From: an alpha proteobacterium AAP38
GTDB lineage: Bacteria; Pseudomonadota; Alphaproteobacteria; Azospirillales; Azospirillaceae
Direction of reading: 5' to 3'
NCBI GenBank assembly: GCA_001296005.1
Contig: LJHR01000047.1
Span: 62,001-126,000 of the forward strand
DNA length: 64,000 bases
The translations under genes and the position numbers were made by a program. The notes under the pieces were generated by a model, which searched no databases, was not told the DNA's origin, and worked only from the letters and a program-made list of their open reading frames with translations. Positions 1 to 64,000 of the stretch are shown here, one piece after another; positions within the stretch are counted from its first letter, which is position 1; every line of letters starts with the position of its first letter.

Positions 1-191
1 ATACGGCCCGCATTCAGTTCGACGTGCTGGAACCGTCCAAGCGACCGGTCAGCGCAGTGGCCGACTTTACCGAAGTGCGTGATGTGGCGCGGGTCGAGAT
101 CAGCGAAGACCGCAAGGTCGCCTGTACCCTGTTGTTCGACCCGGAAATGGCGCTGGAGGAACGCATCCTGAAGGAGCAGTTCACGCCGTAG
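1..191 (+). CDS. nadK: NAD kinase, C-terminal fragment
   Basis: The window opens inside this gene; about 62 residues and the TAG stop are present, read in the frame starting at base 3. The remaining segment contains [16 protein letters not shown] and then [18 protein letters not shown]. These match the conserved C-terminal strands of bacterial NAD kinases, where the RPVSAVAD segment helps form the NAD/dimer surface. The enzyme phosphorylates NAD to NADP in the cytosol. It converges on the N-formylglutamate amidohydrolase gene with only five bases between the stops. The family call rests on this tail alone, because the GGDG catalytic region lies outside the window. Confidence 0.85.
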
Positions 192-196
192 TACCC

Positions 197-1057
197 CTAT
201 TCCGCCGCCATGCGCCCCGTGCGGTCCAGCGCGTAATCGCGCATGACACGGACCAGCGTCGCCAGATTGGCGCGCAGTTCCTGGAAGCCGGCATGGGGTT
301 CCAGCGTCTCTTCATCCATGTAAAGCCGGCGGTCGATTTCCAGCTGCAACGAGTTGCGGCCACGCGGCGGGCAGGAATAGCGGCGGACCAGTTCCACGCC
401 CTTGTAGGGATCGTTCAGGCGGACATTGTAGCCCATGCCCCGCAATGTGCCCACGATCAGCCGGGTGAAACCCGACTCCGACGTGGTGCCATCGCGGTCG
501 CCGATCACGAAATCGGGCGATTGCCGGTCCGGGCCGATCACGAAGGATGGCATGGAATGGCAATTGATGTGATAGACGGCCCCGAACCGCCCATGCATCG
601 CATCCAGGCTTTCCGACAGAAGCTCGTGATAGGGGCGCCAGTAGTTCTCGATCCGGTCCTGAACGGCACCGACCGGCAGTCGCCCATCATACATGGGCAC
701 GCCGGGCCGGCAGAGATGACGGACCAGCCCCATGCCCGCCACGCTTTTGGGTGACGGGTTCACCGGCTCCGGCCATTCGCCATCCAGCATAGACGGATCG
801 ATATCGTCCGGCGCCCGGTTCACATCGATGTAGGAACGGGGGAACAGGGCGCAGATGAAGGTCGCCCCCATGTCGGGAACCATGGAGAACAGCTCATCCA
901 CATGCGTATCCTCCGCCTGACGCAGCAGGGGAAACGGGCAGGTGAAATCGAAATCCGCCGGATAGCGCGTACCGCTATGCGGGCTGTCGAACAGCAGCGG
1001 GACCGCGGGCCCGACCGGATCATGCCGGACGACCACATCATCGATCACCAAACTCAT
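197..1057 (-). CDS. N-formylglutamate amidohydrolase family protein
   Basis: 286 residues, the usual size for the family. The N-terminal DSPHSGTRYP motif, an ED-rich patch (AEDTHVDEL), FPRSYIDVNR and the central INCHSMP segment are hallmarks of FGase-type zinc amidohydrolases. These hydrolyse N-formylglutamate to glutamate and formate in histidine breakdown, or act on related N-acyl amino acids. The C-terminal NSLQLEIDRRLYM is also conserved. The start is set by GGAG about nine bases upstream of the ATG. No other hut genes are present here, so a role in histidine catabolism is not supported by context. The divergent neighbour is another zinc deacylase, which hints at a broader acyl-amino-acid function (inference). 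Confidence 0.85.
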   Translation of the reverse strand: MSLVIDDVVVRHDPVGPAVPLLFDSPHSGTRYPADFDFTCPFPLLRQAEDTHVDELFSMVPDMGATFICALFPRSYIDVNRAPDDIDPSMLDGEWPEPVNPSPKSVAGMGLVRHLCRPGVPMYDGRLPVGAVQDRIENYWRPYHELLSESLDAMHGRFGAVYHINCHSMPSFVIGPDRQSPDFVIGDRDGTTSESGFTRLIVGTLRGMGYNVRLNDPYKGVELVRRYSCPPRGRNSLQLEIDRRLYMDEETLEPHAGFQELRANLATLVRVMRDYALDRTGRMAAE

Positions 1058-1252
1058 TCAACCCCGTCTCCGGCTGCGGAAAATCAGCGATGAAGGGCCT
1101 GCGGAAATGAAACCGCCCTTTCATCGAATTGACTTGGAACCTATACCTTGGGGTCGGGGCCGGCGTCGATAGCACAGAAGACATGCCTGCCTTTGGGGGC
1201 GAAACGCCAACTACAGGAGATGGCGTAACAGGCTACCCGCTGGGGAGGGACC

Positions 1253-2212
1253 ATGGCGCGTATCGATCCCTTGTCACCCGATGATCTTCAGCCGCCCGAC
1301 ATCACACCCTGGCAGGCAGGCAATACAGACATTCCCTTTGCCCATCATTTCGACAGCGGACGGCCAGGGCCGCATGTCCTGATCAATGCATTAATGCATG
1401 GCAATGAATATTCAGGCGCCATTGCCGCCATAAGGCTGCTGGAAGCCGGCATACGCCCGACACACGGATCGCTTTGCATCACCTTTGCCAATGTGGAAGC
1501 GTTTGCGCAGTTTGATCCGCAATTCCCGATCATGTCGCGTTACGTGGATGAGGATATGAACCGCGTCTGGTCCCCCACGTCCCTGGCCGAGGGGCGGCCC
1601 AGCCTGGAGCGGCGGCGGGCGCGGGAACTGTGGCCGCTATTCACCAGGGCAGACCTGCTGCTGGACCTGCATTCGATGCAGGCCGACCGCATTCCCCTGA
1701 TGCTGTGCGGCCCATCGGCGCGCGGGCGGGAACTGGCCATACGGCTGGGCATGCCCGGCATCGTGGTGGCCGACCGGGGCCATGCCGGTGGCAGCCGCCT
1801 GATTGATCATCCGCGCTTTACGGCGGGCGATCAGGGGCCCATCGCCCTGCTGGCCGAATGCGGGCAGCATTGGGACCCCGACAGTGCCGAGGTGGCAACA
1901 CAGATTGCGGCGCGTTTCCTGCACCTTTCCGGGATCGTGCCGGCATCTGCGCTGTCCCCATGGCTGCCATCCGCCGAACCGGCGCCCGCCCGGCTTGTGG
2001 AGGTGACGGAAACCATTACGGTAGGCAGCGATCGTTTCCGGTTCCGTAAGGAATATCAGGGTATGGATGTCATTCCCGCTGCCGGCACCCCCTTCGCCAT
2101 AGATGGCGAGATGGCGTTGCTCACCCCCTATGATGAATGCGTGATGATCATGCCGTCACGCCACCCCGAACGCGGGCAGACCGCCGTCAGGCTGGGCCGG
2201 TTCGTGGAATGA
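1253..2212 (+). CDS. Succinylglutamate desuccinylase/aspartoacylase family protein
   Basis: 319 residues. It has the zinc carboxypeptidase-like signature of the AstE/AspA family: HGNE (zinc His and Glu) near residue 50, DMNR near 102, DLHS (third zinc ligand) near 139, and a late AECGQHWD segment that supplies the general base. It should remove an acyl group from an N-acyl amino acid or amine in the cytosol; the exact substrate cannot be read. The start has a strong GGGGAGGG ribosome site five bases upstream. The stop overlaps the next start by four bases (ATGA), so it is coupled to an AbrB-type permease. That suggests a small transport-plus-deacylation unit. Confidence 0.85.
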   Translation: MARIDPLSPDDLQPPDITPWQAGNTDIPFAHHFDSGRPGPHVLINALMHGNEYSGAIAAIRLLEAGIRPTHGSLCITFANVEAFAQFDPQFPIMSRYVDEDMNRVWSPTSLAEGRPSLERRRARELWPLFTRADLLLDLHSMQADRIPLMLCGPSARGRELAIRLGMPGIVVADRGHAGGSRLIDHPRFTAGDQGPIALLAECGQHWDPDSAEVATQIAARFLHLSGIVPASALSPWLPSAEPAPARLVEVTETITVGSDRFRFRKEYQGMDVIPAAGTPFAIDGEMALLTPYDECVMIMPSRHPERGQTAVRLGRFVE

Positions 2213-3336
2213 GTGAGCCGCCAGACACAGGACCTTCGCCGGCGCCGACCCGGCGCGGACGCCGCTTCGACTGGCCGGCCTTTGTCACCGCCATGGTGCT
2301 GGGCACCGCCGGCGGGGCGATCTGTTTCAAGCTGCATGTGCCCCTGGCCTTCATGATCGGGGCCATGCTGGCCACCACCATCGCGGCATTGGGCGGTGTG
2401 CGCACCATGGTGCCGCCACGGCTGCGCGATGGGCTGGTGATCGTGCTGGGCATCATGCTGGGCGCGTCCTTCACCCCCAGCCTGCTGGGCCATCTGGGCG
2501 AATGGTCGGTCAGCCTGATCTTCATGGCCGTGTACATCATCATTGGTGCCGCCGCGGGTACCTTCTATCTGCGACGCTTCGCCCGCTATGACCCGCCCAC
2601 CGCCTACTTCACGGCCATGCCGGGCGGGTTCACGGAAATGGTGCTGATGGGCGGTGCGTCCGGCGGAGATGACAGGTCCATCGCACTGGGCCACAGCCTG
2701 CGGATCATGCTGGTGGTGATGACAGTGCCCTTCGCCTTCCAGGCCCTGCCCGGCTATGACCCGGCGGGCCGGGACTGGAGCCTGCATGGGTTGGGTCCCT
2801 GGCCCTGGGAACTGAGCCTGACCGATTACGCCATCATCGCTGTCTGCTTCATCGGCGCGCCGGTGGCACAGAAGCTCGGCATCCCCGCCGGTATCCTGGT
2901 GGGACCCATGCTGCTGTCCGCGGGCTTGCATCTGGCCGGCCTGACCGCCGTGAAGCCGCCAGGCCTGCTGGTCGCCGCTGCCCAAGTGGTGATCGGGGCG
3001 TCCATCGGCGGGCGGTTCCAGCGGGTGCCCCTTATGCGCATCGCGCGCACCGCCGGCATCGCGGCGGGGCTGACGCTGGTGCTGCTGCTGGTGACGCTTG
3101 CCTTGTCACTGCTGGTGCATCTGCTGACGGGGCTGAATCTGGCGGCCCTGATCCTGGCTTATGCGCCGGGCGGGCTGGCGGAGATGAGTTTGGTGGCCCT
3201 GGCCCTGCATGTGGACGCAGCCTTTGTCGCCACGCACCACATCATCCGCATCGTCCTTATCATCCTGTTCGCCCCCGCCGCCTATCACCTTTGGCGACGA
3301 TGGCAGGACGGTCAGCGGGGACCGACCGGCACCTGA
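2209..3336 (+). CDS. AbrB-family (AbrB duplication domain) integral membrane protein
   Basis: 375 residues when started at the ATG that overlaps the upstream stop (ATGA). An in-frame ATG 24 codons further upstream exists but lies inside the preceding gene and lacks comparable coupling. The protein is a chain of hydrophobic helices with two related halves. Each half carries a PGG motif (AMPGGFTEM near residue 140 and YAPGGLAEMSL near 325), which is diagnostic of the AbrB duplication family often misnamed ammonia monooxygenase. Function in this family is poorly defined; transport or regulation at the inner membrane is likely. Coupling to an aspartoacylase-like enzyme suggests it moves that enzyme's substrate or product (inference). 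Confidence 0.82.
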   Translation: MSEPPDTGPSPAPTRRGRRFDWPAFVTAMVLGTAGGAICFKLHVPLAFMIGAMLATTIAALGGVRTMVPPRLRDGLVIVLGIMLGASFTPSLLGHLGEWSVSLIFMAVYIIIGAAAGTFYLRRFARYDPPTAYFTAMPGGFTEMVLMGGASGGDDRSIALGHSLRIMLVVMTVPFAFQALPGYDPAGRDWSLHGLGPWPWELSLTDYAIIAVCFIGAPVAQKLGIPAGILVGPMLLSAGLHLAGLTAVKPPGLLVAAAQVVIGASIGGRFQRVPLMRIARTAGIAAGLTLVLLLVTLALSLLVHLLTGLNLAALILAYAPGGLAEMSLVALALHVDAAFVATHHIIRIVLIILFAPAAYHLWRRWQDGQRGPTGT

Positions 3337-3344
3337 GGGAGCAG

Positions 3345-5087
3345 TTACATGAACTGCGCCTGACGCAGCAGGCCGTAGAACTGCCGCAGGGCGTTGGCCT
3401 GTTCCTGCGGGGTGCTCAACCCCTCCACGAACTTGCCGTCGAAATTGGGCTGACGCAAAAGGCCGACAATCTGGTCCCGCACCATGCGACGGGCCTTCGG
3501 GCTGGACAAAACATCGTTTGCCGCGAACTGCATCAGGCGGGTGGCGCGGATGCGCAGCGAGGCGGATGGGTCGTCCAGCCGTTCGATCACCTTGGCCTGA
3601 AGAATATAACTGGCCACCATCTCGTCGATGCGGTCGGCCATGCCGGGGCGCACATCGTCGGGCAGTTGGGCATTGTTGATAGCGGTATAGAGCGACGCCA
3701 TGGCCTGCATCTTCGGCTTCAGCGGCACCTGCAGGCCGACCATGCTATTAACGTCGCGCTCCATCGACAGGCAGTTGCGCAGGCGCGCCACCACCGTATC
3801 CATCTCCCGCTGACCGACATCGCCGCCGGCCAGTTCGGCCAGATACAGGGTACGGTCGCGCCAGGCCGGCATCAGGCCCATCACGCCTTCGATCGACATC
3901 CGCCGGCCCTCGCCGCCGCCCTGTTCGATGAAACGCAGATAGCCATTGGTCAGGGCATCCGCCATCCGCGAGCCGCCGAAAAGACCCGTCGGCGTCATCA
4001 CCCGGGCTACCAGATTGGTGAAGCTGGTGCGGTTGCGTTCCGGATCGCGCGACAGGGGGGCCGTGCCGCGCAGGCTGCGCAGAAACGCTTCCAGCACCAC
4101 CTGATAGGTCTGCGGGGCGTGGCCCATGCCCAGCCACTGGCTCAACACCTTGGCGATGGGCGGTGCCATTTCGCGTTCGGTCGGCTCGAACTTGCCTTCC
4201 ACCATGTCCAGCATGCGGCCAAGGGCCGTGCCCAGGTCCGGCTGCCGGCCCAGCAGGTCCTGAATGACCGACTGGAAGCTGCTGGCATCGGCCACCAGCG
4301 TGTCAATGATATGGATATGGGCGGCCTTGTTCTGGGCGGCGTCGCCGGCGCTTTCCAGCAGCCATTCCACCTTTCCCAGCAGATTACGGATCTGCACCAG
4401 ATCGTGGCAAAGGATGACCTTGGACAGGTAATCGGCCTCGGCAACGTCGCCGTTGCACAGCGCCTCGACCTTGTCCAAGGCACCCCGGAATCCGTCCTGC
4501 TTCACACTGAAACTGGCGCGCTTCTGCGCTTCTTCGGCCTTGCCGCGCAGATCGGTCAAGCTGGAATAGATGACGTCGCGGCGTTCGCGCACATCCTGGC
4601 CCGTCACCTTGCCCTGGATGGTGGCGACACGGCCCACGGCGGTGGGCACCAGGTTTTCGAAATTGATGGCGCGCTTCATCTCCGCCGCGTTGTACAGCAG
4701 CTCGGATGCGGTCAGCGCCTTGTCCTCCAGATACTGCCGCAGCAGCTTGGAGATAGTCTGGCGGCTTTCCGCCTCCAGATAATCCTTGCTCTCGGCGCAG
4801 ACGGGGCTGTCATCCACGGGCTGGACCGCAATGGTCTTGCCCTTGGCTTCCCGCATTTCGGAGAAGATGATGGTTTCCGTTGCGGGTTTCCCCGGAACAC
4901 CCGCGAAGTCGCGGATGATGCGCACGCCGTCGCGGTTCGGCAACAGCTTGGTAGCCAGCGCCCGCGCTTCTTCCTCGGTCGCCAGACTCTCTTCAATGAC
5001 CCAGTGATCGGCCTTGAAGGTCTGCACCTCGAAATTCAAACGGCGCCCAATGGCAGAACCCTTGCCGCCCCCGACAAGGCTCGTCAT
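3345..5087 (-). CDS. Conserved hypothetical helical protein, 580 aa
   Basis: I do not recognise a named domain. The reading frame stays open for 580 residues from an ATG (MTSLVGGGKG) with GAGG nine bases upstream. Longer in-frame starts to 5153 would add an unconvincing Cys- and Pro-rich leader. The protein is mainly alpha-helical, has no signal peptide or clear membrane span, and is rich in amphipathic helices with regular Leu/Arg spacing, so it looks cytosolic. It is convergent with the AbrB-like gene (eight-base gap) and followed upstream by the separately transcribed creA. A 634-codon frame lies antisense to it; I treat that as a composition shadow because the minus strand has the ribosome site and ordinary residue usage. 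Confidence 0.7.
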   Translation of the reverse strand: MTSLVGGGKGSAIGRRLNFEVQTFKADHWVIEESLATEEEARALATKLLPNRDGVRIIRDFAGVPGKPATETIIFSEMREAKGKTIAVQPVDDSPVCAESKDYLEAESRQTISKLLRQYLEDKALTASELLYNAAEMKRAINFENLVPTAVGRVATIQGKVTGQDVRERRDVIYSSLTDLRGKAEEAQKRASFSVKQDGFRGALDKVEALCNGDVAEADYLSKVILCHDLVQIRNLLGKVEWLLESAGDAAQNKAAHIHIIDTLVADASSFQSVIQDLLGRQPDLGTALGRMLDMVEGKFEPTEREMAPPIAKVLSQWLGMGHAPQTYQVVLEAFLRSLRGTAPLSRDPERNRTSFTNLVARVMTPTGLFGGSRMADALTNGYLRFIEQGGGEGRRMSIEGVMGLMPAWRDRTLYLAELAGGDVGQREMDTVVARLRNCLSMERDVNSMVGLQVPLKPKMQAMASLYTAINNAQLPDDVRPGMADRIDEMVASYILQAKVIERLDDPSASLRIRATRLMQFAANDVLSSPKARRMVRDQIVGLLRQPNFDGKFVEGLSTPQEQANALRQFYGLLRQAQFM

Positions 5088-5245
5088 CCACATGACCCTC
5101 GGTCCCCATTTTGGAGTATGCATCGTCCCTTTGGGACAAGCGATACATACCACCGAACGGTGCTTCAGATAAACCTTGTATTAACCCATTTGTAGGGTTT
5201 TGCCAAAGGAAAGCCATGAAGCACCGGGAGACCCGGGTCACATGA

Positions 5246-5731
5246 TCACTTGGGCTTGCCTTTTTCCCAGGTGGGATTGGCGGCAAACAGGGGGACCGTG
5301 CTGATCGACATCTTGGCCGACGCGTCCTTCACCTGCCGGCTGTAAACGACATAGATCAAGGTGTCATTGGCCTTGTCATAGATGCGGCGGACCGCGATCG
5401 ACTTGAACACCAGGCTCTTGCGCTCGGAGAACACCGCCTCTCCGCGCTTGGACAGGTCGATATCGCCGATGCTGATGGCACCCGTCTGCCGGCAGGCCAG
5501 GGAGGCATTGGACGGGTCCTCGAACCAGTTGCCCTTGGACAGCCGGTCCCAGACGGAACGGTCGAAATCCACGATGTGACAGGTGATGCCCTTCACCTCC
5601 GGGTCGGGAAAGGCCGTGATGTCCAGCTCGTTCCCGGTCCAGTCATTGCTGAACTCCCCCACCACCTCCTGCGCCGCGACCGGCAGGGCCAGCACCAGGG
5701 GAAACAGCAGGGCGACAAGGAAGCGGCGCAT
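5246..5731 (-). CDS. creA: CreA family exported protein
   Basis: 161 residues starting at MRRFLVALLF, with AGGAG seven bases upstream. The first 21 residues are a typical Sec signal peptide ending LPVAAQ. The mature part has the CreA core: VGEFSNDW, DPEVKGITCHI, and the paired-Cys region containing ACRQTG. It finishes with FKSIAVRRIYD and the VYSRQV strand. The family is a periplasmic protein of unknown activity named for linkage to creBCD in E. coli; no creBCD genes are here. The extended frame to 5908 is upstream noncoding sequence shared with the divergent qmcA promoter region. Confidence 0.9.
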   Translation of the reverse strand: MRRFLVALLFPLVLALPVAAQEVVGEFSNDWTGNELDITAFPDPEVKGITCHIVDFDRSVWDRLSKGNWFEDPSNASLACRQTGAISIGDIDLSKRGEAVFSERKSLVFKSIAVRRIYDKANDTLIYVVYSRQVKDASAKMSISTVPLFAANPTWEKGKPK

Positions 5732-5925
5732 GGCAAGGCTCCTGAAAATCCAAAAAAGGACCGATGGCCGGCAGGCTATGCCGGCTGAACGGTTGGGGCA
5801 AGGGCGGGGTGGAAACGGTCCCGTCTGAAAATCGGTTAATGGTTGTGGCCGATCACTTGCGCTCGCCTTTCCACCATACCACATGCGATGCTGGGGACAT
5901 TGGTTCAAGGGGGGGAATGCAAACG

Positions 5926-6996
5926 ATGGAACTCGGGATCTTCGCGGGCGTCGTGGCCCTGTTCGGCGTTCTGCTGGCCTTTGCCGGCATCAAGACCGTG
6001 CCGCAGGGCATGGAGTATACGGTGGAGCGGTTCGGCCGCTATACCCACACGCTGCGGCCCGGCCTGCATTTCATCGTGCCGTTCATCGACGTTGTCCGCG
6101 CCAAGATGAACATGATGGAAATCGTGCTGGATGTGCCCAGCCAGGAGGTCATCACCAAGGATAATGCCATGGTGAAGGTCGACGGCGTCGTCTTCTATCA
6201 GGTGTTGGACGCTGCCAAGGCCGCCTATGAGGTCAGCCAGCTGCAGGTCGCCATTCTGAACCTGACCATGACCAATATCCGCACCGTCATGGGCTCCATG
6301 GATCTGGACGAACTGCTGTCGCAGCGCGACCGCATCAATGCCCAGCTTCTACATGTGGTGGACGAGGCAACGCAGCCCTGGGGCATCAAGGTCACCCGCA
6401 TCGAAATCCGCGACATCCAGCCGCCGCGCGATCTGGTGGACAGCATGGCCCGGCAGATGAAGGCAGAGCGCGAGCGCCGCGCCCTGATCCTGGAGGCCGA
6501 AGGTGCCCGGCAGGCGGCAATCCTGAAGGCCGAGGGCCAGAAGCAGGCCGCGATCCTGGAGGCCGAGGGCCGCCGCGAGGCCGCCTTCCGCGACGCAGAG
6601 GCGCGCGAGCGTGAGGCCGAGGCGGAAGCCGCCGCGACCCGGATGGTGTCCGACGCCATATCCGCCGGCAATGTGCAGGCCATCAATTACTTCGTGGCCC
6701 AGCAATATCTGACCACCTTCAAGGAATTCGCGCACACCCCGAACCAGAAGGTATTCTTCATGCCGATGGAGGCGACCGGCATCATCAGCTCGCTGGGCGG
6801 TCTGGCTGAACTGGCCAAGGACGCGTTCAAGGGCGATGGCGGCAGCGGCCCCACCGTGCCGCCGGCACCCAAACCGCCCCGCAAGCCCTCGGCGTCGGCC
6901 CTGCCCGCCACCGGCGGAACCAACGCCGAGCAAGTGGCTGCAATCAAGTCCGCGCAGCAGCAGCCATCGCCGTGGGGCGAAAATAGCGGCGCCTGA
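5926..6996 (+). CDS. qmcA: SPFH/stomatin-like membrane protease-regulator (QmcA)
   Basis: About 356 residues. An N-terminal membrane anchor ([17 protein letters not shown]) is followed by an SPFH domain with [39 protein letters not shown] and [14 protein letters not shown], very close to E. coli QmcA. After it comes a coiled-coil of repeated [14 protein letters not shown] units (residues about 190-240). A Pro-rich, Ala-rich tail of about 50 residues is longer than in E. coli. The start is ambiguous between 5917 and 5926; the G-rich ribosome site is ten bases from the second, so I prefer it. The next gene encodes NfeD, its usual partner. The pair is thought to organise membrane microdomains and protein quality control. 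Confidence 0.92.
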
Positions 6997-7026
6997 AACA
7001 ACTGAACCGGCATATGGGAGGAAGCG

Positions 7027-7467
7027 ATGGAAGGGTTTCGCGTTCTCTACTGGTACTGGTGGTGCCTGGCGCTGGTCCTGGCGGCACTGGAAATGTTCAT
7101 TCCAGGGGCCGCCCTGCTGTGGATTGGCGGGGCGGCGGGCATTGTCGGCGTGATGGCGCTGGTCTTCGATATCGGGCTGGTGACAGAGCTGGTGCTGTTT
7201 GGCGTGCTGGCGGTGCTGGCCTGGTTCCTGTCGCGTCTGCTGGCGCGGCGGGACCCCGATGACGCGCAGTCAGGCACCTTGAACCGCCGCGGGGAACAGT
7301 ACCTGGGACAGGTGCTGACCTTAGAGGAAGCGATCGTGAACGGCTATGGCCGGGCCCGTGTCGCCGACGGCATCTGGCGGGTGGCCGGCGCCGCCGATCT
7401 GCCACAGGGCAGCCGTGTGCGGGTCACGGGCGTCGATGGCGCCATCCTGCGCGTGGAAGGTGCGTAA
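7027..7467 (+). CDS. NfeD family membrane protein
   Basis: 146 residues, preceded by GGAGG at proper spacing. Two to three hydrophobic helices (WYWWCLALVLAALEMF, LLWIGGAAGIVGVMALVF, LVLFGVLAVLAWFL) fill the first 80 residues. A short C-terminal OB-fold with GEQYLGQVLTLEEAIVNGYGRARVADGIWRV and GSRVRVTGVDG follows, the standard NfeD1b layout. It lies 30 bases downstream of qmcA. SPFH-NfeD gene pairs are widespread and their products interact at the inner membrane. This is equivalent to E. coli YbbJ. Confidence 0.9.
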   Translation: MEGFRVLYWYWWCLALVLAALEMFIPGAALLWIGGAAGIVGVMALVFDIGLVTELVLFGVLAVLAWFLSRLLARRDPDDAQSGTLNRRGEQYLGQVLTLEEAIVNGYGRARVADGIWRVAGAADLPQGSRVRVTGVDGAILRVEGA

Positions 7468-7481
7468 GGAAACACAGCAGC

Positions 7482-7518
7482 GGTGTCATTCTGTTTCCAT
7501 TGGGAGCAGGATGACACC
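7482..7518 (+). terminator. Strong hairpin after nfeD, possible terminator
   Basis: GGTGTCATTCTG (7482-7493) pairs with CAGGATGACACC (7507-7518), a 12-bp stem containing one T.G wobble, and a 13-base loop that can pair further (TCC/GGA). It sits 15 bases after the nfeD stop. No T-run follows, so a rho-independent terminator is not certain; an RNA-stabilising 3' end is equally possible. Confidence 0.45.
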
Positions 7519-7539
7519 CGAATGCCCGTAAGATATTGC

Positions 7540-7715
7540 AGCGGAATATTTCTCCGGTTTCCATCACCCTCACCAAAAGTATGTATTCATAGCGTTAGCG
7601 ATTGGATATCCATTGAATACTTTATGATTAATGATTAACCAAGAATTCATTGATTGATATAATCAACTATCCCTCTGCACATCTGACAAAGTAATCATTA
7701 CGGCCCATGATATTG
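7540..7715 (+). promoter_or_regulatory. AT-rich promoter region upstream of the EAL pair
   Basis: The 250 bases between nfeD and the first EAL gene turn sharply AT-rich from about 7540. They contain repeated GATTAATGATTAA units near 7625-7640 and the inverted repeat TTGATT-GATAT-AATCAA at 7650-7666. No other part of the first 20 kb looks like this. I read it as a promoter/operator region for the tandem EAL genes; no -35/-10 pair can be assigned with confidence. Confidence 0.4.
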
Positions 7716-7747
7716 CAATGGATTGCAAGATGATGGGCAGGGTTCAG

Positions 7748-9079
7748 ATGCAACGGGTACATTACCTTCGTGCAGGCGACGACACCGTCTCGGCCATGGC
7801 GCCGCGGCCCCCTGTCGCCCTGCGCGATCCGTTGACGGGATTGCTGAACAAGCACGGCTTCATCCGCGAGGGAAGCCGCCTGCTGCCCATGATGGTTCTG
7901 GCGGGGGAACATCCGCATGTGGTCTTCATCGAGCTGAACAATTACGAAGGCATCGTCTCCCGCATGGAGTATGAGGAGGCGCTGGAACTGCTGCACGCCA
8001 TGCGGCGGCGCCTGGAGCTGGCCTTTGGCGACGATGTTCTGCTGGCACGCCTGGACAGTGAACGTTTCGTGGCCCTGCTGCCCGACGCGGGCGACAGTCT
8101 GGAGGCCCTGAACCGGGCGCTGGAGGCCCCTGTGGTCATCGGCGGCCATGGCTATCATCTTTCCATCACCTGCGGCGTGGCCTCCTACCCCGAAGCCGCC
8201 GACGATATGCATATGCTGGTTGTGGCCGCCCGCATCGCTCGGCGCGATGCGGTCAATGAGGGCCGCTCCGTGGGCTTCTTCGCCAGCGACCTGCGCAAGC
8301 GTCTGGCCCGCAGCCGTGCCATTGAAGACGGGCTGTGGGCAAGCCGGGCCGGCGCCGGCATCTCCTTGCTGTATCAGCCCAAGGTCGAAATCCATTCGGG
8401 CCGCGTGATGGGGGTGGAAGCGCTGATGCGCTGGTCCCATCCGGAGCTGGGCCCCATCTCACCAGCCGAATTCATACCGGTGGCCGAACGGACCCGCACC
8501 ATCAACCCGCTGGGCGAATGGCTGATCCGGGAATCGCTGCGCCAGCAGGCGGATTGGCGGCGGGACGGCATGGACCTGTCCATGGCCATCAACATCTCCC
8601 CCGTGCAGTTGCTGATAGAGCCCAGCCACGCCTCTGTCCTGGAAATCCTGGTCGATGAATGTGCGCGTCTGGACCTGGATCGCCGGAAGGTGGAACTGGA
8701 GATCACCGAAGGCATGCTGACTGACGAGCGTGCCATGGTGCAGGTCCGCCGGCTGGCCGATGCGGGCTTTTCCATTGGCATTGACGATTTCGGGCGGGAC
8801 CATTCGGCCCTGTCCTTGCTGGTGGAGAGCCCGGCCAATACCTTGAAGATCGACAAGAGCTTCGTGGACAATGTCCTGCGCAACCCGCGCCAGGCCACAA
8901 TCATCCGCTTCATCACCGAACTGGCCCATGATCTGGGCATGCGGACAGTGGTGGAAGGGATCGAGCATATCCGCCAGCTGGTGGCCGTCGCCGGTGCCGG
9001 CTGTGACTATGGCCAGGGCTATTTCTATTACCGCCCCATGTGCGCAGGCCGCATCCTGGATCTGCGCCACGCCGCCTGA
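7748..9079 (+). CDS. Degenerate GGDEF-EAL protein, c-di-GMP phosphodiesterase candidate (copy A)
   Basis: 443 residues from the ATG at 7748. This start makes it exactly as long as, and collinear with, the tandem copy B (the DPLTG motif falls at residue 27 in both). An in-frame ATG at 7718 is less likely. Residues about 25-200 form a GGDEF fold whose active site is replaced by DSERF, so cyclase activity is not expected. Residues about 205-443 are an EAL domain with EALMRW, NIS, EITEG, IDDFG, KIDKSF, EGIE and QGYFYYRP all present, so phosphodiesterase activity looks possible. The loop after DDFG reads RDHSAL instead of the usual TGYSSL. There is no signal peptide or membrane span; it is cytosolic. 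Confidence 0.88.
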   Translation: MQRVHYLRAGDDTVSAMAPRPPVALRDPLTGLLNKHGFIREGSRLLPMMVLAGEHPHVVFIELNNYEGIVSRMEYEEALELLHAMRRRLELAFGDDVLLARLDSERFVALLPDAGDSLEALNRALEAPVVIGGHGYHLSITCGVASYPEAADDMHMLVVAARIARRDAVNEGRSVGFFASDLRKRLARSRAIEDGLWASRAGAGISLLYQPKVEIHSGRVMGVEALMRWSHPELGPISPAEFIPVAERTRTINPLGEWLIRESLRQQADWRRDGMDLSMAINISPVQLLIEPSHASVLEILVDECARLDLDRRKVELEITEGMLTDERAMVQVRRLADAGFSIGIDDFGRDHSALSLLVESPANTLKIDKSFVDNVLRNPRQATIIRFITELAHDLGMRTVVEGIEHIRQLVAVAGAGCDYGQGYFYYRPMCAGRILDLRHAA

Positions 9080-9190
9080 AACCGGCTGACCATCGCCTGC
9101 CAGGAACCTTGGAAACCTGACCGTCTGAACAAATGGCCTAACCCGGAAGACATAGTAGGTTGTATTCTGTAGAACCGGAAGGGTTCAGGA

Positions 9191-10522
9191 ATGATGGAAG
9201 CGCACAAGATTTTGCAGGCGATGCCCTCGGAATGCCCCTGCGCCTATCAGGCGTCGGCGCTGCTGCACGACCCCTTGACCGGAATGCTGAACAAGCACGG
9301 GTTCGTGATGGAGGGCAACCACCTGCTGACGGCCCTATCGGCCAGCGGCGGCAATGCCATCCTGATCTATATGGAACTGAACGATTACGACGGGCTGATC
9401 TCACGCCTGGGCTATGACGCCGCCCTGGTCCTGCTGGTCACGATCCGGGAACGCATGGTGCTGGCCTTTGGTGAGAATGCACTGCTGGCCCGCTTCGACA
9501 GCGAACGTTTCGCTGCTCTGCTGCCCGATGCCAATGCGGACGTGGAGGGTATCATCCGTCTGCTGGAGGCGCCGCTGCGGGTGGACAACACCACCTGCCA
9601 CCTGTCCCTGTCCTGTGGCGTGGCCAGCTTCATCGACGCCGCCGACAATATGGACATGCTGGTCATGGCCGCCCGGTCCGCCCGGCAGGAGGCACGGCGC
9701 AGCAGCCGACAGATCGGCTGGTTTGCCGACGATCTCCGGCGCAAACTGGCCCGGCAGCGGGCCTTGGAGGACGGCCTCTGGTTTGCCCGTAGCGGGGCCG
9801 GCATGTCGCTTCTGTATCAGCCGAAGATCGATATCCGGGCCGGGCAGGTGTTCGGGGTGGAGGCGCTGCTGCGCTGGCGCCACCCCGAGTTCGGCTCCGT
9901 GTCGCCTGCGGAATTTATCCCGTTGGCCGAACGCAACCAGACCATCGTCCCAATCGGCGAATGGCTGATGCGGGAAGCGCTGCGCCAGAAGCACCTATGG
10001 CGGCAGCAGGGGCGCAGCATCCATCTGTCCATCAATGTCTCCCCGCTTCAGCTTCAGCCGGACAATTGCGCCCCTTCCGTCCTGGAAATCCTGACAGAGG
10101 AATGCCGGCGCCTGGGCCTTGAACGGGATAAGCTGGAGCTTGAGATCACAGAGGGATTGTTGAGCAATGAGGCGGTGATGGCCCAGGTAAAGGCCATCGC
10201 CAAGGAGGGGTTCGGCATCGCCGTCGACGATTTCGGCCGCGACCATTCGGCCCTCTCATTGCTGGTCAATTGCCCGGCCACGACCCTGAAGATCGACAAG
10301 AGCTTCGTCGATAATGTCGTGGAGAATGAACGCCAGTTGGCCGTGATCCAGTTCATCGTCACCCTGGCCCGCCGTCTGGGCATGCAGACCGTGGTGGAGG
10401 GGGTGGAACACCTGACGCAGCTGGTGGCGCTGGCCGATGTAGGATGCGATTACGGCCAGGGATATTTCTACTACCGCCCCCTGACAGCCCAGCAGGTCCT
10501 GGACCTCCGACACAAGCATTGA
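9191..10522 (+). CDS. Degenerate GGDEF-EAL protein, c-di-GMP phosphodiesterase candidate (copy B)
   Basis: 443 residues, a close tandem paralogue of copy A with the same domain plan. The GGDEF site is again DSERF. The EAL catalytic set is EALLRW, NVS, EITEG, VDDFG, KIDKSF, EGVE and QGYFYYRP, with the same RDHSAL loop variation. The 111-base gap and the shared upstream string AGGGTTCAG before both starts support local duplication. N-terminal residues 1-26 differ strongly between copies (this one has CPC near residue 15-17), so the copies may take different inputs. Both should act on cytosolic c-di-GMP unless the altered loop has disabled catalysis. Confidence 0.88.
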   Translation: MMEAHKILQAMPSECPCAYQASALLHDPLTGMLNKHGFVMEGNHLLTALSASGGNAILIYMELNDYDGLISRLGYDAALVLLVTIRERMVLAFGENALLARFDSERFAALLPDANADVEGIIRLLEAPLRVDNTTCHLSLSCGVASFIDAADNMDMLVMAARSARQEARRSSRQIGWFADDLRRKLARQRALEDGLWFARSGAGMSLLYQPKIDIRAGQVFGVEALLRWRHPEFGSVSPAEFIPLAERNQTIVPIGEWLMREALRQKHLWRQQGRSIHLSINVSPLQLQPDNCAPSVLEILTEECRRLGLERDKLELEITEGLLSNEAVMAQVKAIAKEGFGIAVDDFGRDHSALSLLVNCPATTLKIDKSFVDNVVENERQLAVIQFIVTLARRLGMQTVVEGVEHLTQLVALADVGCDYGQGYFYYRPLTAQQVLDLRHKH

Positions 10523-10688
10523 TGGATGGATCGGCAGGGGATAGACGTATTAGGCCAAAGTTCAGGTGTCTGTTTCTTTCGGCTGCATGCAACCGCGTGC
10601 CATTGTGCATTCGCACATGGTTTGCGATGATCGCGCGGAACCATTGCCCCGCCATCACGATCATCCGACCGGAGCGTCACTTTCGATC

Positions 10689-12761
10689 ATGGCCAGCAGC
10701 GCCGACCTTGACGAGAAGCCCGCCCCGCCGCCGCCCCGCCGTGGGGTGGAGATGATGGCGCCCTCGTCGCCCGTCGATCTGGGCGGGCGGTGCGAGATCA
10801 TGCCCGGCACGGCCCTGCCTGCCCTGGATTCGGCAGGCGGCCCCGCCTTTGCGGCGCGGATGAGCCGGGACCGCAAGACGGAAGTCTTTGCCATCGTCAC
10901 CGACCGGTCCGTGCCGGCCCGCATCGACATGATGGCCACCTACCGTGCCATCGAGAATCCGGCGGTATTGCGCCTGATGGACTGGGGCACGGTGGATTGG
11001 ACGCCGGAGGGCAAGAAGCGTTTCGTCCTGATCTATGAACGGCCCGGCGGGCGCAGGGTCATGCAGGACATGGGCGAGACGCGCGAGCCCATGTCGGACG
11101 ATACGATCAGCCGTTCGCTGATGCCGACACTGCTGTTCGCGCTGCGGGAAATGAATGCGCGGGGCATGACCTGTGGCGCTATCCGGCCCACCAACCTGTT
11201 CCAGAAGGACCCCGCCTCCCCCACCGTCACCATCGGCGACTGCCTGTCGACACCGGTCGGCTATGGTCAGCCCTTGCTTGTGGAGACCATAGAGCGCGGG
11301 ATGGCGCAGCCGGCGGGGCGCGGCCCCGGCACCGTTGCCGATGACCTTTACGCGCTGGGCGTCACGCTGCTGGTGCTCTATCTGGGCCGCAATCCGCTGG
11401 CCGATCTGGATGATGAAAGCATCCTGAAGCTGAAGATGGACAAGGGCACCTATCCGGCCCTGACCAGCCAGGTGCGCCTGCCACAAAGCCTGGTGGAGCC
11501 GCTGCGCGGCCTGATGATCGATGATCCCAAGCAGCGCTGGTCCGTCTCCGACCTGGATCTGTGGCTGCAGGGCCGGCGGATGTCGCCCAAGCAGCCGCAG
11601 GTGCCGCGCCGTGGTGCCCGCCCGTTTGAGTTCCAGGGCGAGGATTTGATGCATTGCCGGGCGCTGGCCCGGTCGCTGACCCGGCACAGTGCCGCCGCCG
11701 CTGCCCTGATCGAACGGGGCGATGTGGAGAAATGGGTGCGCCGGTCGGTGGGGGATGAGGCACGGGCAGAGGCCATGCAGACCGCCATCGCCTCTGCCGG
11801 GGCCGGCGGACGCGGTGCCAGCCAAGAGGACAAGCTGGTTACCCGCGTCTCCATCGCGCTGGACCCGCCGTCACCCATCCGCTATCGCGGCATCTCGGTG
11901 CTGCCCGACGGTCTGGGCACGGCGCTGGCAGAGGCCATCTGGCAGAATAGCGGCGTGCAGCCCTTTGCGGAATTCGTCCTGGCGCAGTTCCCGCATTTCT
12001 GGGTCAACTGCCAGACCGATTTCCGGCCCGAATATGTGCCCATGGTGCAGGCCTATGACGGCTATCGCGCCCTGCTGGAACATGTCGGCATGGGGTTCGG
12101 GATCGAACGCATCGTCTATGAACTGTGCCCCTCCTGCCCCTGCCTGTCGCCGCAACTGCGCGACCATTATGTGTTGAGCCCGGCGGAGCTGCTGTCCGCC
12201 CTGGACCAGATCGCCCTGAAGCCGAACCGGGGGCGTGACCCGGTGGACCGACACGTGCTGGGCTATATCACCACGCACCACAAGAAGCTGAATGACCGGC
12301 TGCTGGTGCCTTTGTCGAATCCGCATGATCCGGCGCGGCGAATGATCGCCATGATCACGGTCCTGGCCGATGTGCAGAACCGGTTCGGTCCCGCCCGCCT
12401 GCCCAACCTGTGCGGCTGGCTGGTCGCGCTGATGGACCCGGTCTTCAAGCGCTTCAAGAACCGGGAGACGCGCGACCGCATGAAGGCGGAAGTGAGCAAT
12501 GTGGCGCGCGATGGGGTTCTGGATGCCATCGTCCGCATCGTCGACAATGTCGATGTCATCCGCGCCGACGACAAGGGCTTCCTGGCCGCGATGCGCCAAT
12601 ATGAAGGCCTGACACGGCAGATCGAGAAACTGAAATCCACGGCCAATGATAGGACGGCCCTGGCCGATGGCACCGGGCGACAGATCGCCGCCGTGGTCAC
12701 CGCCATCATCGCCGGCATGACCATGATCGGCACCGTCCTTTACATGCTGAGGCTGGCATGA
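10689..12761 (+). CDS. Tail-anchored pseudokinase
   Basis: 690 residues from the ATG giving MASSADLDEK; an upstream in-frame ATG at 10566 would add a poor leader. Residues about 30-300 resemble a Ser/Thr kinase fold. The VAIK lysine is missing (FAIV at 67-70), HRD-K-P-x-N reads CGAIRPTN (163-169 region, catalytic Asp is Ala), and DFG reads DCL near 184. Fold residues ADDLYALG (about 217-224) and the DPKQRW arginine (about 280) remain, so it is a kinase fold without catalysis. Residues 330-660 are helical and unrecognised, with a Cys cluster (CPSCPC). One hydrophobic helix at about 666-688 ends the protein, placing the bulk in the cytosol. The stop overlaps the next start (ATGA). Confidence 0.75.
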   Translation: MASSADLDEKPAPPPPRRGVEMMAPSSPVDLGGRCEIMPGTALPALDSAGGPAFAARMSRDRKTEVFAIVTDRSVPARIDMMATYRAIENPAVLRLMDWGTVDWTPEGKKRFVLIYERPGGRRVMQDMGETREPMSDDTISRSLMPTLLFALREMNARGMTCGAIRPTNLFQKDPASPTVTIGDCLSTPVGYGQPLLVETIERGMAQPAGRGPGTVADDLYALGVTLLVLYLGRNPLADLDDESILKLKMDKGTYPALTSQVRLPQSLVEPLRGLMIDDPKQRWSVSDLDLWLQGRRMSPKQPQVPRRGARPFEFQGEDLMHCRALARSLTRHSAAAAALIERGDVEKWVRRSVGDEARAEAMQTAIASAGAGGRGASQEDKLVTRVSIALDPPSPIRYRGISVLPDGLGTALAEAIWQNSGVQPFAEFVLAQFPHFWVNCQTDFRPEYVPMVQAYDGYRALLEHVGMGFGIERIVYELCPSCPCLSPQLRDHYVLSPAELLSALDQIALKPNRGRDPVDRHVLGYITTHHKKLNDRLLVPLSNPHDPARRMIAMITVLADVQNRFGPARLPNLCGWLVALMDPVFKRFKNRETRDRMKAEVSNVARDGVLDAIVRIVDNVDVIRADDKGFLAAMRQYEGLTRQIEKLKSTANDRTALADGTGRQIAAVVTAIIAGMTMIGTVLYMLRLA

Positions 12762-13270
12762 GCGCGTCGCTTGGTAAACGCCCGCCCAAGCGGCGCAGCG
12801 GCGGCGGCAGTGCGCTGCTGCTGTTGCTGCTGCTGGCCCCGGCGGGCCTGATGATGATGCCGACCAGCGTGCTGCTCCTGGCCGGTCTGGCGCCCACCTT
12901 CGTCGCCTACCTGATCGACCGTGATCCGGAGAAATCGGCGGCCATGACGGTCGGAGCCATGAACCTGTGCGGGGTGGCGCCCTTTATCGTCCGGCTGTGG
13001 CAGCGCGGGCATGAAATGTCCATCACGCTGCGCATGCTGGCCGATCCGGGCACCTGGCTGATCATGTTCGGCGCGGCGGCCATCGGCTGGCTGATGTATT
13101 TCTTCATCCCCCAGATCGTCGCCGCGATCATGAGCCTGCGCAGCCAGGCCAAGATCAAGGAGCTGGAGGAACGGCGCAGCCTGCTGATTGCCGATTGGGG
13201 AACGGAAATCATGGGCAAGGGCGATGACAAGCCGGAACCGGCAGGCCTGATCGACGACCCGCAAGATTGA
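12758..13270 (+). CDS. Small integral membrane protein coupled to the pseudokinase
   Basis: 170 residues beginning in the ATGA overlap with the pseudokinase stop. After a basic N terminus (KRPPKRRSG) come hydrophobic spans at about 20-50 (possibly two), 58-80 and 95-120. A charged cytosolic tail of about 45 residues follows, with a short coiled stretch (QAKIKELEERRSLL). No named family is recognised. Translational coupling and the single C-terminal anchor of the pseudokinase suggest the two form a membrane complex. The stop is 60 bases upstream of the NMT1-GGDEF gene. Confidence 0.75.
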   Translation: MSASLGKRPPKRRSGGGSALLLLLLLAPAGLMMMPTSVLLLAGLAPTFVAYLIDRDPEKSAAMTVGAMNLCGVAPFIVRLWQRGHEMSITLRMLADPGTWLIMFGAAAIGWLMYFFIPQIVAAIMSLRSQAKIKELEERRSLLIADWGTEIMGKGDDKPEPAGLIDDPQD

Positions 13271-13330
13271 CCATGCCGGGCACCTGATTTGGTGTAATCT
13301 GGCCCAAGTAATCCCCATAAGATCGCGGCA

Positions 13331-14959
13331 ATGCCCATACCCAAGCATGCCTTCCTTCTGACGGTCACGGGCTGGATTCTGGCCCTGCTGGTCTGCACCC
13401 ATTTCTGGGTATCGCCGGTTCTGGCCCAAGCGGCAGGCGAAGGCCTGCTGACCCCGGTGCGGCTACAGCTGAAATGGACGCACCAGTTCCAGGGGGCGGG
13501 ATTCTATATCGCGCTGGAGAAGGGATATTACCGAGAGGCCGGCCTGGATGTCCGCATCCTGGAGGGTGGGCCCACGATGGACGCGGCCCAGCGCGTCACC
13601 GATGGCGAGGCGGATTTCGGCGTGGGCAGCGCCGGCCTGCTGGTGGAAAGGGTGAAGGGCCGGCCCGTAGTGGCCATGGCAGTCCTGTTACAGCATTCGC
13701 CCTTTGTCCTGCTGACCCGCACGGACACCGGCCCGCCGCATGTCCATGCCCTGCCCGGCCACCGGCTGATGCTGGAAACCCATGCGGAGGAGCTGCTGGC
13801 CTATCTGGCGGTCGAACGCGTGCCAGAGGACAAGCTGACGGTACTGCCGCATAGCGGGTCGGTGGAGGCGCTGATCAAGGGGGAGGTCGATGCCATTACG
13901 GCCTACACAACCAGCGAACCCTATGACCTGCGTGTGGCGGGCATCCCCTATCAGGTATTTTCCCCGCGCGCGGCGGGCATCGATTTCTATGGCGATACCA
14001 TCTTCACCTCCGAACGCATGGTGCGGGAGAACCCCGCCGTGGTGGAGGCCTTCCGCCGGGCCAGCCTGCGCGGCTGGCGGGACGCTCTGTCAAACCCGGA
14101 GGCCGCCATCGACCTGATCCTGCGCACCTATGCGCCCGGCCTGGAACGGCCACGCCTGCTGTTCGAAGCGGATGAGATGGCGCGCCTGATGATGGCCGAC
14201 ATGGTAGAGGTCGGCTACATGCATGAGGGGCGCTGGCGGCATATCGCGCAGGGTTTCGCGGCGGCGGGACTGGTGCCCGGCGATGTCGATCTACGCGGCT
14301 TTCTCTATATCCCCGATCATCAGCCCGACCTGACATGGTTCTATGCGGCCTTTGCCGCGCTGGCCTGTATCACCCTGGCCGTCAGTCTGGTCACCGCGCG
14401 TTTCCGGAACCTGAACCAGCGCCTGCAGGCGGAGGTGGCGGAACGGGCGCGGCTGGAGGCACATTTCCGCGAACTGGCCACCGTGGATGCCCTGACCGGC
14501 CTGCCCAACCGCCGCGCCTTTCTGGACAAGGCACAGGCCGAACTGGCCCGCTCCCGGCTGACCGGCACGCCCTTGTCGCTGCTGATGCTGGATATCGACC
14601 ATTTCAAATCGATCAATGACCGGTACGGCCACGCCGCCGGCGATGCCAGCCTGATCGCCTTCCGCAGCGCCTGCCGGCAGGCATTGCGCGATCAGGATGT
14701 GATGGGCCGTATCGGCGGGGAGGAGTTTGCCGTCCTGCTGGGCGATACGGGGATCGCGGGCGCCCTGGCCGCCGCAGAACGGCTGCGCGCCTCGGTTGAG
14801 GGGATGGGAACGGACGTGGTGGACCCCTGCCTGCTGACCGTCAGCGTCGGCGTCGCCATGCTGGCCGAGGGCGAAGAACTGGATCAGTTGCTCAACCGTG
14901 CCGACCGCGCCCTCTACACCGCCAAGATGGAAGGCCGCAACCGCGTGGTTATGGGGTAA
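13331..14959 (+). CDS. NMT1/THI5-type periplasmic sensor diguanylate cyclase
   Basis: 542 residues. A signal anchor (1-33, ending VLAQ) leads to an NMT1/THI5-like substrate-binding domain at about 40-300 (LQLKWTHQFQGAGFYIALEKGYY, GEADFGVGSAGLL). This fold normally binds pyrimidine precursors or aromatic/nitrile ligands. A membrane helix lies at about 335-356, then a short coiled linker and a GGDEF domain from about 375. The active site is GGEEF (462-466), DIDHFK supplies metal and base contacts, and RDQD five residues upstream matches the RxxD inhibitory I-site. It should be a ligand-regulated, product-inhibited diguanylate cyclase in the inner membrane. It lies downstream of two EAL genes acting in the opposite direction. 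Confidence 0.9.
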   Translation: MPIPKHAFLLTVTGWILALLVCTHFWVSPVLAQAAGEGLLTPVRLQLKWTHQFQGAGFYIALEKGYYREAGLDVRILEGGPTMDAAQRVTDGEADFGVGSAGLLVERVKGRPVVAMAVLLQHSPFVLLTRTDTGPPHVHALPGHRLMLETHAEELLAYLAVERVPEDKLTVLPHSGSVEALIKGEVDAITAYTTSEPYDLRVAGIPYQVFSPRAAGIDFYGDTIFTSERMVRENPAVVEAFRRASLRGWRDALSNPEAAIDLILRTYAPGLERPRLLFEADEMARLMMADMVEVGYMHEGRWRHIAQGFAAAGLVPGDVDLRGFLYIPDHQPDLTWFYAAFAALACITLAVSLVTARFRNLNQRLQAEVAERARLEAHFRELATVDALTGLPNRRAFLDKAQAELARSRLTGTPLSLLMLDIDHFKSINDRYGHAAGDASLIAFRSACRQALRDQDVMGRIGGEEFAVLLGDTGIAGALAAAERLRASVEGMGTDVVDPCLLTVSVGVAMLAEGEELDQLLNRADRALYTAKMEGRNRVVMG

Positions 14960-14960
14960 C

Positions 14961-17207
14961 TCACACCCCCACCGGCGCCACCCCGATATACCTGCCCGCA
15001 TCCAGTGCCGGCATAGGCCGGCCATAGAGATAGCCCTGCAGGAAACCGCAGCCCAGGCGTGACAGTTCGTCCGCCTGTTCATCCGTCTCCACCCCTTCGG
15101 CCACCACCTCTAGCGCCAATTGCTGCGCCAGGGCGAGCATGGTGCGCAGGATGGTCCGGCTTTCGAAGCGGTCGATCATGCTGGACACGAAGGCCCGGTC
15201 CACCTTCAGGAAATCGAACGGCAAGGTCTGCAAATAGGACAGGTTGGAATAGCCGGTGCCAAAATCATCCATGCAGAGCCGGATGCCCAGGTCACGCAGG
15301 CCCGTCAGTATTTCCGCCGCATGCGCCGGATCGCCGATGATGGTGCTTTCCGTGACCTCCAGTTTTAGCAGGGTCGGATCGACGCCACTGTCAGCGATCA
15401 CCTTGCGCACATTGTCCAGGAACCCCGGCTCCGACAATTGAGCGGCGGAGATATTGACGGAGACCCAGACGGGGCGGCCCGCGCGCCGGGTCCATTCCGC
15501 CGTCTGCACCGCCGCCTCCCGCATCACCCAGGTACCGATGGGCACGATCAGGCCCGTCTCTTCCGCCGTCGGGATGAAGGCGGCGGGGATGACGATCCCG
15601 CGCGATGGGTGGTTCCAGCGCACCAGCGCTTCAAAGGCCACCACCTCCCGCGTCGCGGCATCGACGATGGGCTGGTAATAAAGCTCGAACTGCCCCTGCT
15701 TCAGGGCGGTGCCCAGCTCCATGGTCAGGCCCAGACGCCCGCCTTCGGCCCGGTCGGCGCCGATCACCACCTCCTGCAGGCGGCCATAGGCGCGTTTGGA
15801 GGCCTGCATGCTCTCCTCCGCACGGGCCAGCAGCTCTTCCCCATGCCGCCCTCCGCAATTGCACCAGGCAAGGCCGGGGGAGGACATGGGATGCACCTCC
15901 CGGCCCGCCAGTATCGCCGGCTCGCTGACCGCCGTCACCACGGCCTGCACCATGTCACGGGCGGCGGAGAGAGCGGGCGCGCCGGGCAGCAGCAGGGCAA
16001 ACTGATCCGCGCCCGTGCGCCCGCAGATGGCGCCAGGGCCAGCGGCAGCGGTAATACGATTGGCGGTCTTGACCAGCAACCGGTCACCCGCCGCCACACC
16101 CAGTTCCTGGTTGATATCGCGGAAATGGCGCAGGTCGATGATGCCGACGGCCACGGTGTCGGCCTTGCCCGCCTGTATCTGCCCCAACCGCCCTTCAATG
16201 GCCTGGATGAAGCCAAGGCGGTTCAGAAGGCCCGTGGCGCGGTCATGGGTGCGGTCCTGGGACAGTTGCGCCACCAGCCGGGCATTTTCCAGACTGACGG
16301 CGACGGTGCGTGCGAACAGCGACAGGGTCCCCACATCAGGGTGCCGGCCCGGCGGCAGACGCGACAGGTGCAGGACAATAGCGGCCTCCCCAGACAGGGT
16401 GCTGGACAGCGCGAACCAGCCGCTCCCCCGCTCTGGCGCGCCGGAGGCAAGCGCCGCCGCCACCTGCTGCCCGATCTCCGCTGGCACCAGATGCGAAAGG
16501 GAGCCGGGCGTCATGGCCAGCCCGCCCTCCCCGATCCCGGCCAGCAGGCGCGGTTCGCCCGCCGTGCCATCGGGCAACCGGTCACAGCGGACCAGAAGCA
16601 CACCCGCCCCGGGCCCGGCAACAGTGGCCAGCGCCTCCACGGCGGCATGGGCCAGCCGTTCCGGGTCATGTTCGCCAAACAGCCGGGCCGTGGCATCCAG
16701 CACATGGGTCAGGCCGGCCCGGTGGTCATCCAGTTCGCGGATCTGTTCATAGGCGCGCAAGGCCGTATAGACGGAGGTCCAGAGGCGCCGTGCCGTCAGT
16801 TCATCCTTGGCGCGGTAATCATTGATGTCATACCGCTCCACCACGTCGCGCTCCGGCGCCTGTCCCGGCTGGCCGGTGCGCAGAATGATGCGGACATCGT
16901 GGTTTCCCATCTCCTCCCTCACGGTGCGGACCAGGCGCAGGCCCGAATCCTCCGCCTCCATCACCACATCCAGCAGGATCAGGGCGATGTCGGGATAGAC
17001 CGCCAGCATCTGGCGCGCATCCGCCGCCGAATAGGCCGACAGGAACAGCAGCTTGCGGCCCGCATGGGCCATGTCACGCAGGGCAAGGCGCGTGACAGAA
17101 TGGACCGACGGATCGTCATCCACAATCAGGACCAGCCATGGCGGCAGCGACGGGGTTACCGGCACCGGTGCCGGTTCCGCCGCAAAGTCCAGCAGGTCAT
17201 CCGCCAT
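14961..17207 (-). CDS. REC-DUF3369-GGDEF-EAL response regulator, c-di-GMP phosphodiesterase
   Basis: 748 residues. The receiver domain (about 24-150) has DDD at 30-32, phospho-acceptor Asp80 in LILLD and Lys134 in YRAKD. A DUF3369 sensor region follows (about 160-320). The GGDEF domain (about 325-475) has GADQF at the active site and so is probably inactive. The EAL domain (about 490-740) is complete: EALVRW, NIS, EVTES, DDFGTGYSNL, KVDRAF, EGVE, QGYLYGRP. It is therefore predicted to be a phosphorylation-controlled phosphodiesterase in the cytosol. No histidine kinase gene is next to it. It converges on the NMT1-GGDEF cyclase with a one-base gap and diverges from the antiporter gene. Confidence 0.92.
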   Translation of the reverse strand: MADDLLDFAAEPAPVPVTPSLPPWLVLIVDDDPSVHSVTRLALRDMAHAGRKLLFLSAYSAADARQMLAVYPDIALILLDVVMEAEDSGLRLVRTVREEMGNHDVRIILRTGQPGQAPERDVVERYDINDYRAKDELTARRLWTSVYTALRAYEQIRELDDHRAGLTHVLDATARLFGEHDPERLAHAAVEALATVAGPGAGVLLVRCDRLPDGTAGEPRLLAGIGEGGLAMTPGSLSHLVPAEIGQQVAAALASGAPERGSGWFALSSTLSGEAAIVLHLSRLPPGRHPDVGTLSLFARTVAVSLENARLVAQLSQDRTHDRATGLLNRLGFIQAIEGRLGQIQAGKADTVAVGIIDLRHFRDINQELGVAAGDRLLVKTANRITAAAGPGAICGRTGADQFALLLPGAPALSAARDMVQAVVTAVSEPAILAGREVHPMSSPGLAWCNCGGRHGEELLARAEESMQASKRAYGRLQEVVIGADRAEGGRLGLTMELGTALKQGQFELYYQPIVDAATREVVAFEALVRWNHPSRGIVIPAAFIPTAEETGLIVPIGTWVMREAAVQTAEWTRRAGRPVWVSVNISAAQLSEPGFLDNVRKVIADSGVDPTLLKLEVTESTIIGDPAHAAEILTGLRDLGIRLCMDDFGTGYSNLSYLQTLPFDFLKVDRAFVSSMIDRFESRTILRTMLALAQQLALEVVAEGVETDEQADELSRLGCGFLQGYLYGRPMPALDAGRYIGVAPVGV

Positions 17208-17461
17208 TACGCTCGCCCCCCGATCGGCCTGACGACCGTCCCTGTCCTCTTCGGCCGCCTGATTCCGCCCCGGAGTGGCTGCCTTCTTTTCATCAAGATC
17301 ATTGAATCAATGCAATTAACTTACGCTAACCATCATGCAGCGGCAAGCATGGCGCAGGGGCGACCTTCCGCCAACGCCGGGTGCCAAGGCTGGCGGAAGG
17401 CGTTCCATCCGTGCCATTCTGCACCCCAATTCCTGCCCGCCCTGCCGCGTGTGCCGCATCC

Positions 17462-19978
17462 ATGGAAACCTTGATCAACACGCTTTTGGCTGTTGCCGGC
17501 CTGCTGGGGCTGGTCAGCCTGCTGCCGCCGCTGGCCAAGCGCCTGGGCCTGCCCTACACGGTCGTGCTGGCCGCCCTGGGTGTGGGGATCGGGCTGCTGC
17601 TACATCTGGGCGGCGGGATGGAACAGGGGGTGACCGGCCCCATCACGGCCTTCATCAATGCCGTGGGCGAGGTGGAGCTGACCTCCGCCGCGTTCCTTTA
17701 TATCTTCCTGCCAGTACTCCTGTTCGAAACGGCCTTGGGCGTGGATGTCCGGCGCATGCTGGACGATCTGGGGCCGATCCTGCTGCTGGCCATCGTGGCG
17801 GTGCTGGTCTGTACATTGGTGGCCGGGCTTGCCATGTGGTGGGTCTGGGGCGTCTGGCACGGCATGCCGACGCAAAAGGCGCTGATCGTATGCCTCCTGC
17901 TGGCCAGCATCATCGCCACCACCGACCCCGCTGCCGTGGTCAGCATCTTCCGCGACCTGGGCGCGCCGCGCCGCCTGACCATCCTGGTTGAGGGTGAAAG
18001 CCTGTTCAATGATGCCGCCGCCATCGTTTTGTTCACCCTGCTGCTCGGCATCCTGACCCAGGGCGGGGAGCCGGATCTGGTCGCTGCCGCGTCGGACTTC
18101 GTGTTCAAGTTCGTGGGTGGGGTGGCCGTAGGCTGGCTGCTGGGCTGGCTGACGGCGCTGGTGGTGACACCTCTGCGCAACCAGACCCTGTCGGAGATCA
18201 CGCTGACAGTGGCGCTGGCCTATCTCTCCTTCATCCTGGGCGAACATTATCTGCATGTATCGGGCGTGGTAGCCGTGGTTGTGGCGGGGCTGGTCATGGC
18301 GTCCGCCGGGCGCACCCGCATCAGCCCCGAAAGCTGGTCCGGCCTGGAACAGGTATGGAGCCAGCTGGGCTTCTGGGCCAATTCCCTGATCTTCCTGTTC
18401 GCCTCCATGCTGGTGCCGCCCACCATGATGGAGGCGAAATGGAGCCATATCGCCCTGCTGGCTGCCCTGATCGTGGCTGCGCTGGTGGCCCGCGCCCTGG
18501 TGATCTTCGGCATTCTGCCGGTCCTGTCCTGGGTCGGCGCGTCCGACCATATCAGCAACCGCTTCCGTCTGGTCATGACCTGGGGCGGATTGCGAGGGGC
18601 GGTATCGCTGGCCCTGGCCCTGGCCGTGACGGAGCATCAGTCGCTGCCCGACTATATCCAGGAACATGTGGCCGTCGTGGTGACGGGTTTCGTGCTGTTC
18701 ACCCTGTTCGTGCAGGGCACCACCCTGCGCCCCCTGATCCGGGTGCTGCGCCTGGACCGGCTGACGCCGGTGGAGCTGGCGTTGCGCAACCGGGCCGTGG
18801 GCCTGTCCCTGTCCAATGTGCGCCGTGATCTGGAGGACGTGGCCGGGCGGTTCGGGTTGGACATCGCCCATGCCGTCGATCCCCTGCTGGAACGGGGCGC
18901 CGAACTGGCGCAGGAACAATTGGACCTGGAAAGCCGCTATGGCCCGCTGTCGCTGGATGACCGGGTGTTTATCGGCCTGTCCACCTTGGCCCGGTATGAG
19001 GAACAGCGCTATCTCGCCTATTTCCGTGACGGTGTGATCTCCCGCCTGTCGGTACAGACGCTGACCGCCGTCGCGGGGCGGTTGCAGGATGCGCTGAAGA
19101 CCGGTGGCGCCCCCGCCTATGAAAAGGCGGCGGCCAAACAGCTGAAGCCGGGCCGCGCCCTGCGCACCGCCCTGTGGCTGCATCGCCGCTTCGGCTGGGA
19201 ACGGCCGGTATCGGCGCGGCTGGCCGAACGCTATGCCATGCTGACGGCGCTGCGCTTCTGCCTGCGCGAACTGAACCAGTTCACGGGCGACCGCCTTGCC
19301 CCCATGCTGGGCAAACAGGCGGCAGAAGCCGTGCGCACCCGCCTGACCACCCGGTTGAAGGTGGTGGAAGAAGCGCTGGACAGCATCCGCCTGCAATACC
19401 CGGCCTATCTGGATGCGGTGCAGTCGCAGTACCTGATCCGCGCCGGCCTGCGCATGGAGGAACGGTCGACCCAGTCGCTATTCGAGGAAGCGCTGATCAG
19501 CCGGGAAATCCTGAACGATCTGGAACGTGACCTGCGGGAACGCTGGCAGGAGGTCAGCAGCCCGCCCAAGCTTGACCTGGGGCTGGCCACGCATGAGCTG
19601 ATCAGCCGTGTGCCGCTGTTTACCGGACTGCCGCCGGACCGGCTGCTGCGGATCGAACGGCTGCTGCGCCCGCGCCTGTATTTTCCGGGGGAAACCATTG
19701 TTCGCAAGGGCGAACGCGGCGACACGGTCTATTTCGTATCATCCGGGGCCGTGGCGGTGCATGTGCCGGGGCTGGATGCGCCCATCCGCCTGGGCAGCGG
19801 CGATTTCTTCGGGGAGATCGCCCTGGTCCTGGACCAGCCGCGCAATGCCGATGTCACCGCCATCGCCTATTGCCAGCTGCTGCTGCTGGACAAGCGGGAA
19901 TTCAACCGCCTGTACAGCAGCGACCCGGACATGAAGACCCATATCGATCAGGCGATTGAAAAGCGGCTGTCGGCGTAA
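17462..19978 (+). CDS. CPA1 Na+/H+ antiporter with C-terminal cyclic-nucleotide-binding domain
   Basis: 838 residues from METLINTLL. About 12 membrane helices fill residues 1-410, including the CPA1 core TTDPAAVVSIF near 160 and GESLFNDAAAIVLF near 180, where Asp ligands carry Na+/H+ exchange. A long cytosolic helical region spans about 430-700. A cNMP-binding fold (about 715-830) closes the protein, with RKGERGDTVYFVSSG and the phosphate-binding cassette GEIALVLDQPRNADVTA. This resembles bacterial NhaP/SOS1-like exchangers gated by cyclic nucleotides. Its neighbour on the left is a c-di-GMP enzyme, but the cassette looks suited to cAMP or cGMP. The ribosome site is weak. Confidence 0.9.
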   Translation: METLINTLLAVAGLLGLVSLLPPLAKRLGLPYTVVLAALGVGIGLLLHLGGGMEQGVTGPITAFINAVGEVELTSAAFLYIFLPVLLFETALGVDVRRMLDDLGPILLLAIVAVLVCTLVAGLAMWWVWGVWHGMPTQKALIVCLLLASIIATTDPAAVVSIFRDLGAPRRLTILVEGESLFNDAAAIVLFTLLLGILTQGGEPDLVAAASDFVFKFVGGVAVGWLLGWLTALVVTPLRNQTLSEITLTVALAYLSFILGEHYLHVSGVVAVVVAGLVMASAGRTRISPESWSGLEQVWSQLGFWANSLIFLFASMLVPPTMMEAKWSHIALLAALIVAALVARALVIFGILPVLSWVGASDHISNRFRLVMTWGGLRGAVSLALALAVTEHQSLPDYIQEHVAVVVTGFVLFTLFVQGTTLRPLIRVLRLDRLTPVELALRNRAVGLSLSNVRRDLEDVAGRFGLDIAHAVDPLLERGAELAQEQLDLESRYGPLSLDDRVFIGLSTLARYEEQRYLAYFRDGVISRLSVQTLTAVAGRLQDALKTGGAPAYEKAAAKQLKPGRALRTALWLHRRFGWERPVSARLAERYAMLTALRFCLRELNQFTGDRLAPMLGKQAAEAVRTRLTTRLKVVEEALDSIRLQYPAYLDAVQSQYLIRAGLRMEERSTQSLFEEALISREILNDLERDLRERWQEVSSPPKLDLGLATHELISRVPLFTGLPPDRLLRIERLLRPRLYFPGETIVRKGERGDTVYFVSSGAVAVHVPGLDAPIRLGSGDFFGEIALVLDQPRNADVTAIAYCQLLLLDKREFNRLYSSDPDMKTHIDQAIEKRLSA

Positions 19979-19979
19979 A

Positions 19980-20831
19980 TCACACCCGCCGCGCCACCAC
20001 TACGATCTTGGGCGATCCCGCGTCGAATGGCGATCCCTGGAAATCCCCATCCACCCGGACAAGGCTAAAGCCCGTCTGTCGCAGCATCAGTTCCAGTTCG
20101 AACCGGAAGATGGGGCGCCAGTCGAAATGGTAATGGGTGCGGCGGACGGCACCGCCGGGCACCACCTCATCATACCAGCCGTAATTGCGCTGCTGCTGCT
20201 GGTCATTCAGCGTCCCGACTAGGGCGAATTTCGTGTAGAGATTGCCAGTGCGGCGGTTGACGCGGCTATAGGCGACTTCCGCTGCCTGCGTCGCACCCAG
20301 CGGCATGACCAGGGGGTTCACGACATCCAGTGCCAGGATGCCGCCGGGCGCCAGATGATCACGCACCTTCTCCAGGGCGATGATCTGGGCCTCGAAATCG
20401 GCCAGCAGCATCAGGATATTGAAGCCCATGATCACCAGATCATGGTCCTTCACCGGCACATCCAGTTGCAGCAGGTCACCCTGCGCCGCCGTCACCCGTG
20501 CCGCGACCTCCGGTGCTTCCCGTTCCAGTCGGCGGGCAAGCCCCGCCAGCATGGTGGCCGACGCGTCCAGCCCCGTGACCGCAAAACCTTCCCGCGCCAG
20601 CGGTATCGATAGCCGCCCGGTACCGCAGGCCAGTTCCAGCAGCTTCGGCGCCCGGCCCAGCAGATCGGCCAGTTCATTGGCCAGACCAACATAATGCAGC
20701 ACGTCATGCAAAATACCCTGCCGCAGGGCGGAGGCATGCAGCGACGGGTCGGTCGCCAGATCCTCCGGCCAGGGATAGTCGCTGTCGTAATAAAGATAGC
20801 TGCCGTCGCTCTCTGGCACGTGCGGGTTCAT
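19980..20831 (-). CDS. Class I SAM-dependent methyltransferase
   Basis: 283 residues from MNPHVPESDG. Motif I is LELACGTGRLSIPLAREG (about residue 65-80), with an acidic GLDAS strand end, then GDLLQLD and the hydrophobic VIMGFNILMLL of motif IV. The substrate cannot be inferred; the C-terminal half has an antiparallel sheet typical of small-molecule methyltransferases. It ends one base from the stop of the antiporter gene (convergent) and begins 68 bases after the phosphoesterase gene on the same strand. Confidence 0.85.
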   Translation of the reverse strand: MNPHVPESDGSYLYYDSDYPWPEDLATDPSLHASALRQGILHDVLHYVGLANELADLLGRAPKLLELACGTGRLSIPLAREGFAVTGLDASATMLAGLARRLEREAPEVAARVTAAQGDLLQLDVPVKDHDLVIMGFNILMLLADFEAQIIALEKVRDHLAPGGILALDVVNPLVMPLGATQAAEVAYSRVNRRTGNLYTKFALVGTLNDQQQQRNYGWYDEVVPGGAVRRTHYHFDWRPIFRFELELMLRQTGFSLVRVDGDFQGSPFDAGSPKIVVVARRV

Positions 20832-20899
20832 GCGGCGGCGTGTCCTTGCTGTCGAATGGGCGTCACAGCCTATCCGATCACCCGCCGCACCGGAAGAGA

Positions 20900-21640
20900 T
20901 CACCCCGCCCGACCGGTACGCAGGGAAAAGGCCCAGCCATCGGCACCACGGGCAGCCGCCAGATCGGCGGCGGCATACCAGTCATAAGCGACCTCCACCA
21001 TGGTCACCGCCCAGCTGCCGCGCGCCCGGTCCAGCAGGCAGTAGCGGGCATGCGGGCTGCCCATTTCGTTGCGGTGGGGGAACCGGAAATCATCGCGATA
21101 GGCCTGCAAGCCCACCGAGCCGGGATTGACCACCATCCGCCCGTCGGGCAGGCGCACCACCCGCTGCACATGGGAATGGCCGCAAAGGATTACCGGCGCC
21201 TGGATATCCCCGGCCCGCTCCGCAACCAGGGCGACCGACGCCGGACGGCTTCCCCAGTCGCCCAGCTCTTCCAGGAAATAGATCAGGTCGGAATTGGGCG
21301 TGCCATGACAAAGCCAGACCTCTCCCCCCGCCATCTCCGCCTGTGCAGGCAAGGTGGACAGCCAGTCAAGGTGCGCCGGCGTCAGCGCCTCATGCGCCAG
21401 CCGGTCCGACATGCCCATCTTCGCAACAGGCAGTTCCAGCAACTGGCGTTCATGGTTGCCGGCGATATGCAGGATGTCGCGGCCCCTCATCAGATCGGCG
21501 GTTTCGGCGGGGTACAGGGGGCCTGACAGCTTGTCGCCCAGATCCACCACCTGATCCACGCCCCGCCGGTCGATATCGGCCAGAACGGCGGTCAGGGCAC
21601 CCAGGTTGCCGTGAACATCGGAAATGACGGCGATACGCAT
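20900..21640 (-). CDS. Metallophosphoesterase (YfcE/diadenosine-type)
   Basis: 246 residues from MRIAVISDVHGN. The two-metal calcineurin-like motifs are all present: DVHGN (8-12), GDKLSGP (about 35), GNHE (about 62), HGTP (about 110) and GHSH (about 152). The protein should be a cytosolic phosphodiesterase or phosphatase of the YfcE or Nudix-like diadenosine group; substrate unknown. It has no signal peptide. It sits upstream of the methyltransferase on the same strand, with the 68-base gap compatible with one transcript. Confidence 0.85.
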   Translation of the reverse strand: MRIAVISDVHGNLGALTAVLADIDRRGVDQVVDLGDKLSGPLYPAETADLMRGRDILHIAGNHERQLLELPVAKMGMSDRLAHEALTPAHLDWLSTLPAQAEMAGGEVWLCHGTPNSDLIYFLEELGDWGSRPASVALVAERAGDIQAPVILCGHSHVQRVVRLPDGRMVVNPGSVGLQAYRDDFRFPHRNEMGSPHARYCLLDRARGSWAVTMVEVAYDWYAAADLAAARGADGWAFSLRTGRAG

Positions 21641-21734
21641 GCTGTTCTTCCTCCCCCTGGTAGTCAGGCGGCATGGTGACAGCGACGTCAGAGGCCGCAA
21701 AGCAAGGCTTTGTCAGGAGGACAAGAGAGCCGCT

Positions 21735-22580
21735 TCAGCCGCGCAAGGGCCGGAAGAAACGCAACATGTTCTGCAACTCGCTGCGCAGCGCCTCATCCTC
21801 GCGCAGGCGCGATTGCAGGGCGACATCACGCTTGGCCAGGAACACCACATGTTCCTTGGGCGGCAACTGTCGATAGGAGGGTTTCGGCGCGACGGTCCCA
21901 TCGTCCTGGATGGTGGACATGAAGAAGCAGGCACGCATGAATTTGGAAAACAGCTTGCTGCCACTATCCCCCGGCTCGCGCGCCATGATCGCGAAGATGT
22001 AGTAGGCGCGGAAAAAATAGTAGCTGTTGTAGATGCGCTGGACGGTCGCGAACTGCTCCCCCGGCGTGCTGGTTTTGGCCAGCATCTGCTGTTCCTTGAA
22101 GCCCGCGAAGAAATGCGTGGTCGCTTCCTTGGTGAAGCTCATGGGCCGTTCGCGGTTGGCGCTGACCCGCTTGCGATATTCCAGCAGGGCGCGACCGATC
22201 AGCGTATGCATGATCCGCCGCTCCGCCTCCAACTCACCGGGCATCGCCATCAGGAACTCGATGGCGGACATCATCTGCAACGGATGGGAGACGGAGGCCC
22301 GCTTGCCCCGGCCCTTGGACAGAAGCGAGGATTGCAGCCAGTCGATCACCTCATGCGCCTGCCAGCGCAAGCGGACGACGGTGGGAACAGAGGTCAGGCC
22401 GGATGATTGCAGAAACAGGCGCAGATGATCGCGCCAGCCCTTCTGCGGCAACCTGACAATCTCGACATCCGTCAGTTTAAGCGGCGAACCCAGCACATCC
22501 GGGTCGGGCGGCTGCGGCCTGAAATCAAGGCTGCGCCCGTAGACGACCCCCCTCAACTTGCTCTCCTGTGCCGGCGCCAT
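21735..22580 (-). CDS. Hypothetical protein, about 281 aa
   Basis: I recognise no domain. From the ATG at 22580 it has 281 residues; an in-frame ATG at 22649 would add 23 basic residues and both are possible. No signal peptide or membrane span is visible. Residues about 60-130 include basic helices (RLRWQAHEVIDWLQ), and the C-terminal half is helical with aromatic runs (YNSYYFFRAYYIF near 190) and ends in QNMLRFFRPLRG. The upstream region at 22640-22690 is AT-rich and probably holds the promoter. It may be a lineage-specific cytosolic protein. Confidence 0.65.
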   Translation of the reverse strand: MAPAQESKLRGVVYGRSLDFRPQPPDPDVLGSPLKLTDVEIVRLPQKGWRDHLRLFLQSSGLTSVPTVVRLRWQAHEVIDWLQSSLLSKGRGKRASVSHPLQMMSAIEFLMAMPGELEAERRIMHTLIGRALLEYRKRVSANRERPMSFTKEATTHFFAGFKEQQMLAKTSTPGEQFATVQRIYNSYYFFRAYYIFAIMAREPGDSGSKLFSKFMRACFFMSTIQDDGTVAPKPSYRQLPPKEHVVFLAKRDVALQSRLREDEALRSELQNMLRFFRPLRG

Positions 22581-22823
22581 CGCCTTGGTTGCCCCGATCG
22601 AAGGTGAGCGGGTCCTTGCCCTGACCCGCGTCACCGACAACATTAACATACGGTTATTATCACTAATCCGTTAGCAATACATCTTTTTCCTAAAAGTCAG
22701 AATGCAGGGTTCCCCGCCACCGTCCGTATCAGGATTGAACAAGGGCGACATGGCGCCTGAAACGCCCCTGTTCCCCGCCGCAGGAAATTGCGGCGGCCCC
22801 ATTCCCAAACGGAGTTTCAGGAT

Positions 22824-23240
22824 ATGACCATGACCCACCGCACCCTTGCCGCCCTGGCTGTTTCGGCCCTGCTGGCTACCCCGCTGGCCGCCTTTGCCCA
22901 GCCGATGGGCCCCGCCGACGGCCCTCGTGGACCGGGCCGGGCAGAGATGCTGGCCAAGTATGACACCAACAAGGATGGCAAGCTGGACGATACCGAACGC
23001 GCCGCCATCAAGGCCGACCATTTCAAGGCCCTGGACAAGGATGGCGACGGCAAGGTGAAGCGGGCTGACTTCCCCGCCGCAGTCGAAGCCGCCCGGGAAA
23101 AGGCCCGCCAGGACCATGAACTGGCGATGTTCGATAAGATGGACACCGACAAGGACGGCACCGTGACCTCTGCCGAATTCGCGGCCTTCAAGCCGGCCCG
23201 TGATGGTGATCATCGCGGCCACAAGCGCGACGGCAAGTAA
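22824..23240 (+). CDS. Exported EF-hand calcium-binding protein
   Basis: 138 residues, with GGAG upstream of MTMTHRTLAAL. A Sec signal peptide ends at about residue 26 (LAAFAQ). The mature part carries three canonical EF-hand loops with the expected D-x-D/N-x-D-G pattern: DTNKDGKLDDTE, DKDGDGKVKRAD and DTDKDGTVTSAE. It should bind Ca2+ in the periplasm. The tail is basic and His-rich (DGDHRGHKRDGK), which could bind other metals. It is followed 14 bases later by an ECF sigma factor gene on the same strand, so it may be the first gene of that stress regulon. Confidence 0.9.
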   Translation: MTMTHRTLAALAVSALLATPLAAFAQPMGPADGPRGPGRAEMLAKYDTNKDGKLDDTERAAIKADHFKALDKDGDGKVKRADFPAAVEAAREKARQDHELAMFDKMDTDKDGTVTSAEFAAFKPARDGDHRGHKRDGK

Positions 23241-23254
23241 CGGCAAGTCCCGCG

Positions 23255-23905
23255 ATGACGATGACGGCCAGCCTGTCGGGACGTAGAGTGGTGGGGACGG
23301 ATGCGCCGCCCCCCGATGGGACCGGCGCATGGGCGCGCGGCAGGCAGGACGTTATTTTGGACGATGCGGGTGAAACGGACGAGGCGTTGGTGACGAAGGT
23401 CGCGGCAGGCGACCGGCGGGCCTATGGTCTGCTGGTCGACCGCCATCTGGACCGCACCGTCACCATCGCCCGCCGTATCCTGAACAATCAGGCCGATGCC
23501 GAAGATGTGGCGCAGGAGGCTTTCCTGCGGCTTTGGCGCCATGCCGACCGGTTCGATCCGGCGGCGGCGCGGTTCGGCACTTGGTTCTACCGGATCACCA
23601 CCAACCTCTGCCTGGACCGGACGCGCCGGACGCCCATGGCACCGCTGGAGGTGGCGGGCGATCCCGTCGATCCCGGCATGGACCAGGAACGGTCCCTGTC
23701 GGACCAGCGCACAAGGCAGGCTGTGGCCGCCGCCGTCGCAGATCTGCCCGACCGGCTGCGGGCCGCCGTGACGCTGACCTATGATGGCGGTCTGTCGAAT
23801 GCGGAAGCCGCCAAGGCGCTGGATGTCAGCGTCAAGGCCCTGGAAAGCCTGCTGGTCCGCGCGCGCCGCGCGTTGCGGGAAAAGCTGGCAGGATGGGGCA
23901 CATGA
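23255..23905 (+). CDS. ECF RNA polymerase sigma factor
   Basis: 216 residues. Sigma region 2 is at about 45-125 (VTIARRILNNQADAEDVAQEAFLRLWRHADRF, then FGTWFYRITTNLCLDRTRR). Sigma region 4 is at about 150-212 (LPDRLRAAVTLTYDGGLSNAEAAKALDVSVKALESLLVRARRAL), the helix-turn-helix that reads the -35. Thirty residues of disordered N terminus precede it, so the true start may be one of the later codons. It is followed by a membrane anti-sigma candidate and a periplasmic metal-sensor-like protein, the classic layout of a Cnr-type envelope-sensing unit. Confidence 0.92.
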   Translation: MTMTASLSGRRVVGTDAPPPDGTGAWARGRQDVILDDAGETDEALVTKVAAGDRRAYGLLVDRHLDRTVTIARRILNNQADAEDVAQEAFLRLWRHADRFDPAAARFGTWFYRITTNLCLDRTRRTPMAPLEVAGDPVDPGMDQERSLSDQRTRQAVAAAVADLPDRLRAAVTLTYDGGLSNAEAAKALDVSVKALESLLVRARRALREKLAGWGT

Positions 23906-23945
23906 TGAATATCTGTTATGAACGGACCGGCCAAAGGTGGCTGCC

Positions 23946-24407
23946 ATGACGAAACGCGAATTCCTTGATCTTCTGGATCGGTACGGGGCCGACCCGTCAC
24001 GCTGGCCCGCCCCCCTGCGCCTTGCCGCCGACCGGGCGCTGGCGGCGGATGCGGACCTGCGCGACCTGCTGGCCGCAGAACAGGTTCTGGAGGCGGCGCT
24101 GGCCGATCTGCCGGCCACAGGCGCCAGCCCCGACCTGCGCCGGACCATCCTGGATATCCCGCTGGATCATCCGCGCAGCCTCGCGGCCCCATCGCTGGCA
24201 CACCTGCTTCTGGCCGGCTGGCGGCGCTGGACCGCCGGCATGGCGACGGTGACGGCGGCGGGGGTGATCGGCTTTGTGCTGGGGTACGGTCAGTTGGTGA
24301 CCCTGCCCACGGCGACGGCGGGCGAACAGGTGGCAGGGGAGGATCTGGTCTCCATGCTGGGGGATACACCCTATCTCGATGCCGCCGACGCGGAGAATGC
24401 GGAATGA
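23946..24407 (+). CDS. Membrane anti-sigma factor candidate
   Basis: 153 residues from MTKREFLDLLDRYG, with AAAGGTGG upstream. An N-terminal helical cytosolic part of about 95 residues (WPAPLRLAADRALAADADLRDLL) is followed by one membrane helix at about 98-118 (MATVTAAGVIGFVLGYG) and a short periplasmic tail. No zinc-binding HxxxCxxC motif is present. The topology, the position directly after the sigma gene and the ATGA overlap with the next gene fit an anti-sigma factor that tethers the ECF sigma to the membrane; this is inferred from context. Confidence 0.7.
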   Translation: MTKREFLDLLDRYGADPSRWPAPLRLAADRALAADADLRDLLAAEQVLEAALADLPATGASPDLRRTILDIPLDHPRSLAAPSLAHLLLAGWRRWTAGMATVTAAGVIGFVLGYGQLVTLPTATAGEQVAGEDLVSMLGDTPYLDAADAENAE

Positions 24408-24883
24408 AACGCTCGACCCTGATCCTGTCCGTCCTGCTGGTCCTGTCGGCAGCCGGCAATCTGGCCGTGCTGGGCATCTTTGCCGGACATTGGCTGCGCG
24501 GCGGGGGCGGTGGTGGCCCGCCCAGCAGCGTGGAACGGCTGATGGGGCTGGTCCCGGAGCCGCTGCGCCCGGAAATTGATCAGGCCATGCGCCCGAAGGA
24601 TGAGGACGTGAAGGCGCAGATGGAGGCATTCCGCGCCGCCCGCCGCACCGTGACCGAAACGCTGCGCCAGCGCCCCTTCGATGCCGCCGCCGCCGAAGCG
24701 GCCCTTACCGACCTTCGCCAGGTCACAGGCCGGGCGCAGGAACGTCTGCACCGTACAATTGTTGAGCGGATGGAAGCGGCCCAGGCTGCCGGCACCCTGC
24801 CCCCACCGCCCCAGCGCGGGGGCAAGGGCAAGCCGGACAAGGACGGGCCACCCCATCCGCCGCCACCCCCACCGGGAAACTGA
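24404..24883 (+). CDS. Periplasmic heavy-metal-sensor-like protein (Spy/CnrX-type)
   Basis: 159 residues, overlapping the previous stop by four bases. A single N-terminal helix (LILSVLLVLSAAGNLAVLGIF) anchors it in the inner membrane. The rest is a helical hairpin of charged residues (EAFRAARRTVTETLRQRPFDAAAAEAALTDLRQVTGRAQERLH), as in the Metal_resist/CnrX family, then a Pro/Gly/Lys tail ending in PPPPPPGN. Few His, Cys or Met residues are available in the core, so metal binding is not assured. With the sigma and anti-sigma genes it would form a sensor-inhibitor-sigma trio. Confidence 0.78.
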   Translation: MKRSTLILSVLLVLSAAGNLAVLGIFAGHWLRGGGGGGPPSSVERLMGLVPEPLRPEIDQAMRPKDEDVKAQMEAFRAARRTVTETLRQRPFDAAAAEAALTDLRQVTGRAQERLHRTIVERMEAAQAAGTLPPPPQRGGKGKPDKDGPPHPPPPPPGN

Positions 24884-24911
24884 TCACCCACTCCTGTCAG
24901 GAGGATTGACC

Positions 24912-26237
24912 ATGGTGATGACCACCGCGCCAGGAACCCTGGCCGCGCATGCCTTGTCGCGTTTCGGCTTTGGTGCCGGGCCGGGTGACCTGGACAGGGT
25001 CAAATCCGATCCGCGAGGCTGGGTCGAAAGCCAGCTCACCCCCCGCCCCCTGCCAGCCATCCTTGGCCAACACCAAGGCTCCGCCCCGCGTGTCGCCACC
25101 CTGCTGGCCGCGCGCAAGGCCAAAGGCGAGGTGGAGGAGATGGCGAAGAAGCAGGCGCGCGAACAGTACCGCGCCGATATCGCGATCCGTACCCGTCTGG
25201 CCGCCGGCAGCGACGCCCCGTTGCAGGAACGGCTGGTGCAGTTCTGGTCGAACCATTTCACGGTATCGACTCAGCGCCCCGCGATCGCACCCCTGGGGTT
25301 GGCCTATGAGAATGAGGCCATCCGCCCCCATATCCTGGGCAATTTCCGCGACATGGCGCGGGCCGCCATCCTGCACCCCGCCATGCTGATCTATCTTGAC
25401 AATGCCCAGTCGATCGGACCGGATAGCAAGGCCGGGCAGAAACGCGACAAAGGCCTGAACGAGAATCTGGGGCGGGAGGCGCTGGAACTGCACCTGCTGG
25501 GTGTCGATGGCGGCTATCATCAAGATGATGTGCGCGCCATGGCCTTGGTCCTGACGGGCTGGACCCTGGATGAGGAGCGGGGAACCGCCAGTTTCAACCC
25601 GCGCCGTCACCAGCCGGGGGAGAAGGTCCTGCTGGGTCAGCGCATCCCGGAAAGCGGGATCGCAGAGGCCGCCGCGGCCATCGACATGCTGTGCGCCCAC
25701 CCGGCCACCGCTAACCATGTGGCACAAAAGCTGGCCCGGCACTTCATCGCCGATGACCCGCCACCCACCGCCGTCACCGCGCTGGCCAAGGCCTTCCGCG
25801 ACAGCCGGGGCGATCTGGCCCATGTCACGGCAACGCTGGTGAAGATGGATGCCGCCTGGGCACAGCCGCTGTCCAAGATGCGCAGCCCCAATGATTTCAT
25901 CACCGCCACCCTTCGCGCCAGCGCGGTGGAGATACCGGATGACCGGATCGTCAATGCGATGAACCTGCTGGGCCAGATGCCCTTTGCCGCCCCCTCGCCC
26001 GCCGGCTGGCCCGACAAGGCAGCCGACTGGACGGGGCCGGATGCCATCCTGCGCCGTATCGACTGGTCGCTGGCCTTCGGACAGCGGCTGGGGGCGAAGC
26101 TGGACGCCCGCGCCTTTGTCGATACAGCCCTGGGCGATCTCGCCGATGATGGCTTGCGTCAGGCCGTGGCCCGCGCACCCAGCCCGGCAGAGGCGCTGGG
26201 TCTGGTTCTGTCTTCTCCCGCCTTTCAACGGAGGTGA
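24912..26237 (+). CDS. DUF1800 family protein
   Basis: 441 residues from MVMTTAPGTLAAHAL, with AGGAGG seven bases upstream. The N-terminal HALSRFGFGAGPGDL, the VQFWSNHFTVS segment, LGREALELHLLGVDGGYHQDDVRAMALVLTGW and the KLARHFIADDPP block are DUF1800 hallmarks. Function is unknown, but these proteins are nearly always paired with a DUF1501 protein, as here (stop and next start within ten bases). The pair may be processed or exported together. It lacks a clear signal peptide. It continues the same-strand run that starts with the EF-hand protein; the gap after the metal-sensor gene is 28 bases. Confidence 0.92.
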   Translation: MVMTTAPGTLAAHALSRFGFGAGPGDLDRVKSDPRGWVESQLTPRPLPAILGQHQGSAPRVATLLAARKAKGEVEEMAKKQAREQYRADIAIRTRLAAGSDAPLQERLVQFWSNHFTVSTQRPAIAPLGLAYENEAIRPHILGNFRDMARAAILHPAMLIYLDNAQSIGPDSKAGQKRDKGLNENLGREALELHLLGVDGGYHQDDVRAMALVLTGWTLDEERGTASFNPRRHQPGEKVLLGQRIPESGIAEAAAAIDMLCAHPATANHVAQKLARHFIADDPPPTAVTALAKAFRDSRGDLAHVTATLVKMDAAWAQPLSKMRSPNDFITATLRASAVEIPDDRIVNAMNLLGQMPFAAPSPAGWPDKAADWTGPDAILRRIDWSLAFGQRLGAKLDARAFVDTALGDLADDGLRQAVARAPSPAEALGLVLSSPAFQRR

Positions 26238-26239
26238 TC

Positions 26240-27430
26240 ATGATGCTGCATCGCCGTCATTTCATCGCCACCGCCGGGGCCGCCGGCCTTCTGGCGGCAT
26301 CCTCCCCGCGCCTGTCGCTGGCCGCAGCGGGAACCGACCGCCGCCTTGTGATGATCGTGCTGCGCGGGGCCATGGATGGGCTGGGGGCCGTCGTGCCCTA
26401 TGCCGATCCGGATTACCGGTCGGTGCGCGGCACGCTGGCCCTGGCCGAACCGGGACAGGAAGGCGGGGTTCTGGACCTGGATGGCCGTTTCGGCCTGCAC
26501 CCGGCGCTGGCCGCCTTGCATGAATGGTGGGGGCAGAAGCAGCTTCTGGCCGTCCACGCCATCGCCACCCCCTATCGCGACCGCAGCCATTTTGATGCGC
26601 AGGACCTGCTGGATACCGGCGGTATCCGGGCCGGCGATGACAGTGGCTGGCTGAACCGCGCTCTGGCCCGCCTGGATGGCGGGGGCAAGGGGTTGGGCCT
26701 GTCGCTGGGCCAGGGGGTGCCGCTGGTCCTGCGCGGATCGGTACCGGTGGCCAGCTGGGCCCCGTCGCCCCTGCCGGAACCGACCATGGATTTCATGGAC
26801 CGGGTGGCGGGCCTTTACAGCAACGATCCCGTGCTGGGCCCCGCCCTGATGGCGGGGCTGGGCGTGGCCGACATGGCCAATGGCATGGATGGCAACAAGA
26901 AGCGGGACGGCGGCAAGGATCGACTGATCCTGGCCGAAACGGCGGGCCGCATGCTGTCCGACCCCGCCGGCCCACGCATCGCCACCCTGGAACTGTCCGG
27001 ATGGGACACGCATGTGGGCCAGGGTACGCTGCAGGGCCGCCTGCCCAACGCCCTGGGTCAGCTGGCCGAAACCATGGTGACCCTGCGGACCAGCATGCAG
27101 GGCGTCTGGGATCAGACCCTGATTGCCATCGTCACCGAATTCGGCCGCACCATCCGCCCCAACGGTACCGGCGGCACCGACCATGGTACGGCAGGCGTGG
27201 CCCTGCTGGCCGGCGGCGGCCTGAATGGGGGTCGGGTCCTGGGCGACTGGCCTGGTTTGCGCGATGACAAGCTGTTTGAAGGCCGCGACCTGGCTCCCAC
27301 CACCGACATGCGTGCCCTGTTGAAGGGGGTGCTGGCCGGCCATCTGGGCCTGCCGGCGGCGGATATCGACCGCTATGTCTTCCCCGATGCCAAATCTATC
27401 CGTGCCATGCCGGATTTGGTGAGGGCCTGA
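26240..27430 (+). CDS. DUF1501 family Tat-exported protein
   Basis: 396 residues. GGAGG overlaps the DUF1800 stop and sits five bases from the ATG at 26240; the GTG at 26234 is part of that ribosome site. The N terminus has a twin-arginine signal (RRHFIATAG, then LLAASSPRLSLA), so folded export is expected. The mature domain is an alkaline-phosphatase-like fold seen in DUF1501, with LVMIVLRGAMDGL, TLELSGWDTHVGQG, VTEFGRT and TDHGTAGVALLAGGG. The DUF1800 partner precedes it. The product should be periplasmic or surface-exposed; the reaction is unknown. Confidence 0.93.
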   Translation: MMLHRRHFIATAGAAGLLAASSPRLSLAAAGTDRRLVMIVLRGAMDGLGAVVPYADPDYRSVRGTLALAEPGQEGGVLDLDGRFGLHPALAALHEWWGQKQLLAVHAIATPYRDRSHFDAQDLLDTGGIRAGDDSGWLNRALARLDGGGKGLGLSLGQGVPLVLRGSVPVASWAPSPLPEPTMDFMDRVAGLYSNDPVLGPALMAGLGVADMANGMDGNKKRDGGKDRLILAETAGRMLSDPAGPRIATLELSGWDTHVGQGTLQGRLPNALGQLAETMVTLRTSMQGVWDQTLIAIVTEFGRTIRPNGTGGTDHGTAGVALLAGGGLNGGRVLGDWPGLRDDKLFEGRDLAPTTDMRALLKGVLAGHLGLPAADIDRYVFPDAKSIRAMPDLVRA

Positions 27431-27453
27431 GCGCCCTCACCCAAGTCCTTTTC

Positions 27454-29625
27454 TTACACCATCGCCCACCCGGCCCGCGTCAGCGGCAGCCGGGTGATCG
27501 GCTTTCCGGTCAGGGCAAACAGGGCATTGGCAATGGCAGGCGCGATGGACGGCACCCCTTCCTCCCCCACCCCGCCAGCGGCGGTATTATTGCCAATGAC
27601 CAGCACCTCCATCGGTGGCACCTGCGCCAGGGTGGCCAGGGGGTAGCTGTCGAAATTCGACTGCTCGACCATTCCGTCCTTCAGGGTGATTTCCCCGGCC
27701 AGCGCCGCTGACAGGCCGAAAATGGTGCCGCCCATCATCTGCGCCTCCACCGCCTTCGGATTTGCGGTGACCCCGGGATCGATGGCGGCCCAGATGCGGT
27801 GCAGGCGGAACTTGCCCGGTTCCGGTACCGATAGTTCAACGACGTGGCCGGAGATGGAGTTGTTGGCCTGCCCCATCGCGAAGCCCAGCGCATGGCCCGC
27901 CGGCAGCGACCGCCCCCAGCCGGCTGCATTCGCCAGCTTGTCAAGGAACGTGCGGGCCCGGTCCTTGCCGGTCAGCAGACGGCGGCGATAGTCCACCGGA
28001 TCGACGCCCACATGCCGGGCCGCCCGATCAATGGTCATCTCCAGGAACAGACCGTTCTGCGAGGCACCCACCGACCGCCAGAACCCCACCGGCACGCCCG
28101 GATCAACACGGGTCCAGGTCAGGTGCAGAGCCGGAATGGCATAGGATTGCTGCACGATGCCCATGCCCACTGACCAGTCCCCCTCCGACCGCCCGGCAGA
28201 GATGGTCAGGCCCGTATGTTCCAGCAGGGATGGGTTGGCATTGTCGCAGCGCAGCCCTGTGGGCATCCCATCGGCACCCAGCGCGAGGCGCACCCGTGAC
28301 GCGACGGCGGGCCGGTAATATCCCGCCCGCATGTCGGTTTCACGCGGCCAGACCATCTTGACCGGCACCGTGACGCCATCCGCCGCCAATGCCTTGATCA
28401 GATATGCTGCCTGCATCGCAAAATCATGCTCCAGGCGGCGGCCAAACCCACCCCCCACGGGGGTAGCGTTCACCTTCACCTTTTCAGGATCAAGGCCCAG
28501 AACCTTTGCTACCCCGGCCTGCGTATCGCTCTGCGTCTGGGTAGACAGCCAGATCTCGGCCCCGTCGGCACGCAGCTGGATGGTGCAATGCATCGGCTCC
28601 ATGGTGGCATGGGCCAGGAACGGCACCTCAAACAGCGTATCGACAATATGGGCGGCACCGGCCATGGCCTGGGCGGTGGCGGTGACGTTGGTGCCCGGCA
28701 TTTCACTGCCCGGAAAGCTGTAGCCCTTGCCTGCCATGGCGGCATCGCGCAGCTGGCGGGACAAGCCATCACTGTCGATCCCGGCATTCGGCCCCGGCCC
28801 CCATTGTGGGGACAGGGCCGCCAAACCCTTAGCCGCCGGCCAATAGCCGTCACCGACGACCGCCAGCGCGCCGGGCAGGCGCACCACCTTGCGCACCCCG
28901 CGCACGGCCAGGGCCGGGGCCTCATCAACCGATATCAGCGTACCGCCAAAAGTAGGGGCATGCGTCACCACCGCCGTCAGCATGCCGGGCAGGCGCACAT
29001 CAAGACCATAGACGATGCTGCCATCCACCTTGGCCGGAATATCCTGACGCGGCAGCGGCTGGCCCAGCACCTTCCACTCGGTACGCGGCGTCAGCTTTGG
29101 TTCCGCCGGTGGCGACAATTTCGCGGCATCGGCCAGCAGGTCCGTGTAAGCCAGCGACCGACCGCTGGCCGCATGTAGGGCCTGACCATCACGCATCGCC
29201 ACCTGATCCACAGGAACGCCGAAACGGGTCGCTGCCGCCTCTGCCAGCATCTGCCGCGCCCCCGCCGCCGCCAGACGCAGGGGGCGCAGATTGGTGCGCA
29301 GACCGATGCTGCCATACACGGCGTAATTGCCGATGGATTTGTTGTGAAAGGCCGTTTCCACGGGCGCCATTTCCATGCGCACGGACGCCAGCGGCACCGC
29401 CAGTTCCTCCGCCACGGCCTGCGCCAGGGCGCTGTTGGTGCCCTGGCCGATATCGCTGACATTGGTCAGGGCTGTCACCATGCCGTCGGGCGCGATCCGT
29501 ATCCAGGGGCCAAAGCCCGGGGCCGACGCGCCCAGTGCCGGCAGCACACCAAAGCCCAGGGTCAAACCCGTCCCCGCCGACAGCGACAGGAAGCCTCGGC
29601 GCGACAATTCCATCTTGCCCATCAT
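27454..29625 (-). CDS. Molybdopterin-binding oxidoreductase large subunit (IorB-like), Tat-exported
   Basis: 723 residues, near the size of isoquinoline 1-oxidoreductase beta subunits. A twin-arginine signal (SRRGFLSLSAG) opens the protein. The xanthine oxidase-family core follows, with repeated molybdopterin-contact segments (TNVSDIGQGTNSALAQAVAEEL, GGGFGRRLEHDFAMQAA, FWRSVGASQNGLFLEM, GGVGEEGVPSIAPAIANALF). The final GEEG carries the catalytic Glu of the family. It should act in the periplasm with the [2Fe-2S] subunit encoded 12 bases upstream. No FAD subunit or maturation gene is adjacent, so electrons probably pass to a cytochrome. Substrate (aldehyde or N-heterocycle) is not known. Confidence 0.9.
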   Translation of the reverse strand: MMGKMELSRRGFLSLSAGTGLTLGFGVLPALGASAPGFGPWIRIAPDGMVTALTNVSDIGQGTNSALAQAVAEELAVPLASVRMEMAPVETAFHNKSIGNYAVYGSIGLRTNLRPLRLAAAGARQMLAEAAATRFGVPVDQVAMRDGQALHAASGRSLAYTDLLADAAKLSPPAEPKLTPRTEWKVLGQPLPRQDIPAKVDGSIVYGLDVRLPGMLTAVVTHAPTFGGTLISVDEAPALAVRGVRKVVRLPGALAVVGDGYWPAAKGLAALSPQWGPGPNAGIDSDGLSRQLRDAAMAGKGYSFPGSEMPGTNVTATAQAMAGAAHIVDTLFEVPFLAHATMEPMHCTIQLRADGAEIWLSTQTQSDTQAGVAKVLGLDPEKVKVNATPVGGGFGRRLEHDFAMQAAYLIKALAADGVTVPVKMVWPRETDMRAGYYRPAVASRVRLALGADGMPTGLRCDNANPSLLEHTGLTISAGRSEGDWSVGMGIVQQSYAIPALHLTWTRVDPGVPVGFWRSVGASQNGLFLEMTIDRAARHVGVDPVDYRRRLLTGKDRARTFLDKLANAAGWGRSLPAGHALGFAMGQANNSISGHVVELSVPEPGKFRLHRIWAAIDPGVTANPKAVEAQMMGGTIFGLSAALAGEITLKDGMVEQSNFDSYPLATLAQVPPMEVLVIGNNTAAGGVGEEGVPSIAPAIANALFALTGKPITRLPLTRAGWAMV

Positions 29626-29637
29626 CCCCTCCCCACC

Positions 29638-30093
29638 TCAGGCCGCGATGCCGGCAGCCGCCTTGATGGCAGCGCGCACACGCGGATAAGTGCCGCAACG
29701 GCACAGGTTGGTGATGGCGGCGTCGATATCGGCGTCGCTGGGCTTGGGGTTCTCCTTCAGCAAGGCGACGGCCGCCATGATCATGCCCGACTGGCAATAG
29801 CCGCATTGCGGCACCTGCCCCTCGATCCAGGCGCGCTGCACGGCGTGGCTGCGGTCGGTTGACAGCGCTTCGATGGTCGTCACCGATTGACCGGCACAGG
29901 CATCCACCGGCATGGCGCAGGACCGCACGGCCTGCCCGTCTATATGGACCGTGCAGGCCCCGCATTGCCCGATGCCGCAGCCATATTTGGTGCCCGTCAG
30001 ACCCAGATTGTCCCGCAGTGCCCACAGCAGAGGCGTGTCGGGATCGATATCCAGCGGATGATCCTGTCCGTTGATTTTCAGGGTGAGTGTCAT
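29638..30093 (-). CDS. [2Fe-2S] oxidoreductase small subunit (IorA-like)
   Basis: 151 residues from [10 protein letters not shown]. It has the plant-ferredoxin cluster [15 protein letters not shown] (residues about 40-54, with a later Cys) and the second cluster in [10 protein letters not shown] and [18 protein letters not shown], the standard two-cluster small subunit of the xanthine oxidase family. It transfers electrons from the molybdenum centre of the IorB-like partner encoded 12 bases downstream. It has no signal peptide, so it would be exported by hitch-hiking on the Tat signal of the large subunit, as known for related complexes. It is transcribed divergently from the nicotinate phosphoribosyltransferase-like gene. 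Confidence 0.92.
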
Positions 30094-30268
30094 GGGGGGC
30101 TGCCTGATGTTGTCGTTGGTTAACGGTTCTTCATCACGCCCCCTGATACGGCGCAAGGGCGGTAACCCTGCGGTTACAACGAAAACAAATGCGTAACAGG
30201 CGGGCATGTCTTGCCATCCGGGGGCTGGATCGGCTTATCATCGCCACAGATTTCAGGATGCTCGCCGC

Positions 30269-31396
30269 ATGACCAAGACGCCCCCCGCCGCCGATGCCGT
30301 CGCCCAGTGGACCGACGTTTATTTCCAGCGCACCCGCGCCATTGTGGAAAAGTTCGGCGATCAGAAGGTCACCTATGCCGTGTTCATGCGCCGGCCCGTG
30401 GTGTTCGCCCCGCGGCTGGCGCTGGACTGGCTGCGCGCCGTGGCCGCCGAACGCGGCTTCACCCCCGATATCCAGCTGAATTATGAGGAAACCAAATGGG
30501 TGGGGGCGGGTGAGCCCATGATGTGGATCACCGGCCCGTTCAGCCAAATGGCGGAACTGGAGACCCTGTTCCTGATGAAGCTGGGCCCCGCCTGTGTCGC
30601 CGCCTACAATGCCTATATGATGTGCGCGGGCCTGCCCAAGGTGGCGTTCCTGGCCATGGATGCCCGCCATTGTGCGGGCACGGAGATGGCGGAGATCATG
30701 GCCTATGCGGCATCCGTCGGGTCCGCGCGCGCCCGGCGGCGCGACGGGGCCGTTGGCTTCATCGGCAATGCCACGGACGCCACGGCCAATTATTTCGGGC
30801 GCGAAAAGGGTCTGGGTACTATGCCCCATGCTCTGATCGGCTATGCCGGCTCCACCGTCCGTGCCGCAGAAATGTATGCGGAGACGTTTCCCGGTCAGCC
30901 CATGACCGTCCTGGTCGATTATTTCGGGCGGGAGGTGACGGACGCGCTGGCCGTCTGCCGCCGTTTCCCCGATATGGCAGCGGCGGGCGACCTGTCGCTT
31001 CGCATCGACACGCCGGGCGGACGCTTCCTGGAGGGGCTGGACCCGCCCACCAGCTATGCCGTGCTGGAACGCCACGCACCCCACAGCATCCGGGGCTACC
31101 GGGATGAAAGCGAACTGCGCCATCTGATCGGGGCCGGCGTGTCGGCCGCCGCCATCCATTACCTGCGTGAACAGTTGGACGCGGCTGGCTTCCCCAAGGT
31201 GAAGATCGTGGCGTCCAGTGGCTTCAGCCCGGAAAAATGCCGTATCATGGCCGATGCCGGCGCGCCCATCGACGTGATCGGCACCGGCAGCTACCTGCCC
31301 GACAAATGGTCCGAAACCTATGCCACCACCGACATTGTCGACTATGACGGGGTGAAGCGGGTGAAGGTGGGGCGCGAATTCCTGCTGCGGAAATAG
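30269..31396 (+). CDS. Nicotinate phosphoribosyltransferase-like protein
   Basis: 375 residues from MTKTPPAADA. It has the phosphoribosyltransferase-fold barrel of NAPRTase: WTDVYFQRT (in place of the usual TDxYxxTM), a catalytic-region MCAGLPKVAFLAMDARHCAGTEMA, a GFIGNATDATANYFGREKGL loop, and GVDVIGTGSY-like FDVIGTGSYLPD near the end. The family salvages nicotinate to nicotinate mononucleotide in NAD synthesis. It stands alone and has a clear terminator. The nadK gene is 30 kb away, so NAD genes are not clustered. Its divergent partner is a redox enzyme; any functional link is only inference. Confidence 0.75.
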   Translation: MTKTPPAADAVAQWTDVYFQRTRAIVEKFGDQKVTYAVFMRRPVVFAPRLALDWLRAVAAERGFTPDIQLNYEETKWVGAGEPMMWITGPFSQMAELETLFLMKLGPACVAAYNAYMMCAGLPKVAFLAMDARHCAGTEMAEIMAYAASVGSARARRRDGAVGFIGNATDATANYFGREKGLGTMPHALIGYAGSTVRAAEMYAETFPGQPMTVLVDYFGREVTDALAVCRRFPDMAAAGDLSLRIDTPGGRFLEGLDPPTSYAVLERHAPHSIRGYRDESELRHLIGAGVSAAAIHYLREQLDAAGFPKVKIVASSGFSPEKCRIMADAGAPIDVIGTGSYLPDKWSETYATTDIVDYDGVKRVKVGREFLLRK

Positions 31397-31398
31397 AA

Positions 31399-31424
31399 AA
31401 AGGGGGCGGTCGCACGCCCCCTTT
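31399..31424 (+). terminator. Rho-independent-type terminator after the NAPRTase-like gene
   Basis: AAAGGGGGCG (31399-31408) and CGCCCCCTTT (31415-31424) form a 10-bp perfect stem with a six-base loop, beginning two bases after the TAG stop. The A-run before and T-run within the stem allow termination in either direction. Confidence 0.8.
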
Positions 31425-31521
31425 CCCCTTCCTCCCTAAACTTCCTTTTGCCTCAAACGCTGGCGCTGCATCCGCAGCTTGGCTTCACGCGGCACGTGCC
31501 GCGCGGCGGCAGTCGCCTCCG

Positions 31522-31553
31522 AAGCCGGCTCTGGTATTTACCAGGGCCGGCTT
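31522..31553 (-). terminator. Hairpin terminator after the phytase-autotransporter gene
   Basis: AAGCCGGCTCTGGT (31522-31535) pairs with ACCAGGGCCGGCTT (31540-31553), a 14-bp stem with one T.G wobble and an ATTT loop, eight bases past the stop of the minus-strand gene. There is no long T-run, so efficiency is uncertain. Confidence 0.55.
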
Positions 31554-31561
31554 GGCCTTCA

Positions 31562-34060
31562 TCAGAACCCGACGCGCAGACCCGCACCGACCGTGTAATC
31601 GGGCTTGTCATCCTCCACAAACAGCGTGTCGCCCGACAGGTACAGGCCGGCATTGTCGGCGACCGACAGCGACAGGCCCAGACCGACGCGGAAGCCATCG
31701 CCCTGCGGATCGGGCAGGATGCTGGTGTTGGTGGCCAGACTGCTGGTGCGGCGGTTGGACAGGGTGGTGGTATAGGTCTGGCCGTCATCCTTAATCAGGT
31801 CTTCCTGATACCCAACGCGCAGTTCCGGCACGGCCATGCGGCCATTGCCCATGTCGATCTGGGTCGAAACCTGACCGCCGATATTGAACAGCAGCTGCTG
31901 TTCGGCCAGATCGGAATGGTCCAAGTTCAGATGCAGGGCACCCGTCTCATTCCAGGCATCCAGCTCCACCCGGTCATAATTGAAGCTGACGATGGGGCCA
32001 TAGCGCAGGGAACCCGCCGTGGCGACGGAACCAAACTCCACCCCCACATGATGGCCCTTGCCCTCCGTCTCGCCATTGGCGGTCAGGTTATAGGCGAAGG
32101 TATTACGGCGAATATCCTCGATCTTCAGGTCGGTGTAGCGGTAGCTGGCATCGGCATAGAAGCCACCGGGCAGCGACAGGGTGGCATAGGGGCCAACACC
32201 CCAGGCCGTGACCTTGGCCCCACCCAGGTTACCAAACTTGCCATCGGTGTCGGCATAGTTCAGCGCCAGACCAATGCGCACCGTGCCCGACACGGCATAG
32301 TCACCGGCAATGCCCGCCGACCAGCTTTCCGGCTTGGACAGGCGCTTGCCCCCCTGATCGTCACGGGCCAGGGCGCCCCAGTTGCCACCGGCGGCCAGCT
32401 CAAAGCTGCCCTCTGCACGGGTCGTCAGACCGGCGCGGATCGCCTGGGTCCGGCCTGTCAGGTCAGCGGACGCAGCGGCGTTGGCGGCCAGCGCACTTTC
32501 GCCCAGCGCCTGCCCGATGGCGGGACCGGTCAGCGCCTGGCTTTCGGTCGCCATCGGATCGACATAGGTGGGCAGGGTCAGACGGTAGGCCAGCAGCATC
32601 GTGTCATTCTCGACCCCCGACGCATCCTTGTACGCTTGGCCCACCTGGAAACCGTTCTGGGTGACGAAATCATTGTCGTTGCCCACAAACAGGAAGAAAT
32701 CATCCAGCTTGGCGGCGTCCAGGGCCGGGACCAGGGCCAGCGCCTCCCACTTTTCCGACAGGCACTGCGTGCGGCAATTCACATTGTTGGTGGCGCCATT
32801 GACCAGACCGAACTTGGTCAGCTGCGCCGCGTCATTCATGTCCACGAAGCTGGCGAACTGCACCGGCGTGATGGCCGCAACCAGCACACCGTTCGGCGCG
32901 ATGGAGGTGCCGGTATCATAGGCCGTGCCGGCAATGTTGGTGGCGCCCGTCACGTCGATCAGGTCGATGCGGCGGTAAAAGCTGGTGGGACTGCTGTTGG
33001 GCGTCGCCCCGCTGCCATAGCCATTGCCGTCGCGCGACAGCAGCAGGAACTGCGTGTTGTTGAGCGCCAGCAGCTCCGACTGCGCCGCCACCCGGTTCAG
33101 GGTGCCACCCGGCGTGCCATTATTGTTATACATGGGCAGTTGGATGACATATTCGCTCTTCAACACGGGCGCCGCGCTGTTAGACACGTCATAAGACAGC
33201 AAGCGGGTGTTACGACGGCTGGTGTTCGTGCTGCTGGCATTCAGGTCCTGAATGGCCGCCGACTGCAACGCCACCCACAGAGTCTTACCATCGGGCGAGA
33301 GCGACAGGCCTTCCAGACCCTGGTTATTCTGACGCCCGCGCGTCGGGTTGGCGGGCGTCGATTCCGCCGCACCAAAGTTCAGGGCGCCATTGCGCTGCGG
33401 CAATAGACTGGACGGCGGCGCGATAGCCGACAGCAGCTTGCCGTCGCCCGTGAAGTGATAGATGTAGGGGCCATACTCATCGCTGACCCAGATGGTGCCG
33501 TCGGCGGCGCGCACAAAGCCTTCGGGGTCCAGCGCCAGACGGCCCGTGCCGGTCAGCGGCAGGTTCGGCAGGCCATTGGCCGCCGGGCGATAGGTGAGGC
33601 CCGTGCCCGTCGTGGCCGGGTCCAGGCCGCTGAACGGCGTACCCTTGTCATCGGTGAACTGCACGGTATCGCGCAAGGTCAGGCCGATCTGGGTCTGCGG
33701 TGCGGCCGTCGTGCCGGTATAGGGGTTAAAGGTCAGCGACAGGACATTGTAGCGCGGGATGTAGTTCGTGGTGGCCGCCACATTGTACCCACGGTCGGGC
33801 AGCGCATAGAGCGTGCCGGCATAGGAACCGTCGGCATTGCGGCGCCAGCTATGCAGGTCGATCTGCATGGCCGACATGGACCCGAAGGTTTCCCCGAACT
33901 TGTCGCGAAGGCTGGCCGACAGGCGCCCCACGCCCTGCAGACCCTGGTTGGTGAAGGTGCTGCCATTCAGCGTGACACTGGTCGCGGTCTGCGCCAGTGC
34001 CGGCAGCGACGCGATGGACAGCGCACTGGCCAGCAGCGCCGCGCGATACGAATATTTCAT
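31562..34060 (-). CDS. Phytase-like (esterase-like) domain fused to an autotransporter beta-barrel
   Basis: 832 residues. A Sec signal peptide is cleaved after LPALA (residue 23). Residues about 30-500 match the phytase-like/esterase-like fold: LSASLRDKFGETFG, YALPDRGYN, LDPEGFVRAADGTIWVSDEYGPYIYHF, GRQNNQGLEGLSLSPDGKTLWVALQS, and a Cys pair in VNCRTQCLSEKWEAL. Residues about 560-832 are repeated amphipathic strands ending in GLRVGF, with the terminal Phe of outer-membrane barrels. The C terminus resembles an autotransporter translocator, so the passenger should be on the cell surface. Passenger homologues are usually soluble periplasmic proteins, so the fusion is unusual. It is a single gene with its own hairpin. 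Confidence 0.85.
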   Translation of the reverse strand: MKYSYRAALLASALSIASLPALAQTATSVTLNGSTFTNQGLQGVGRLSASLRDKFGETFGSMSAMQIDLHSWRRNADGSYAGTLYALPDRGYNVAATTNYIPRYNVLSLTFNPYTGTTAAPQTQIGLTLRDTVQFTDDKGTPFSGLDPATTGTGLTYRPAANGLPNLPLTGTGRLALDPEGFVRAADGTIWVSDEYGPYIYHFTGDGKLLSAIAPPSSLLPQRNGALNFGAAESTPANPTRGRQNNQGLEGLSLSPDGKTLWVALQSAAIQDLNASSTNTSRRNTRLLSYDVSNSAAPVLKSEYVIQLPMYNNNGTPGGTLNRVAAQSELLALNNTQFLLLSRDGNGYGSGATPNSSPTSFYRRIDLIDVTGATNIAGTAYDTGTSIAPNGVLVAAITPVQFASFVDMNDAAQLTKFGLVNGATNNVNCRTQCLSEKWEALALVPALDAAKLDDFFLFVGNDNDFVTQNGFQVGQAYKDASGVENDTMLLAYRLTLPTYVDPMATESQALTGPAIGQALGESALAANAAASADLTGRTQAIRAGLTTRAEGSFELAAGGNWGALARDDQGGKRLSKPESWSAGIAGDYAVSGTVRIGLALNYADTDGKFGNLGGAKVTAWGVGPYATLSLPGGFYADASYRYTDLKIEDIRRNTFAYNLTANGETEGKGHHVGVEFGSVATAGSLRYGPIVSFNYDRVELDAWNETGALHLNLDHSDLAEQQLLFNIGGQVSTQIDMGNGRMAVPELRVGYQEDLIKDDGQTYTTTLSNRRTSSLATNTSILPDPQGDGFRVGLGLSLSVADNAGLYLSGDTLFVEDDKPDYTVGAGLRVGF

Positions 34061-34222
34061 GATGCCCCCTCAAGATGAAAACTTTGAGGCGGGCTGTAAC
34101 TGTCCTGCGTGACAGGGCGGTTTAGTTTGCACGACAGAATTATTGCGGTGAACAGGTGCCGAACCGGAAACGGGCACGAACGCCAATGCTTCGCGCCGTT
34201 TCTGTATATTCACGCATGCGCG

Positions 34223-35011
34223 TCATGTGCCACGCGCGCGCATCATAGCCCATGGCGTCGCGGACCCTCGCCATTCAAGCCGGGCCAGAAGCTGGTTCAA
34301 CTGGCTGCCATCGCGCAGCCAGTCGGGCATGTCAAAGGCATAGCCGCGCGGCTGTCGGATCTCGATGCTGTGCGTATCGGCGAAGCGCGCAGGCACAGTA
34401 TCGCGCGTGTGGCCGCCATCGGTCGGGTGCAATTCCACCAGGATATCCATGCCGGCCAGGGCGGGATAGCGCGCGGGATCCAGCAGCATCTCCTCCGCCC
34501 CCTCGACATCGCACCAGACCAGGGTGCGGTACCCTTCATGCAGGGCGAATTGCTGTGGATCGAAAATCCCCCCGACATGGATGTCGACCCCATTCAGGGC
34601 CGCCGCCTCCCGGCATTTGCGTTCCGCCTCGGGGTCGATGTCATGGGCCCAGACCTCGATCTGCGGGGCCATGCGTTTGATGCCGACGGCGTAATAGCCC
34701 TCGCCGCAGCCGATATTGATCAGATGCTGATAACCGGCATCGGGGATCGCCTGAACAATCTCGTGCAACTCCCCCTCGTAACAGCCCAGCAGCCGGGGTG
34801 CCTGCATGCGGTTCGCCGGGTCGGGCAGGATCATGCCCGCAAACGGCCCGCCATGCACACGGCCATCGCCTTGCTTGATGATGGTATTGTTGATCAGCAT
34901 GCAGCGGTAATAAAGCAGGAATTCGAAAACGTCATTCATTGCGCCTTCGGTGGCCCCGCGCTCGGCCATGATCGCGCTGATCGTATTAAAGGCGCGCTGA
35001 TGAATGGACAT
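34223..35011 (-). CDS. SAM-dependent methyltransferase-like protein
   Basis: 262 residues from MSIHQRAF; an upstream start at 35059 adds 16 residues. Motif I is HLINIGCGEGYYAVGIKR (about residues 97-114), followed by the acidic AHDIDPE strand end. WCDVEGAEEMLLDP and VELHPTDGG resemble the FkbM-type pattern, where a glutamate-containing strand lies near the active site. The first 90 residues are an N-terminal cap with no known motif. Substrate unknown. It is cytosolic, and is transcribed away from the autotransporter region on the same strand as its neighbours but with wide gaps, so it is probably monocistronic. Confidence 0.75.
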   Translation of the reverse strand: MSIHQRAFNTISAIMAERGATEGAMNDVFEFLLYYRCMLINNTIIKQGDGRVHGGPFAGMILPDPANRMQAPRLLGCYEGELHEIVQAIPDAGYQHLINIGCGEGYYAVGIKRMAPQIEVWAHDIDPEAERKCREAAALNGVDIHVGGIFDPQQFALHEGYRTLVWCDVEGAEEMLLDPARYPALAGMDILVELHPTDGGHTRDTVPARFADTHSIEIRQPRGYAFDMPDWLRDGSQLNQLLARLEWRGSATPWAMMRARGT

Positions 35012-35106
35012 GCGTTTGCCTGCTCGCCCGGACGGGATTTGCGGGCAGAGTAGCCGCAAACCATCCGTCGGTGATCAGAAAATCAACGGTGCCATCGGCT
35101 TGCCAT

Positions 35107-35949
35107 TCAGAACCGCAGCTTGGTTGCCAGTTTCAAGGCGGTGGCGCCGTCTTGTGACCAGCTCATGTCGGCATTCAGCTTCATGCGGTCGATCTTGATG
35201 ATGGGGAATGGTGCCTCCAGCCCCACGCTGCCGCCCGTATCCGCCACCTGCGCCTTCATGGCCGTCAGGCCTGTCAGATCAGAGACGAAGCTGCCCACGC
35301 GCGGGCGGTACTCCATGCCCAGATTGGGGCCTGCATTCTCAGTGCCCAGCGCCACCATGCCCGCCGTGACGCGCCAGCCCTTTTGCCCGGCAGTGCAGGC
35401 GGTGCCCCAGCTTCCCTGCACACTGCCCGTCAGGGCGCCGAAACCGCCGGCCATATCGCCGGAAACGGAATTGGGCAGCCATGTCTGGTCGCATCCGCGC
35501 GTCAGGCGCAGGGACTGGCGCATGCCTTCCGTCCCCATGCGCATGCCGACCTTGCTGTCCAGGCCCAGGGCGCGCAGCTGCGCATCGGCGGCCACGCCCG
35601 CCATCTGATAGGTGCGGGGATCGGCGGCAACCCGGATGGGGGTGGACCCGGCGACCGGCGGCGTATCCCCGGTAAAGCGCGCAAATGCGCCATCATAGAT
35701 CCGACCGATCCAGTCGGTCAGCGTGGCCATCATGGCCTTGCGCCCCTCCACCGGATCGGACGGGACCAGCGGGGCCTCCGTCACGATGGCGGCGGGAAGG
35801 CTGGGCAGCGATCCGGCAGCGTACTGGGTCGAGGGGGCGGCGATACCGTTGAAACGGATGGCAAAGATGGTGGGCTGCGCGGCCTCCGCCAGGGCGGGTA
35901 CCGTGGATAGCAGCGACAGTATCGCCAAGAGACCGGCCTTTGTCCGCAT
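35107..35949 (-). CDS. Exported hypothetical protein
   Basis: 280 residues from MRTKAGLLAILSLLSTVPALAEA, a clear Sec signal peptide with cleavage near residue 22. The rest is Gly- and Ala-rich with alternating beta-prone strands and ends in ATKLRF. A terminal Phe after alternating residues can mark an outer-membrane protein. Two Cys residues (near 158 and 193) could form a disulphide. I recognise no family. It is a single gene between the methyltransferase and lepA, both on the same strand. Confidence 0.7.
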   Translation of the reverse strand: MRTKAGLLAILSLLSTVPALAEAAQPTIFAIRFNGIAAPSTQYAAGSLPSLPAAIVTEAPLVPSDPVEGRKAMMATLTDWIGRIYDGAFARFTGDTPPVAGSTPIRVAADPRTYQMAGVAADAQLRALGLDSKVGMRMGTEGMRQSLRLTRGCDQTWLPNSVSGDMAGGFGALTGSVQGSWGTACTAGQKGWRVTAGMVALGTENAGPNLGMEYRPRVGSFVSDLTGLTAMKAQVADTGGSVGLEAPFPIIKIDRMKLNADMSWSQDGATALKLATKLRF

Positions 35950-36129
35950 GCCTATCCCTCCCATCAATTAAGCACAGCTTACCGGACCGATCCGGCAACG
36001 GGCTGTGACAAGCAGCGCCCCCGTGGAACAATCGAATAATATGATAATAAGGCAGAAAGGCGGCGGCGCAACCCATTTTGCCCGCCCACCCATGGCCGTT
36101 TCACGGCAGCATCCGGGGTAGCCCGAATG

Positions 36130-36156
36130 AAAAAGGGCGGACCCGAAGGCCCGCCC
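36130..36156 (-). terminator. Rho-independent terminator of lepA
   Basis: On the minus strand GGGCGGGCC-TTCG-GGTCCGCCC (9-bp stem with one G.T, stable TTCG tetraloop) is followed by TTTTT. It starts about 29 bases past the lepA stop. Confidence 0.85.
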
Positions 36157-36184
36157 CTTTACCGTTCCAGCCTGTCGGCCAGCC

Positions 36185-37987
36185 TCAGTTATCGCCCATC
36201 TTGAGCGCGGCAATGAAGGCGCTCTGCGGGATTTCGACCTCACCGAACTGCCGCATACGCTTCTTGCCTTCCTTCTGCTTGTCCAGCAGCTTGCGCTTAC
36301 GGCTGATATCGCCGCCATAGCACTTGGCCAGAACGTCCTTGCGCATGGCGGCGATGGTCTCGCGCGCCACGACCTTGCCGCCGATGGCCGCCTGGATTGG
36401 GATCTTGAACAGGTGGCGGGGGATCAGGTCCTTCAACCGTTCACACAGCTGACGGCCACGATATTCGGCCTGGCTGCGGTGGACGATCATGGACAGGGCG
36501 TCCACCGGCTCCGCATTCACCAGGATAGACATCTTGACCAGATCGCCCTCGCGGTATTCCTCAAGCTGGTAATCGAAGCTGGCATAGCCGCGGCTGATGC
36601 TCTTCAACCGGTCATAGAAATCGAACACCACTTCGTTCAGCGGCAGCTCATAGACGATCATCGCCCGGCCGCCAACATAGGTCAGGTCCTTCTGCACACC
36701 GCGCCGTTCGGTGCAGAGCGCCAGCACACCGCCCAGATATTCATCGGGCAGCATGATCGTGGCCTTGATCCACGGCTCCTCAATATGGTCGATGCGCACC
36801 ACGTCCGGCATGTCGGCCGGATTGTGCATCTCGATCACCTTGCCGTCGGTCATGTGCATCTTATAGACGACCGACGGGGCCGTGGTGATCAGGTCCAGAT
36901 CGAATTCACGCTCCAGCCGCTCCTGGATGATCTCCAGATGCAGCAACCCTAGGAAGCCGCAGCGGAAGCCGAAGCCCAGCGCCGCCGAGCTTTCCGTCTC
37001 ATACTGGAAGGACGCGTCGTTCAGCGCCAGCCTGCCCAAGCTGTCGCGCAGATGCTCGAACTCCGCCGCATCCGACGGGAACAAGCCGCAGAACACGACG
37101 GGGATCGACGGCTTAAACCCGGCGAGCGCGGTGGGCGCCAGGCGGCGTTCCTCGGTGATCGTGTCACCGACTTTGGTGTCGCGGATATCCTTGATGGCGG
37201 CGGTCACGAAGCCCATCTCGCCCGGCCCCAGCTTCTCCAGGGCGATCTTCTTGGGCGTGAAGATACCCACCCGGTCCAGCTCACGCGTGGCACCGGTCGC
37301 CATGAAGCGCACCTTCTGGCCCAGCTTCAACTCGCCATTGACCACGCGGACCAGAATGACGACGCCGAGATAGGCATCGTACCAGCTGTCGACGATCAGG
37401 GCCTGCAGCGGCGCGCTGGCATCGCCCTTGGGCGGCGGCAGGCGGGTGACGATGGCTTCCAGCACGCCTTCGATATTCAGGCCGGTCTTGGCAGAGATTT
37501 CCACCGCGTCGGACGCGTCCAGCCCGATCACATCCTCGATCTGCGCCTTGACGCGCGGCACATCGGCCGCCGGCAGGTCCACCTTATTCAGGATGGGCAC
37601 GATCTCGTGATTGGCATCCAGCGCCTGATAGACGTTGGCTAGCGTCTGCGCCTCCACCCCTTGGCTGGCATCGACCACCAGCAGCGAGCCTTCGCAGGCG
37701 GCGAGGCTGCGCGAGACCTCATAGGCGAAGTCGACATGGCCCGGCGTGTCCATCAGGTTCAGCTGATAGGTCTCGCCATCCTTGGCCTTGTATTCCAGGC
37801 GCACGGTCTGCGCCTTGATCGTGATCCCGCGCTCCCGCTCGATATCCATATTATCGAGCAACTGCGCCTTCATATCGCGCGCCTCGATGGCGCCGCAGAA
37901 TTCGATCAGACGGTCAGCCAGCGTCGACTTGCCATGGTCGATATGGGCGATGATGGAGAAGTTACGGATCTTCGACAGGTCGGTCAT
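36185..37987 (-). CDS. lepA: Translation elongation factor 4 (LepA/EF4)
   Basis: 600 residues from [10 protein letters not shown], the usual length. G1 [10 protein letters not shown]2 [13 protein letters not shown]3 DTPGHVDF and G4 NKVDLP are present, followed by the EF-G-like domain II, domains III and V and the LepA-specific C-terminal domain ([40 protein letters not shown]). LepA is a ribosomal GTPase acting in translation initiation or back-translocation. The frame extends upstream to 38128 but without homology. It is monocistronic with its own terminator. Its divergent neighbour is the mechanosensitive channel. Confidence 0.98.
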
Positions 37988-38277
37988 GGACAGGCGCGCA
38001 CCAGAATATAGAGTTGCGGCGCAAGATAGGGTCAAGGGGGGCGGAAGGCAATGACCCTGCGGGCCGGCAGGGGACAGGGGTGGTGTGCAAAGCACCCAAC
38101 CGCCCTTGCCCCTCCACAAGATACCCATATCCAGAAACGATGCATGACACCAAATTGAACAAAAGGGGTTAATTCCACAGGATTTCTTCCTATATCCCCA
38201 TGGACTTCCCTCCAGACGTTGATTTTTTTCGTACGATGACGGACATCATCGGCAATAAAAATTGGAAAGGAAAATCC

Positions 38278-39546
38278 ATGTTGCCGGATTATATTCAGGA
38301 TTTTTTAGCCCAGCATGATGCATCACTGCGTATGGGTGGCGGTCTTATCATCCTGATACTGGCCGCTTGGATCACCAATTCTGCTGTGAAGAAATTGGTA
38401 CTCGGCCTGATCCGGCGCGGCCTGTCCATGACGCGGTATGGCAATGATGAGGTGCTGGCGCAGCAGCGGCTGATCCCGCGTCTGGCCAATGTCATGCCGG
38501 CCCTGGTGATCATGGCTGGGATCAACCTGATCCCCGGTTTGCCCGACGCCCTGGTCCTGGTCGTGCGCAATGTCTGTGCGGCCTTCATCATCCTGACCCT
38601 GGCCATGGCGGTCAGCGCCCTGCTGAACATCGTCATCGTCGTCTATGGCCGTCGCCCGGACGCACATCGCAAGCCCATCAAGGGCTATGTGCAGTTGGTG
38701 AAGCTGGTGGTGTTCGCCATTGCCGCCGTGCTGGTCACCGCCGCCCTGATGGACCGGTCGCCGCTGATCCTGCTGTCGGGTGTCGGGGCACTGGCCGCCG
38801 TCCTGATGCTGGTGTTCCAGGATACGCTGCTGTCGCTGGTGGCCAGTGTACAGATTTCATCGGGCGACATGCTGCGGGTGGGCGACTGGATCGAGATGCC
38901 GCAGATGAATGCCGATGGCGATGTCATCGACATCGCGCTGCATACCGTGAAGGTCCAGAACTGGGACAAGACCATCACCACCCTGCCCACGCGCAAGCTG
39001 ATTTCCGAACCGTTCAAGAACTGGCGCGGTATGCAGGAGGCGGGCGGACGGCGCATCAAGCGCTCCTTGTTGCTGGACCAGACCAGCGTGCGCTTCCTGA
39101 CGCCGCAGGAAGTGGCGAAGCTGCGCCGGTTCCGCGTACTGACCGACTATCTTGGCGATAAGGAGCAGGAGTTGGCGCAGTGGAATGGCAAGCTGGACGA
39201 GGGGGATCAGTATAATGCCCGGCGCCTGACCAACCTGGGCACCTTCCGAGCCTATCTGCAGAATTATCTGCGCCACCATCCGGGCATCCACCAGAACATG
39301 ACCCTGCTGGTCCGCCACATGGCGCCAACGTCGCAGGGCCTGCCGATGGAGATCTATTGCTTCACCAATACGGTCGCCTGGGCGAATTATGAGGCGATCC
39401 AGGCCGATATCTTTGACCATGTGCTGGCCGTCCTGCCGGAATTCGGCCTGCGCGTATTCCAAAGCCCCAGCGGGTCCGACCTGCACCAAGTCAGCGCCAG
39501 CTTCGCCCTACCCCTGCCCCTGCGTGCCGCGAACGAGGGCGTGTAA
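38278..39546 (+). CDS. MscS-family mechanosensitive channel, YbdG-like
   Basis: 422 residues from MLPDYIQDFL, with AAAGGA eight bases upstream; the frame is open to 38200 but the extension lacks a ribosome site. Size and layout resemble E. coli YbdG (MscM-type). Five hydrophobic helices occupy residues about 15-200, the last being the pore-lining stretch LLSGVGALAAVLMLVFQDTLLSLVASVQI, then a beta domain (DMLRVGDWIEMPQMNADGDVIDIALHTVKVQNWDKTITTLPTRKLI). The Asn/Asp-rich C-terminal domain is unlike short MscS. It should release solutes under osmotic downshock. Confidence 0.93.
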   Translation: MLPDYIQDFLAQHDASLRMGGGLIILILAAWITNSAVKKLVLGLIRRGLSMTRYGNDEVLAQQRLIPRLANVMPALVIMAGINLIPGLPDALVLVVRNVCAAFIILTLAMAVSALLNIVIVVYGRRPDAHRKPIKGYVQLVKLVVFAIAAVLVTAALMDRSPLILLSGVGALAAVLMLVFQDTLLSLVASVQISSGDMLRVGDWIEMPQMNADGDVIDIALHTVKVQNWDKTITTLPTRKLISEPFKNWRGMQEAGGRRIKRSLLLDQTSVRFLTPQEVAKLRRFRVLTDYLGDKEQELAQWNGKLDEGDQYNARRLTNLGTFRAYLQNYLRHHPGIHQNMTLLVRHMAPTSQGLPMEIYCFTNTVAWANYEAIQADIFDHVLAVLPEFGLRVFQSPSGSDLHQVSASFALPLPLRAANEGV

Positions 39547-39550
39547 AATC

Positions 39551-39573
39551 GGGGGAGGGTCGCCCCCTCCCCC
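39551..39573. terminator. Bidirectional terminator between the mscS-like and DUF1838 genes
   Basis: GGGGGAGGG (39551-39559) pairs with CCCTCCCCC (39565-39573) with a five-base loop, between two convergent genes whose stops are 37 bases apart. No T-run is present on either side. Confidence 0.6.
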
Positions 39574-39582
39574 GCACCCTTG

Positions 39583-40632
39583 TCACTTACCCGGTTCCTT
39601 CAACATCGCCTTGCGCTTCTCAGCCAGCGGCGAGACATAGCCCGGCACCTCCGGCGGTACATCCTCAGCATAGGCTTCCAGGGTGCCGCGCACGCCTTCA
39701 TCGGGGCCGTCGGTCGGTTCCTCCAGAAGGTCGGGACGGTCGCGTTCCACCCGCTTCAGCACGGATTTGGGGATATCCTCGACGGTGCCGGTGATCTTGT
39801 AACTGTGCATGCGGCCCATCAGCACGCCATGCACCCCGCTCTGCCCCATGCGCATCCAGGGCCACCAGGGGGCCTGACGCATGAAGCCGGCGGTGAAGCG
39901 GGCACTTTCCAGCGACCGATCATCAATCTCCGCCGCCGGCGTGAAGATGGTGAAATGTTCAGACGGGTTGACGCGCTTACCCGTTGAGGCCTTGGGCCAG
40001 CCTTCGGGCGTCACCGGGTTGGTATATTCATGGGCGTAATCCCAGCTCAACAGATACTGGTCGCCGATGCGCTGCCAGGGCAGCAGGAAGGGTTTGCCCT
40101 TCTGGCCCTTGGTGCCGTTATCGTTGTTCACCGTCTCGCTGTCGCCCACCCGGAAAACCTTCTGTTCCAGGGTCAGGGTGCCGCGCCAGCGGTCGTTCAG
40201 GAACGGGAAGACCTCCACCCGCTCTCCGGTCCAGGGATTGTCCCAATGGTCGATGATCTCGCCTGTCGCCAGATCGGTGAAATAGCCGCATTCCTTGCCC
40301 AGAACCTTCAGCGAGCCGTCCGGCTGCACGATGTTGCGGTTATTGCCGAACCCGCAATAGCCGAACAGCGGCACAGCCCGCTTGTCGCCGACAATGGCGT
40401 ACTGCACCCCCTGATAGCCCGACAGGACCGCCTTCGGCCCCAGCGTGCCCCACATCTTGCCGAACCCGTACAGGTTTTCGCGTGGGTCCATCACATCCAG
40501 GGGACGCAGATTGCCCTTGGTCAAGGGCGGCGCGCCGAAGGCCGGCACCGACGCGGCCATGGCACCCATCCCGGCCATGCCAGAAAAGATCGACCGCCGG
40601 CTGAGGGATTTGAACATCGCTTCCTGGATCAT
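39583..40632 (-). CDS. DUF1838 family Tat-exported protein
   Basis: 349 residues from MIQEAMFKSL, or 344 from the internal MFKSLSRRS (40617), each with a plausible ribosome site. The twin-arginine motif SRRSIFSGM leads into a short hydrophobic region ending VPAFG. The mature region matches DUF1838 (YGFGKMWGTLGPKAV, GYFTDLATGEIIDHWDNPWTGERVEVFPFLND, QYLLSWDYAHEYTNPVTPEGWPKASTGKRVNPSEHF, MRQAPWWPWMRMGQ). The family is periplasmic and its function is unknown. Nothing nearby suggests a substrate. It is a single gene. Confidence 0.92.
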   Translation of the reverse strand: MIQEAMFKSLSRRSIFSGMAGMGAMAASVPAFGAPPLTKGNLRPLDVMDPRENLYGFGKMWGTLGPKAVLSGYQGVQYAIVGDKRAVPLFGYCGFGNNRNIVQPDGSLKVLGKECGYFTDLATGEIIDHWDNPWTGERVEVFPFLNDRWRGTLTLEQKVFRVGDSETVNNDNGTKGQKGKPFLLPWQRIGDQYLLSWDYAHEYTNPVTPEGWPKASTGKRVNPSEHFTIFTPAAEIDDRSLESARFTAGFMRQAPWWPWMRMGQSGVHGVLMGRMHSYKITGTVEDIPKSVLKRVERDRPDLLEEPTDGPDEGVRGTLEAYAEDVPPEVPGYVSPLAEKRKAMLKEPGK

Positions 40633-40779
40633 GGCCTTACCCGTTTGTGATTATCGTCGGGACCGGTCGTGCCGGCCCTGACAAAACCATCAGGCCCGAT
40701 GGTTCGGGGGGTGAAGCGCCGATGTCGTGCCTATCCGCCCGTCGGTGACGGTGCCAGTGATGATTTTTCTGAAACCCGA

Positions 40780-40806
40780 TGTCGGCGCGCGGCATACTTC
40801 CCCGTC
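40780..40806 (+). promoter_or_regulatory. ECF42-type promoter upstream of the DGPF/sigma pair
   Basis: TGTCGG (40780-40785), a 17-base spacer and CGTC (40803-40806) lie 27 bases before the DGPF gene start. They resemble the TGTCGA / CG[A/T]C promoter recalled for ECF42 sigma factors, with one mismatch in the -35. Position and spacing fit autoregulation of the operon by its own sigma factor. Confidence 0.45.
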
Positions 40807-40832
40807 CTATGAAGATGAAGGGAGGCCCGATA

Positions 40833-41210
40833 ATGCTGTACGCTATTCTGTGCTATAATGAGGAAGACTATGTCGGCGCCTGGACGCCGGAAGAAGATGC
40901 CATTGTCATGGACCGGCTGGGCAAGGTGCAGCAGGGCTGGGCAGACAAGGGCAAGCTGGGCCCAGTCGCGCGCCTGATGCCGACAACGGCCGCCGCCACC
41001 CTGCGCAAGGGCAAGGAGGAGCCGCTGATCCTGGACGGTCCGTTTGCGGAGACCAAGGAACAGCTTCTGGGCTTCTACATCGTCGATTGCGAGGGGCTGG
41101 AAGAGGCGCTGGACAAGGCACGCGAACTTGCCAAGGCCAATCCGGGCAAGGGTTCCTATGAAATCCGGCCCGTGGCCCTGTTCATGCCGGGGGGGCCGCT
41201 GTCGCCATGA
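40833..41210 (+). CDS. YCII/DGPF domain protein
   Basis: 125 residues from MLYAILCYNEEDYVGAW, with GGGAGG upstream. It is a compact ferredoxin-like YCII fold with the DGPFAETKEQLLGFYIVDC signature of DGPF proteins at about residues 70-90. Its stop overlaps the start of the next gene, an ECF42-type sigma factor. In actinobacteria and proteobacteria DGPF genes are the usual targets and partners of ECF42 sigmas. Its biochemical role is not established; YCII folds bind small molecules or act in enzymes. Confidence 0.9.
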   Translation: MLYAILCYNEEDYVGAWTPEEDAIVMDRLGKVQQGWADKGKLGPVARLMPTTAAATLRKGKEEPLILDGPFAETKEQLLGFYIVDCEGLEEALDKARELAKANPGKGSYEIRPVALFMPGGPLSP

Positions 41211-42454
41211 GCACGGATACAGGCTGGATCAATGCCGCCCTGGCGGCGGCCCGGCCCCAGGCGGTGGGGGCGCTGCTGCGCTATTTCCGCGATCTGGACC
41301 TGGCGGAGGAAGCGTTTCAGGAGGCCGCCTTGCGCGCCCTCTCATCCTGGCCAAAGAACGGGCCGCCGCGCGACAGTGCCGCTTGGCTGATCATGGTGGG
41401 CCGCAATGCCGGTATCGACCAGACCCGCGTGCGGTCCCGCCATGTCGCCCTGCCCGATGATGACGCGCCTTTGTCCGATCTGTCGGATCGGGAGGCGGAG
41501 ATGGTGGGGCGGCTGGACGCGGCGGATTACCGCGACGATGTCCTGCGCCTCTTGTTCATCTGCTGCCATCCGGACCTGCCGGCGACACAGCAGATCGCAC
41601 TGGCGCTCCGCATCGTGTCGGGCCTGTCGGTTAAGCAGATCGCGCGCGCCTTCCTGGTCGGCGACAGCGCCATGGAACAGCGCATCACCCGCGCCAAGGC
41701 CCGTATCGCCACCAACCCGGTCGCGTTCGAGGCGCCGGGCGCCGCCGACCGGCCGGAACGGCTGGGGCCTGTGGCCGCCATGGTCTATCTGCTCTTCAAC
41801 GAAGGCTATTCCGCCAGTGCCGACGAACAGCCGGCCCGCGCGCCGCTATGCGAGGAGGCGATCCGCCTGGGCCGGCTGCTGCTGCGCCTGTTCCCGGCAG
41901 AACCGGAGGTGATGGGGCTGCTGGCCCTTATGCTGTTGCAGCATGCCCGCCGCCCTGCCCGCTTCGCCCCCGATGGATCGGTGATCCTGCTGGAGGACCA
42001 AGACCGGACCCTGTGGCACCGCTCGGCCATCAATGAGGGGCTGGCCCTGCTGGACAAGGCCGTGCGCCACCGCCGTTCCGGCCCTTATCAGATACAGGCC
42101 GCCATCGCCGCCTTGCATGCGCGCGCCGCGACCCCCGCCGATACTGACTGGGCGCAGATCGACCTGCTCTATGGCGGGCTGGAGGCCCTGTCCCCCTCCC
42201 CCGTCGTCACCCTGAACCGGGCTGTCGCGGTATCAAAGGCGCGCGGGGCGGCGGCGGCCCTTGCCATGGTGGAACCGCTGGGCGACCGCCTGTCAGGCTA
42301 TTTCCATTTTCATGGGCTGCGCGGCGGGTTGCTGAAACAGCTGGGCCGTACCGCAGAGGCGCGCGACGCCTTTGGCCGCGCCATCGCGCTGGCCCACAGC
42401 CCGGCGGAAGCTGCCCATATCCGCCAGATTCTGGATGGTTTGCAGAGCCCGTAA
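41207..42454 (+). CDS. ECF42-type RNA polymerase sigma factor with C-terminal extension
   Basis: 415 residues, overlapping the DGPF gene by four bases. Sigma regions 2 and 4 occupy residues about 10-170 (FRDLDLAEEAFQEAALRAL; then DVLRLLFICCHPDLPATQQIALALRIVSGLSVKQIARAFLVG). The remaining 240 residues are a helical, TPR-like extension (GLLALMLLQHARRPARFAP, AAIAALHARAATPADTDW, LTRAVAVSKARG-like repeats) typical of ECF42, which has no anti-sigma factor. The extension is believed to control activity. Its promoter is proposed at 40780-40806. No anti-sigma gene is next to it. Confidence 0.9.
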   Translation: MSTDTGWINAALAAARPQAVGALLRYFRDLDLAEEAFQEAALRALSSWPKNGPPRDSAAWLIMVGRNAGIDQTRVRSRHVALPDDDAPLSDLSDREAEMVGRLDAADYRDDVLRLLFICCHPDLPATQQIALALRIVSGLSVKQIARAFLVGDSAMEQRITRAKARIATNPVAFEAPGAADRPERLGPVAAMVYLLFNEGYSASADEQPARAPLCEEAIRLGRLLLRLFPAEPEVMGLLALMLLQHARRPARFAPDGSVILLEDQDRTLWHRSAINEGLALLDKAVRHRRSGPYQIQAAIAALHARAATPADTDWAQIDLLYGGLEALSPSPVVTLNRAVAVSKARGAAAALAMVEPLGDRLSGYFHFHGLRGGLLKQLGRTAEARDAFGRAIALAHSPAEAAHIRQILDGLQSP

Positions 42455-42538
42455 ATTTTTTCAGGGGCACTGTCGGATCAAGGGGGCCGCCCACCGTCCT
42501 TGTTCTATCATCCCTTATACCAACCCATGGAGGAACCC

Positions 42539-42985
42539 ATGACCGACAAGCCCGAATACGCGCACAATATCCCCGGCGTCATCCCGCATCTGGTGGTCAC
42601 TGGCGCGCGTGAAGCCATTGAGTTCTATATCAAGGCCTTCGGCGCGACCAAAGTCATGGAAATGCCGGCGGAAGATGGCAAGCGGCTGCTGCATGCCCAG
42701 CTGATCATCAATGGCGGCACCATCATGATGTGCGATGATTTCCCCGAATATCGCGGCGGCACCCCCACCGAATATCCCAAGCACGCGCCCGTCACGCTGC
42801 ACATGGCGGTCCCCGATATCGACGCCGCCTTCGCCCAGGCCGTGGCCGCCGGCGCCACAGAGGCGATGAAGCCCGCCGACATGTTCTGGGGCGACCGTTA
42901 CGGCCAGGTCCGTGACCCCTACGGCCATCTCTGGTCCCTGTCCACGCCCAGCAAGCCCGGTGCGGTTGTCACCAACGGCTGCTGA
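42539..42985 (+). CDS. VOC superfamily protein (PhnB/glyoxalase-like)
   Basis: 148 residues from MTDKPEYAHNIPGV, with GGAGG six bases upstream. Vicinal-oxygen-chelate fold features are present: PHLVVTGAREAIEFYIKAFGA, then an internal repeat with VTLHMAVPDIDAAFAQAVAAGA, and the final WGDRYGQVRDPYGHLWSLST. Conserved metal-ligand positions are only partly kept, as in many PhnB-like members. Function is unknown. It lies 84 bases after the ECF42 sigma gene, on the same strand, and could belong to its regulon, though no promoter motif was found in the gap. Confidence 0.88.
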   Translation: MTDKPEYAHNIPGVIPHLVVTGAREAIEFYIKAFGATKVMEMPAEDGKRLLHAQLIINGGTIMMCDDFPEYRGGTPTEYPKHAPVTLHMAVPDIDAAFAQAVAAGATEAMKPADMFWGDRYGQVRDPYGHLWSLSTPSKPGAVVTNGC

Positions 42986-42990
42986 TCCGA

Positions 42991-43066
42991 CCGTCACCTG
43001 TGAGTACGCGGGTGACGGGACGCCCCGCAGGTAACCGGGAAACCCATCCCCCGGCCCTGCGGGGCG
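42991..43066. repeat. Two adjacent inverted repeats after the VOC gene
   Basis: CCGTCACC/GGTGACGG (42991-42998 and 43011-43018, 12-base loop) is followed at once by CGCCCCGCAGG/CCTGCGGGGCG (43021-43031 and 43056-43066, with an inner CCGGG/CCCGG). They sit just past the VOC stop and before the antiporter. They may terminate or stabilise the upstream transcript; no T-run follows. Confidence 0.6.
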
Positions 43067-43181
43067 ATCCTTTGCGACCTGTGATGATTGGACCTGTCTG
43101 CGGTGATTGATGGTTGCGATGCAGCGCCATGGTTGGGAAACTGTGTCGGTGTCCTGACCAACCGGAGACCGGGAAAAACCC

Positions 43182-44480
43182 TTGCAGCATCATTTCGATC
43201 TGACCGGCATCGCCATCGTCATGTCCGTCGCCCTGCTGTGCGGACTGGCCTTGTCGCGGCTGAAACAGCCGGCCATCGTCGGCTATATCGTGGCGGGCAT
43301 CGTGCTGGGGCCGGGCGGTTTCGGCCTTGTCTCCCCATCGGAAAGCATCAGCGCGCTGGCGGAGCTGGGCGTGCTGATGCTGCTATTCCTGGTGGGCATG
43401 GAACTGTCGGTGAAGGCGTTCCAGGCAGTGTGGAAGGTGGCGCTGGCGGCGGTGGCCTGTCAGATCGGCCTGTCGCTGCTGGTCACGGGTCTGGCCGGCC
43501 TGCTGCTGGGCTGGCCCTGGCCGCGCGCCATCGTCATGGGCTTCGTCATGGCCCTGTCGGGCACGGCGGTGGCCATCAAGATGCTGGAGGATGTAGGTGA
43601 ACTGAAGACGGAGACGGGCCGCGTCACCGTCGGCGTGCTGATCGCCCAGGATCTGGCCTTTGTGCCGCTGCTGCTGATCACCAATGGCATGGGCAGCGGA
43701 AGCGGCCTGTCGGCGGCTGTGTTTTTCAAGCTGGGGGCCGCCATGGCGGCCCTGGGCGGGCTGGTCTGGTTCCTGTCACGCCGGGAACGGCTGGCCGTTC
43801 CCCATGGCGAATGGTTCAAGCGCAACCATGAGGTCATTCCGCTGGCCGCCATGGCCTTCTGCTTCACCATGGCGGCGGCGACCGGCGTCATCGGCCTGTC
43901 GGCGGCGTTCGGCGCCTTTGTCGCGGGCTTCATGCTGGGCAATTCTGACGGGCGGGCCCAGGCCTTGCGCGCCACCCACCCGATCCAGTCGGTGCTGATC
44001 GTGGTGTTCTTCCTGTCCATCGGCCTGATGATCGACCTGTCCTTCGTCTGGTCGCATCTTGGGGAGGTGCTGTTGCTGCTGTTCGCGGTGACGGCGGTGA
44101 AATCGGCCATCAATGTCGGCACCCTGCATCTGCTGGGCGAACCGTGGGAGCGGGCCTTTCCCGCTGGCGTCATCATGGGCAGCCTGGGGGAATTCAGCTT
44201 CGTGCTGGCCGCCGCCGGCCTGTCCATCGGCGTCATTGACCGCGACGCGCAGCAGATGGCGGTGACGGTCATCGCGCTCTCCTGGCTGTTCAGCCCCATC
44301 TGGCTGATCAGCGCCCGACGCTTCCATGTCCTGGCCGAGGGCGGCATCGGCAGCATGCGCGGTGCCCTGAAACAGATCTACCGGGGAGAGATCGCGATGA
44401 TCAACCGGGCCGCCGTGGCTTTCCTGCAGGGGGCCGCCGCGTTGGTGGACGCGGTGCGGCAGCTATGGACCCGACGCTAA
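43182..44480 (+). CDS. CPA2 monovalent cation:proton antiporter (KefB/C-like, no RCK domain)
   Basis: 432 residues starting from a TTG at 43182, with GGAG 13 bases before. Twelve or so hydrophobic helices cover residues 8-390, including [16 protein letters not shown], a KefB-type [12 protein letters not shown] region, [13 protein letters not shown] and [20 protein letters not shown]. The CPA2 Asp in IAQDLAF is present. Unlike KefB or KefC there is no C-terminal NAD-binding RCK module; the protein ends shortly after an amphipathic helix ([19 protein letters not shown]). The last 80 bases overlap the rluE gene on the other strand. It is likely a proton-coupled K+ or Na+ exchanger of the inner membrane. 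Confidence 0.88.
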
Positions 44481-45015
44481 CCTCCCGCCACTGACCCGGC
44501 TCCAATCCGTCCAGGGTCCAGTCGCCGACGGCGCGGCGAATCAGGCGCAGGGTCGGGAAACCCACTGCCGCCGTCATGCGCCGCACCTGCCGGTTCTTGC
44601 CCTCCCGCAGCACGATCTCGATCCAGCTGGTGGGGATCGACTGCCGGAACCGGACCGGCGGCGTGCGGGGCCACAGCCAGGACGGCTCCTCGATCCGCCG
44701 CACCTCTGCCGGCAGGGTCGGCCCATCTTTCAGGGTCACGCCCTGGCGCAGGGCGGCCAGGGCCTCGTCGGTCGGCACGCCCTCCACCTGCACGCAATAG
44801 GTTTTGGGCCATTTATTGCGCGGCTGGCTGATGCGGGCGATCAGGCCGCCATCATCGGTCAGCACCACCAGCCCCTCGCTGTCACGGTCCAGCCGGCCCG
44901 CCGGATAGACGCCGGGCACATCGACGCATTGGGCCAGGGTACGCGCGCCTGTGCCTTCGTCCGTGAACTGGCACAATAGGTCGAATGGCTTATTCAACAG
45001 GATGATGCGGGTCAT
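44401..45015 (-). CDS. rluE: 23S rRNA pseudouridine synthase RluE
   Basis: 204 residues starting [17 protein letters not shown]. It is very close to E. coli Rlu[25 protein letters not shown] (catalytic Asp in GRLDRDSEG), [62 protein letters not shown]. No S4 domain is seen, as in E. coli. A Pro- and Arg-rich tail of about 25 residues is extra and is the part that overlaps the antiporter gene (44401-44480). The enzyme modifies U2457 of 23S rRNA in E. coli. Confidence 0.96.
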
Positions 45016-45118
45016 CTGAATTGCATTGCGTGGAAGGAGGGTCCAGGGTCGCCCCCCGCTGTATAGGCGAGGGCGGTCGCCCGGCGCATCACCAAACCAC
45101 GAATGGAAGGATCAGACC

Positions 45119-45874
45119 ATGACGCGTTTTGTGAAAGCCCCGCAGGGACAGGGTATCACCCTGGACCGCCGGCAGGTCCTGGTCACCGGCCTTGCCACCG
45201 GTGTGGCGGGCATGGCAGGCGCCGGCCCCGCAATGGCACAGGGTCCCTCCCCCTACACGCTGCCGGCCTTGTCCTATGCCCCAGCTGCGCTGGAGCCGCA
45301 TATCGACGCCCAAACCATGGAAATCCACCATGGCAAGCATCATCAGGCCTATGTCACCAACCTGAACAACGCATTGGCCGATTACGGGCAGTTGCAGAAA
45401 CTGCCCCTGACCGACCTGCTGGCCAAGTTGCCGGACCTGCCCGACGCGGTGCGTACCGCCGTGCGCAATAATGGCGGCGGCCATGCCAACCATTCCATGT
45501 TCTGGTCGATCATGGGACCGGGTGCCGGTGGCGCCCCCACTGGCGCTGTCGCCAAGGCCATCGATGGCAGTTTCGGCGGATTTGATGTGTTCAAGAAGGC
45601 CTTCAATGAGGCCGGTGCCAAACAGTTCGGGTCCGGCTGGGTGTTCGTGACGCTTGCGCCCGATGGCAAATTGCTGATCCAGGCGAAGCCCAACCAGGAT
45701 ACGCCCCTGATGGAGGGCAAGCCCGTCCTGATGGGCAATGACGTCTGGGAACATGCCTATTATCTTAAATATCAGAACCGCCGGGCCGACTATCTGGCGG
45801 CTTGGTGGAATTTGGTGAACTGGCAGGCGGTCAATGACCGGCTGGCCCGCATCACCAAGGGGGAAGTTATCTGA
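45119..45874 (+). CDS. Exported Mn-type superoxide dismutase
   Basis: 251 residues from MTRFVKAPQG, with AAGGA upstream. The N terminus carries a Tat-like signal (DRRQVLVTGLATGVAG, ending PAMA), followed by the SOD fold: EIHHGKHHQAYVTNLNNAL, NHSMFWSIMGPG, FGSGWVFVTL and the metal-binding DVWEHAYYLKYQN. The GGHANHSMFW and NQDTPLMEG patterns favour Mn or a cambialistic type over Fe. Export makes it a periplasmic SOD. It is followed 16 bases later by an HNH gene that starts from GTG; that co-occurrence is unexplained. Confidence 0.93.
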   Translation: MTRFVKAPQGQGITLDRRQVLVTGLATGVAGMAGAGPAMAQGPSPYTLPALSYAPAALEPHIDAQTMEIHHGKHHQAYVTNLNNALADYGQLQKLPLTDLLAKLPDLPDAVRTAVRNNGGGHANHSMFWSIMGPGAGGAPTGAVAKAIDGSFGGFDVFKKAFNEAGAKQFGSGWVFVTLAPDGKLLIQAKPNQDTPLMEGKPVLMGNDVWEHAYYLKYQNRRADYLAAWWNLVNWQAVNDRLARITKGEVI

Positions 45875-45890
45875 CCATGCGAGGCTGGCC

Positions 45891-46268
45891 GTGACACGCC
45901 TGAAGCCATTGCCCCCGGATCTGGCCCTGCTGCCCGTGCGTTCCGCACCGGCGGGCAAGGTCCTGGGCGATTGCGGCCTGTGTGGTCGGCCCCTGATCGC
46001 GGGGCCCAGCGTGGAGGAACACCACCTGCTGCCCCGCAGCCAGGGTGGCAAGGAAACGGTGCCACTGCACCGCGTCTGCCACCGGAAAATCCATGCCGAA
46101 CTGTCGGAAAAGGAACTGGCGCGCGGCTACACCACGCTGGAGTCCTTGCGCGCCCATCCCGACATCGCCGCCTTCATCCAATGGGTAGCCCGCAAACCCC
46201 CGGAATTCACCGCCGTCACCTTCCGCGCCAAGGACCATGCAAAGGCTGGCCGGAAATATCGGGACTGA
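45891..46268 (+). CDS. HNH endonuclease-like protein
   Basis: 125 residues from GTG at 45891, with GAGG six bases before; no suitable ATG is in frame. It has an HNH zinc-finger core with CGLCGRPL near residue 28 and EEHHLLPRSQGG...VPLHRVCHRKIHAELSE, which supplies the His-Asn-His metal site and the two Cys pairs of the treble-clef finger. Short HNH proteins of this type are found alone and their targets are unknown. Positioned just after the exported SOD gene, but compartments differ. Confidence 0.85.
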   Translation: MTRLKPLPPDLALLPVRSAPAGKVLGDCGLCGRPLIAGPSVEEHHLLPRSQGGKETVPLHRVCHRKIHAELSEKELARGYTTLESLRAHPDIAAFIQWVARKPPEFTAVTFRAKDHAKAGRKYRD

Positions 46269-46605
46269 CAACCAGTCCATGTCGGTCAGGTCGCGGGCAA
46301 AGCACGAGCCCTGACCGATAAAGGCACCATCGGCATCAGGGCTCACCTGCGGATCGACCTGACCTACGGCGATATCCCCGGCCCAATCTAGAGGTCTGGA
46401 GCTTAGTAGATAAATACAACGGTTTATATTTTCAATTAGTTGAATATACCCAAAACCAGCACACCCGCTGGACTATATCGGACCAACATTATCTCTTGCG
46501 CAACAAAATGTAATATCGCATAATCATTATGCGAATATACGATGGCTGAAAACGTGCCAACAGCCACGCCCAAGCAAACATAAAAGCTTCCAAGGGAGGA
46601 ACTTC
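46269..46605. other. 337-base gap with a Fur-box-like palindrome
   Basis: No gene is supported. The left part (46269-46390) has a composition like coding DNA and a short minus-strand open stretch with no start. From 46390 it is AT-rich, with an imperfect inverted repeat TATATTTTCAA/TTGAATATA at about 46425-46449 and the Fur-like palindrome at 46517-46533. This is the probable promoter region of the TonB receptor. Confidence 0.5.
46517..46533 (+). promoter_or_regulatory. Fur-box-like palindrome
   Basis: CGCATAATCATTATGCG is a 17-base perfect palindrome; its central ATAATCATTAT equals the core of the 7-1-7 Fur box (TGATAAT-N-ATTATCA). It is 73 bases upstream of a TonB-dependent receptor start, so iron repression of that receptor is likely. 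The outer bases (GC instead of TG/CA) are not consensus. Confidence 0.6.
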
Positions 46606-48921
46606 ATGTCTATCGCGGAACGCCGGGCGTGCCCGGCGAAGGGGGATTTGCGCGCCCGCTCCATCCATCGTCTGCTGCTGTCCACGGGCCTGATGCTGGC
46701 CATGGCGGCTCCGGTCGCCGCCCAGACGGCCCCAGCCCAGAATGACGGCGCGACGCTGGAAGAGATCGTGGTGACGGCGCGGCGCCGGTCGGAAGCGTTG
46801 CAGGACACGCCCGTGGCCGTCACGGCCTTCACGGCGGAAGCGCTGGAAGCGCGCAGCGTGGAGACGCTGGACAATATTGCCCGCTTCACGCCGAACATTC
46901 GGTTTGACGGTGCCGCCGCCCTGTCGGGGGGAAATTACAACGCCACCGTCTTCATTCGCGGCATCGGCCAGAACGACTTCGCGATCTTCAGCGATCCCGG
47001 CGTCGGCTTCTATGTTGATGGCGTCTATTATGCCCGCTCCATCGGCGGCATCATGGATGCGGTGGATCTGGCCAGCGTTGAGGTATTGCGCGGGCCGCAG
47101 GGCACCCTGTTCGGCAAGAACACCATCGGCGGCGCCGTCCTGATCAGCACGCAGCGTCCCACGGATGATCTGTCGGGCCGGGTGGAACTGACCACGGGCC
47201 GCTTCGACCGGCTGGATGTGAAGGGCGTGGTGAATGTGCCCCTGGCCGATGGCAAGGTGCTGACCCGCCTGTCGGTTTCCTCGCTGAACCGCGATGGCTA
47301 TGCCAAGCGCCTGTCCGACGGCCAGGACATGGGCGACCGCAATGCCGACAGTGCACGGTTGCAGATCACGACGAATGTTACGGAAGATATCGATTTTCAT
47401 CTGGTTGGCGATGTTACGCGGGCCCGCGAACATTCCGCCCCGAACAAGTTGCTGGCCATCGCGCCGGCGCCGGGCCTGACCGGCGTACCCTTCCTGGTGA
47501 ACTACAACAACCTTGTGGCCCCGACACGCGGCGTGACCGCGCCCAACGGTCAGAAGACGCTGAACAGCTCCTTCATCACCGACAGCCCGTTCACCACCTG
47601 GGCCACCGGCCCCAATGTCAACGATCTGGACCTGTGGGGCTTGGCCGGCACCCTGACCTGGAACCTGGGCACTGTCGAGGCCAAAAGCATCACGGCCTAT
47701 CGTGAGCTGCAGGCGACCTTTGCACGAGACGGCGACAATACGCCCTTCACCTATCGCGAGACGTTCAACGACGATGACCAGTGGCAGTTCAGCCAGGAAT
47801 TCCAGTTGAGCGGCGATGGCATGGATGGCCGTTTCACCTGGGTGGGTGGCGTCTATTACTTCACCGAGGAAGGCACCGACAATGCCCGCGCCGATCTGGC
47901 CATGGGCCTGTGGCCGCCGCTGGGGCCGGCACTGTCGCCCGCCACATTGATCCTGAACCGTATCGATAACACCTCCTATGCGGCATTCGGCCAGGGCAAT
48001 TTCAAGCTGACGGACGATCTGTCGGTCACCGCCGGCGCCCGCTGGAACCGCGACAAGAAGTGGATTTCAGTCTTCAACCGCCGTCAGCGCGATCAGGTGG
48101 TCTTCACCGACGTGCAGCGGTCGGGCGACTGGAACGCCTTCACGCCGAAGCTTGGCCTGGAATACAAGGCCAGTGACGACGCGATGCTCTACGCCTCCGC
48201 GGGCAAGGGCTTCAAGAGCGGCGGCTACAATGCCCGCCCGCTGGCCGATGCCTCGGAAGTGACGCAGTATGAGCCGGAAACCATCTGGACCTATGAGGTC
48301 GGGGCCAAGACCGGCTGGCTGGACAACCGCCTGATCGTCAATGTCGCGGGATATCTCAGCAAGTATGACAATATCCAGCTGACCGTGAACCAGACGCCCC
48401 GCAATTTCGTGGCCAACGCCGCGAAGGGCACCATCAAGGGGGCGGAGCTGGAGGTGCGGGCCAAGCCGGCCAAGGGCCTCGATTTCGATCTTGCCGTCGG
48501 CTACACCGACGCGAAATATGACGAGGTCGGGACGGGTCTGGGCCCCACGCAGATCTTGCCCATCACCAAGGCGGCAAAGTTCGTGAAGACCCCGAAATGG
48601 ACGGTCAGCACGGGCCTGCAATATACCTACGCCATGGGTGACGGCAGCACGCTCAGCCTGCGTGGCGATCTGTCGGCCTATTCCAAGTTCTACAATGACG
48701 TGGCCAATACCGAACTGGTGGCACAGTCCGGCTATGGCATCGTCAACAGCCGCCTGACCTATACCTCGCCGGATGACAGCTGGACCCTGGCCCTGTTCGC
48801 CACCAACCTGACCGACCGGCGCTATTTCGTGTCGGGCAATGCCAGCGCCGCCTTCGGTCTGGCCGAGGCCTCCTATGGCCGCCCGCGGGAATGGGGCGTG
48901 ACATTGGGGGCGAAGTTCTAA
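46606..48921 (+). CDS. TonB-dependent receptor, probable siderophore/iron uptake
   Basis: 771 residues, with GGGAGGA upstream. The signal region ends VAAQTAP (residue about 40), later than usual because of a basic 20-residue leader. A TonB box-like LEEIVVTARRR is at about 50-60, followed by the plug domain (LQDTPVAVTAFTAEALEARSVETLDNIARFTPN, IRGIGQNDFAIFSDPGVGFYVDGVYYAR, VEVLRGPQGTLFGKNTIGGAV). The beta-barrel continues to LGAKF, with terminal Phe. It is an outer-membrane active transporter powered by TonB-ExbBD (not present here). The Fur-like palindrome upstream suggests iron regulation. Confidence 0.95.
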   Translation: MSIAERRACPAKGDLRARSIHRLLLSTGLMLAMAAPVAAQTAPAQNDGATLEEIVVTARRRSEALQDTPVAVTAFTAEALEARSVETLDNIARFTPNIRFDGAAALSGGNYNATVFIRGIGQNDFAIFSDPGVGFYVDGVYYARSIGGIMDAVDLASVEVLRGPQGTLFGKNTIGGAVLISTQRPTDDLSGRVELTTGRFDRLDVKGVVNVPLADGKVLTRLSVSSLNRDGYAKRLSDGQDMGDRNADSARLQITTNVTEDIDFHLVGDVTRAREHSAPNKLLAIAPAPGLTGVPFLVNYNNLVAPTRGVTAPNGQKTLNSSFITDSPFTTWATGPNVNDLDLWGLAGTLTWNLGTVEAKSITAYRELQATFARDGDNTPFTYRETFNDDDQWQFSQEFQLSGDGMDGRFTWVGGVYYFTEEGTDNARADLAMGLWPPLGPALSPATLILNRIDNTSYAAFGQGNFKLTDDLSVTAGARWNRDKKWISVFNRRQRDQVVFTDVQRSGDWNAFTPKLGLEYKASDDAMLYASAGKGFKSGGYNARPLADASEVTQYEPETIWTYEVGAKTGWLDNRLIVNVAGYLSKYDNIQLTVNQTPRNFVANAAKGTIKGAELEVRAKPAKGLDFDLAVGYTDAKYDEVGTGLGPTQILPITKAAKFVKTPKWTVSTGLQYTYAMGDGSTLSLRGDLSAYSKFYNDVANTELVAQSGYGIVNSRLTYTSPDDSWTLALFATNLTDRRYFVSGNASAAFGLAEASYGRPREWGVTLGAKF

Positions 48922-48936
48922 GGCGGGATGTTGCTG

Positions 48937-49024
48937 CCTCTCCCGCAAGCGGGCGAGGGGCAAAATTCCACCCCTCGCCCACGAAGGTGGGAGAGGGAGG
49001 GGCCCATTGGCACTAGCCAATGGG
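48937..49024. repeat. Intergenic inverted repeats, REP-like
   Basis: CCTCTCCCGC...GGGCGAGGGG (48937-48960) is mirrored by CCCCTCGCCC...GGGAGAGG (48971-48996) to make an imperfect inverted repeat. CCCATTGGC/GCCAATGGG follows at 49003-49011 and 49016-49024 with a four-base loop. Such GC-rich units after a stop codon are typical of dispersed REP-like elements, but only this copy is in the window. Confidence 0.5.
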
Positions 49025-49098
49025 AGGGTGAGGGAACCACCCGCTGACATCCCGACAACCGGCACGAGCCTATCAAAAGGTCAATTTCCTTCAATACG

Positions 49099-49161
49099 GG
49101 ATCGGGCCGGGTGGCGATAAACGGGCAAACAGCCCCGGAGACGCCACCCGTGACCCGATCC
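49099..49161 (+). promoter_or_regulatory. Long inverted repeat upstream of lysE-like gene
   Basis: GGATCGGG (49099-49106) and GGGTGGCG (49109-49116) pair with CGCCACCC (49142-49149) and CCCGATCC (49154-49161), giving two 8-bp helices separated by a small internal loop. It lies 50 bases before the LysE-family start. It may be a leader structure or the terminator of the receptor transcript. Confidence 0.45.
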
Positions 49162-49211
49162 TTTGACGATAGACAGTGCCGGCCCACCTTCATCAATGAA
49201 CGGGGGCGGGC

Positions 49212-49808
49212 ATGAACAGCACCCTGCTGCTGGCCATGGCCAGCTTCGCGCTTGTCGCCTCCATCACCCCCGGTCCCGTCAACAGCATGGCGCTGGCCAG
49301 CGGCGTGCAGCACGGGTTCCGGCGCAGCCTGGGCTTCGTCACCGGCGCCACGGTGGGCTTCACGGCCCTGCTGCTGCTGGCCGGTCTTGGCATGGCCGAC
49401 GCGGTGGCGCGGCTGCCCATGCTGGACATGGCCATGCGGGTGGCGGGAACCGGGTTCCTGTTCTATCTGGCCTTACGCCTCTGGCGGGCCGCTGGCGGCA
49501 TGGCGGCGGGTGAGGTGCCGGTGGCACCCTCGCTATGGGCCGGGGCCAGCCTGCAATGGCTGAACCCCAAGGCCTGGATCGCGGCGGTGGCCGGCATGGG
49601 CGCCTATGGATTGCAGGACGGCATGGTCAGCGTCCTGGTCTTCGCCGGCCTCTATTTCATCATCTGCTACGCGTCTATCGCTCTCTGGGCCTATGCCGGC
49701 ACCTGGGCGTCGCAGATCATCGGCACGGCGGACCGGATGCGCCTTTTCAACCGCACCATGGCGGTTCTGCTGGCAATTGGCGCTGTCGCCATGCTGGCCG
49801 GCCACTGA
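49212..49808 (+). CDS. LysE family amino-acid exporter
   Basis: 198 residues, preceded by GGGGGCGGG. Six hydrophobic helices are spread along the chain, with the LysE/RhtB signature ITPGPVNSMALASGVQHGFRRSLGFVTGATVGF in the first 60 residues and LQWLNPKAWIAAVAGMGAYG near 115. Such proteins export lysine, threonine or homoserine lactone-like compounds by proton exchange. No LysG-type regulator is next to it. Confidence 0.9.
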   Translation: MNSTLLLAMASFALVASITPGPVNSMALASGVQHGFRRSLGFVTGATVGFTALLLLAGLGMADAVARLPMLDMAMRVAGTGFLFYLALRLWRAAGGMAAGEVPVAPSLWAGASLQWLNPKAWIAAVAGMGAYGLQDGMVSVLVFAGLYFIICYASIALWAYAGTWASQIIGTADRMRLFNRTMAVLLAIGAVAMLAGH

Positions 49809-49814
49809 AAATGA

Positions 49815-49850
49815 CAAGGCCCGCCATGGCGTGAACCATGGCGGGCCTTG
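49815..49850. terminator. Bidirectional terminator between lysE-like and sppA
   Basis: CAAGGCCCGCCATGG (49815-49829) and CCATGGCGGGCCTTG (49836-49850) form a 15-bp perfect stem with a six-base loop, placed between two convergent genes. Confidence 0.85.
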
Positions 49851-49872
49851 CATTAACAAGCAGGTACCGTGA

Positions 49873-51684
49873 TCAGAACCCGTGCCGCACCATGGCCGGC
49901 ATCAGCACCACCATGTCCTGATCCGCCTTCAGATAGGGGGCCAGGGTGGATAGGGCGGGGCGGAACGGGGCAAGGGTACGATCGGCCACTTCTGCCGTCA
50001 CGGCATCGCTGACCGCCGCGCGCGCGTCACCCGACAGCAGTTCCATAATGAAGTCGAACTGCGAGCGCTTGTGCGGCAGGGTAATCGCGCGCACGGGCGC
50101 ATCCTCAGCCAGCTTCAGCGCCTTGCGCACCTCGCCCATGGCGGTGGCATAACCGCCCAGCGCATCCACAAGGCCCAGTTCCTTGGCCTGACGGCCCGTA
50201 TAGACACGGCCCTTGGCAATCTCCTTCACCTTGTCCAGCGGCAGGTTGCGCCCTTCGGCCACACCCTGGGTAAAGGCGGCATAGGTGCTGTCTAGGAAGG
50301 CGTTGAGGCGGGCTTCCTGGGTCTCGCTGAACGGCGTGTTGGAGGACCACATGCCGGCATTGGCACCGCGGCTGATCGGTTCGACATTGATACCGGCCCA
50401 ATCGGTCAGGCCGCGCACCACCATCTTGCCGGCGATCACGCCGATGGAACCGGTGATGGTGCCGGGTTCGGCCACGATGCGGTCAGCCCCCATGGAGACC
50501 CAGTAACCGCCCGATGCCGCAACGGCGCCCATCGACACGATGACCGGCTTGCCCTTGGCCTTGGCCTTCAGCACCTTGCGGCGCACCACCTCCGACGCGA
50601 CGGCGCTGCCGCCAGGGCTGTTCACACGGAACAGGATGGCCTTCACATTGTCATCTTCAATGGCTTGGTCAAAGGCGGCGGCAATGGTGGCCGCACCAAA
50701 GCTTTCGTCACCCGACAAAGGATCGGCCTGGCTGTCCCCGCGCATGATGGCGCCGTCACCGACGATCATGGCCACCAGCGGCGCATCGGTGATCGACATA
50801 TCGATCCCTTCCGGCGGGGCGCGGTTATAATCCTGCAGGCTGACCAGTTCCGGCTCGCCACCGGTGCCGCCGGCGGCCTTGGCCTTCTCGATGGCCCAGT
50901 CAACCGCCTCGTCCCAATAGGCCAGCTTGTCGACCAGCTTGGCGTCCAGTGCCTCCTTGTCCATCAGCGGGGCCTTGTCCACGGCGGCGCGCACGGCGGC
51001 ATCATTGATGCCACGGGCCAGCGCCACATCGGTCACCCACTGGTTGAACAGATCACCGATCAGGCTGTCGATGGCTTCGCGGTTGGCCGGGGTCGGGCCG
51101 GTTTCCGTATATTGCTCGGCGAAGGACTTGTATTCCTCGCGCTTGCGGAACTGCGGCTCTACCTTCAGCTTGTCCAGCGTGCCGCGCAGGAAGGTCAGTT
51201 CCGCCTGCATGCCGGTGATAGCCATGTCGCCCATCGGCTGCATCCACACCTGCTCGAACGCCGTGGCCAGGTAATAGGGCTGCATGCCATTGCCCATTTC
51301 GCCAAAGCTTTCGGCATGGACGATGGCAAAGCGGCCTTCCTTGCGCAGCTTGGCGATGCTGTCGCGCAGTTCCTGCGTCACCGCAAAGGAATGCACGCCA
51401 TTGCCGGTGCGGGCAATGATGCCCTTGACACGCGGGTCCTTGGATGCCCGGTTCAGGGTGCGGACCACCTGTTCCACCGTGGTGCGGTGATCCCCCAGCA
51501 GACCCGCGACCGGGCTGTTCGCCGGCGCCTCGGCCAGCGGCTTTTCCAGGTCCAGTTCAAGAACGATGCTGTCGGGCAGCTTGGGCTGCCGGTTGGCCAG
51601 ATGCACACCAAGGCCGATGGCACCGGCGACGAGAAGCACAGACAGAAAGCCAATGATGGCGAAAACGCGTAGGATGATCCGCAT
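49873..51684 (-). CDS. sppA: Signal peptide peptidase SppA, 67K type
   Basis: 603 residues, the length of the two-domain (67K) form. The N-terminal hydrophobic anchor is IIGFLSVLLVAGAIGLGVHL. The N-terminal half supplies the general-base Lys186 (REEYKSFAEQYTETG). The C-terminal half supplies the nucleophile Ser391 (GAVAASGGYWVSMGAD), with the supporting RVNSPGGSAVASEVVRRK. The enzyme degrades cleaved signal peptides in the inner membrane facing the periplasm. It is convergent with the lysE-like gene. The end MVRHGF is typical of alphaproteobacterial members. Confidence 0.96.
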   Translation of the reverse strand: MRIILRVFAIIGFLSVLLVAGAIGLGVHLANRQPKLPDSIVLELDLEKPLAEAPANSPVAGLLGDHRTTVEQVVRTLNRASKDPRVKGIIARTGNGVHSFAVTQELRDSIAKLRKEGRFAIVHAESFGEMGNGMQPYYLATAFEQVWMQPMGDMAITGMQAELTFLRGTLDKLKVEPQFRKREEYKSFAEQYTETGPTPANREAIDSLIGDLFNQWVTDVALARGINDAAVRAAVDKAPLMDKEALDAKLVDKLAYWDEAVDWAIEKAKAAGGTGGEPELVSLQDYNRAPPEGIDMSITDAPLVAMIVGDGAIMRGDSQADPLSGDESFGAATIAAAFDQAIEDDNVKAILFRVNSPGGSAVASEVVRRKVLKAKAKGKPVIVSMGAVAASGGYWVSMGADRIVAEPGTITGSIGVIAGKMVVRGLTDWAGINVEPISRGANAGMWSSNTPFSETQEARLNAFLDSTYAAFTQGVAEGRNLPLDKVKEIAKGRVYTGRQAKELGLVDALGGYATAMGEVRKALKLAEDAPVRAITLPHKRSQFDFIMELLSGDARAAVSDAVTAEVADRTLAPFRPALSTLAPYLKADQDMVVLMPAMVRHGF

Positions 51685-51903
51685 GACCCGTTCCGATTGA
51701 TACCGAACCCGCCCACACTAACCGCGAAGGCAGCCGCACGGCCAGAGGTGAAACAACCCCGTTACGATGAAGTTCCCCGCCCCGCACCCAGGGCGCGAGA
51801 AGGAACGCCAATGGGATATGGGGTTGGCAGGGCATGATGCCAGGGGTTGGTGTGCGAAAGCGGGCCATTGTTGAACCCGCTCGCCCCGGTTATGGTCCCG
51901 CTC

Positions 51904-53370
51904 ATGATCAACCCCGCCGCACTTCATGTTCTGCCTCTGACCCTGCCCGACCCGCTGGCCGCGTTTGCGGTACTGGCGGGGCAGAAGGGGGCCATGCTGC
52001 TGGATGGCGGGGCGGCGGATGGGGGCCGCGCGCGTTACTCCATCCTGGTGGCTGATCCGTTTTCCTGGATCGAAGTGGCGGGCGACGGGACGGTGACGCA
52101 GGACGGCACCCGGCTGACCCTGGACCCCTTCACGGCCCTGGAACAGGCGCTGCGCCCCTTTGCGCGGGTCCTGCCCGCCGGCCTGCCCCCCTTCACCGGT
52201 GGTGCCGTGGGCGTCATGGGGTATGAGCTGGGCCGGTATCTGGAGCGGCTGCCGGCGCCCCAGGATACCGGCATCGACCTGCCCGATATGGCCTTCGGCC
52301 TGTACGACACTGTCGCCGTTATCGACCATGCGCAGGACAGGGCCTGGATCATCTCCGGCGGGGAACGCGAATCCGATCCGGCCCGCCGGCCCCACCGGGC
52401 CAAGGAACTGGCACAGTCGCTCAATGACCGGCTGGCCAGCGCCCCGCCGCTTTCCCGCGACAATGGCGACGGCCTGCTGCGCCGGCCAGGGTGGGAGGCG
52501 GAGCTATCACCCGCCACCTATCGCGACCGGGTGGCGCGCATCCTGGACTATATCCGGGCCGGCGACATCTATCAGGCCAACATGACCCAGCGCTTTCTGG
52601 GCCGTCTGCGCCCCGGCGTCACACCCTGGGATGCCTATCGCCGCCTGCGCCCGCGCACATCGGCCCCCTTCTCCGCGTTCCTGAACTTAGGTCACGGTCG
52701 GGCCATTGCGTCGGGGTCGCCGGAACGGTTCCTGTCGCTATCCGCCGATGGCGCTATTGAGACGCGGCCCATCAAGGGCACCCGCCCCCGCCATGCCGAC
52801 GCCATGCGCGATGCCGAACTGGCCGCGGAACTGCTGTCGTCGGAGAAGGACCGGGCGGAAAACCTGATGATCGTCGATCTGCTGCGCAACGACCTGTCGC
52901 GGGTGGCAGAGATCGGGTCGGTCAGGGTGCCCAGCCTGTGGGGTCTGGAAAGCTACCGCACCGTCCATCACCTGACCTCCGTCGTCACGGGCCGGTTGAA
53001 GCCGGGCCTTGGCCCCGTCGACCTGCTGCGCGCCAGCTTTCCCGGCGGGTCGATCACTGGCGCGCCGAAAATCCGCGCCATGCAGATCATCCATGAGCTA
53101 GAGCCCGCCCGGCGCGGCCCTTATTGCGGATCGGTGATGTGGATCGGCTGGGATGGTGCCATGGACAGTTCCATCATCATCCGCACCGCCGCCATATCGG
53201 GCGACAAGGTACAGGTACAGGCCGGCGGCGGCATCGTGGCCGATAGCGAGCCGGAGGCGGAGTATCAGGAAAGCCTGACCAAGGCCAAAGCCATCCTGAC
53301 CGCCCTTGATCCGGCCATGGCCTGGCCCCCCGTCATCGCGGTGGATGAGGCGGGGGAGCGGGCGGCATGA
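51904..53370 (+). CDS. pabB: Aminodeoxychorismate synthase component I (PabB)
   Basis: 488 residues from MINPAALHVL. The chorismate-binding fold is in the C-terminal 280 residues (SPATYRDRVARILDYIRAGDIYQANMTQRF). It has PIKGTRPR: the Lys in this motif marks aminodeoxychorismate synthase and distinguishes it from anthranilate synthase, where it is Ala. Downstream are SSEKDRAENLMIVDLLRNDLSRVAEIGSV, SFPGGSITGAPKIRAMQIIHELEP and GPYCGSVMWIGWDG. The glutamine amidotransferase partner (pabA) is not here. Its stop overlaps the pabC start. Confidence 0.96.
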   Translation: MINPAALHVLPLTLPDPLAAFAVLAGQKGAMLLDGGAADGGRARYSILVADPFSWIEVAGDGTVTQDGTRLTLDPFTALEQALRPFARVLPAGLPPFTGGAVGVMGYELGRYLERLPAPQDTGIDLPDMAFGLYDTVAVIDHAQDRAWIISGGERESDPARRPHRAKELAQSLNDRLASAPPLSRDNGDGLLRRPGWEAELSPATYRDRVARILDYIRAGDIYQANMTQRFLGRLRPGVTPWDAYRRLRPRTSAPFSAFLNLGHGRAIASGSPERFLSLSADGAIETRPIKGTRPRHADAMRDAELAAELLSSEKDRAENLMIVDLLRNDLSRVAEIGSVRVPSLWGLESYRTVHHLTSVVTGRLKPGLGPVDLLRASFPGGSITGAPKIRAMQIIHELEPARRGPYCGSVMWIGWDGAMDSSIIIRTAAISGDKVQVQAGGGIVADSEPEAEYQESLTKAKAILTALDPAMAWPPVIAVDEAGERAA

Positions 53371-54116
53371 GCGTCATCTGGCTGAACGGGGATTTCGTCG
53401 CCGCCGACAAGCCGGCCCTGCTGGCTCATGACCGGGGCCTGACCCTGGGTGACGGGTTGTTTGAGACCATCGCCGTGAAGGCCGGCGTGCCCCTGCGCCT
53501 GGATGCCCATCTGAAACGTCTGCGGGATGGGGCGGATTTCTTAGGCCTGCCCGTACCGGCGGGCGATCAGGTCCTGCACGATGCCATCATGGGTCTGCTG
53601 GGGGCCAACGGCATGGAGGGGGAGGCGGCGGTGCGCCTGACCCTGACCGCCGGCCCCGGCCCCCGCGGCCTGCCAAGGCCGGAACTGCCCAGCCCCACCT
53701 TGATGCTGGCCGCCGGCCGCATCCCGGCAGAGGCACCGCCGGCCCGGCTGGTCATCGCCCGCACCACCTGCCGCAACGAGAAATCGCCCTTGTCGCGGCT
53801 GAAGACCCTGAACTATCTGGACAGCATCATCGCCCGGCGGGAGGCAACGGCACGCGGAGCCGATGATGCCGTGATGCTGAACAGCCAGGGCCGCGTCGCG
53901 GAAGCCACCGCCGCCAATATCTTCCTTTCCCTGGACGGGCATTGGGTGACACCGACCGTGGCCGAAGGTGCCCTGCCCGGCACCATGCGCGCCGCCCTTC
54001 TCAAGAACTGGCGGGCGCAGGAACGGGCCGTGACGGTGGATGAGTTGCGCCGCGCCGACGACATGGTGCTGACCAACGCGCTGGGCATGCGCAAGGTGGC
54101 GCGGGTGCTGGATTAG
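53367..54116 (+). CDS. pabC: Aminodeoxychorismate lyase (PabC), class IV aminotransferase fold
   Basis: 249 residues, starting in an ATGA overlap with pabB. The class IV pattern is present: HDRGLTLGDGLFETIAV near residue 21, the PLP lysine in SRLKTLNYLDSI (Lys146), and NSQGRVAEATAANIFL with the Glu that orients the cofactor, then LPGTMRAALL. It turns aminodeoxychorismate into p-aminobenzoate and pyruvate. Coupling to pabB supports this over branched-chain aminotransferase. Its stop is ten bases from that of the convergent DUF2200 gene. Confidence 0.93.
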   Translation: MSVIWLNGDFVAADKPALLAHDRGLTLGDGLFETIAVKAGVPLRLDAHLKRLRDGADFLGLPVPAGDQVLHDAIMGLLGANGMEGEAAVRLTLTAGPGPRGLPRPELPSPTLMLAAGRIPAEAPPARLVIARTTCRNEKSPLSRLKTLNYLDSIIARREATARGADDAVMLNSQGRVAEATAANIFLSLDGHWVTPTVAEGALPGTMRAALLKNWRAQERAVTVDELRRADDMVLTNALGMRKVARVLD

Positions 54117-54126
54117 GGCCAACGCC

Positions 54127-54474
54127 TTATCCGCGCAGGATTTTCTCCATTGCCTTGCCCTTGGCCAACTCGTCAATCAGCTTGTCCAGATAGCGGATTT
54201 CCCGCATCAGCGGTTCTTCCACCTGCTCCACCCGCACGCCACAGACCACGCCGGTGATCAGGCTGCGGGCCGGGTTCAGGTTGGGCGCCCGACCCAGGAA
54301 GTCTTGAAGGTTCGTCCCAGCAGCGATCTCCGCGTCTAGCCCCTCCTGGCTGTGACCCGTGAACCAGCGGATGATCTCATCCACCTCTGCTTTCGTGCGC
54401 CCCTTCTTCTCCGCCTTGGCAACATAGAGCGGGTACAGGCTGGCAAAGCTCATCGCGTAAATCCGGTGCGTCAT
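54127..54474 (-). CDS. DUF2200 family protein
   Basis: 115 residues with GAGGGA upstream. The motif [35 protein letters not shown] opens the protein and [50 protein letters not shown] closes it; both are conserved in DUF2200. It is a small cytosolic protein of unknown function. It starts nine bases after the stop of the YCII-like gene on the same strand, so the two are co-transcribed. Confidence 0.9.
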
Positions 54475-54483
54475 CGCGGTCCC

Positions 54484-54858
54484 TCACGCGTCCTGCTTCG
54501 GCCCCAGCAGCGGCATGACATCCACGCTGTCGCAGGGGAAGATGGTGAAATGCGGGTGCCCCGCGAACATCTCCGCCGCCGCCTGATGCGACGGTGCGCG
54601 CACCACCACGAACACAGTCAGCTCATTCACGACATCGGCGACACCGTCGGGCGAGGTACGCTTGGTCGGCCCCAGCGGCCCGCCCTGATAGACGATCACA
54701 TCCTGATGCGCCGCGTCCCAGGCGGCAAGGGCCGCCAGCCCCCGCTCATCCGTGGCCCGCCGCTCCTCCTCCCCCATCGCGTACCAGGCCCGCCAGCGCG
54801 CGCTGTTCTTGTTACTGGTGAAAACCGCGAGGTAGGTTCCGTCCTGGCTCATGCACAC
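54484..54858 (-). CDS. YCII-like small protein
   Basis: 124 residues from MCMSQDGTYL, with AGGAG six bases upstream of the first ATG. Strands and helices alternate in the order of a dimeric alpha/beta barrel: YLAVFTSNKNSARW, a long helix with MGEEERRATDERGLAALAAWDAAH, ELTVFVVVRAPSHQAAAEMFAGHPHF and the SVDVMPLL end. This resembles YCII-related proteins, but no DGPF motif is present. Function unknown. It is followed by the DUF2200 gene. Confidence 0.75.
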   Translation of the reverse strand: MCMSQDGTYLAVFTSNKNSARWRAWYAMGEEERRATDERGLAALAAWDAAHQDVIVYQGGPLGPTKRTSPDGVADVVNELTVFVVVRAPSHQAAAEMFAGHPHFTIFPCDSVDVMPLLGPKQDA

Positions 54859-54930
54859 ATCTCAATCTCCTGATCCCGGCAGCGTGCAGTATGGGATAAC
54901 GGACCGCAGGCGTAAATCGACCGATGGCCC

Positions 54931-56385
54931 CTACCGTTTCGGCTCTATTGTCACGATCACCCGGCGATAGCGGGTCAGGGAAGGGGTGCCCTTGTCCGTG
55001 ACGGCGGCGATGAAATGCGCGGTTTCAGACTTGGTCACCATCGGCGCGCGGAAGGTGACGCGGTCGATATTCTCCGCCCCCTTGGCGGGGATCGGCTGTT
55101 TCCAACTGCCGACCTCCGGGTAATGGAACCAGTGATAGGACAGGCTGTCGCCATCGGGATCACTGCTGCCCTTGGCACTCAATTGAAACAGCGTGCCTGC
55201 TGTCACGGTCAGGCGGTCGGCATGGTCCAGTCCTGCGACGGGCGGGTGGTTCGCCTTTTCCGGCGGCTGCGTGGTCCAGGCGATGCGGGCCGCGAAATCA
55301 TTCTGGAACGCATCGCGCCAACGCCAGATGGTGGCCTGAAAATGGCTGTAGCTGCGGGGACCGGGCGTGATGGCGCGGCCATGCGGGCTGTCGGTATAGG
55401 GGGTGACGGTATCGACGGCGTTGGTCCAAATGGGCCGCGTCTCCGCCTCCACCGGCACATTGCCGTTAAAGCCCTTGGGGTCCATCGCCTCCAGTGCCGG
55501 CACATAAAGCTCATACCGCCCGCCCCAGCCGCCCCAATCGGGACGGTCGGGATCGGACAGGCCCGTGGGGATCAGGCCCAGGAAGGCCGGCGTGTCACCC
55601 TCCATCCCATAGGCGACATCAGGATATTCGGCCCCCAGCGGCCCACGGCCCTGCTGGATATTGTGGGCGATCCATTTGGTGGAGATGGTGCTGTTGTCCA
55701 GCCCGTCCACCGCGACAAACATCCCACCCCAGGTGGCCGCGCCATAGCCGCCGGGACTGACGATATAGAACAGGTCGGGAAAGGTTCGCCGGATCCAGGC
55801 GCCGGCATCATCCTGATCGGAGATCGCATACACCCGCATCTTGGTCAGCAACCGCGACAGCTCCGCCGGCGACCGCGTGGCCTTCAACGTCATCAGCGCC
55901 TGGGCCAAGGTATTGGCCCCACCCCAGACGGAAACCCAGAGCGGGCGCGGGTCCGCCCTGTCCAGGGCGGCGATGATGCGCAGCACCCCCTCGCTATCCT
56001 TACCCGGCCCCGTCGCCGCCATGCCATAGGCCGGCTGCCCCGCATGCACCAGTGCCAACAGGCTTTCCGCCGATGGATAGCCCGGCGCATGCAGCAGCAG
56101 GTTGGGCTGCACCTGCCCGTAGGCGGCGATGATGCGGCGCAGGCTGTCGGGATGCACCTCATTGCGCATATGGGTGGAGGTGGTGGCGACCAGCGCCTCG
56201 ATATCCAGCTCATTGGCATAAAGCAGAAGCCGCACCAGCGACTGCGCATCATCCGGTTCGTTCTCAATATCCGTCAGCACCACCAGCCGCGCCTTTGGTC
56301 CCGATGCGGTCGCCATCACCGCCGGCGCGGACAGCATCCCCACCATCACAACACCCAGGGCAACCCGTTGCATCCACGACGCCAT
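54931..56385 (-). CDS. DUF1593 nucleoside-hydrolase-like exported protein
   Basis: 484 residues. A Sec signal peptide (MQRVALGVVMVGMLSAPAVMATA) precedes a nucleoside-hydrolase-like domain (about 30-320) with VVLTDIENEPDDAQSLVRLLLYANELDIEAL, the acidic calcium-binding pocket expected of the DUF1593 family. GGANTLAQAL and SDQDDAGAWIRRTFP follow. A C-terminal beta-sandwich (about 390-484) with LSAKGSSDPDGDSLSYHWFHYPEVG looks like a cadherin-type Ca2+-binding or carbohydrate-binding module. It should act in the periplasm or outside on a glycoside or nucleoside-like substrate. Confidence 0.9.
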   Translation of the reverse strand: MASWMQRVALGVVMVGMLSAPAVMATASGPKARLVVLTDIENEPDDAQSLVRLLLYANELDIEALVATTSTHMRNEVHPDSLRRIIAAYGQVQPNLLLHAPGYPSAESLLALVHAGQPAYGMAATGPGKDSEGVLRIIAALDRADPRPLWVSVWGGANTLAQALMTLKATRSPAELSRLLTKMRVYAISDQDDAGAWIRRTFPDLFYIVSPGGYGAATWGGMFVAVDGLDNSTISTKWIAHNIQQGRGPLGAEYPDVAYGMEGDTPAFLGLIPTGLSDPDRPDWGGWGGRYELYVPALEAMDPKGFNGNVPVEAETRPIWTNAVDTVTPYTDSPHGRAITPGPRSYSHFQATIWRWRDAFQNDFAARIAWTTQPPEKANHPPVAGLDHADRLTVTAGTLFQLSAKGSSDPDGDSLSYHWFHYPEVGSWKQPIPAKGAENIDRVTFRAPMVTKSETAHFIAAVTDKGTPSLTRYRRVIVTIEPKR

Positions 56386-56856
56386 TTTCCATCCCCATTT
56401 CCGCCCCGGCTTTGTGTTGGGCAGGTTAGCGCTATCATTGGCGGTGAGGATACAGGGGGAAGCGGCGGGGGGCTAGGGGAGTGTGGGGAGGGGGCGGCTC
56501 TGCGCCCGTTGTGGTCGTTCAATGGAGCGGTAACAGTTCCTCAAAGCAGACGTTTCCCAATGCAGGTCACCGCCGATCATGGAAATGCCCGCTTCCATTG
56601 TGCTCCATCCGAAGCGGCATCTTTCAGAAAAAGGTGGTGCTGATCGTCAGTATCTTTTCAGGATGATTATATCCGTAAAAATACGGATTGAAGCCAAACG
56701 GACAAACGCTTCAAATTGAGCGAAACAACGGCTGGCGTCAGTGCGCCATAAAGAGGAATAAATCATTACTCAGGCTAAATAACCTGGGCATTGATTGAAT
56801 GCCTCCTGTTCAAATTACGGCGCTGATCATGGCGTCTTTCGAGAGGGATGCTGATA
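56386..56856. other. 471-base gap, no gene supported
   Basis: Short frames exist but none has both a ribosome site and convincing coding pattern. The left half is G-rich (56440-56520). An inverted repeat ATCCGTA-AAAA-TACGGAT lies at 56671-56688, and GGCATT-gattg-AATGCC at 56787-56803. The AT-rich right half probably carries the promoter of the CsgG-like gene. Confidence 0.6.
56671..56688 (+). promoter_or_regulatory. Palindrome upstream of the CsgG-like gene
   Basis: ATCCGTA and TACGGAT flank AAAA, an 18-base perfect dyad about 170 bases before the CsgG-like start, in an otherwise plain stretch. It could be an operator for a dimeric regulator; the regulator is not known. Confidence 0.3.
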
Positions 56857-57906
56857 ATGCGGGATTTATTGGTAAAATTTGGAGCCCTTATGATGGCTGC
56901 CAGCGCCCTGTCGGGTTGCGTGTCATCTGGTACCAAACTTGGTTCCGGTGGTTCGATGGTGTCAGGCGCCGGCGGAGCGGCAGGTAATTCACAGGCAGCT
57001 GCCCAACTGACAAAGTGCGACCGTCCGTTGGGTACCGCTGCCTTGGTGGAGGAGGATATTCCAGGCTTGGCGCAGGCTGGGCTGACCTCACCTGTGCCTT
57101 TGCTGCGCTTGATGATGACACAGTCCGGCTGCTTCCGGGTGGTTGACCGGGGCCAGGCCATGCAGCGCATGCAGCAGGAGCGCGCCTTGGCGGCGGGCGG
57201 CACCTTGCAGGGCGGGTCGAATATCGGCGGCGGGCAGATGGTGGCCGCCGACTTTATGATTACACCCAATGTCATCTTCCAGGACACCAATGCGGGGGGG
57301 AGCGGCGCTGGTCTGGGTGCATTTTTACCCGGCATTGCCGGGGTGGTGGCCGGCGCTATCAAGACCACCAACCTGCAGGCGCAGACAATGCTGACCCTGA
57401 CCGATGTCCGCACGGGTGTGCAAGAGGCGGTCGCCGAGGGGTCGGCACAGCATAAAGATGTTGGTTTTGCCTTTGGCGCAGGTGGACTAGGCGCGCTGCC
57501 CATCGGCGGCGTCGGCGGTTCTTACGCTTCCACCGATATCGGTAAGGTGGTTGCCGCTGCCTTCATGGACGCCCATAACAAATTGGTGGATCAGGTCCGC
57601 GCCATGCCAGCCATCCAGGCTAAACTGGCAGCCCCTCCGGCCACCCAGACCGCAGCGTCGCCGTCCAGTTCCGCTCCCCCCATTCCCGCGACGGCGCCGT
57701 CACTGGTGGCCGGCAGCAGCTACAAGACGGTGACAAACCTGAATCTGCGAGGCGGTCCGTCTACCAACGACCCTGTCATTGGTAAGCTGGCTGCTGGTGA
57801 GACTGTCACGGCCGTAGGCGAACAGAATGCCGGTTGGTGGAAAGTGACCAATAGCGCTGGCCAACAGGGCTGGGTGTCTGCCCGTAATCTTCGGCAAGGC
57901 GGCTGA
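56857..57906 (+). CDS. CsgG-like lipoprotein with C-terminal SH3 domain
   Basis: 349 residues from MRDLLVKFGAL. The lipobox LSGC places the lipidated Cys at residue 21. Residues about 45-250 resemble CsgG/HfaB-type outer-membrane lipoproteins: LRLMMTQSGCFRVVDRGQAMQRMQQERALAAGG, ADFMITPNVIFQDTN, QAQTMLTLTDVRTGVQEAVAEGSAQ and the Gly-rich GFAFGAGGLGALPIGGVGGSY. A Pro/Ala/Ser linker (about 255-280) leads to a bacterial SH3 domain (KTVTNLNLRGGPSTNDPVIGKLAAGETV, GWWKVTNSAGQQGWVSARNL). No curli or holdfast genes are next to it. Attaching SH3 to a CsgG-like lipoprotein is uncommon. Confidence 0.82.
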   Translation: MRDLLVKFGALMMAASALSGCVSSGTKLGSGGSMVSGAGGAAGNSQAAAQLTKCDRPLGTAALVEEDIPGLAQAGLTSPVPLLRLMMTQSGCFRVVDRGQAMQRMQQERALAAGGTLQGGSNIGGGQMVAADFMITPNVIFQDTNAGGSGAGLGAFLPGIAGVVAGAIKTTNLQAQTMLTLTDVRTGVQEAVAEGSAQHKDVGFAFGAGGLGALPIGGVGGSYASTDIGKVVAAAFMDAHNKLVDQVRAMPAIQAKLAAPPATQTAASPSSSAPPIPATAPSLVAGSSYKTVTNLNLRGGPSTNDPVIGKLAAGETVTAVGEQNAGWWKVTNSAGQQGWVSARNLRQGG

Positions 57907-57927
57907 ACTCGCACAGTGAAAAAATTG

Positions 57928-57954
57928 GAAGCAGCGGTGTGATGCCGCTGCTTC
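57928..57954 (+). terminator. Hairpin after the CsgG-like gene
   Basis: GAAGCAGCGG (57928-57937) and CCGCTGCTTC (57945-57954) form a 10-bp stem with a seven-base loop, 22 bases after the stop. A six-A run precedes it, but only a scattered T-run follows, so termination on this strand is not certain. Confidence 0.65.
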
Positions 57955-58290
57955 TACACATTTAACCTCTGCAATCTGTGCGACCCGGTTAGCCGCCACA
58001 TCAATCGGTGGGTGAACGGAAGTGTGACAGATATTCAGCATCCAAAGCGTTATCCAGCCCTTATCTCGGCATATGGTCGGTGTGAACCTGGTCGTTTTCT
58101 GTTCCAGAGGTGATGGACCCCACTGGCCAGCAAGCTTCCACCTCATACTCTCTGGCGGGTAGCATGGCATGCAGCCTAAAAACCGCCTTGGAAGAGGACC
58201 CCGGATATGCGACATCACCGCCGCGCCAATATCCTGGCAAACCCAGGGGGCACCCTGACTTCTATGGGTATGCGTAATTGGGACCTGACA
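57955..58290. other. About 336 bases upstream of the second TonB receptor
   Basis: Contains no supported gene. The frame of the receptor is open from 58207, and the start at 58291 is preferred because it gives a clean signal peptide. No Fur-like palindrome was found here, unlike the first receptor. Confidence 0.5.
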
Positions 58291-60438
58291 ATGCGCAATA
58301 AAATCAGTTTCGCTGGCATGGCTTTCCTACTTTGTGCTGCGGTTATTCAGGATGCGGCGGCAGAAGGGACGATGCTGGATGAGATCATTGTCACGGCACG
58401 CAAAATTCCCGAGAACCTGCTGCGCGCGCCGGTGTCTGTATCGGTCTTGACCGAACGGGACCTGTCGGGTGCTGGCGTACGTTCGATTTTTGATGGTCTG
58501 CCTCTTTTGCCCAATCTGTCGGTACCCGGAGGGATTGCACAATCGCTCCAGGGACAGATCGGCATCCGGGGAATATCCACGCTTCAGCGCAATATCGGGG
58601 TTGAGTCCGGGATTGGCATCTTTATTGACGGTGTCTATCAGGGGCGCTCTGACACCTATCTCCAGCCGTTCCTAGATGTGTCGTCGCTGGAGGTTATCAG
58701 GGGTCCTCAGGGGACGATGTTCGGTAAGAACACCATCGCGGGGGCAGTGAACATCACCACGCTGATGCCTGAGGATAGGCCGCAGCGCCAGGTCCTTGCC
58801 GAGGTTGGAAATTATGGCTTGGCCCGTGTGCAGGCCTCTGCCAGGGGACCACTGACCACCGATATCGGCGCAAAACTATCGGTCGGTTACGTGGGGCGGG
58901 GCGGGACCTACAGCCATCTGTCGGGCGGACCGGATGGGGATAAGATTGACCTGCTGTCGGCCCGGACCGCCTTTGTCTATGACGGCGGCTCCGGAACCAG
59001 GGTCGTTCTGGCTGGTGATGCCTTGAGGGATCGGGGTCGCCCCGCCTATTTCCAGTCTGTCGAGGTCGCTGGTTACGCCAACAACCCGATGGCATCGCGA
59101 CCCCATGTCATCGACCCCGACGGCGACAATTATCTTCACCGCGACAATCACGGCCTGTCTCTGACCGTCAGTCACGAGATGGACAAGGCTGCTCTTGTCG
59201 CGATCACGGCCTATCGACGGGCAGAATATCAGGCATCGCTGGATGACGATCAGTCACCGCGCCGTTTCCTGTCAAAGGATGCCTGGTCGGACAGGACCGA
59301 TTTCATCACGCAGGAACTCCGGGTCGATGGGACGATCGGCACCCGTTTCACTTATATCGGTGGGCTTTTTTACCTGAACCAGAGCGTGGACACCGATCGG
59401 GTTTTGGCTCTGGGACCGGATTTTGGTCTGCCCGTCCTGCCGGCCCTGAAAACCGTTGGCGGGATGGACACGCAGACTGTCGCCATGTTTGGCAATGCGG
59501 ACTACGCGTTGACCGACCGCATCATGCTTTCCCTGGGCGTCCGGTACGACTGGGAGCGCAAGAATGTGGATTTTGACCAGATCGACGAGAGCGGTATCCT
59601 TGCCGCCATTGGTTTTCCCTCGCTGTCTTATGGCAACAGGGTCAATGACCGAAGCCTGTCGCCCACGATCGCCGCCCGCTACGATATCGACCAGGATATT
59701 CACGCCTATGGCCGCATTGCCCGTGGGTTCAAAGGATCGGCTTTCAATGTCGATCTGGCGTCCAAGGGTGCCGATCTTGCCGCCGGGCCTGAGCGGGCTA
59801 CAACCTATGAAGCCGGGCTGAAGGCGCTGTGGCTCGACCAGAGGGTGCGGGTGAGTGCTGCGCTGTTTCAGACCGACTATGATGATATCCAGGTATCGCA
59901 GCTGCTGGGCTCCGGGCCGTCGCTGGATAATGCCGCCAAGGCAGCCATCCGCGGTGCTGAACTGGAGTTAACCGCGCGGATCACGACCGGATTGACGGCC
60001 AGCGCATCGCTTGGGCTGTTGGACCCGACCTATGACCGGTACACAAACTGTTCTGTTCCCCTGTCGCTGGGAGGTGGCAGCGCCGAATGTTCGGGAAACC
60101 GGATCGTTGCCGCACCAACATCAAACTACGCGGCGATAGTTGATTATGTCTATCCGGTGAACGGGTATACGGTAACCACACGTGCCCAATATATGGGCGC
60201 GTCGGGTGCCTATATGGACGCAACAAATGCGGCCCGGTTCAAAACAACCGGGTATGATGTCGTGAATGCCAGCCTGTCGCTTTCCCGTGATGACTGGGAA
60301 ATCCGTCTATGGGCGAAGAACATTTTCGATCAGGTCTACACCACCTATCATGACGACCGCTCCACAGTGGGGGTTGGCAAGACCACAGCCTATGGTGACC
60401 CGCGCACCTATGGCTTGACCCTGTCAACGCGGCTGTGA
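58291..60438 (+). CDS. TonB-dependent receptor
   Basis: 715 residues from MRNKISFAGMAFLLCAA, whose signal region ends DAAAEG; the frame opens at 58207 and an ATG at 58264 is also possible. The TonB box-like LDEIIVTARK is at about 28. The plug follows with LLRAPVSVSVLTERDLSGAGVRSIFDGLPLLPNLSVPGG, IGIRGISTLQRNIGVESGIGIFIDGVYQGR and LEVIRGPQGTMFGKNTIAGAV. The barrel ends in LTLSTRL, lacking a final Phe. Ligand unknown. It faces a LuxR-type regulator gene tail to tail. Confidence 0.95.
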   Translation: MRNKISFAGMAFLLCAAVIQDAAAEGTMLDEIIVTARKIPENLLRAPVSVSVLTERDLSGAGVRSIFDGLPLLPNLSVPGGIAQSLQGQIGIRGISTLQRNIGVESGIGIFIDGVYQGRSDTYLQPFLDVSSLEVIRGPQGTMFGKNTIAGAVNITTLMPEDRPQRQVLAEVGNYGLARVQASARGPLTTDIGAKLSVGYVGRGGTYSHLSGGPDGDKIDLLSARTAFVYDGGSGTRVVLAGDALRDRGRPAYFQSVEVAGYANNPMASRPHVIDPDGDNYLHRDNHGLSLTVSHEMDKAALVAITAYRRAEYQASLDDDQSPRRFLSKDAWSDRTDFITQELRVDGTIGTRFTYIGGLFYLNQSVDTDRVLALGPDFGLPVLPALKTVGGMDTQTVAMFGNADYALTDRIMLSLGVRYDWERKNVDFDQIDESGILAAIGFPSLSYGNRVNDRSLSPTIAARYDIDQDIHAYGRIARGFKGSAFNVDLASKGADLAAGPERATTYEAGLKALWLDQRVRVSAALFQTDYDDIQVSQLLGSGPSLDNAAKAAIRGAELELTARITTGLTASASLGLLDPTYDRYTNCSVPLSLGGGSAECSGNRIVAAPTSNYAAIVDYVYPVNGYTVTTRAQYMGASGAYMDATNAARFKTTGYDVVNASLSLSRDDWEIRLWAKNIFDQVYTTYHDDRSTVGVGKTTAYGDPRTYGLTLSTRL

Positions 60439-60468
60439 AGCCGGTGACAGAACCGCGCCTGAACAGGA

Positions 60469-61278
60469 TCAGACGTAAATGACACCCAGCAGGATTGCCT
60501 TGGCCACGGCCTGTACGCGGTTGGCTGCATTCAACTTGGTGACCACACTTTGGCAATAATGCTCCGCTGTGCGTTCACTGATATTCATCAGGGTCGCAAG
60601 ATCGGACGCATTCTTGCCCATGGCCAGCCAGACCAGGCACTGTTTCTCCCGGTCCGTCAGGGGTACCGTCGCCACGGTGCGAAAACTGATCCCGCTTAGG
60701 GAAATATACTTTTCGTGGAAGAGTTGCACCAGATAGCGAAACCATAGTGGTGATTCCAGGACTGGCCGGATAATCCGCCCCTCCGGCCAGAAGAACGTCA
60801 CAAAACCTGGCACCGTCAAACCATCGACGATTGTACTGCAGGGGACCACATGGCCCTCCTGATATCCAAAATCAGAGGCGTGATCCAGGACGGTCAGCGC
60901 CCTTGGGCGGCGACCGCGGCGCGGCTTGTCGAAGCCGGTGAATTCCGGGCAATCCATCCAGCTGAACGGGAGCGGGCTGCGAACGGCGCGCGCCACCACC
61001 GGGTCGCAGGTAATAAAATCCTCCTGCTTGTAGGTCTCGATAAAGCTGGTCGGGGATGAACTATCGAACAGGATGGCGCCCGGCTGGCCCTGAAGCGGAG
61101 GGCGCATCGCCGCATAGCTCACAGCGGCGAAGCCCGCATCCTTTGCATGCTGATCCAATTCCTTGAACAGTTCGATACAGGTTGACGCTGACAGTATGTC
61201 GGTTGTGTCAGAAAAGAAGTCCCGATAACGCCCAGTCAATTCCCCACTCCGCACATGATCCAACTGCAAGGCTGCCAA
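60469..61278 (-). CDS. LuxR-family regulator with autoinducer-binding domain (solo)
   Basis: 269 residues from a TTG codon at 61278; a GTG at 61254 is an alternative. The autoinducer-binding domain occupies about 30-190, with YKQEDFITCDPVVARAVRSPLPFSW holding the conserved Tyr/Asp/Trp positions that contact acyl-homoserine lactones. A GerE helix-turn-helix region follows (VPLTDREKQCLVWLAMGKNASDLATLMNISERTAEHYCQSVVTKLNAANRVQAVAKAI, about 205-262). No luxI-type synthase is in the window, so it is a LuxR solo. It may sense a foreign or host signal; the TonB receptor opposite is the nearest candidate target. Confidence 0.9.
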   Translation of the reverse strand: MAALQLDHVRSGELTGRYRDFFSDTTDILSASTCIELFKELDQHAKDAGFAAVSYAAMRPPLQGQPGAILFDSSSPTSFIETYKQEDFITCDPVVARAVRSPLPFSWMDCPEFTGFDKPRRGRRPRALTVLDHASDFGYQEGHVVPCSTIVDGLTVPGFVTFFWPEGRIIRPVLESPLWFRYLVQLFHEKYISLSGISFRTVATVPLTDREKQCLVWLAMGKNASDLATLMNISERTAEHYCQSVVTKLNAANRVQAVAKAILLGVIYV

Positions 61279-61562
61279 ATTGATGGCTTTTTATTAAAAT
61301 TGCACCGCCGGTTGTGCCCCCACCCGACATGACCCCATCTGTATAACCCGGTACTTCCCCCAATTGAAAGCGGTCCGATCACGTGGGATGCCTACAGGCG
61401 GCGCACACATGAATAACAGCCGTGGGGCGCCACAGCACCGGAAAGCAGAGAATTGAAAGAGGAGTGGTGAAATGGCAAGACGGAAAAGCCTAGTTCTCGG
61501 CGGTAGCGCTGTTTTATCGACTGCAGAAAATTAATAATCACCAACTTAGATGGAAATAAAAA
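61279..61562. other. 284-base gap with a 20-codon ORF
   Basis: Between the LuxR gene and the AT-rich small gene. Its only gene-like element is the ORF at 61472-61534, described separately. AT content rises to the right. No lux-box-like dyad was found. Confidence 0.5.
61472..61534 (+). CDS. Small ORF, 20 aa, strong ribosome site
   Basis: MARRKSLVLGGSAVLSTAEN then TAA. AGAGGAG sits seven to eight bases before the ATG, a better site than those of most genes nearby. The sequence has a basic start and a short hydrophobic stretch like the beginning of a signal peptide, so it could be a real microprotein or the truncated 5' end of a gene whose rest was lost when the AT-rich DNA was gained. No database comparison is possible here. 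Confidence 0.35.
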   Translation: MARRKSLVLGGSAVLSTAEN

Positions 61563-61952
61563 ATGATTGTCACAGGAAAAATTACGCTTATTGGTGCGGG
61601 CAGCTGGAAGAACGGCGAAAACACCGCATCAATAATTGAAATTGGTGGTAAGAAATTTCGCGGAATAAAATATGGTGACGAAATGTCAACATATTTAAAT
61701 AAGGCGTATTCTAATGGATCTGAAGCTACACTTATTATTGTTGGTGTATATCTTACATATCTTTATGCTGACGGAGATGAGTGTGACGCCACGGGAAGTT
61801 CTATAATTTACTGGTTTTTAATATTAATTGGCCTACCCCTATTATTCGTCGTTTTCATTGGTAGCTTCCCTATTGCATATGGTATTATTGGGCTAAAATC
61901 TCGATCTGATTATAAAAAGGTAAAGGCTATGATTGCAGAAAGAGGTAAATAA
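61563..61952 (+). CDS. Small membrane protein of AT-rich origin
   Basis: 129 residues from an ATG with only a weak GGAAA before it. Codon use is AT-rich and unlike the surrounding genes, so acquisition by transfer is likely. Residues 1-55 are soluble and beta-like (GKITLIGAGSWKNGENTASIIEIGG). Two hydrophobic segments follow at about 57-70 (LIIVGVYLTYLY) and 82-108 (IIYWFLILIGLPLLFVVFIG). The C-terminal tail is basic (KSRSDYKKVKAMIAERGK). I recognise no family. It could be a small envelope protein or an immunity protein. Confidence 0.65.
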   Translation: MIVTGKITLIGAGSWKNGENTASIIEIGGKKFRGIKYGDEMSTYLNKAYSNGSEATLIIVGVYLTYLYADGDECDATGSSIIYWFLILIGLPLLFVVFIGSFPIAYGIIGLKSRSDYKKVKAMIAERGK

Positions 61953-62511
61953 AATTTCTTATACACATCAAAGTAGCCTTAGTCGTCTAAATATGCCGAT
62001 AGCATTTGAGGCCGTCGTGAGCCGTGTCGGATTTTTCGGTGTCACAAGCTTGTACCGGTGAGCCTCGGCAAGTTGGATGCGGGTATCCGCATGTTAACGT
62101 TCAAGGCGATGGTGCAAATTCACTGATCGGACTTTGGTGGGGCGCGCCCGCCAAAGTCCGGCGGGTGCTGTAAGGGGTGGTCCTTGGCCGTCTCGGCTAG
62201 AGGGGAGTTGCGACACATTATCTCGCATGCGTGTGCAGCCTCATAGGATCGGACGGATTTGTGTTGGCCACTGAATCTTAACCCCAATCATTGGCATGTT
62301 CTACAACAGCCTATCAGAGTTGCCACCGCGGCGCTCAATCCGGGCTAGAAAAATCCTCAAATGAAAACCAGCTTGTCATCTACTAATCTTTTTTGCCTGA
62401 CCACCTTCATATTCTTAAAAATGTCTTAAATAATATAGGTGATAGCCAATTGTAGTGATGCAATAATATCTCTAAGAAGACAAGATTGATAAATAATCAG
62501 AGGGGTGCGTT
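61953..62511. other. 559-base gap with a strong hairpin and possible decayed coding remnant
   Basis: No intact gene. Composition switches from AT-rich to GC-rich near 61990 and back to AT-rich after about 62340. A frame at about 62008-62124 reads as a protein tail ending KAMVQIH and a TGA, without a start, which may be the remnant of a gene or element. It is followed at once by a hairpin (62128-62160). Confidence 0.4.
62128..62160 (+). terminator. Strong hairpin in the 61.9-62.5 kb gap
   Basis: CGGACTTTGG (62128-62137) pairs with CCAAAGTCCG (62151-62160), and inner T.G plus GGG/CCC extend the stem to 14 bp with a five-base loop. It lies two bases after the TGA of a possible decayed frame. 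No T-run follows. It may be a terminator or the structured end of a lost mobile element. Confidence 0.45.
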
Positions 62512-63298
62512 ATGGGAAAATTTAACTTATTATTGACATGTATTTGCAGTATTATTCTGTCAGGCTGCGTCAGTACGCAAGTGGTGGGTAATAATCCCGT
62601 ATCGCAGATCGTTGATAATCTTCTGAGTGTTTATGAACCTGTCGCCAGAGTTGAAACACATCTGGGGGACGGCAGAGGGCTGATCCGACGTGTTTATGGG
62701 TTGGGCTCCAAAAAAGGATTCGATCTCGCGCCAGCGACGGGTTGGCGCGGCAGTACGATATCCCGACCTAACTGAGATTACTGGTGTTCAGCATTCACGT
62801 GTGGGGAAGACTACGGCGATTTTGATAACAGGCGTGTCGCCGAACTGCGCTGTTGATAATATCCTGTTATTCATCGAAGACTTGAGTGCCAGTACCTTCA
62901 ATGTGGGCGATTGCACGCGTCCGGTCGAGATTGAATACAGGAAAAATCACAAAGACTTCTTTTTGAACGAAACCGGCACTGACGACCCCAGACTGTGGAC
63001 CTTCTCGGCAGCCCAGGGCCTGCTGGGCGGCAAACGCTTCAGCGAATTGCAGGCCATGCAGGAGGCCGAACGCGCCCAGGCCCGTGAACGCGAACGTCAG
63101 AAAGTGGAACAGGCCAACCAGTCCGCCGGCAAACGCGCGCCGACCGTATCGGGCGCAGCCTCTGGCGCCACCCGCCCGGCCCAGCCAAAGCCGAAGCCCG
63201 TATTCACCGACATGCAGATTCCCTCCACGATCAAGACACCTGACGCAAAGCCCGTGGGTGTCGAAAATCTTTCCACCGAACCGTCGCAGCGGAACTAA
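62512..63298 (+). pseudogene. Lipoprotein gene split by a one-base frameshift
   Basis: The 5' part starts at 62512 with AGAGGGG upstream and encodes a lipoprotein signal with lipobox LSGC (Cys19); it then stops at 62775. From about 62716 the next frame (+1) is open to the stop at 63298 and reads as the natural continuation, with VGAAVRYPDLTEITG, SPNCAVDNILLFIEDL and a Gln/Glu-rich helix (MQEAERAQARERERQKVEQ) before a Pro/Lys tail. The shift point coincides with an A6 run (62710-62715). Removing one A would give a single 261-residue lipoprotein. It could be a real mutation, a base-calling error or slippage. No family was recognised. Confidence 0.65.
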
Positions 63299-63303
63299 CA
63301 GCC

Positions 63304-64000
63304 ATGAACACGCATGCCATTGCCTCCGCCACTGGGCGGATGCGATCCCTGCTTGTGTCACCCCTGCTCTGGTTGACGCTGGCGTATCTATTGTTCGAGC
63401 TGTCCTTCTCCGCCCGACTGCTGGATGCTGCGGGCGGCACAGCGACCATCCAGGAGATCCACTCCCTGGAGAATTTTGGGCGTGTCCTTTCGGGTGTCGC
63501 GCTGGGGCTGGTTGGCGCCGGCTTCCTGCTGCGGCGGCGGCCGCTGACGGGCGGCGGCCGCGTGTTCATCGGGGCCAGCCTGATCCTCATGATTGCAGGG
63601 CTGCTACTGGACCTGAACAGCGATCCTTTACATGCGGGGTTGAGCGTAGCCGGCGTTATCGCCGGGCTTTGCGCGTTGCTTCTCCTGCGCCACGTTGGGG
63701 ATTGGGTTGTTCTGCGCAGCGTTTTGGCCACAGGACTTTTCATACTGACCAGCGTCGCTACCATGTTCGTCGCCCAGACCCGTCTGGTGAACAACATGGT
63801 CGCCCGCCTTGACGATACGGACCGGCGCAATGCCGTCATCCTTGCCGACGCGGCGGTAAGGTTATCCGACTGTCGTCTGCGCGTCGACGATATCTTCCTC
63901 TGCGATGGTGAACAGTCACCGTCGGGTAAGGCCTTTACGGCGGTGTTCCCGATGTTGGCGCTGGGCCTGCCCGATCTGGAAAGCAAAGGTCTCGCGGTGA
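63304..64000 (+). CDS. Integral membrane protein, 5' part (runs off the window)
   Basis: 232 residues are in the window and the frame is still open at the end. It begins MNTHAIASATGRMRSLLVS six bases after the stop of the broken lipoprotein gene, so the two are one transcript. Hydrophobic spans appear at about 17-36 (LLVSPLLWLTLAYLLFELSF), 60-77, 88-102 and 111-150. A soluble, Cys-containing segment follows (LSDCRLRVDDIFLCDG). I recognise no family. Confidence 0.7.
   Translation, partial: MNTHAIASATGRMRSLLVSPLLWLTLAYLLFELSFSARLLDAAGGTATIQEIHSLENFGRVLSGVALGLVGAGFLLRRRPLTGGGRVFIGASLILMIAGLLLDLNSDPLHAGLSVAGVIAGLCALLLLRHVGDWVVLRSVLATGLFILTSVATMFVAQTRLVNNMVARLDDTDRRNAVILADAAVRLSDCRLRVDDIFLCDGEQSPSGKAFTAVFPMLALGLPDLESKGLAV

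Follow-up and report, generated by a model that had tools for sequence, protein, structure and literature searches.

A membrane-anchored pseudokinase and its small membrane partner form a conserved alphaproteobacterial gene pair with a possible flagellar link

EssB/YukC of the Firmicutes is a tethered pseudokinase of type VII secretion in which all three catalytic motifs are degenerate. It crosses the membrane once and acts as a non-catalytic scaffold, and it is left unclassified in a review (PMC12599244). That review describes two other groups. The GLW pseudokinases of proteobacteria have GLW in place of HRD and a leucine or tryptophan at the β3 lysine, and the DLHK pseudokinases have lost the β3 lysine, carry an HRDLRP-like loop with the HRD aspartate kept, and are without membrane regions (PMC12599244). 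In mycobacteria, MviN (ActPs3) is described there as a membrane protein with a pseudokinase domain that is needed for peptidoglycan synthesis (PMC12599244).

We analyzed a window of 64,000 nucleotides from the alpha proteobacterium AAP38 (contig LJHR01000047.1) that contains two adjoining genes, here called A and B (Table 1). Protein A contains the kinase-fold residues DDLYALG and DDPKQRW, but reads AIVT at the VAIK position, CGAIRPTN in the HRD loop and GDC at the DFG position. The start of B overlaps the end of A by four bases (ATGA), as stated in the initial annotation of this DNA, which also correctly placed the pair among EAL and NMT1-sensor cyclase genes of one strand; both upstream genes prove to be GGDEF-EAL genes and the downstream gene is NMT1-GGDEF.

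Table 1. Features of the A-B locus, in window coordinates.
Feature	Position	Strand	Basis
A, 690-aa pseudokinase with post-kinase region and C-terminal membrane helix (start ATG 10689, stop 12759-12761)	10689..12761	+	ORF, family search, alignment
Pseudokinase domain of A, residues ~26-311	10764..11621	+	Profile match to solved kinases, family alignment
Catalytic-loop remnant of A, GMTCGAIRPTNLFQ, residues 159-172; HRD aspartate gone, Asn169 retained	11163..11204	+	Alignment of 79 members
DFG-position remnant of A, IGDCLS, residues 182-187	11232..11249	+	Alignment
Post-kinase region of A, residues ~312-655, without known family	11622..12653	+	Pfam/PDB profile searches, low-confidence model
CPSCPC of A, residues 480-485; C485 alone invariant among members	12126..12143	+	79-member alignment
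C-terminal membrane helix of A, residues 666-684	12684..12740	+	Hydropathy
B, 170-aa membrane protein with 3-4 hydrophobic segments and a charged C-terminal tail with conserved W147-G148	12758..13270	+	
Two GGDEF-EAL genes, 7718-9079 and 9191-10522; adjacent to the pair only in some members of the genus, outside the A-B unit	7718..10522	+	
NMT1-GGDEF gene; adjacent to the pair only in some members of the genus, outside the A-B unit	13331..14959	+	

The kinase fold of A is best seen in the family. The single-sequence Pfam match of the window protein to Pkinase is weak (E 0.035), but with E up to 1 allowed Pkinase is matched by 60 of 63 family members, the best of them at 2e-10. A profile built from the 63 members finds solved protein kinases at E 2e-15; the match covers profile positions 55-296, a similarity to the Hanks-type fold that extends over both lobes. 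Structure models of A are too poor for use (mean pLDDT 38.0 and 44.4). All 50 matches listed by Foldseek for such a model are kinase-fold chains, with the PAN3 pseudokinase at the top (E 4e-4, TM 0.26); this adds little support for the fold, since the model alignment held 7 close sequences only, 75-99% identical.

In the alignment of 79 members the VAIK position holds lysine once, valine or isoleucine in 67 and leucine in 7. The consensus of the HRD loop is H(R/G)xIRPxN, with histidine in 71/79, arginine or glycine in 74/79, and then mostly A, S, N or G; the aspartate is present in 2/79. The DFG aspartate position is acidic in 71/79 (E in 42, D in 29) and the phenylalanine is found in one member. 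By the criteria of VAIK lysine, HRD aspartate and DFG, A is not an active Ser/Thr protein kinase. The initial annotation had reported that the window protein retains kinase-fold residues and has lost these motifs, and the degeneration extends across the family. We infer that A is a Hanks-type kinase that has lost catalysis.

The best three matches to the A profile outside the class (L160, L161 and L216) are active-looking Hanks-type kinases. They have the kinase domain in common with A, followed by a comparable segment (RGDxxRW...LDPxxPL). Unlike A they retain the β3 lysine, HRDIKPGN and DFG, two of them (L161 and L216) repeat the post-kinase module, and they match the A profile no further than approximately position 455.

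EssB/YukC resembles A by description, with three degenerate motifs and a single membrane pass, and by analogy A may likewise be a scaffold. In A, however, a large domain separates the kinase-like domain from the membrane helix. The recurrent neighbours of the A-B pair are hisZ, purA, rpoH and rluD, not a type VII secretion locus, and A was not assigned to EssB/YukC. The loop consensus and the residues at the β3 position place A outside the GLW pseudokinases as well. The DLHK pseudokinases share with A the lost β3 lysine and the HRDLRP-like loop, and L162, a helicase fusion with DLHK-like motifs, is matched by the A profile along the segment that follows the kinase domain. The remaining features are reversed, as A rarely has the HRD aspartate and has a membrane helix; this assignment was also rejected. 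A hydrophobic 19-mer is found by hydropathy within the final 60 residues of 75/79 members, in agreement with the single C-terminal helix first proposed from the window alone. MviN, a lipid flippase, is like A in that a pseudokinase domain is tied to a membrane protein. MviN is one large membrane protein, whereas the partner of A is a small protein in its own right, B, without a family match.

With E up to 0.5 allowed, Pfam gives no match to the post-kinase region of the window protein, and a PDB profile search for a known fold in the C-terminal region gave seven weak rows. In the best of these, 25 residues align with designed armadillo repeats, at E 0.0009 for the sequence as a whole and 45-96 per stretch. 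The first part of the region resembles the module in the active-looking kinases outside the class. The initial annotation described an unrecognised helical region with CPSCPC; "unrecognised" is borne out in Pfam and PDB, the mostly helical structure is predicted with low confidence, and CPSCPC itself is conserved only at its final cysteine, C485, so that a multi-cysteine metal site is unlikely and was rejected. C485 and Y477 are invariant (79/79), and D520 (78/79) and H522 (75/79) are also well kept.

Such residues raise the alternative that A is another kind of enzyme. Candidates for an active site are Asn169, which is kept in 76/79 members, the acidic residue that occupies the DFG position, and Y477 and C485 together with D520 and H522. 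SelO, a pseudokinase turned AMP-transferase, is a precedent in the review cited above (PMC12599244). The VAIK lysine is nevertheless lost in all but one of the members and the post-kinase region matches no known enzyme family, and we regard an enzymatic A as improbable.

A is present in all 82 genomes of the order and in 131 of 385 genomes of the class, mostly at full length. The class count excludes one of 132 initial matches (G104, a weak generic kinase match), and absence of A is judged from a single-sequence search. B lies downstream of A in 113 of 123 A frames; the gap, measured in 69 pairs, has a median of 11 bp. This coupling is stronger than could be known from the window. The family of B has no consensus match in Pfam or PDB. 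As far as sequence can tell, the pair is more than a chance arrangement, being a family that spans the class with its own partner, and A and B appear to be one inherited two-gene unit. The commonest place of the pair is purA-A-B-rpoH. A defence system was considered and rejected; PADLOC yields generic kinase-domain matches. In two Azospirillum records of RefSeq A is labelled "serine/threonine protein kinase", despite its lack of the residues of ordinary kinases, and B "hypothetical protein". None of the records listed in our literature searches, mostly from outside subscription journals, concerns this widespread pair, which is apparently unstudied.

The setting in the window led to the proposal of a c-di-GMP membrane signalling module, with the A-B pair as the means by which the NMT1-GGDEF cyclase and the EAL proteins exert their effect. 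The full order EAL-EAL-A-B-NMT1/GGDEF is present in 4 of 11 genus genomes (G000, G068, G070 and G073) and almost so in a fifth (G074), where it is split over two contigs and the first EAL gene is represented by its last 64 residues only. In addition, three genomes from a single family have, next to A, a PAS gene whose GGDEF domain is degenerate, and a PAS-GGDEF-EAL gene adjoins A at one locus (L043). Against these cases, another genus member (L038, genome G066) has A-B between purA and rpoH. GGDEF/EAL genes are not enriched beside A (4/230 versus 11/1186 elsewhere in the same stretches, p 0.29), in a set that excludes the window, lacks its near kin L152-L159 and includes L038. One of 30 A-bearing genomes checked (G213) has A-B pairs and no GGDEF or EAL match. 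The module was therefore rejected and we consider it very improbable; the c-di-GMP setting of the window is the result of the A-B pair having moved within one genus. What stands of the proposed membrane signalling complex is an anchored pseudokinase coupled to a small multi-span protein, and the gene order clearly conserved beyond this genome is that of A-B, whereas the order with the c-di-GMP genes is local to part of one genus and hardly conserved beyond this genome.

Motility is a better lead. As expected of a flagellar accessory system, carriers of A have flagellar genes: a flagellar marker is present in 130 of the 131 class genomes with A. FlhA was found in 118 of them and a flagellin domain in 10/11 and 2/2 of the remainder. 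Counted with G104, the FHIPEP match is missing in 14 A-positive genomes, and 12 of the 13 true carriers among these had a flagellin domain, although some single flagellin matches are weak (E ~1e-9). Among the 254 class genomes without A (G104 included) FlhA is present in 103; A is therefore not a general flagellar part. Flagellin was found in 6 of 78 tested among the 150 genomes with neither A nor FlhA (G104 aside). The first Fisher test of A against FlhA (p 5.8e-22) is not corrected for ancestry and is given no weight. Within families that have at least one A-positive genome (handles G082-G305), 77 A-positive genomes have the marker and 1 does not, versus 5 and 8 of the A-negative genomes (p 1.3e-7), in a comparison devised after the first table was seen. 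The association tests count genomes, not independent events, and their genome lists and family labels were transferred manually. Joint loss of A and flagella is possible through genome reduction.

A general membrane or stress complex would give a similar pattern if common descent, and the loss of both in reduced genomes, were all that lay behind the flagellar link. The purA-A-B-rpoH place is in keeping with this explanation, as is the order, where all 82 genomes have A and 80 have FlhA, so that ancestry can account for much. The exceptional carrier, G193, is 98% complete and keeps A-B with no FlhA or flagellin match. Reduction alone is a strained account, however, because G107, G238, G239, G182 and G205, marker-less members of A-bearing families with genomes of 2.0-3.5 Mb, are without A. 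The regions upstream of A also argue against a general complex. A CtrA-type box, TTAA-N7-TTAA, occurs within 250 bp upstream of A in 8 of 77 loci (shuffle mean 0.8, with 0 of 200 shuffles as high), and the N7 spacer stands out against N2-N14. Seven of the 8 exact boxes sit in AT-rich stretches, the rpoH upstream regions used as a control show a mild excess of near-CtrA boxes (9/46 versus 12.6% in shuffles), and in the window the region upstream of A has a box only with 2 mismatches. On this evidence a general complex is possible but doubtful.

The reading we tentatively prefer, though we would stop just short of calling it probable, is that A-B is a non-catalytic, flagellum-linked scaffold or switch of the inner membrane. 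Its basis is the A family, the degenerate motifs, the A-B coupling, the purA-A-B-rpoH place and the flagellar genes in almost all carriers examined, all of it drawn from genome sequences. A and B would assemble as an inner-membrane complex. The pseudokinase head of A would be in the cytosol, followed by a helical domain and, at the C-terminus, a single membrane helix against which the 3-4 membrane segments of B may pack. Instead of transferring phosphate, the complex would be a scaffold or conformational switch that serves the assembly, placement or output of the flagellum and not c-di-GMP turnover. Slightly more tentative is the fuller proposal that A-B belongs to the alphaproteobacterial flagellum as a membrane pseudokinase complex not yet described, that several lineages express it under CtrA, and that the dead kinase has become a structural or switching part of the flagellar export or placement machinery. 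If the flagellar link holds, a large bacterial class gains a pseudokinase among its flagellar parts.

A sigma-54 promoter upstream of A shows no excess over the reverse strand, and methyl-accepting-type genes, as a sign of a chemotaxis link, are not enriched beside A (1/230 versus 7/1186). Of 127 stretches, 3 have flagellar genes close to A; they come from two genomes, and chance could explain the number. Two of the stretches (L129 and L184) were recognized with a 20-sequence reference set and one (L167) by eye. L129 has the order A-B-A-B-flhA-motA-flbD, and in L167, from the same genome, flgF/G-type and flgH genes are close to a third copy of A.

The tail-anchored pseudokinase (A) and the small multi-span membrane protein whose gene overlaps it (B) belong to a family and are no single-genome oddity. 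Searches with A recovered it from every one of the 82 genomes of the order, representing 13 of 13 genera, and matched 132 of 385 genomes of the class. The hit in genome G104 (E 5e-4) resembles a generic kinase match and was removed, leaving 131 (A+). Matches are mostly full length, apart from some fragments at contig ends and some split frames. In G422 A is seemingly broken into two overlapping frames. A 63-member profile matched 38 of 398 phylum genomes at E up to 1e-10; full-length relatives were confined to the same class, and outside it the profile matches kinase domains, in a few cases plus the segment just after. The C-terminal region alone gave whole-region matches in 8 same-class genomes and weak partial matches in 3 other genomes (299 searched). 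Records of Niveispirillum and Azospirillum, all Alphaproteobacteria, supply the named relatives; two Azospirillum records annotate A as 'serine/threonine protein kinase' and B as 'hypothetical protein'.

A and B firmly constitute a two-gene membrane unit containing a dead kinase. A B profile run on 120 stretches put B immediately after 113 of the 123 reading frames of A. Two others run off the contig, and eight lack B even with 1.3-9 kb of contig remaining, one being half of a broken A. In three cases the B-less A is an extra copy, its genome having an A-B pair as well. B-less second copies in stretches L130, L131 and L134 form one clade and lie beside a short gene, glyoxalase-like in L130. 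The median A-B gap is 11 bp; 65 of 69 measured pairs are at most 100 bp apart, and 11 of the 69 have the four-base overlap of the window. B combines 3-4 hydrophobic segments with a charged tail in which a WG is almost invariant, and matched no known family.

The motifs that the initial annotation named for A are in the sequence as described, including CPSCPC, of which only C485 is family-wide. By its motifs in an alignment of 79 members, the family as a whole is pseudokinase: the VAIK lysine is kept in a single member and replaced by V, I or L in 74, the HRD aspartate survives in only 2, and E (42 members) outnumbers D (29) where DFG has its aspartate. The catalytic-loop asparagine (76/79) and the DxxxxG aspartate (78/79) are retained. 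A kinase fold is supported by Pkinase matches (E ≤ 1, best 2e-10) in 60 of 63 members and by the match of the A profile to solved kinases (E 2e-15). Two predicted structures were too poor for anything firm. The three best profile matches outside the class (L160, L161, L216) are kinases with lysine, HRDIKPGN and DFG intact that have the segment after the kinase domain in common with A, which makes A look like an inactive offshoot of an active kinase lineage. In L161 and L216 the helical post-kinase module (RGDxxRW...LDPxxPL) seems repeated, possibly as a solenoid. The L162 protein, which also carries DUF4011, AAA_11/AAA_12 and a nuclease domain, matches the A profile via the segment after its kinase domain.

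A review of bacterial pseudokinase families covers ActPs1-3, GLW, CP1, DYD and DLHK (PMC12599244). A lacked the tested defining features of GLW and DLHK, the two families with which it was compared. No entry listed by the literature searches dealt with the A-B pair.

Features of the window and of fetched stretches (L-numbers)
Feature	Location	Strand	Remarks
A	window 10689-12761	+	690 aa
B	window 12758-13270	+	170 aa; four bases common to A and B
Two GGDEF-EAL genes	window 7718-9079, 9191-10522	+	upstream of A
NMT1-GGDEF gene	window	+	downstream of A-B
Response regulator with DUF3369, GGDEF, EAL	window 14961-17207	-	convergent with NMT1-GGDEF gene
Band 7/SPFH gene and NfeD gene	window 5821-7467		
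Active-looking kinase outside class	L216 1024-3333		
Active-looking kinase outside class	L161 3502-5487		
Active-looking kinase outside class	L160 4988-7627	-	
DLHK-like kinase domain protein	L162 3137-9463	-	2108 aa; AVLT, HRDLRP, GFG
Three A copies of G213 and neighbouring genes	L129 3238-12892; L167 215-11229		
A-B of G424 and neighbouring genes	L184 7012-18683		
Apparently broken A of G422	L175 1-2051		

The pair had been read as a candidate membrane signalling complex inside a c-di-GMP block. That setting proved local: the order varies within the genus (11 genomes), and GGDEF/EAL genes are not enriched beside A elsewhere. The order EAL-EAL-A-B-NMT1/GGDEF is whole in G000, G068, G070 and G073, and altered or absent in other members. 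It spans two contigs in G074, where no more than the final 64 residues of the first EAL gene are present. G072 has A-B-NMT1/GGDEF with the contig ending inside A, G071 has one EAL gene, and G075 has A-B with EAL absent. In G069 (L153) A-B lies beside stomatin (Band 7/SPFH)/NfeD genes on a stretch where EAL genes are absent. G066 (L038) reads hisZ-purA-A-B-rpoH-rluD and G067 A-B-rpoH-rluD. The pair has probably relocated within the genus, since the tree places the window's A next to that of L038 (support 99); the Band 7/SPFH-NfeD site was perhaps its first landing place. Across 77 loci (76 fetched and the window; cluster names from NCBIfam on L038 alone), A is accompanied by purA on the same strand in 47 (45 within 3 kb upstream), hisZ in 40, rpoH on the other strand in 47, and an RluD-type gene in 42.

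With the window left out, GGDEF/EAL genes occupy 4 of 230 positions adjacent to A, against 11 of the 1186 other genes in these stretches (p 0.29). One clade (L120, L132, L137) accounts for three of the four, each a PAS gene, with the GGDEF domain degenerate in L120, the only one tested; L043 supplies the fourth, a PAS-GGDEF-EAL gene. The clade's PAS gene is the immediate upstream neighbour of A, encoded on the opposite strand; the three genomes are small and belong to one family. Of 30 chosen A-bearing genomes, mostly small, GGDEF was matched in 29 and EAL likewise in 29 (27 of these above the EAL cut-off); the one genome with neither was G213, which holds A-B. The window's two GGDEF-EAL genes look like a tandem duplicate, because each resembles, at 57-60%, the relatives' version of the other. 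Their GGDEF signature position reads DSERF, so they may act as phosphodiesterases whose cyclase domain is degenerate.

A-B probably serves the flagellum, a reading that draws mainly on co-retention and co-loss, and secondarily on a CtrA box and the arrangement in G213. By analogy, the pair would act as a scaffold or switch resembling EssB/YukC, the tethered pseudokinase of type VII secretion. In G213 a tandem A-B-A-B directly precedes flhA, motA-type and flbD-type genes on the same strand (L129; the latter two score below NCBIfam cut-offs). The third A copy (L167) follows a purA-like gene, judged by eye; no farther than 8 kb from it, on the opposite strand, are flgF/G-type and flgH genes. A search of 127 stretches with 20 reference flagellar sequences showed flagellar genes near A only in L129 and L184 (7 kb off), L167 being the third case. 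In L184 (G424) A-B lies between a methyl-accepting chemotaxis gene and, farther away, flgC and fliE.

Taken alone the G213 arrangement could be chance, and co-occurrence of A with flagellar markers (FlhA or a flagellin domain) was therefore tested, counting genomes and not independent losses. FlhA occurs in 221 of 385 class genomes and 118 of 131 A+ genomes. The 13 A+ genomes without it have a flagellin domain in 10 of 11 and then 2 of 2, so that 130 of 131 carry a marker (exception G193). Among A- genomes 103 have FlhA, and 6 of 78 tested among the 150 without it have a flagellin domain. To limit the effect of ancestry, genomes were compared within families holding an A+ genome (G082-G305, all needed family labels known). 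There 77 A+ genomes have a marker and 1 lacks it, against 5 A- genomes with (G127, G136, G184, G224, G305) and 8 without (G107, G238, G239, G250, G182, G291, G205, G260; seven families; p 1.3e-7). Restricting A- to at least 95% completeness leaves 3 with and 7 without (p 1.5e-7). The order is of little use for this test because FlhA is present in 80 of 82 genomes; of the other two, G058 and G072, the one checked for flagellins, G058, has them.

In several Alphaproteobacteria flagellar genes require CtrA, whose full site is TTAA-N7-TTAA (PMC6180460). In the 250 bp preceding A, 8 of 77 loci have the exact box (seven in AT-rich stretches; two families supply two each), against 0.8 in shuffles, of which 0 of 200 reached 8. 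Control genes have it in 0/47 (purA), 0/40 (hisZ), 0/42 (rluD) and 1/47 (rpoH). The window's A has a two-mismatch box only, and a sigma-54 box showed no excess upstream of A. With one mismatch allowed the CtrA box precedes A in 22 of 77 loci against 9.1 expected; rpoH has a milder excess (9/46 vs 12.6%). When spacers of N2-N14 were scanned upstream of 122 A genes, N7 gave 9 exact boxes against 0-6 for the others, and 35 against 16-25 with one mismatch.
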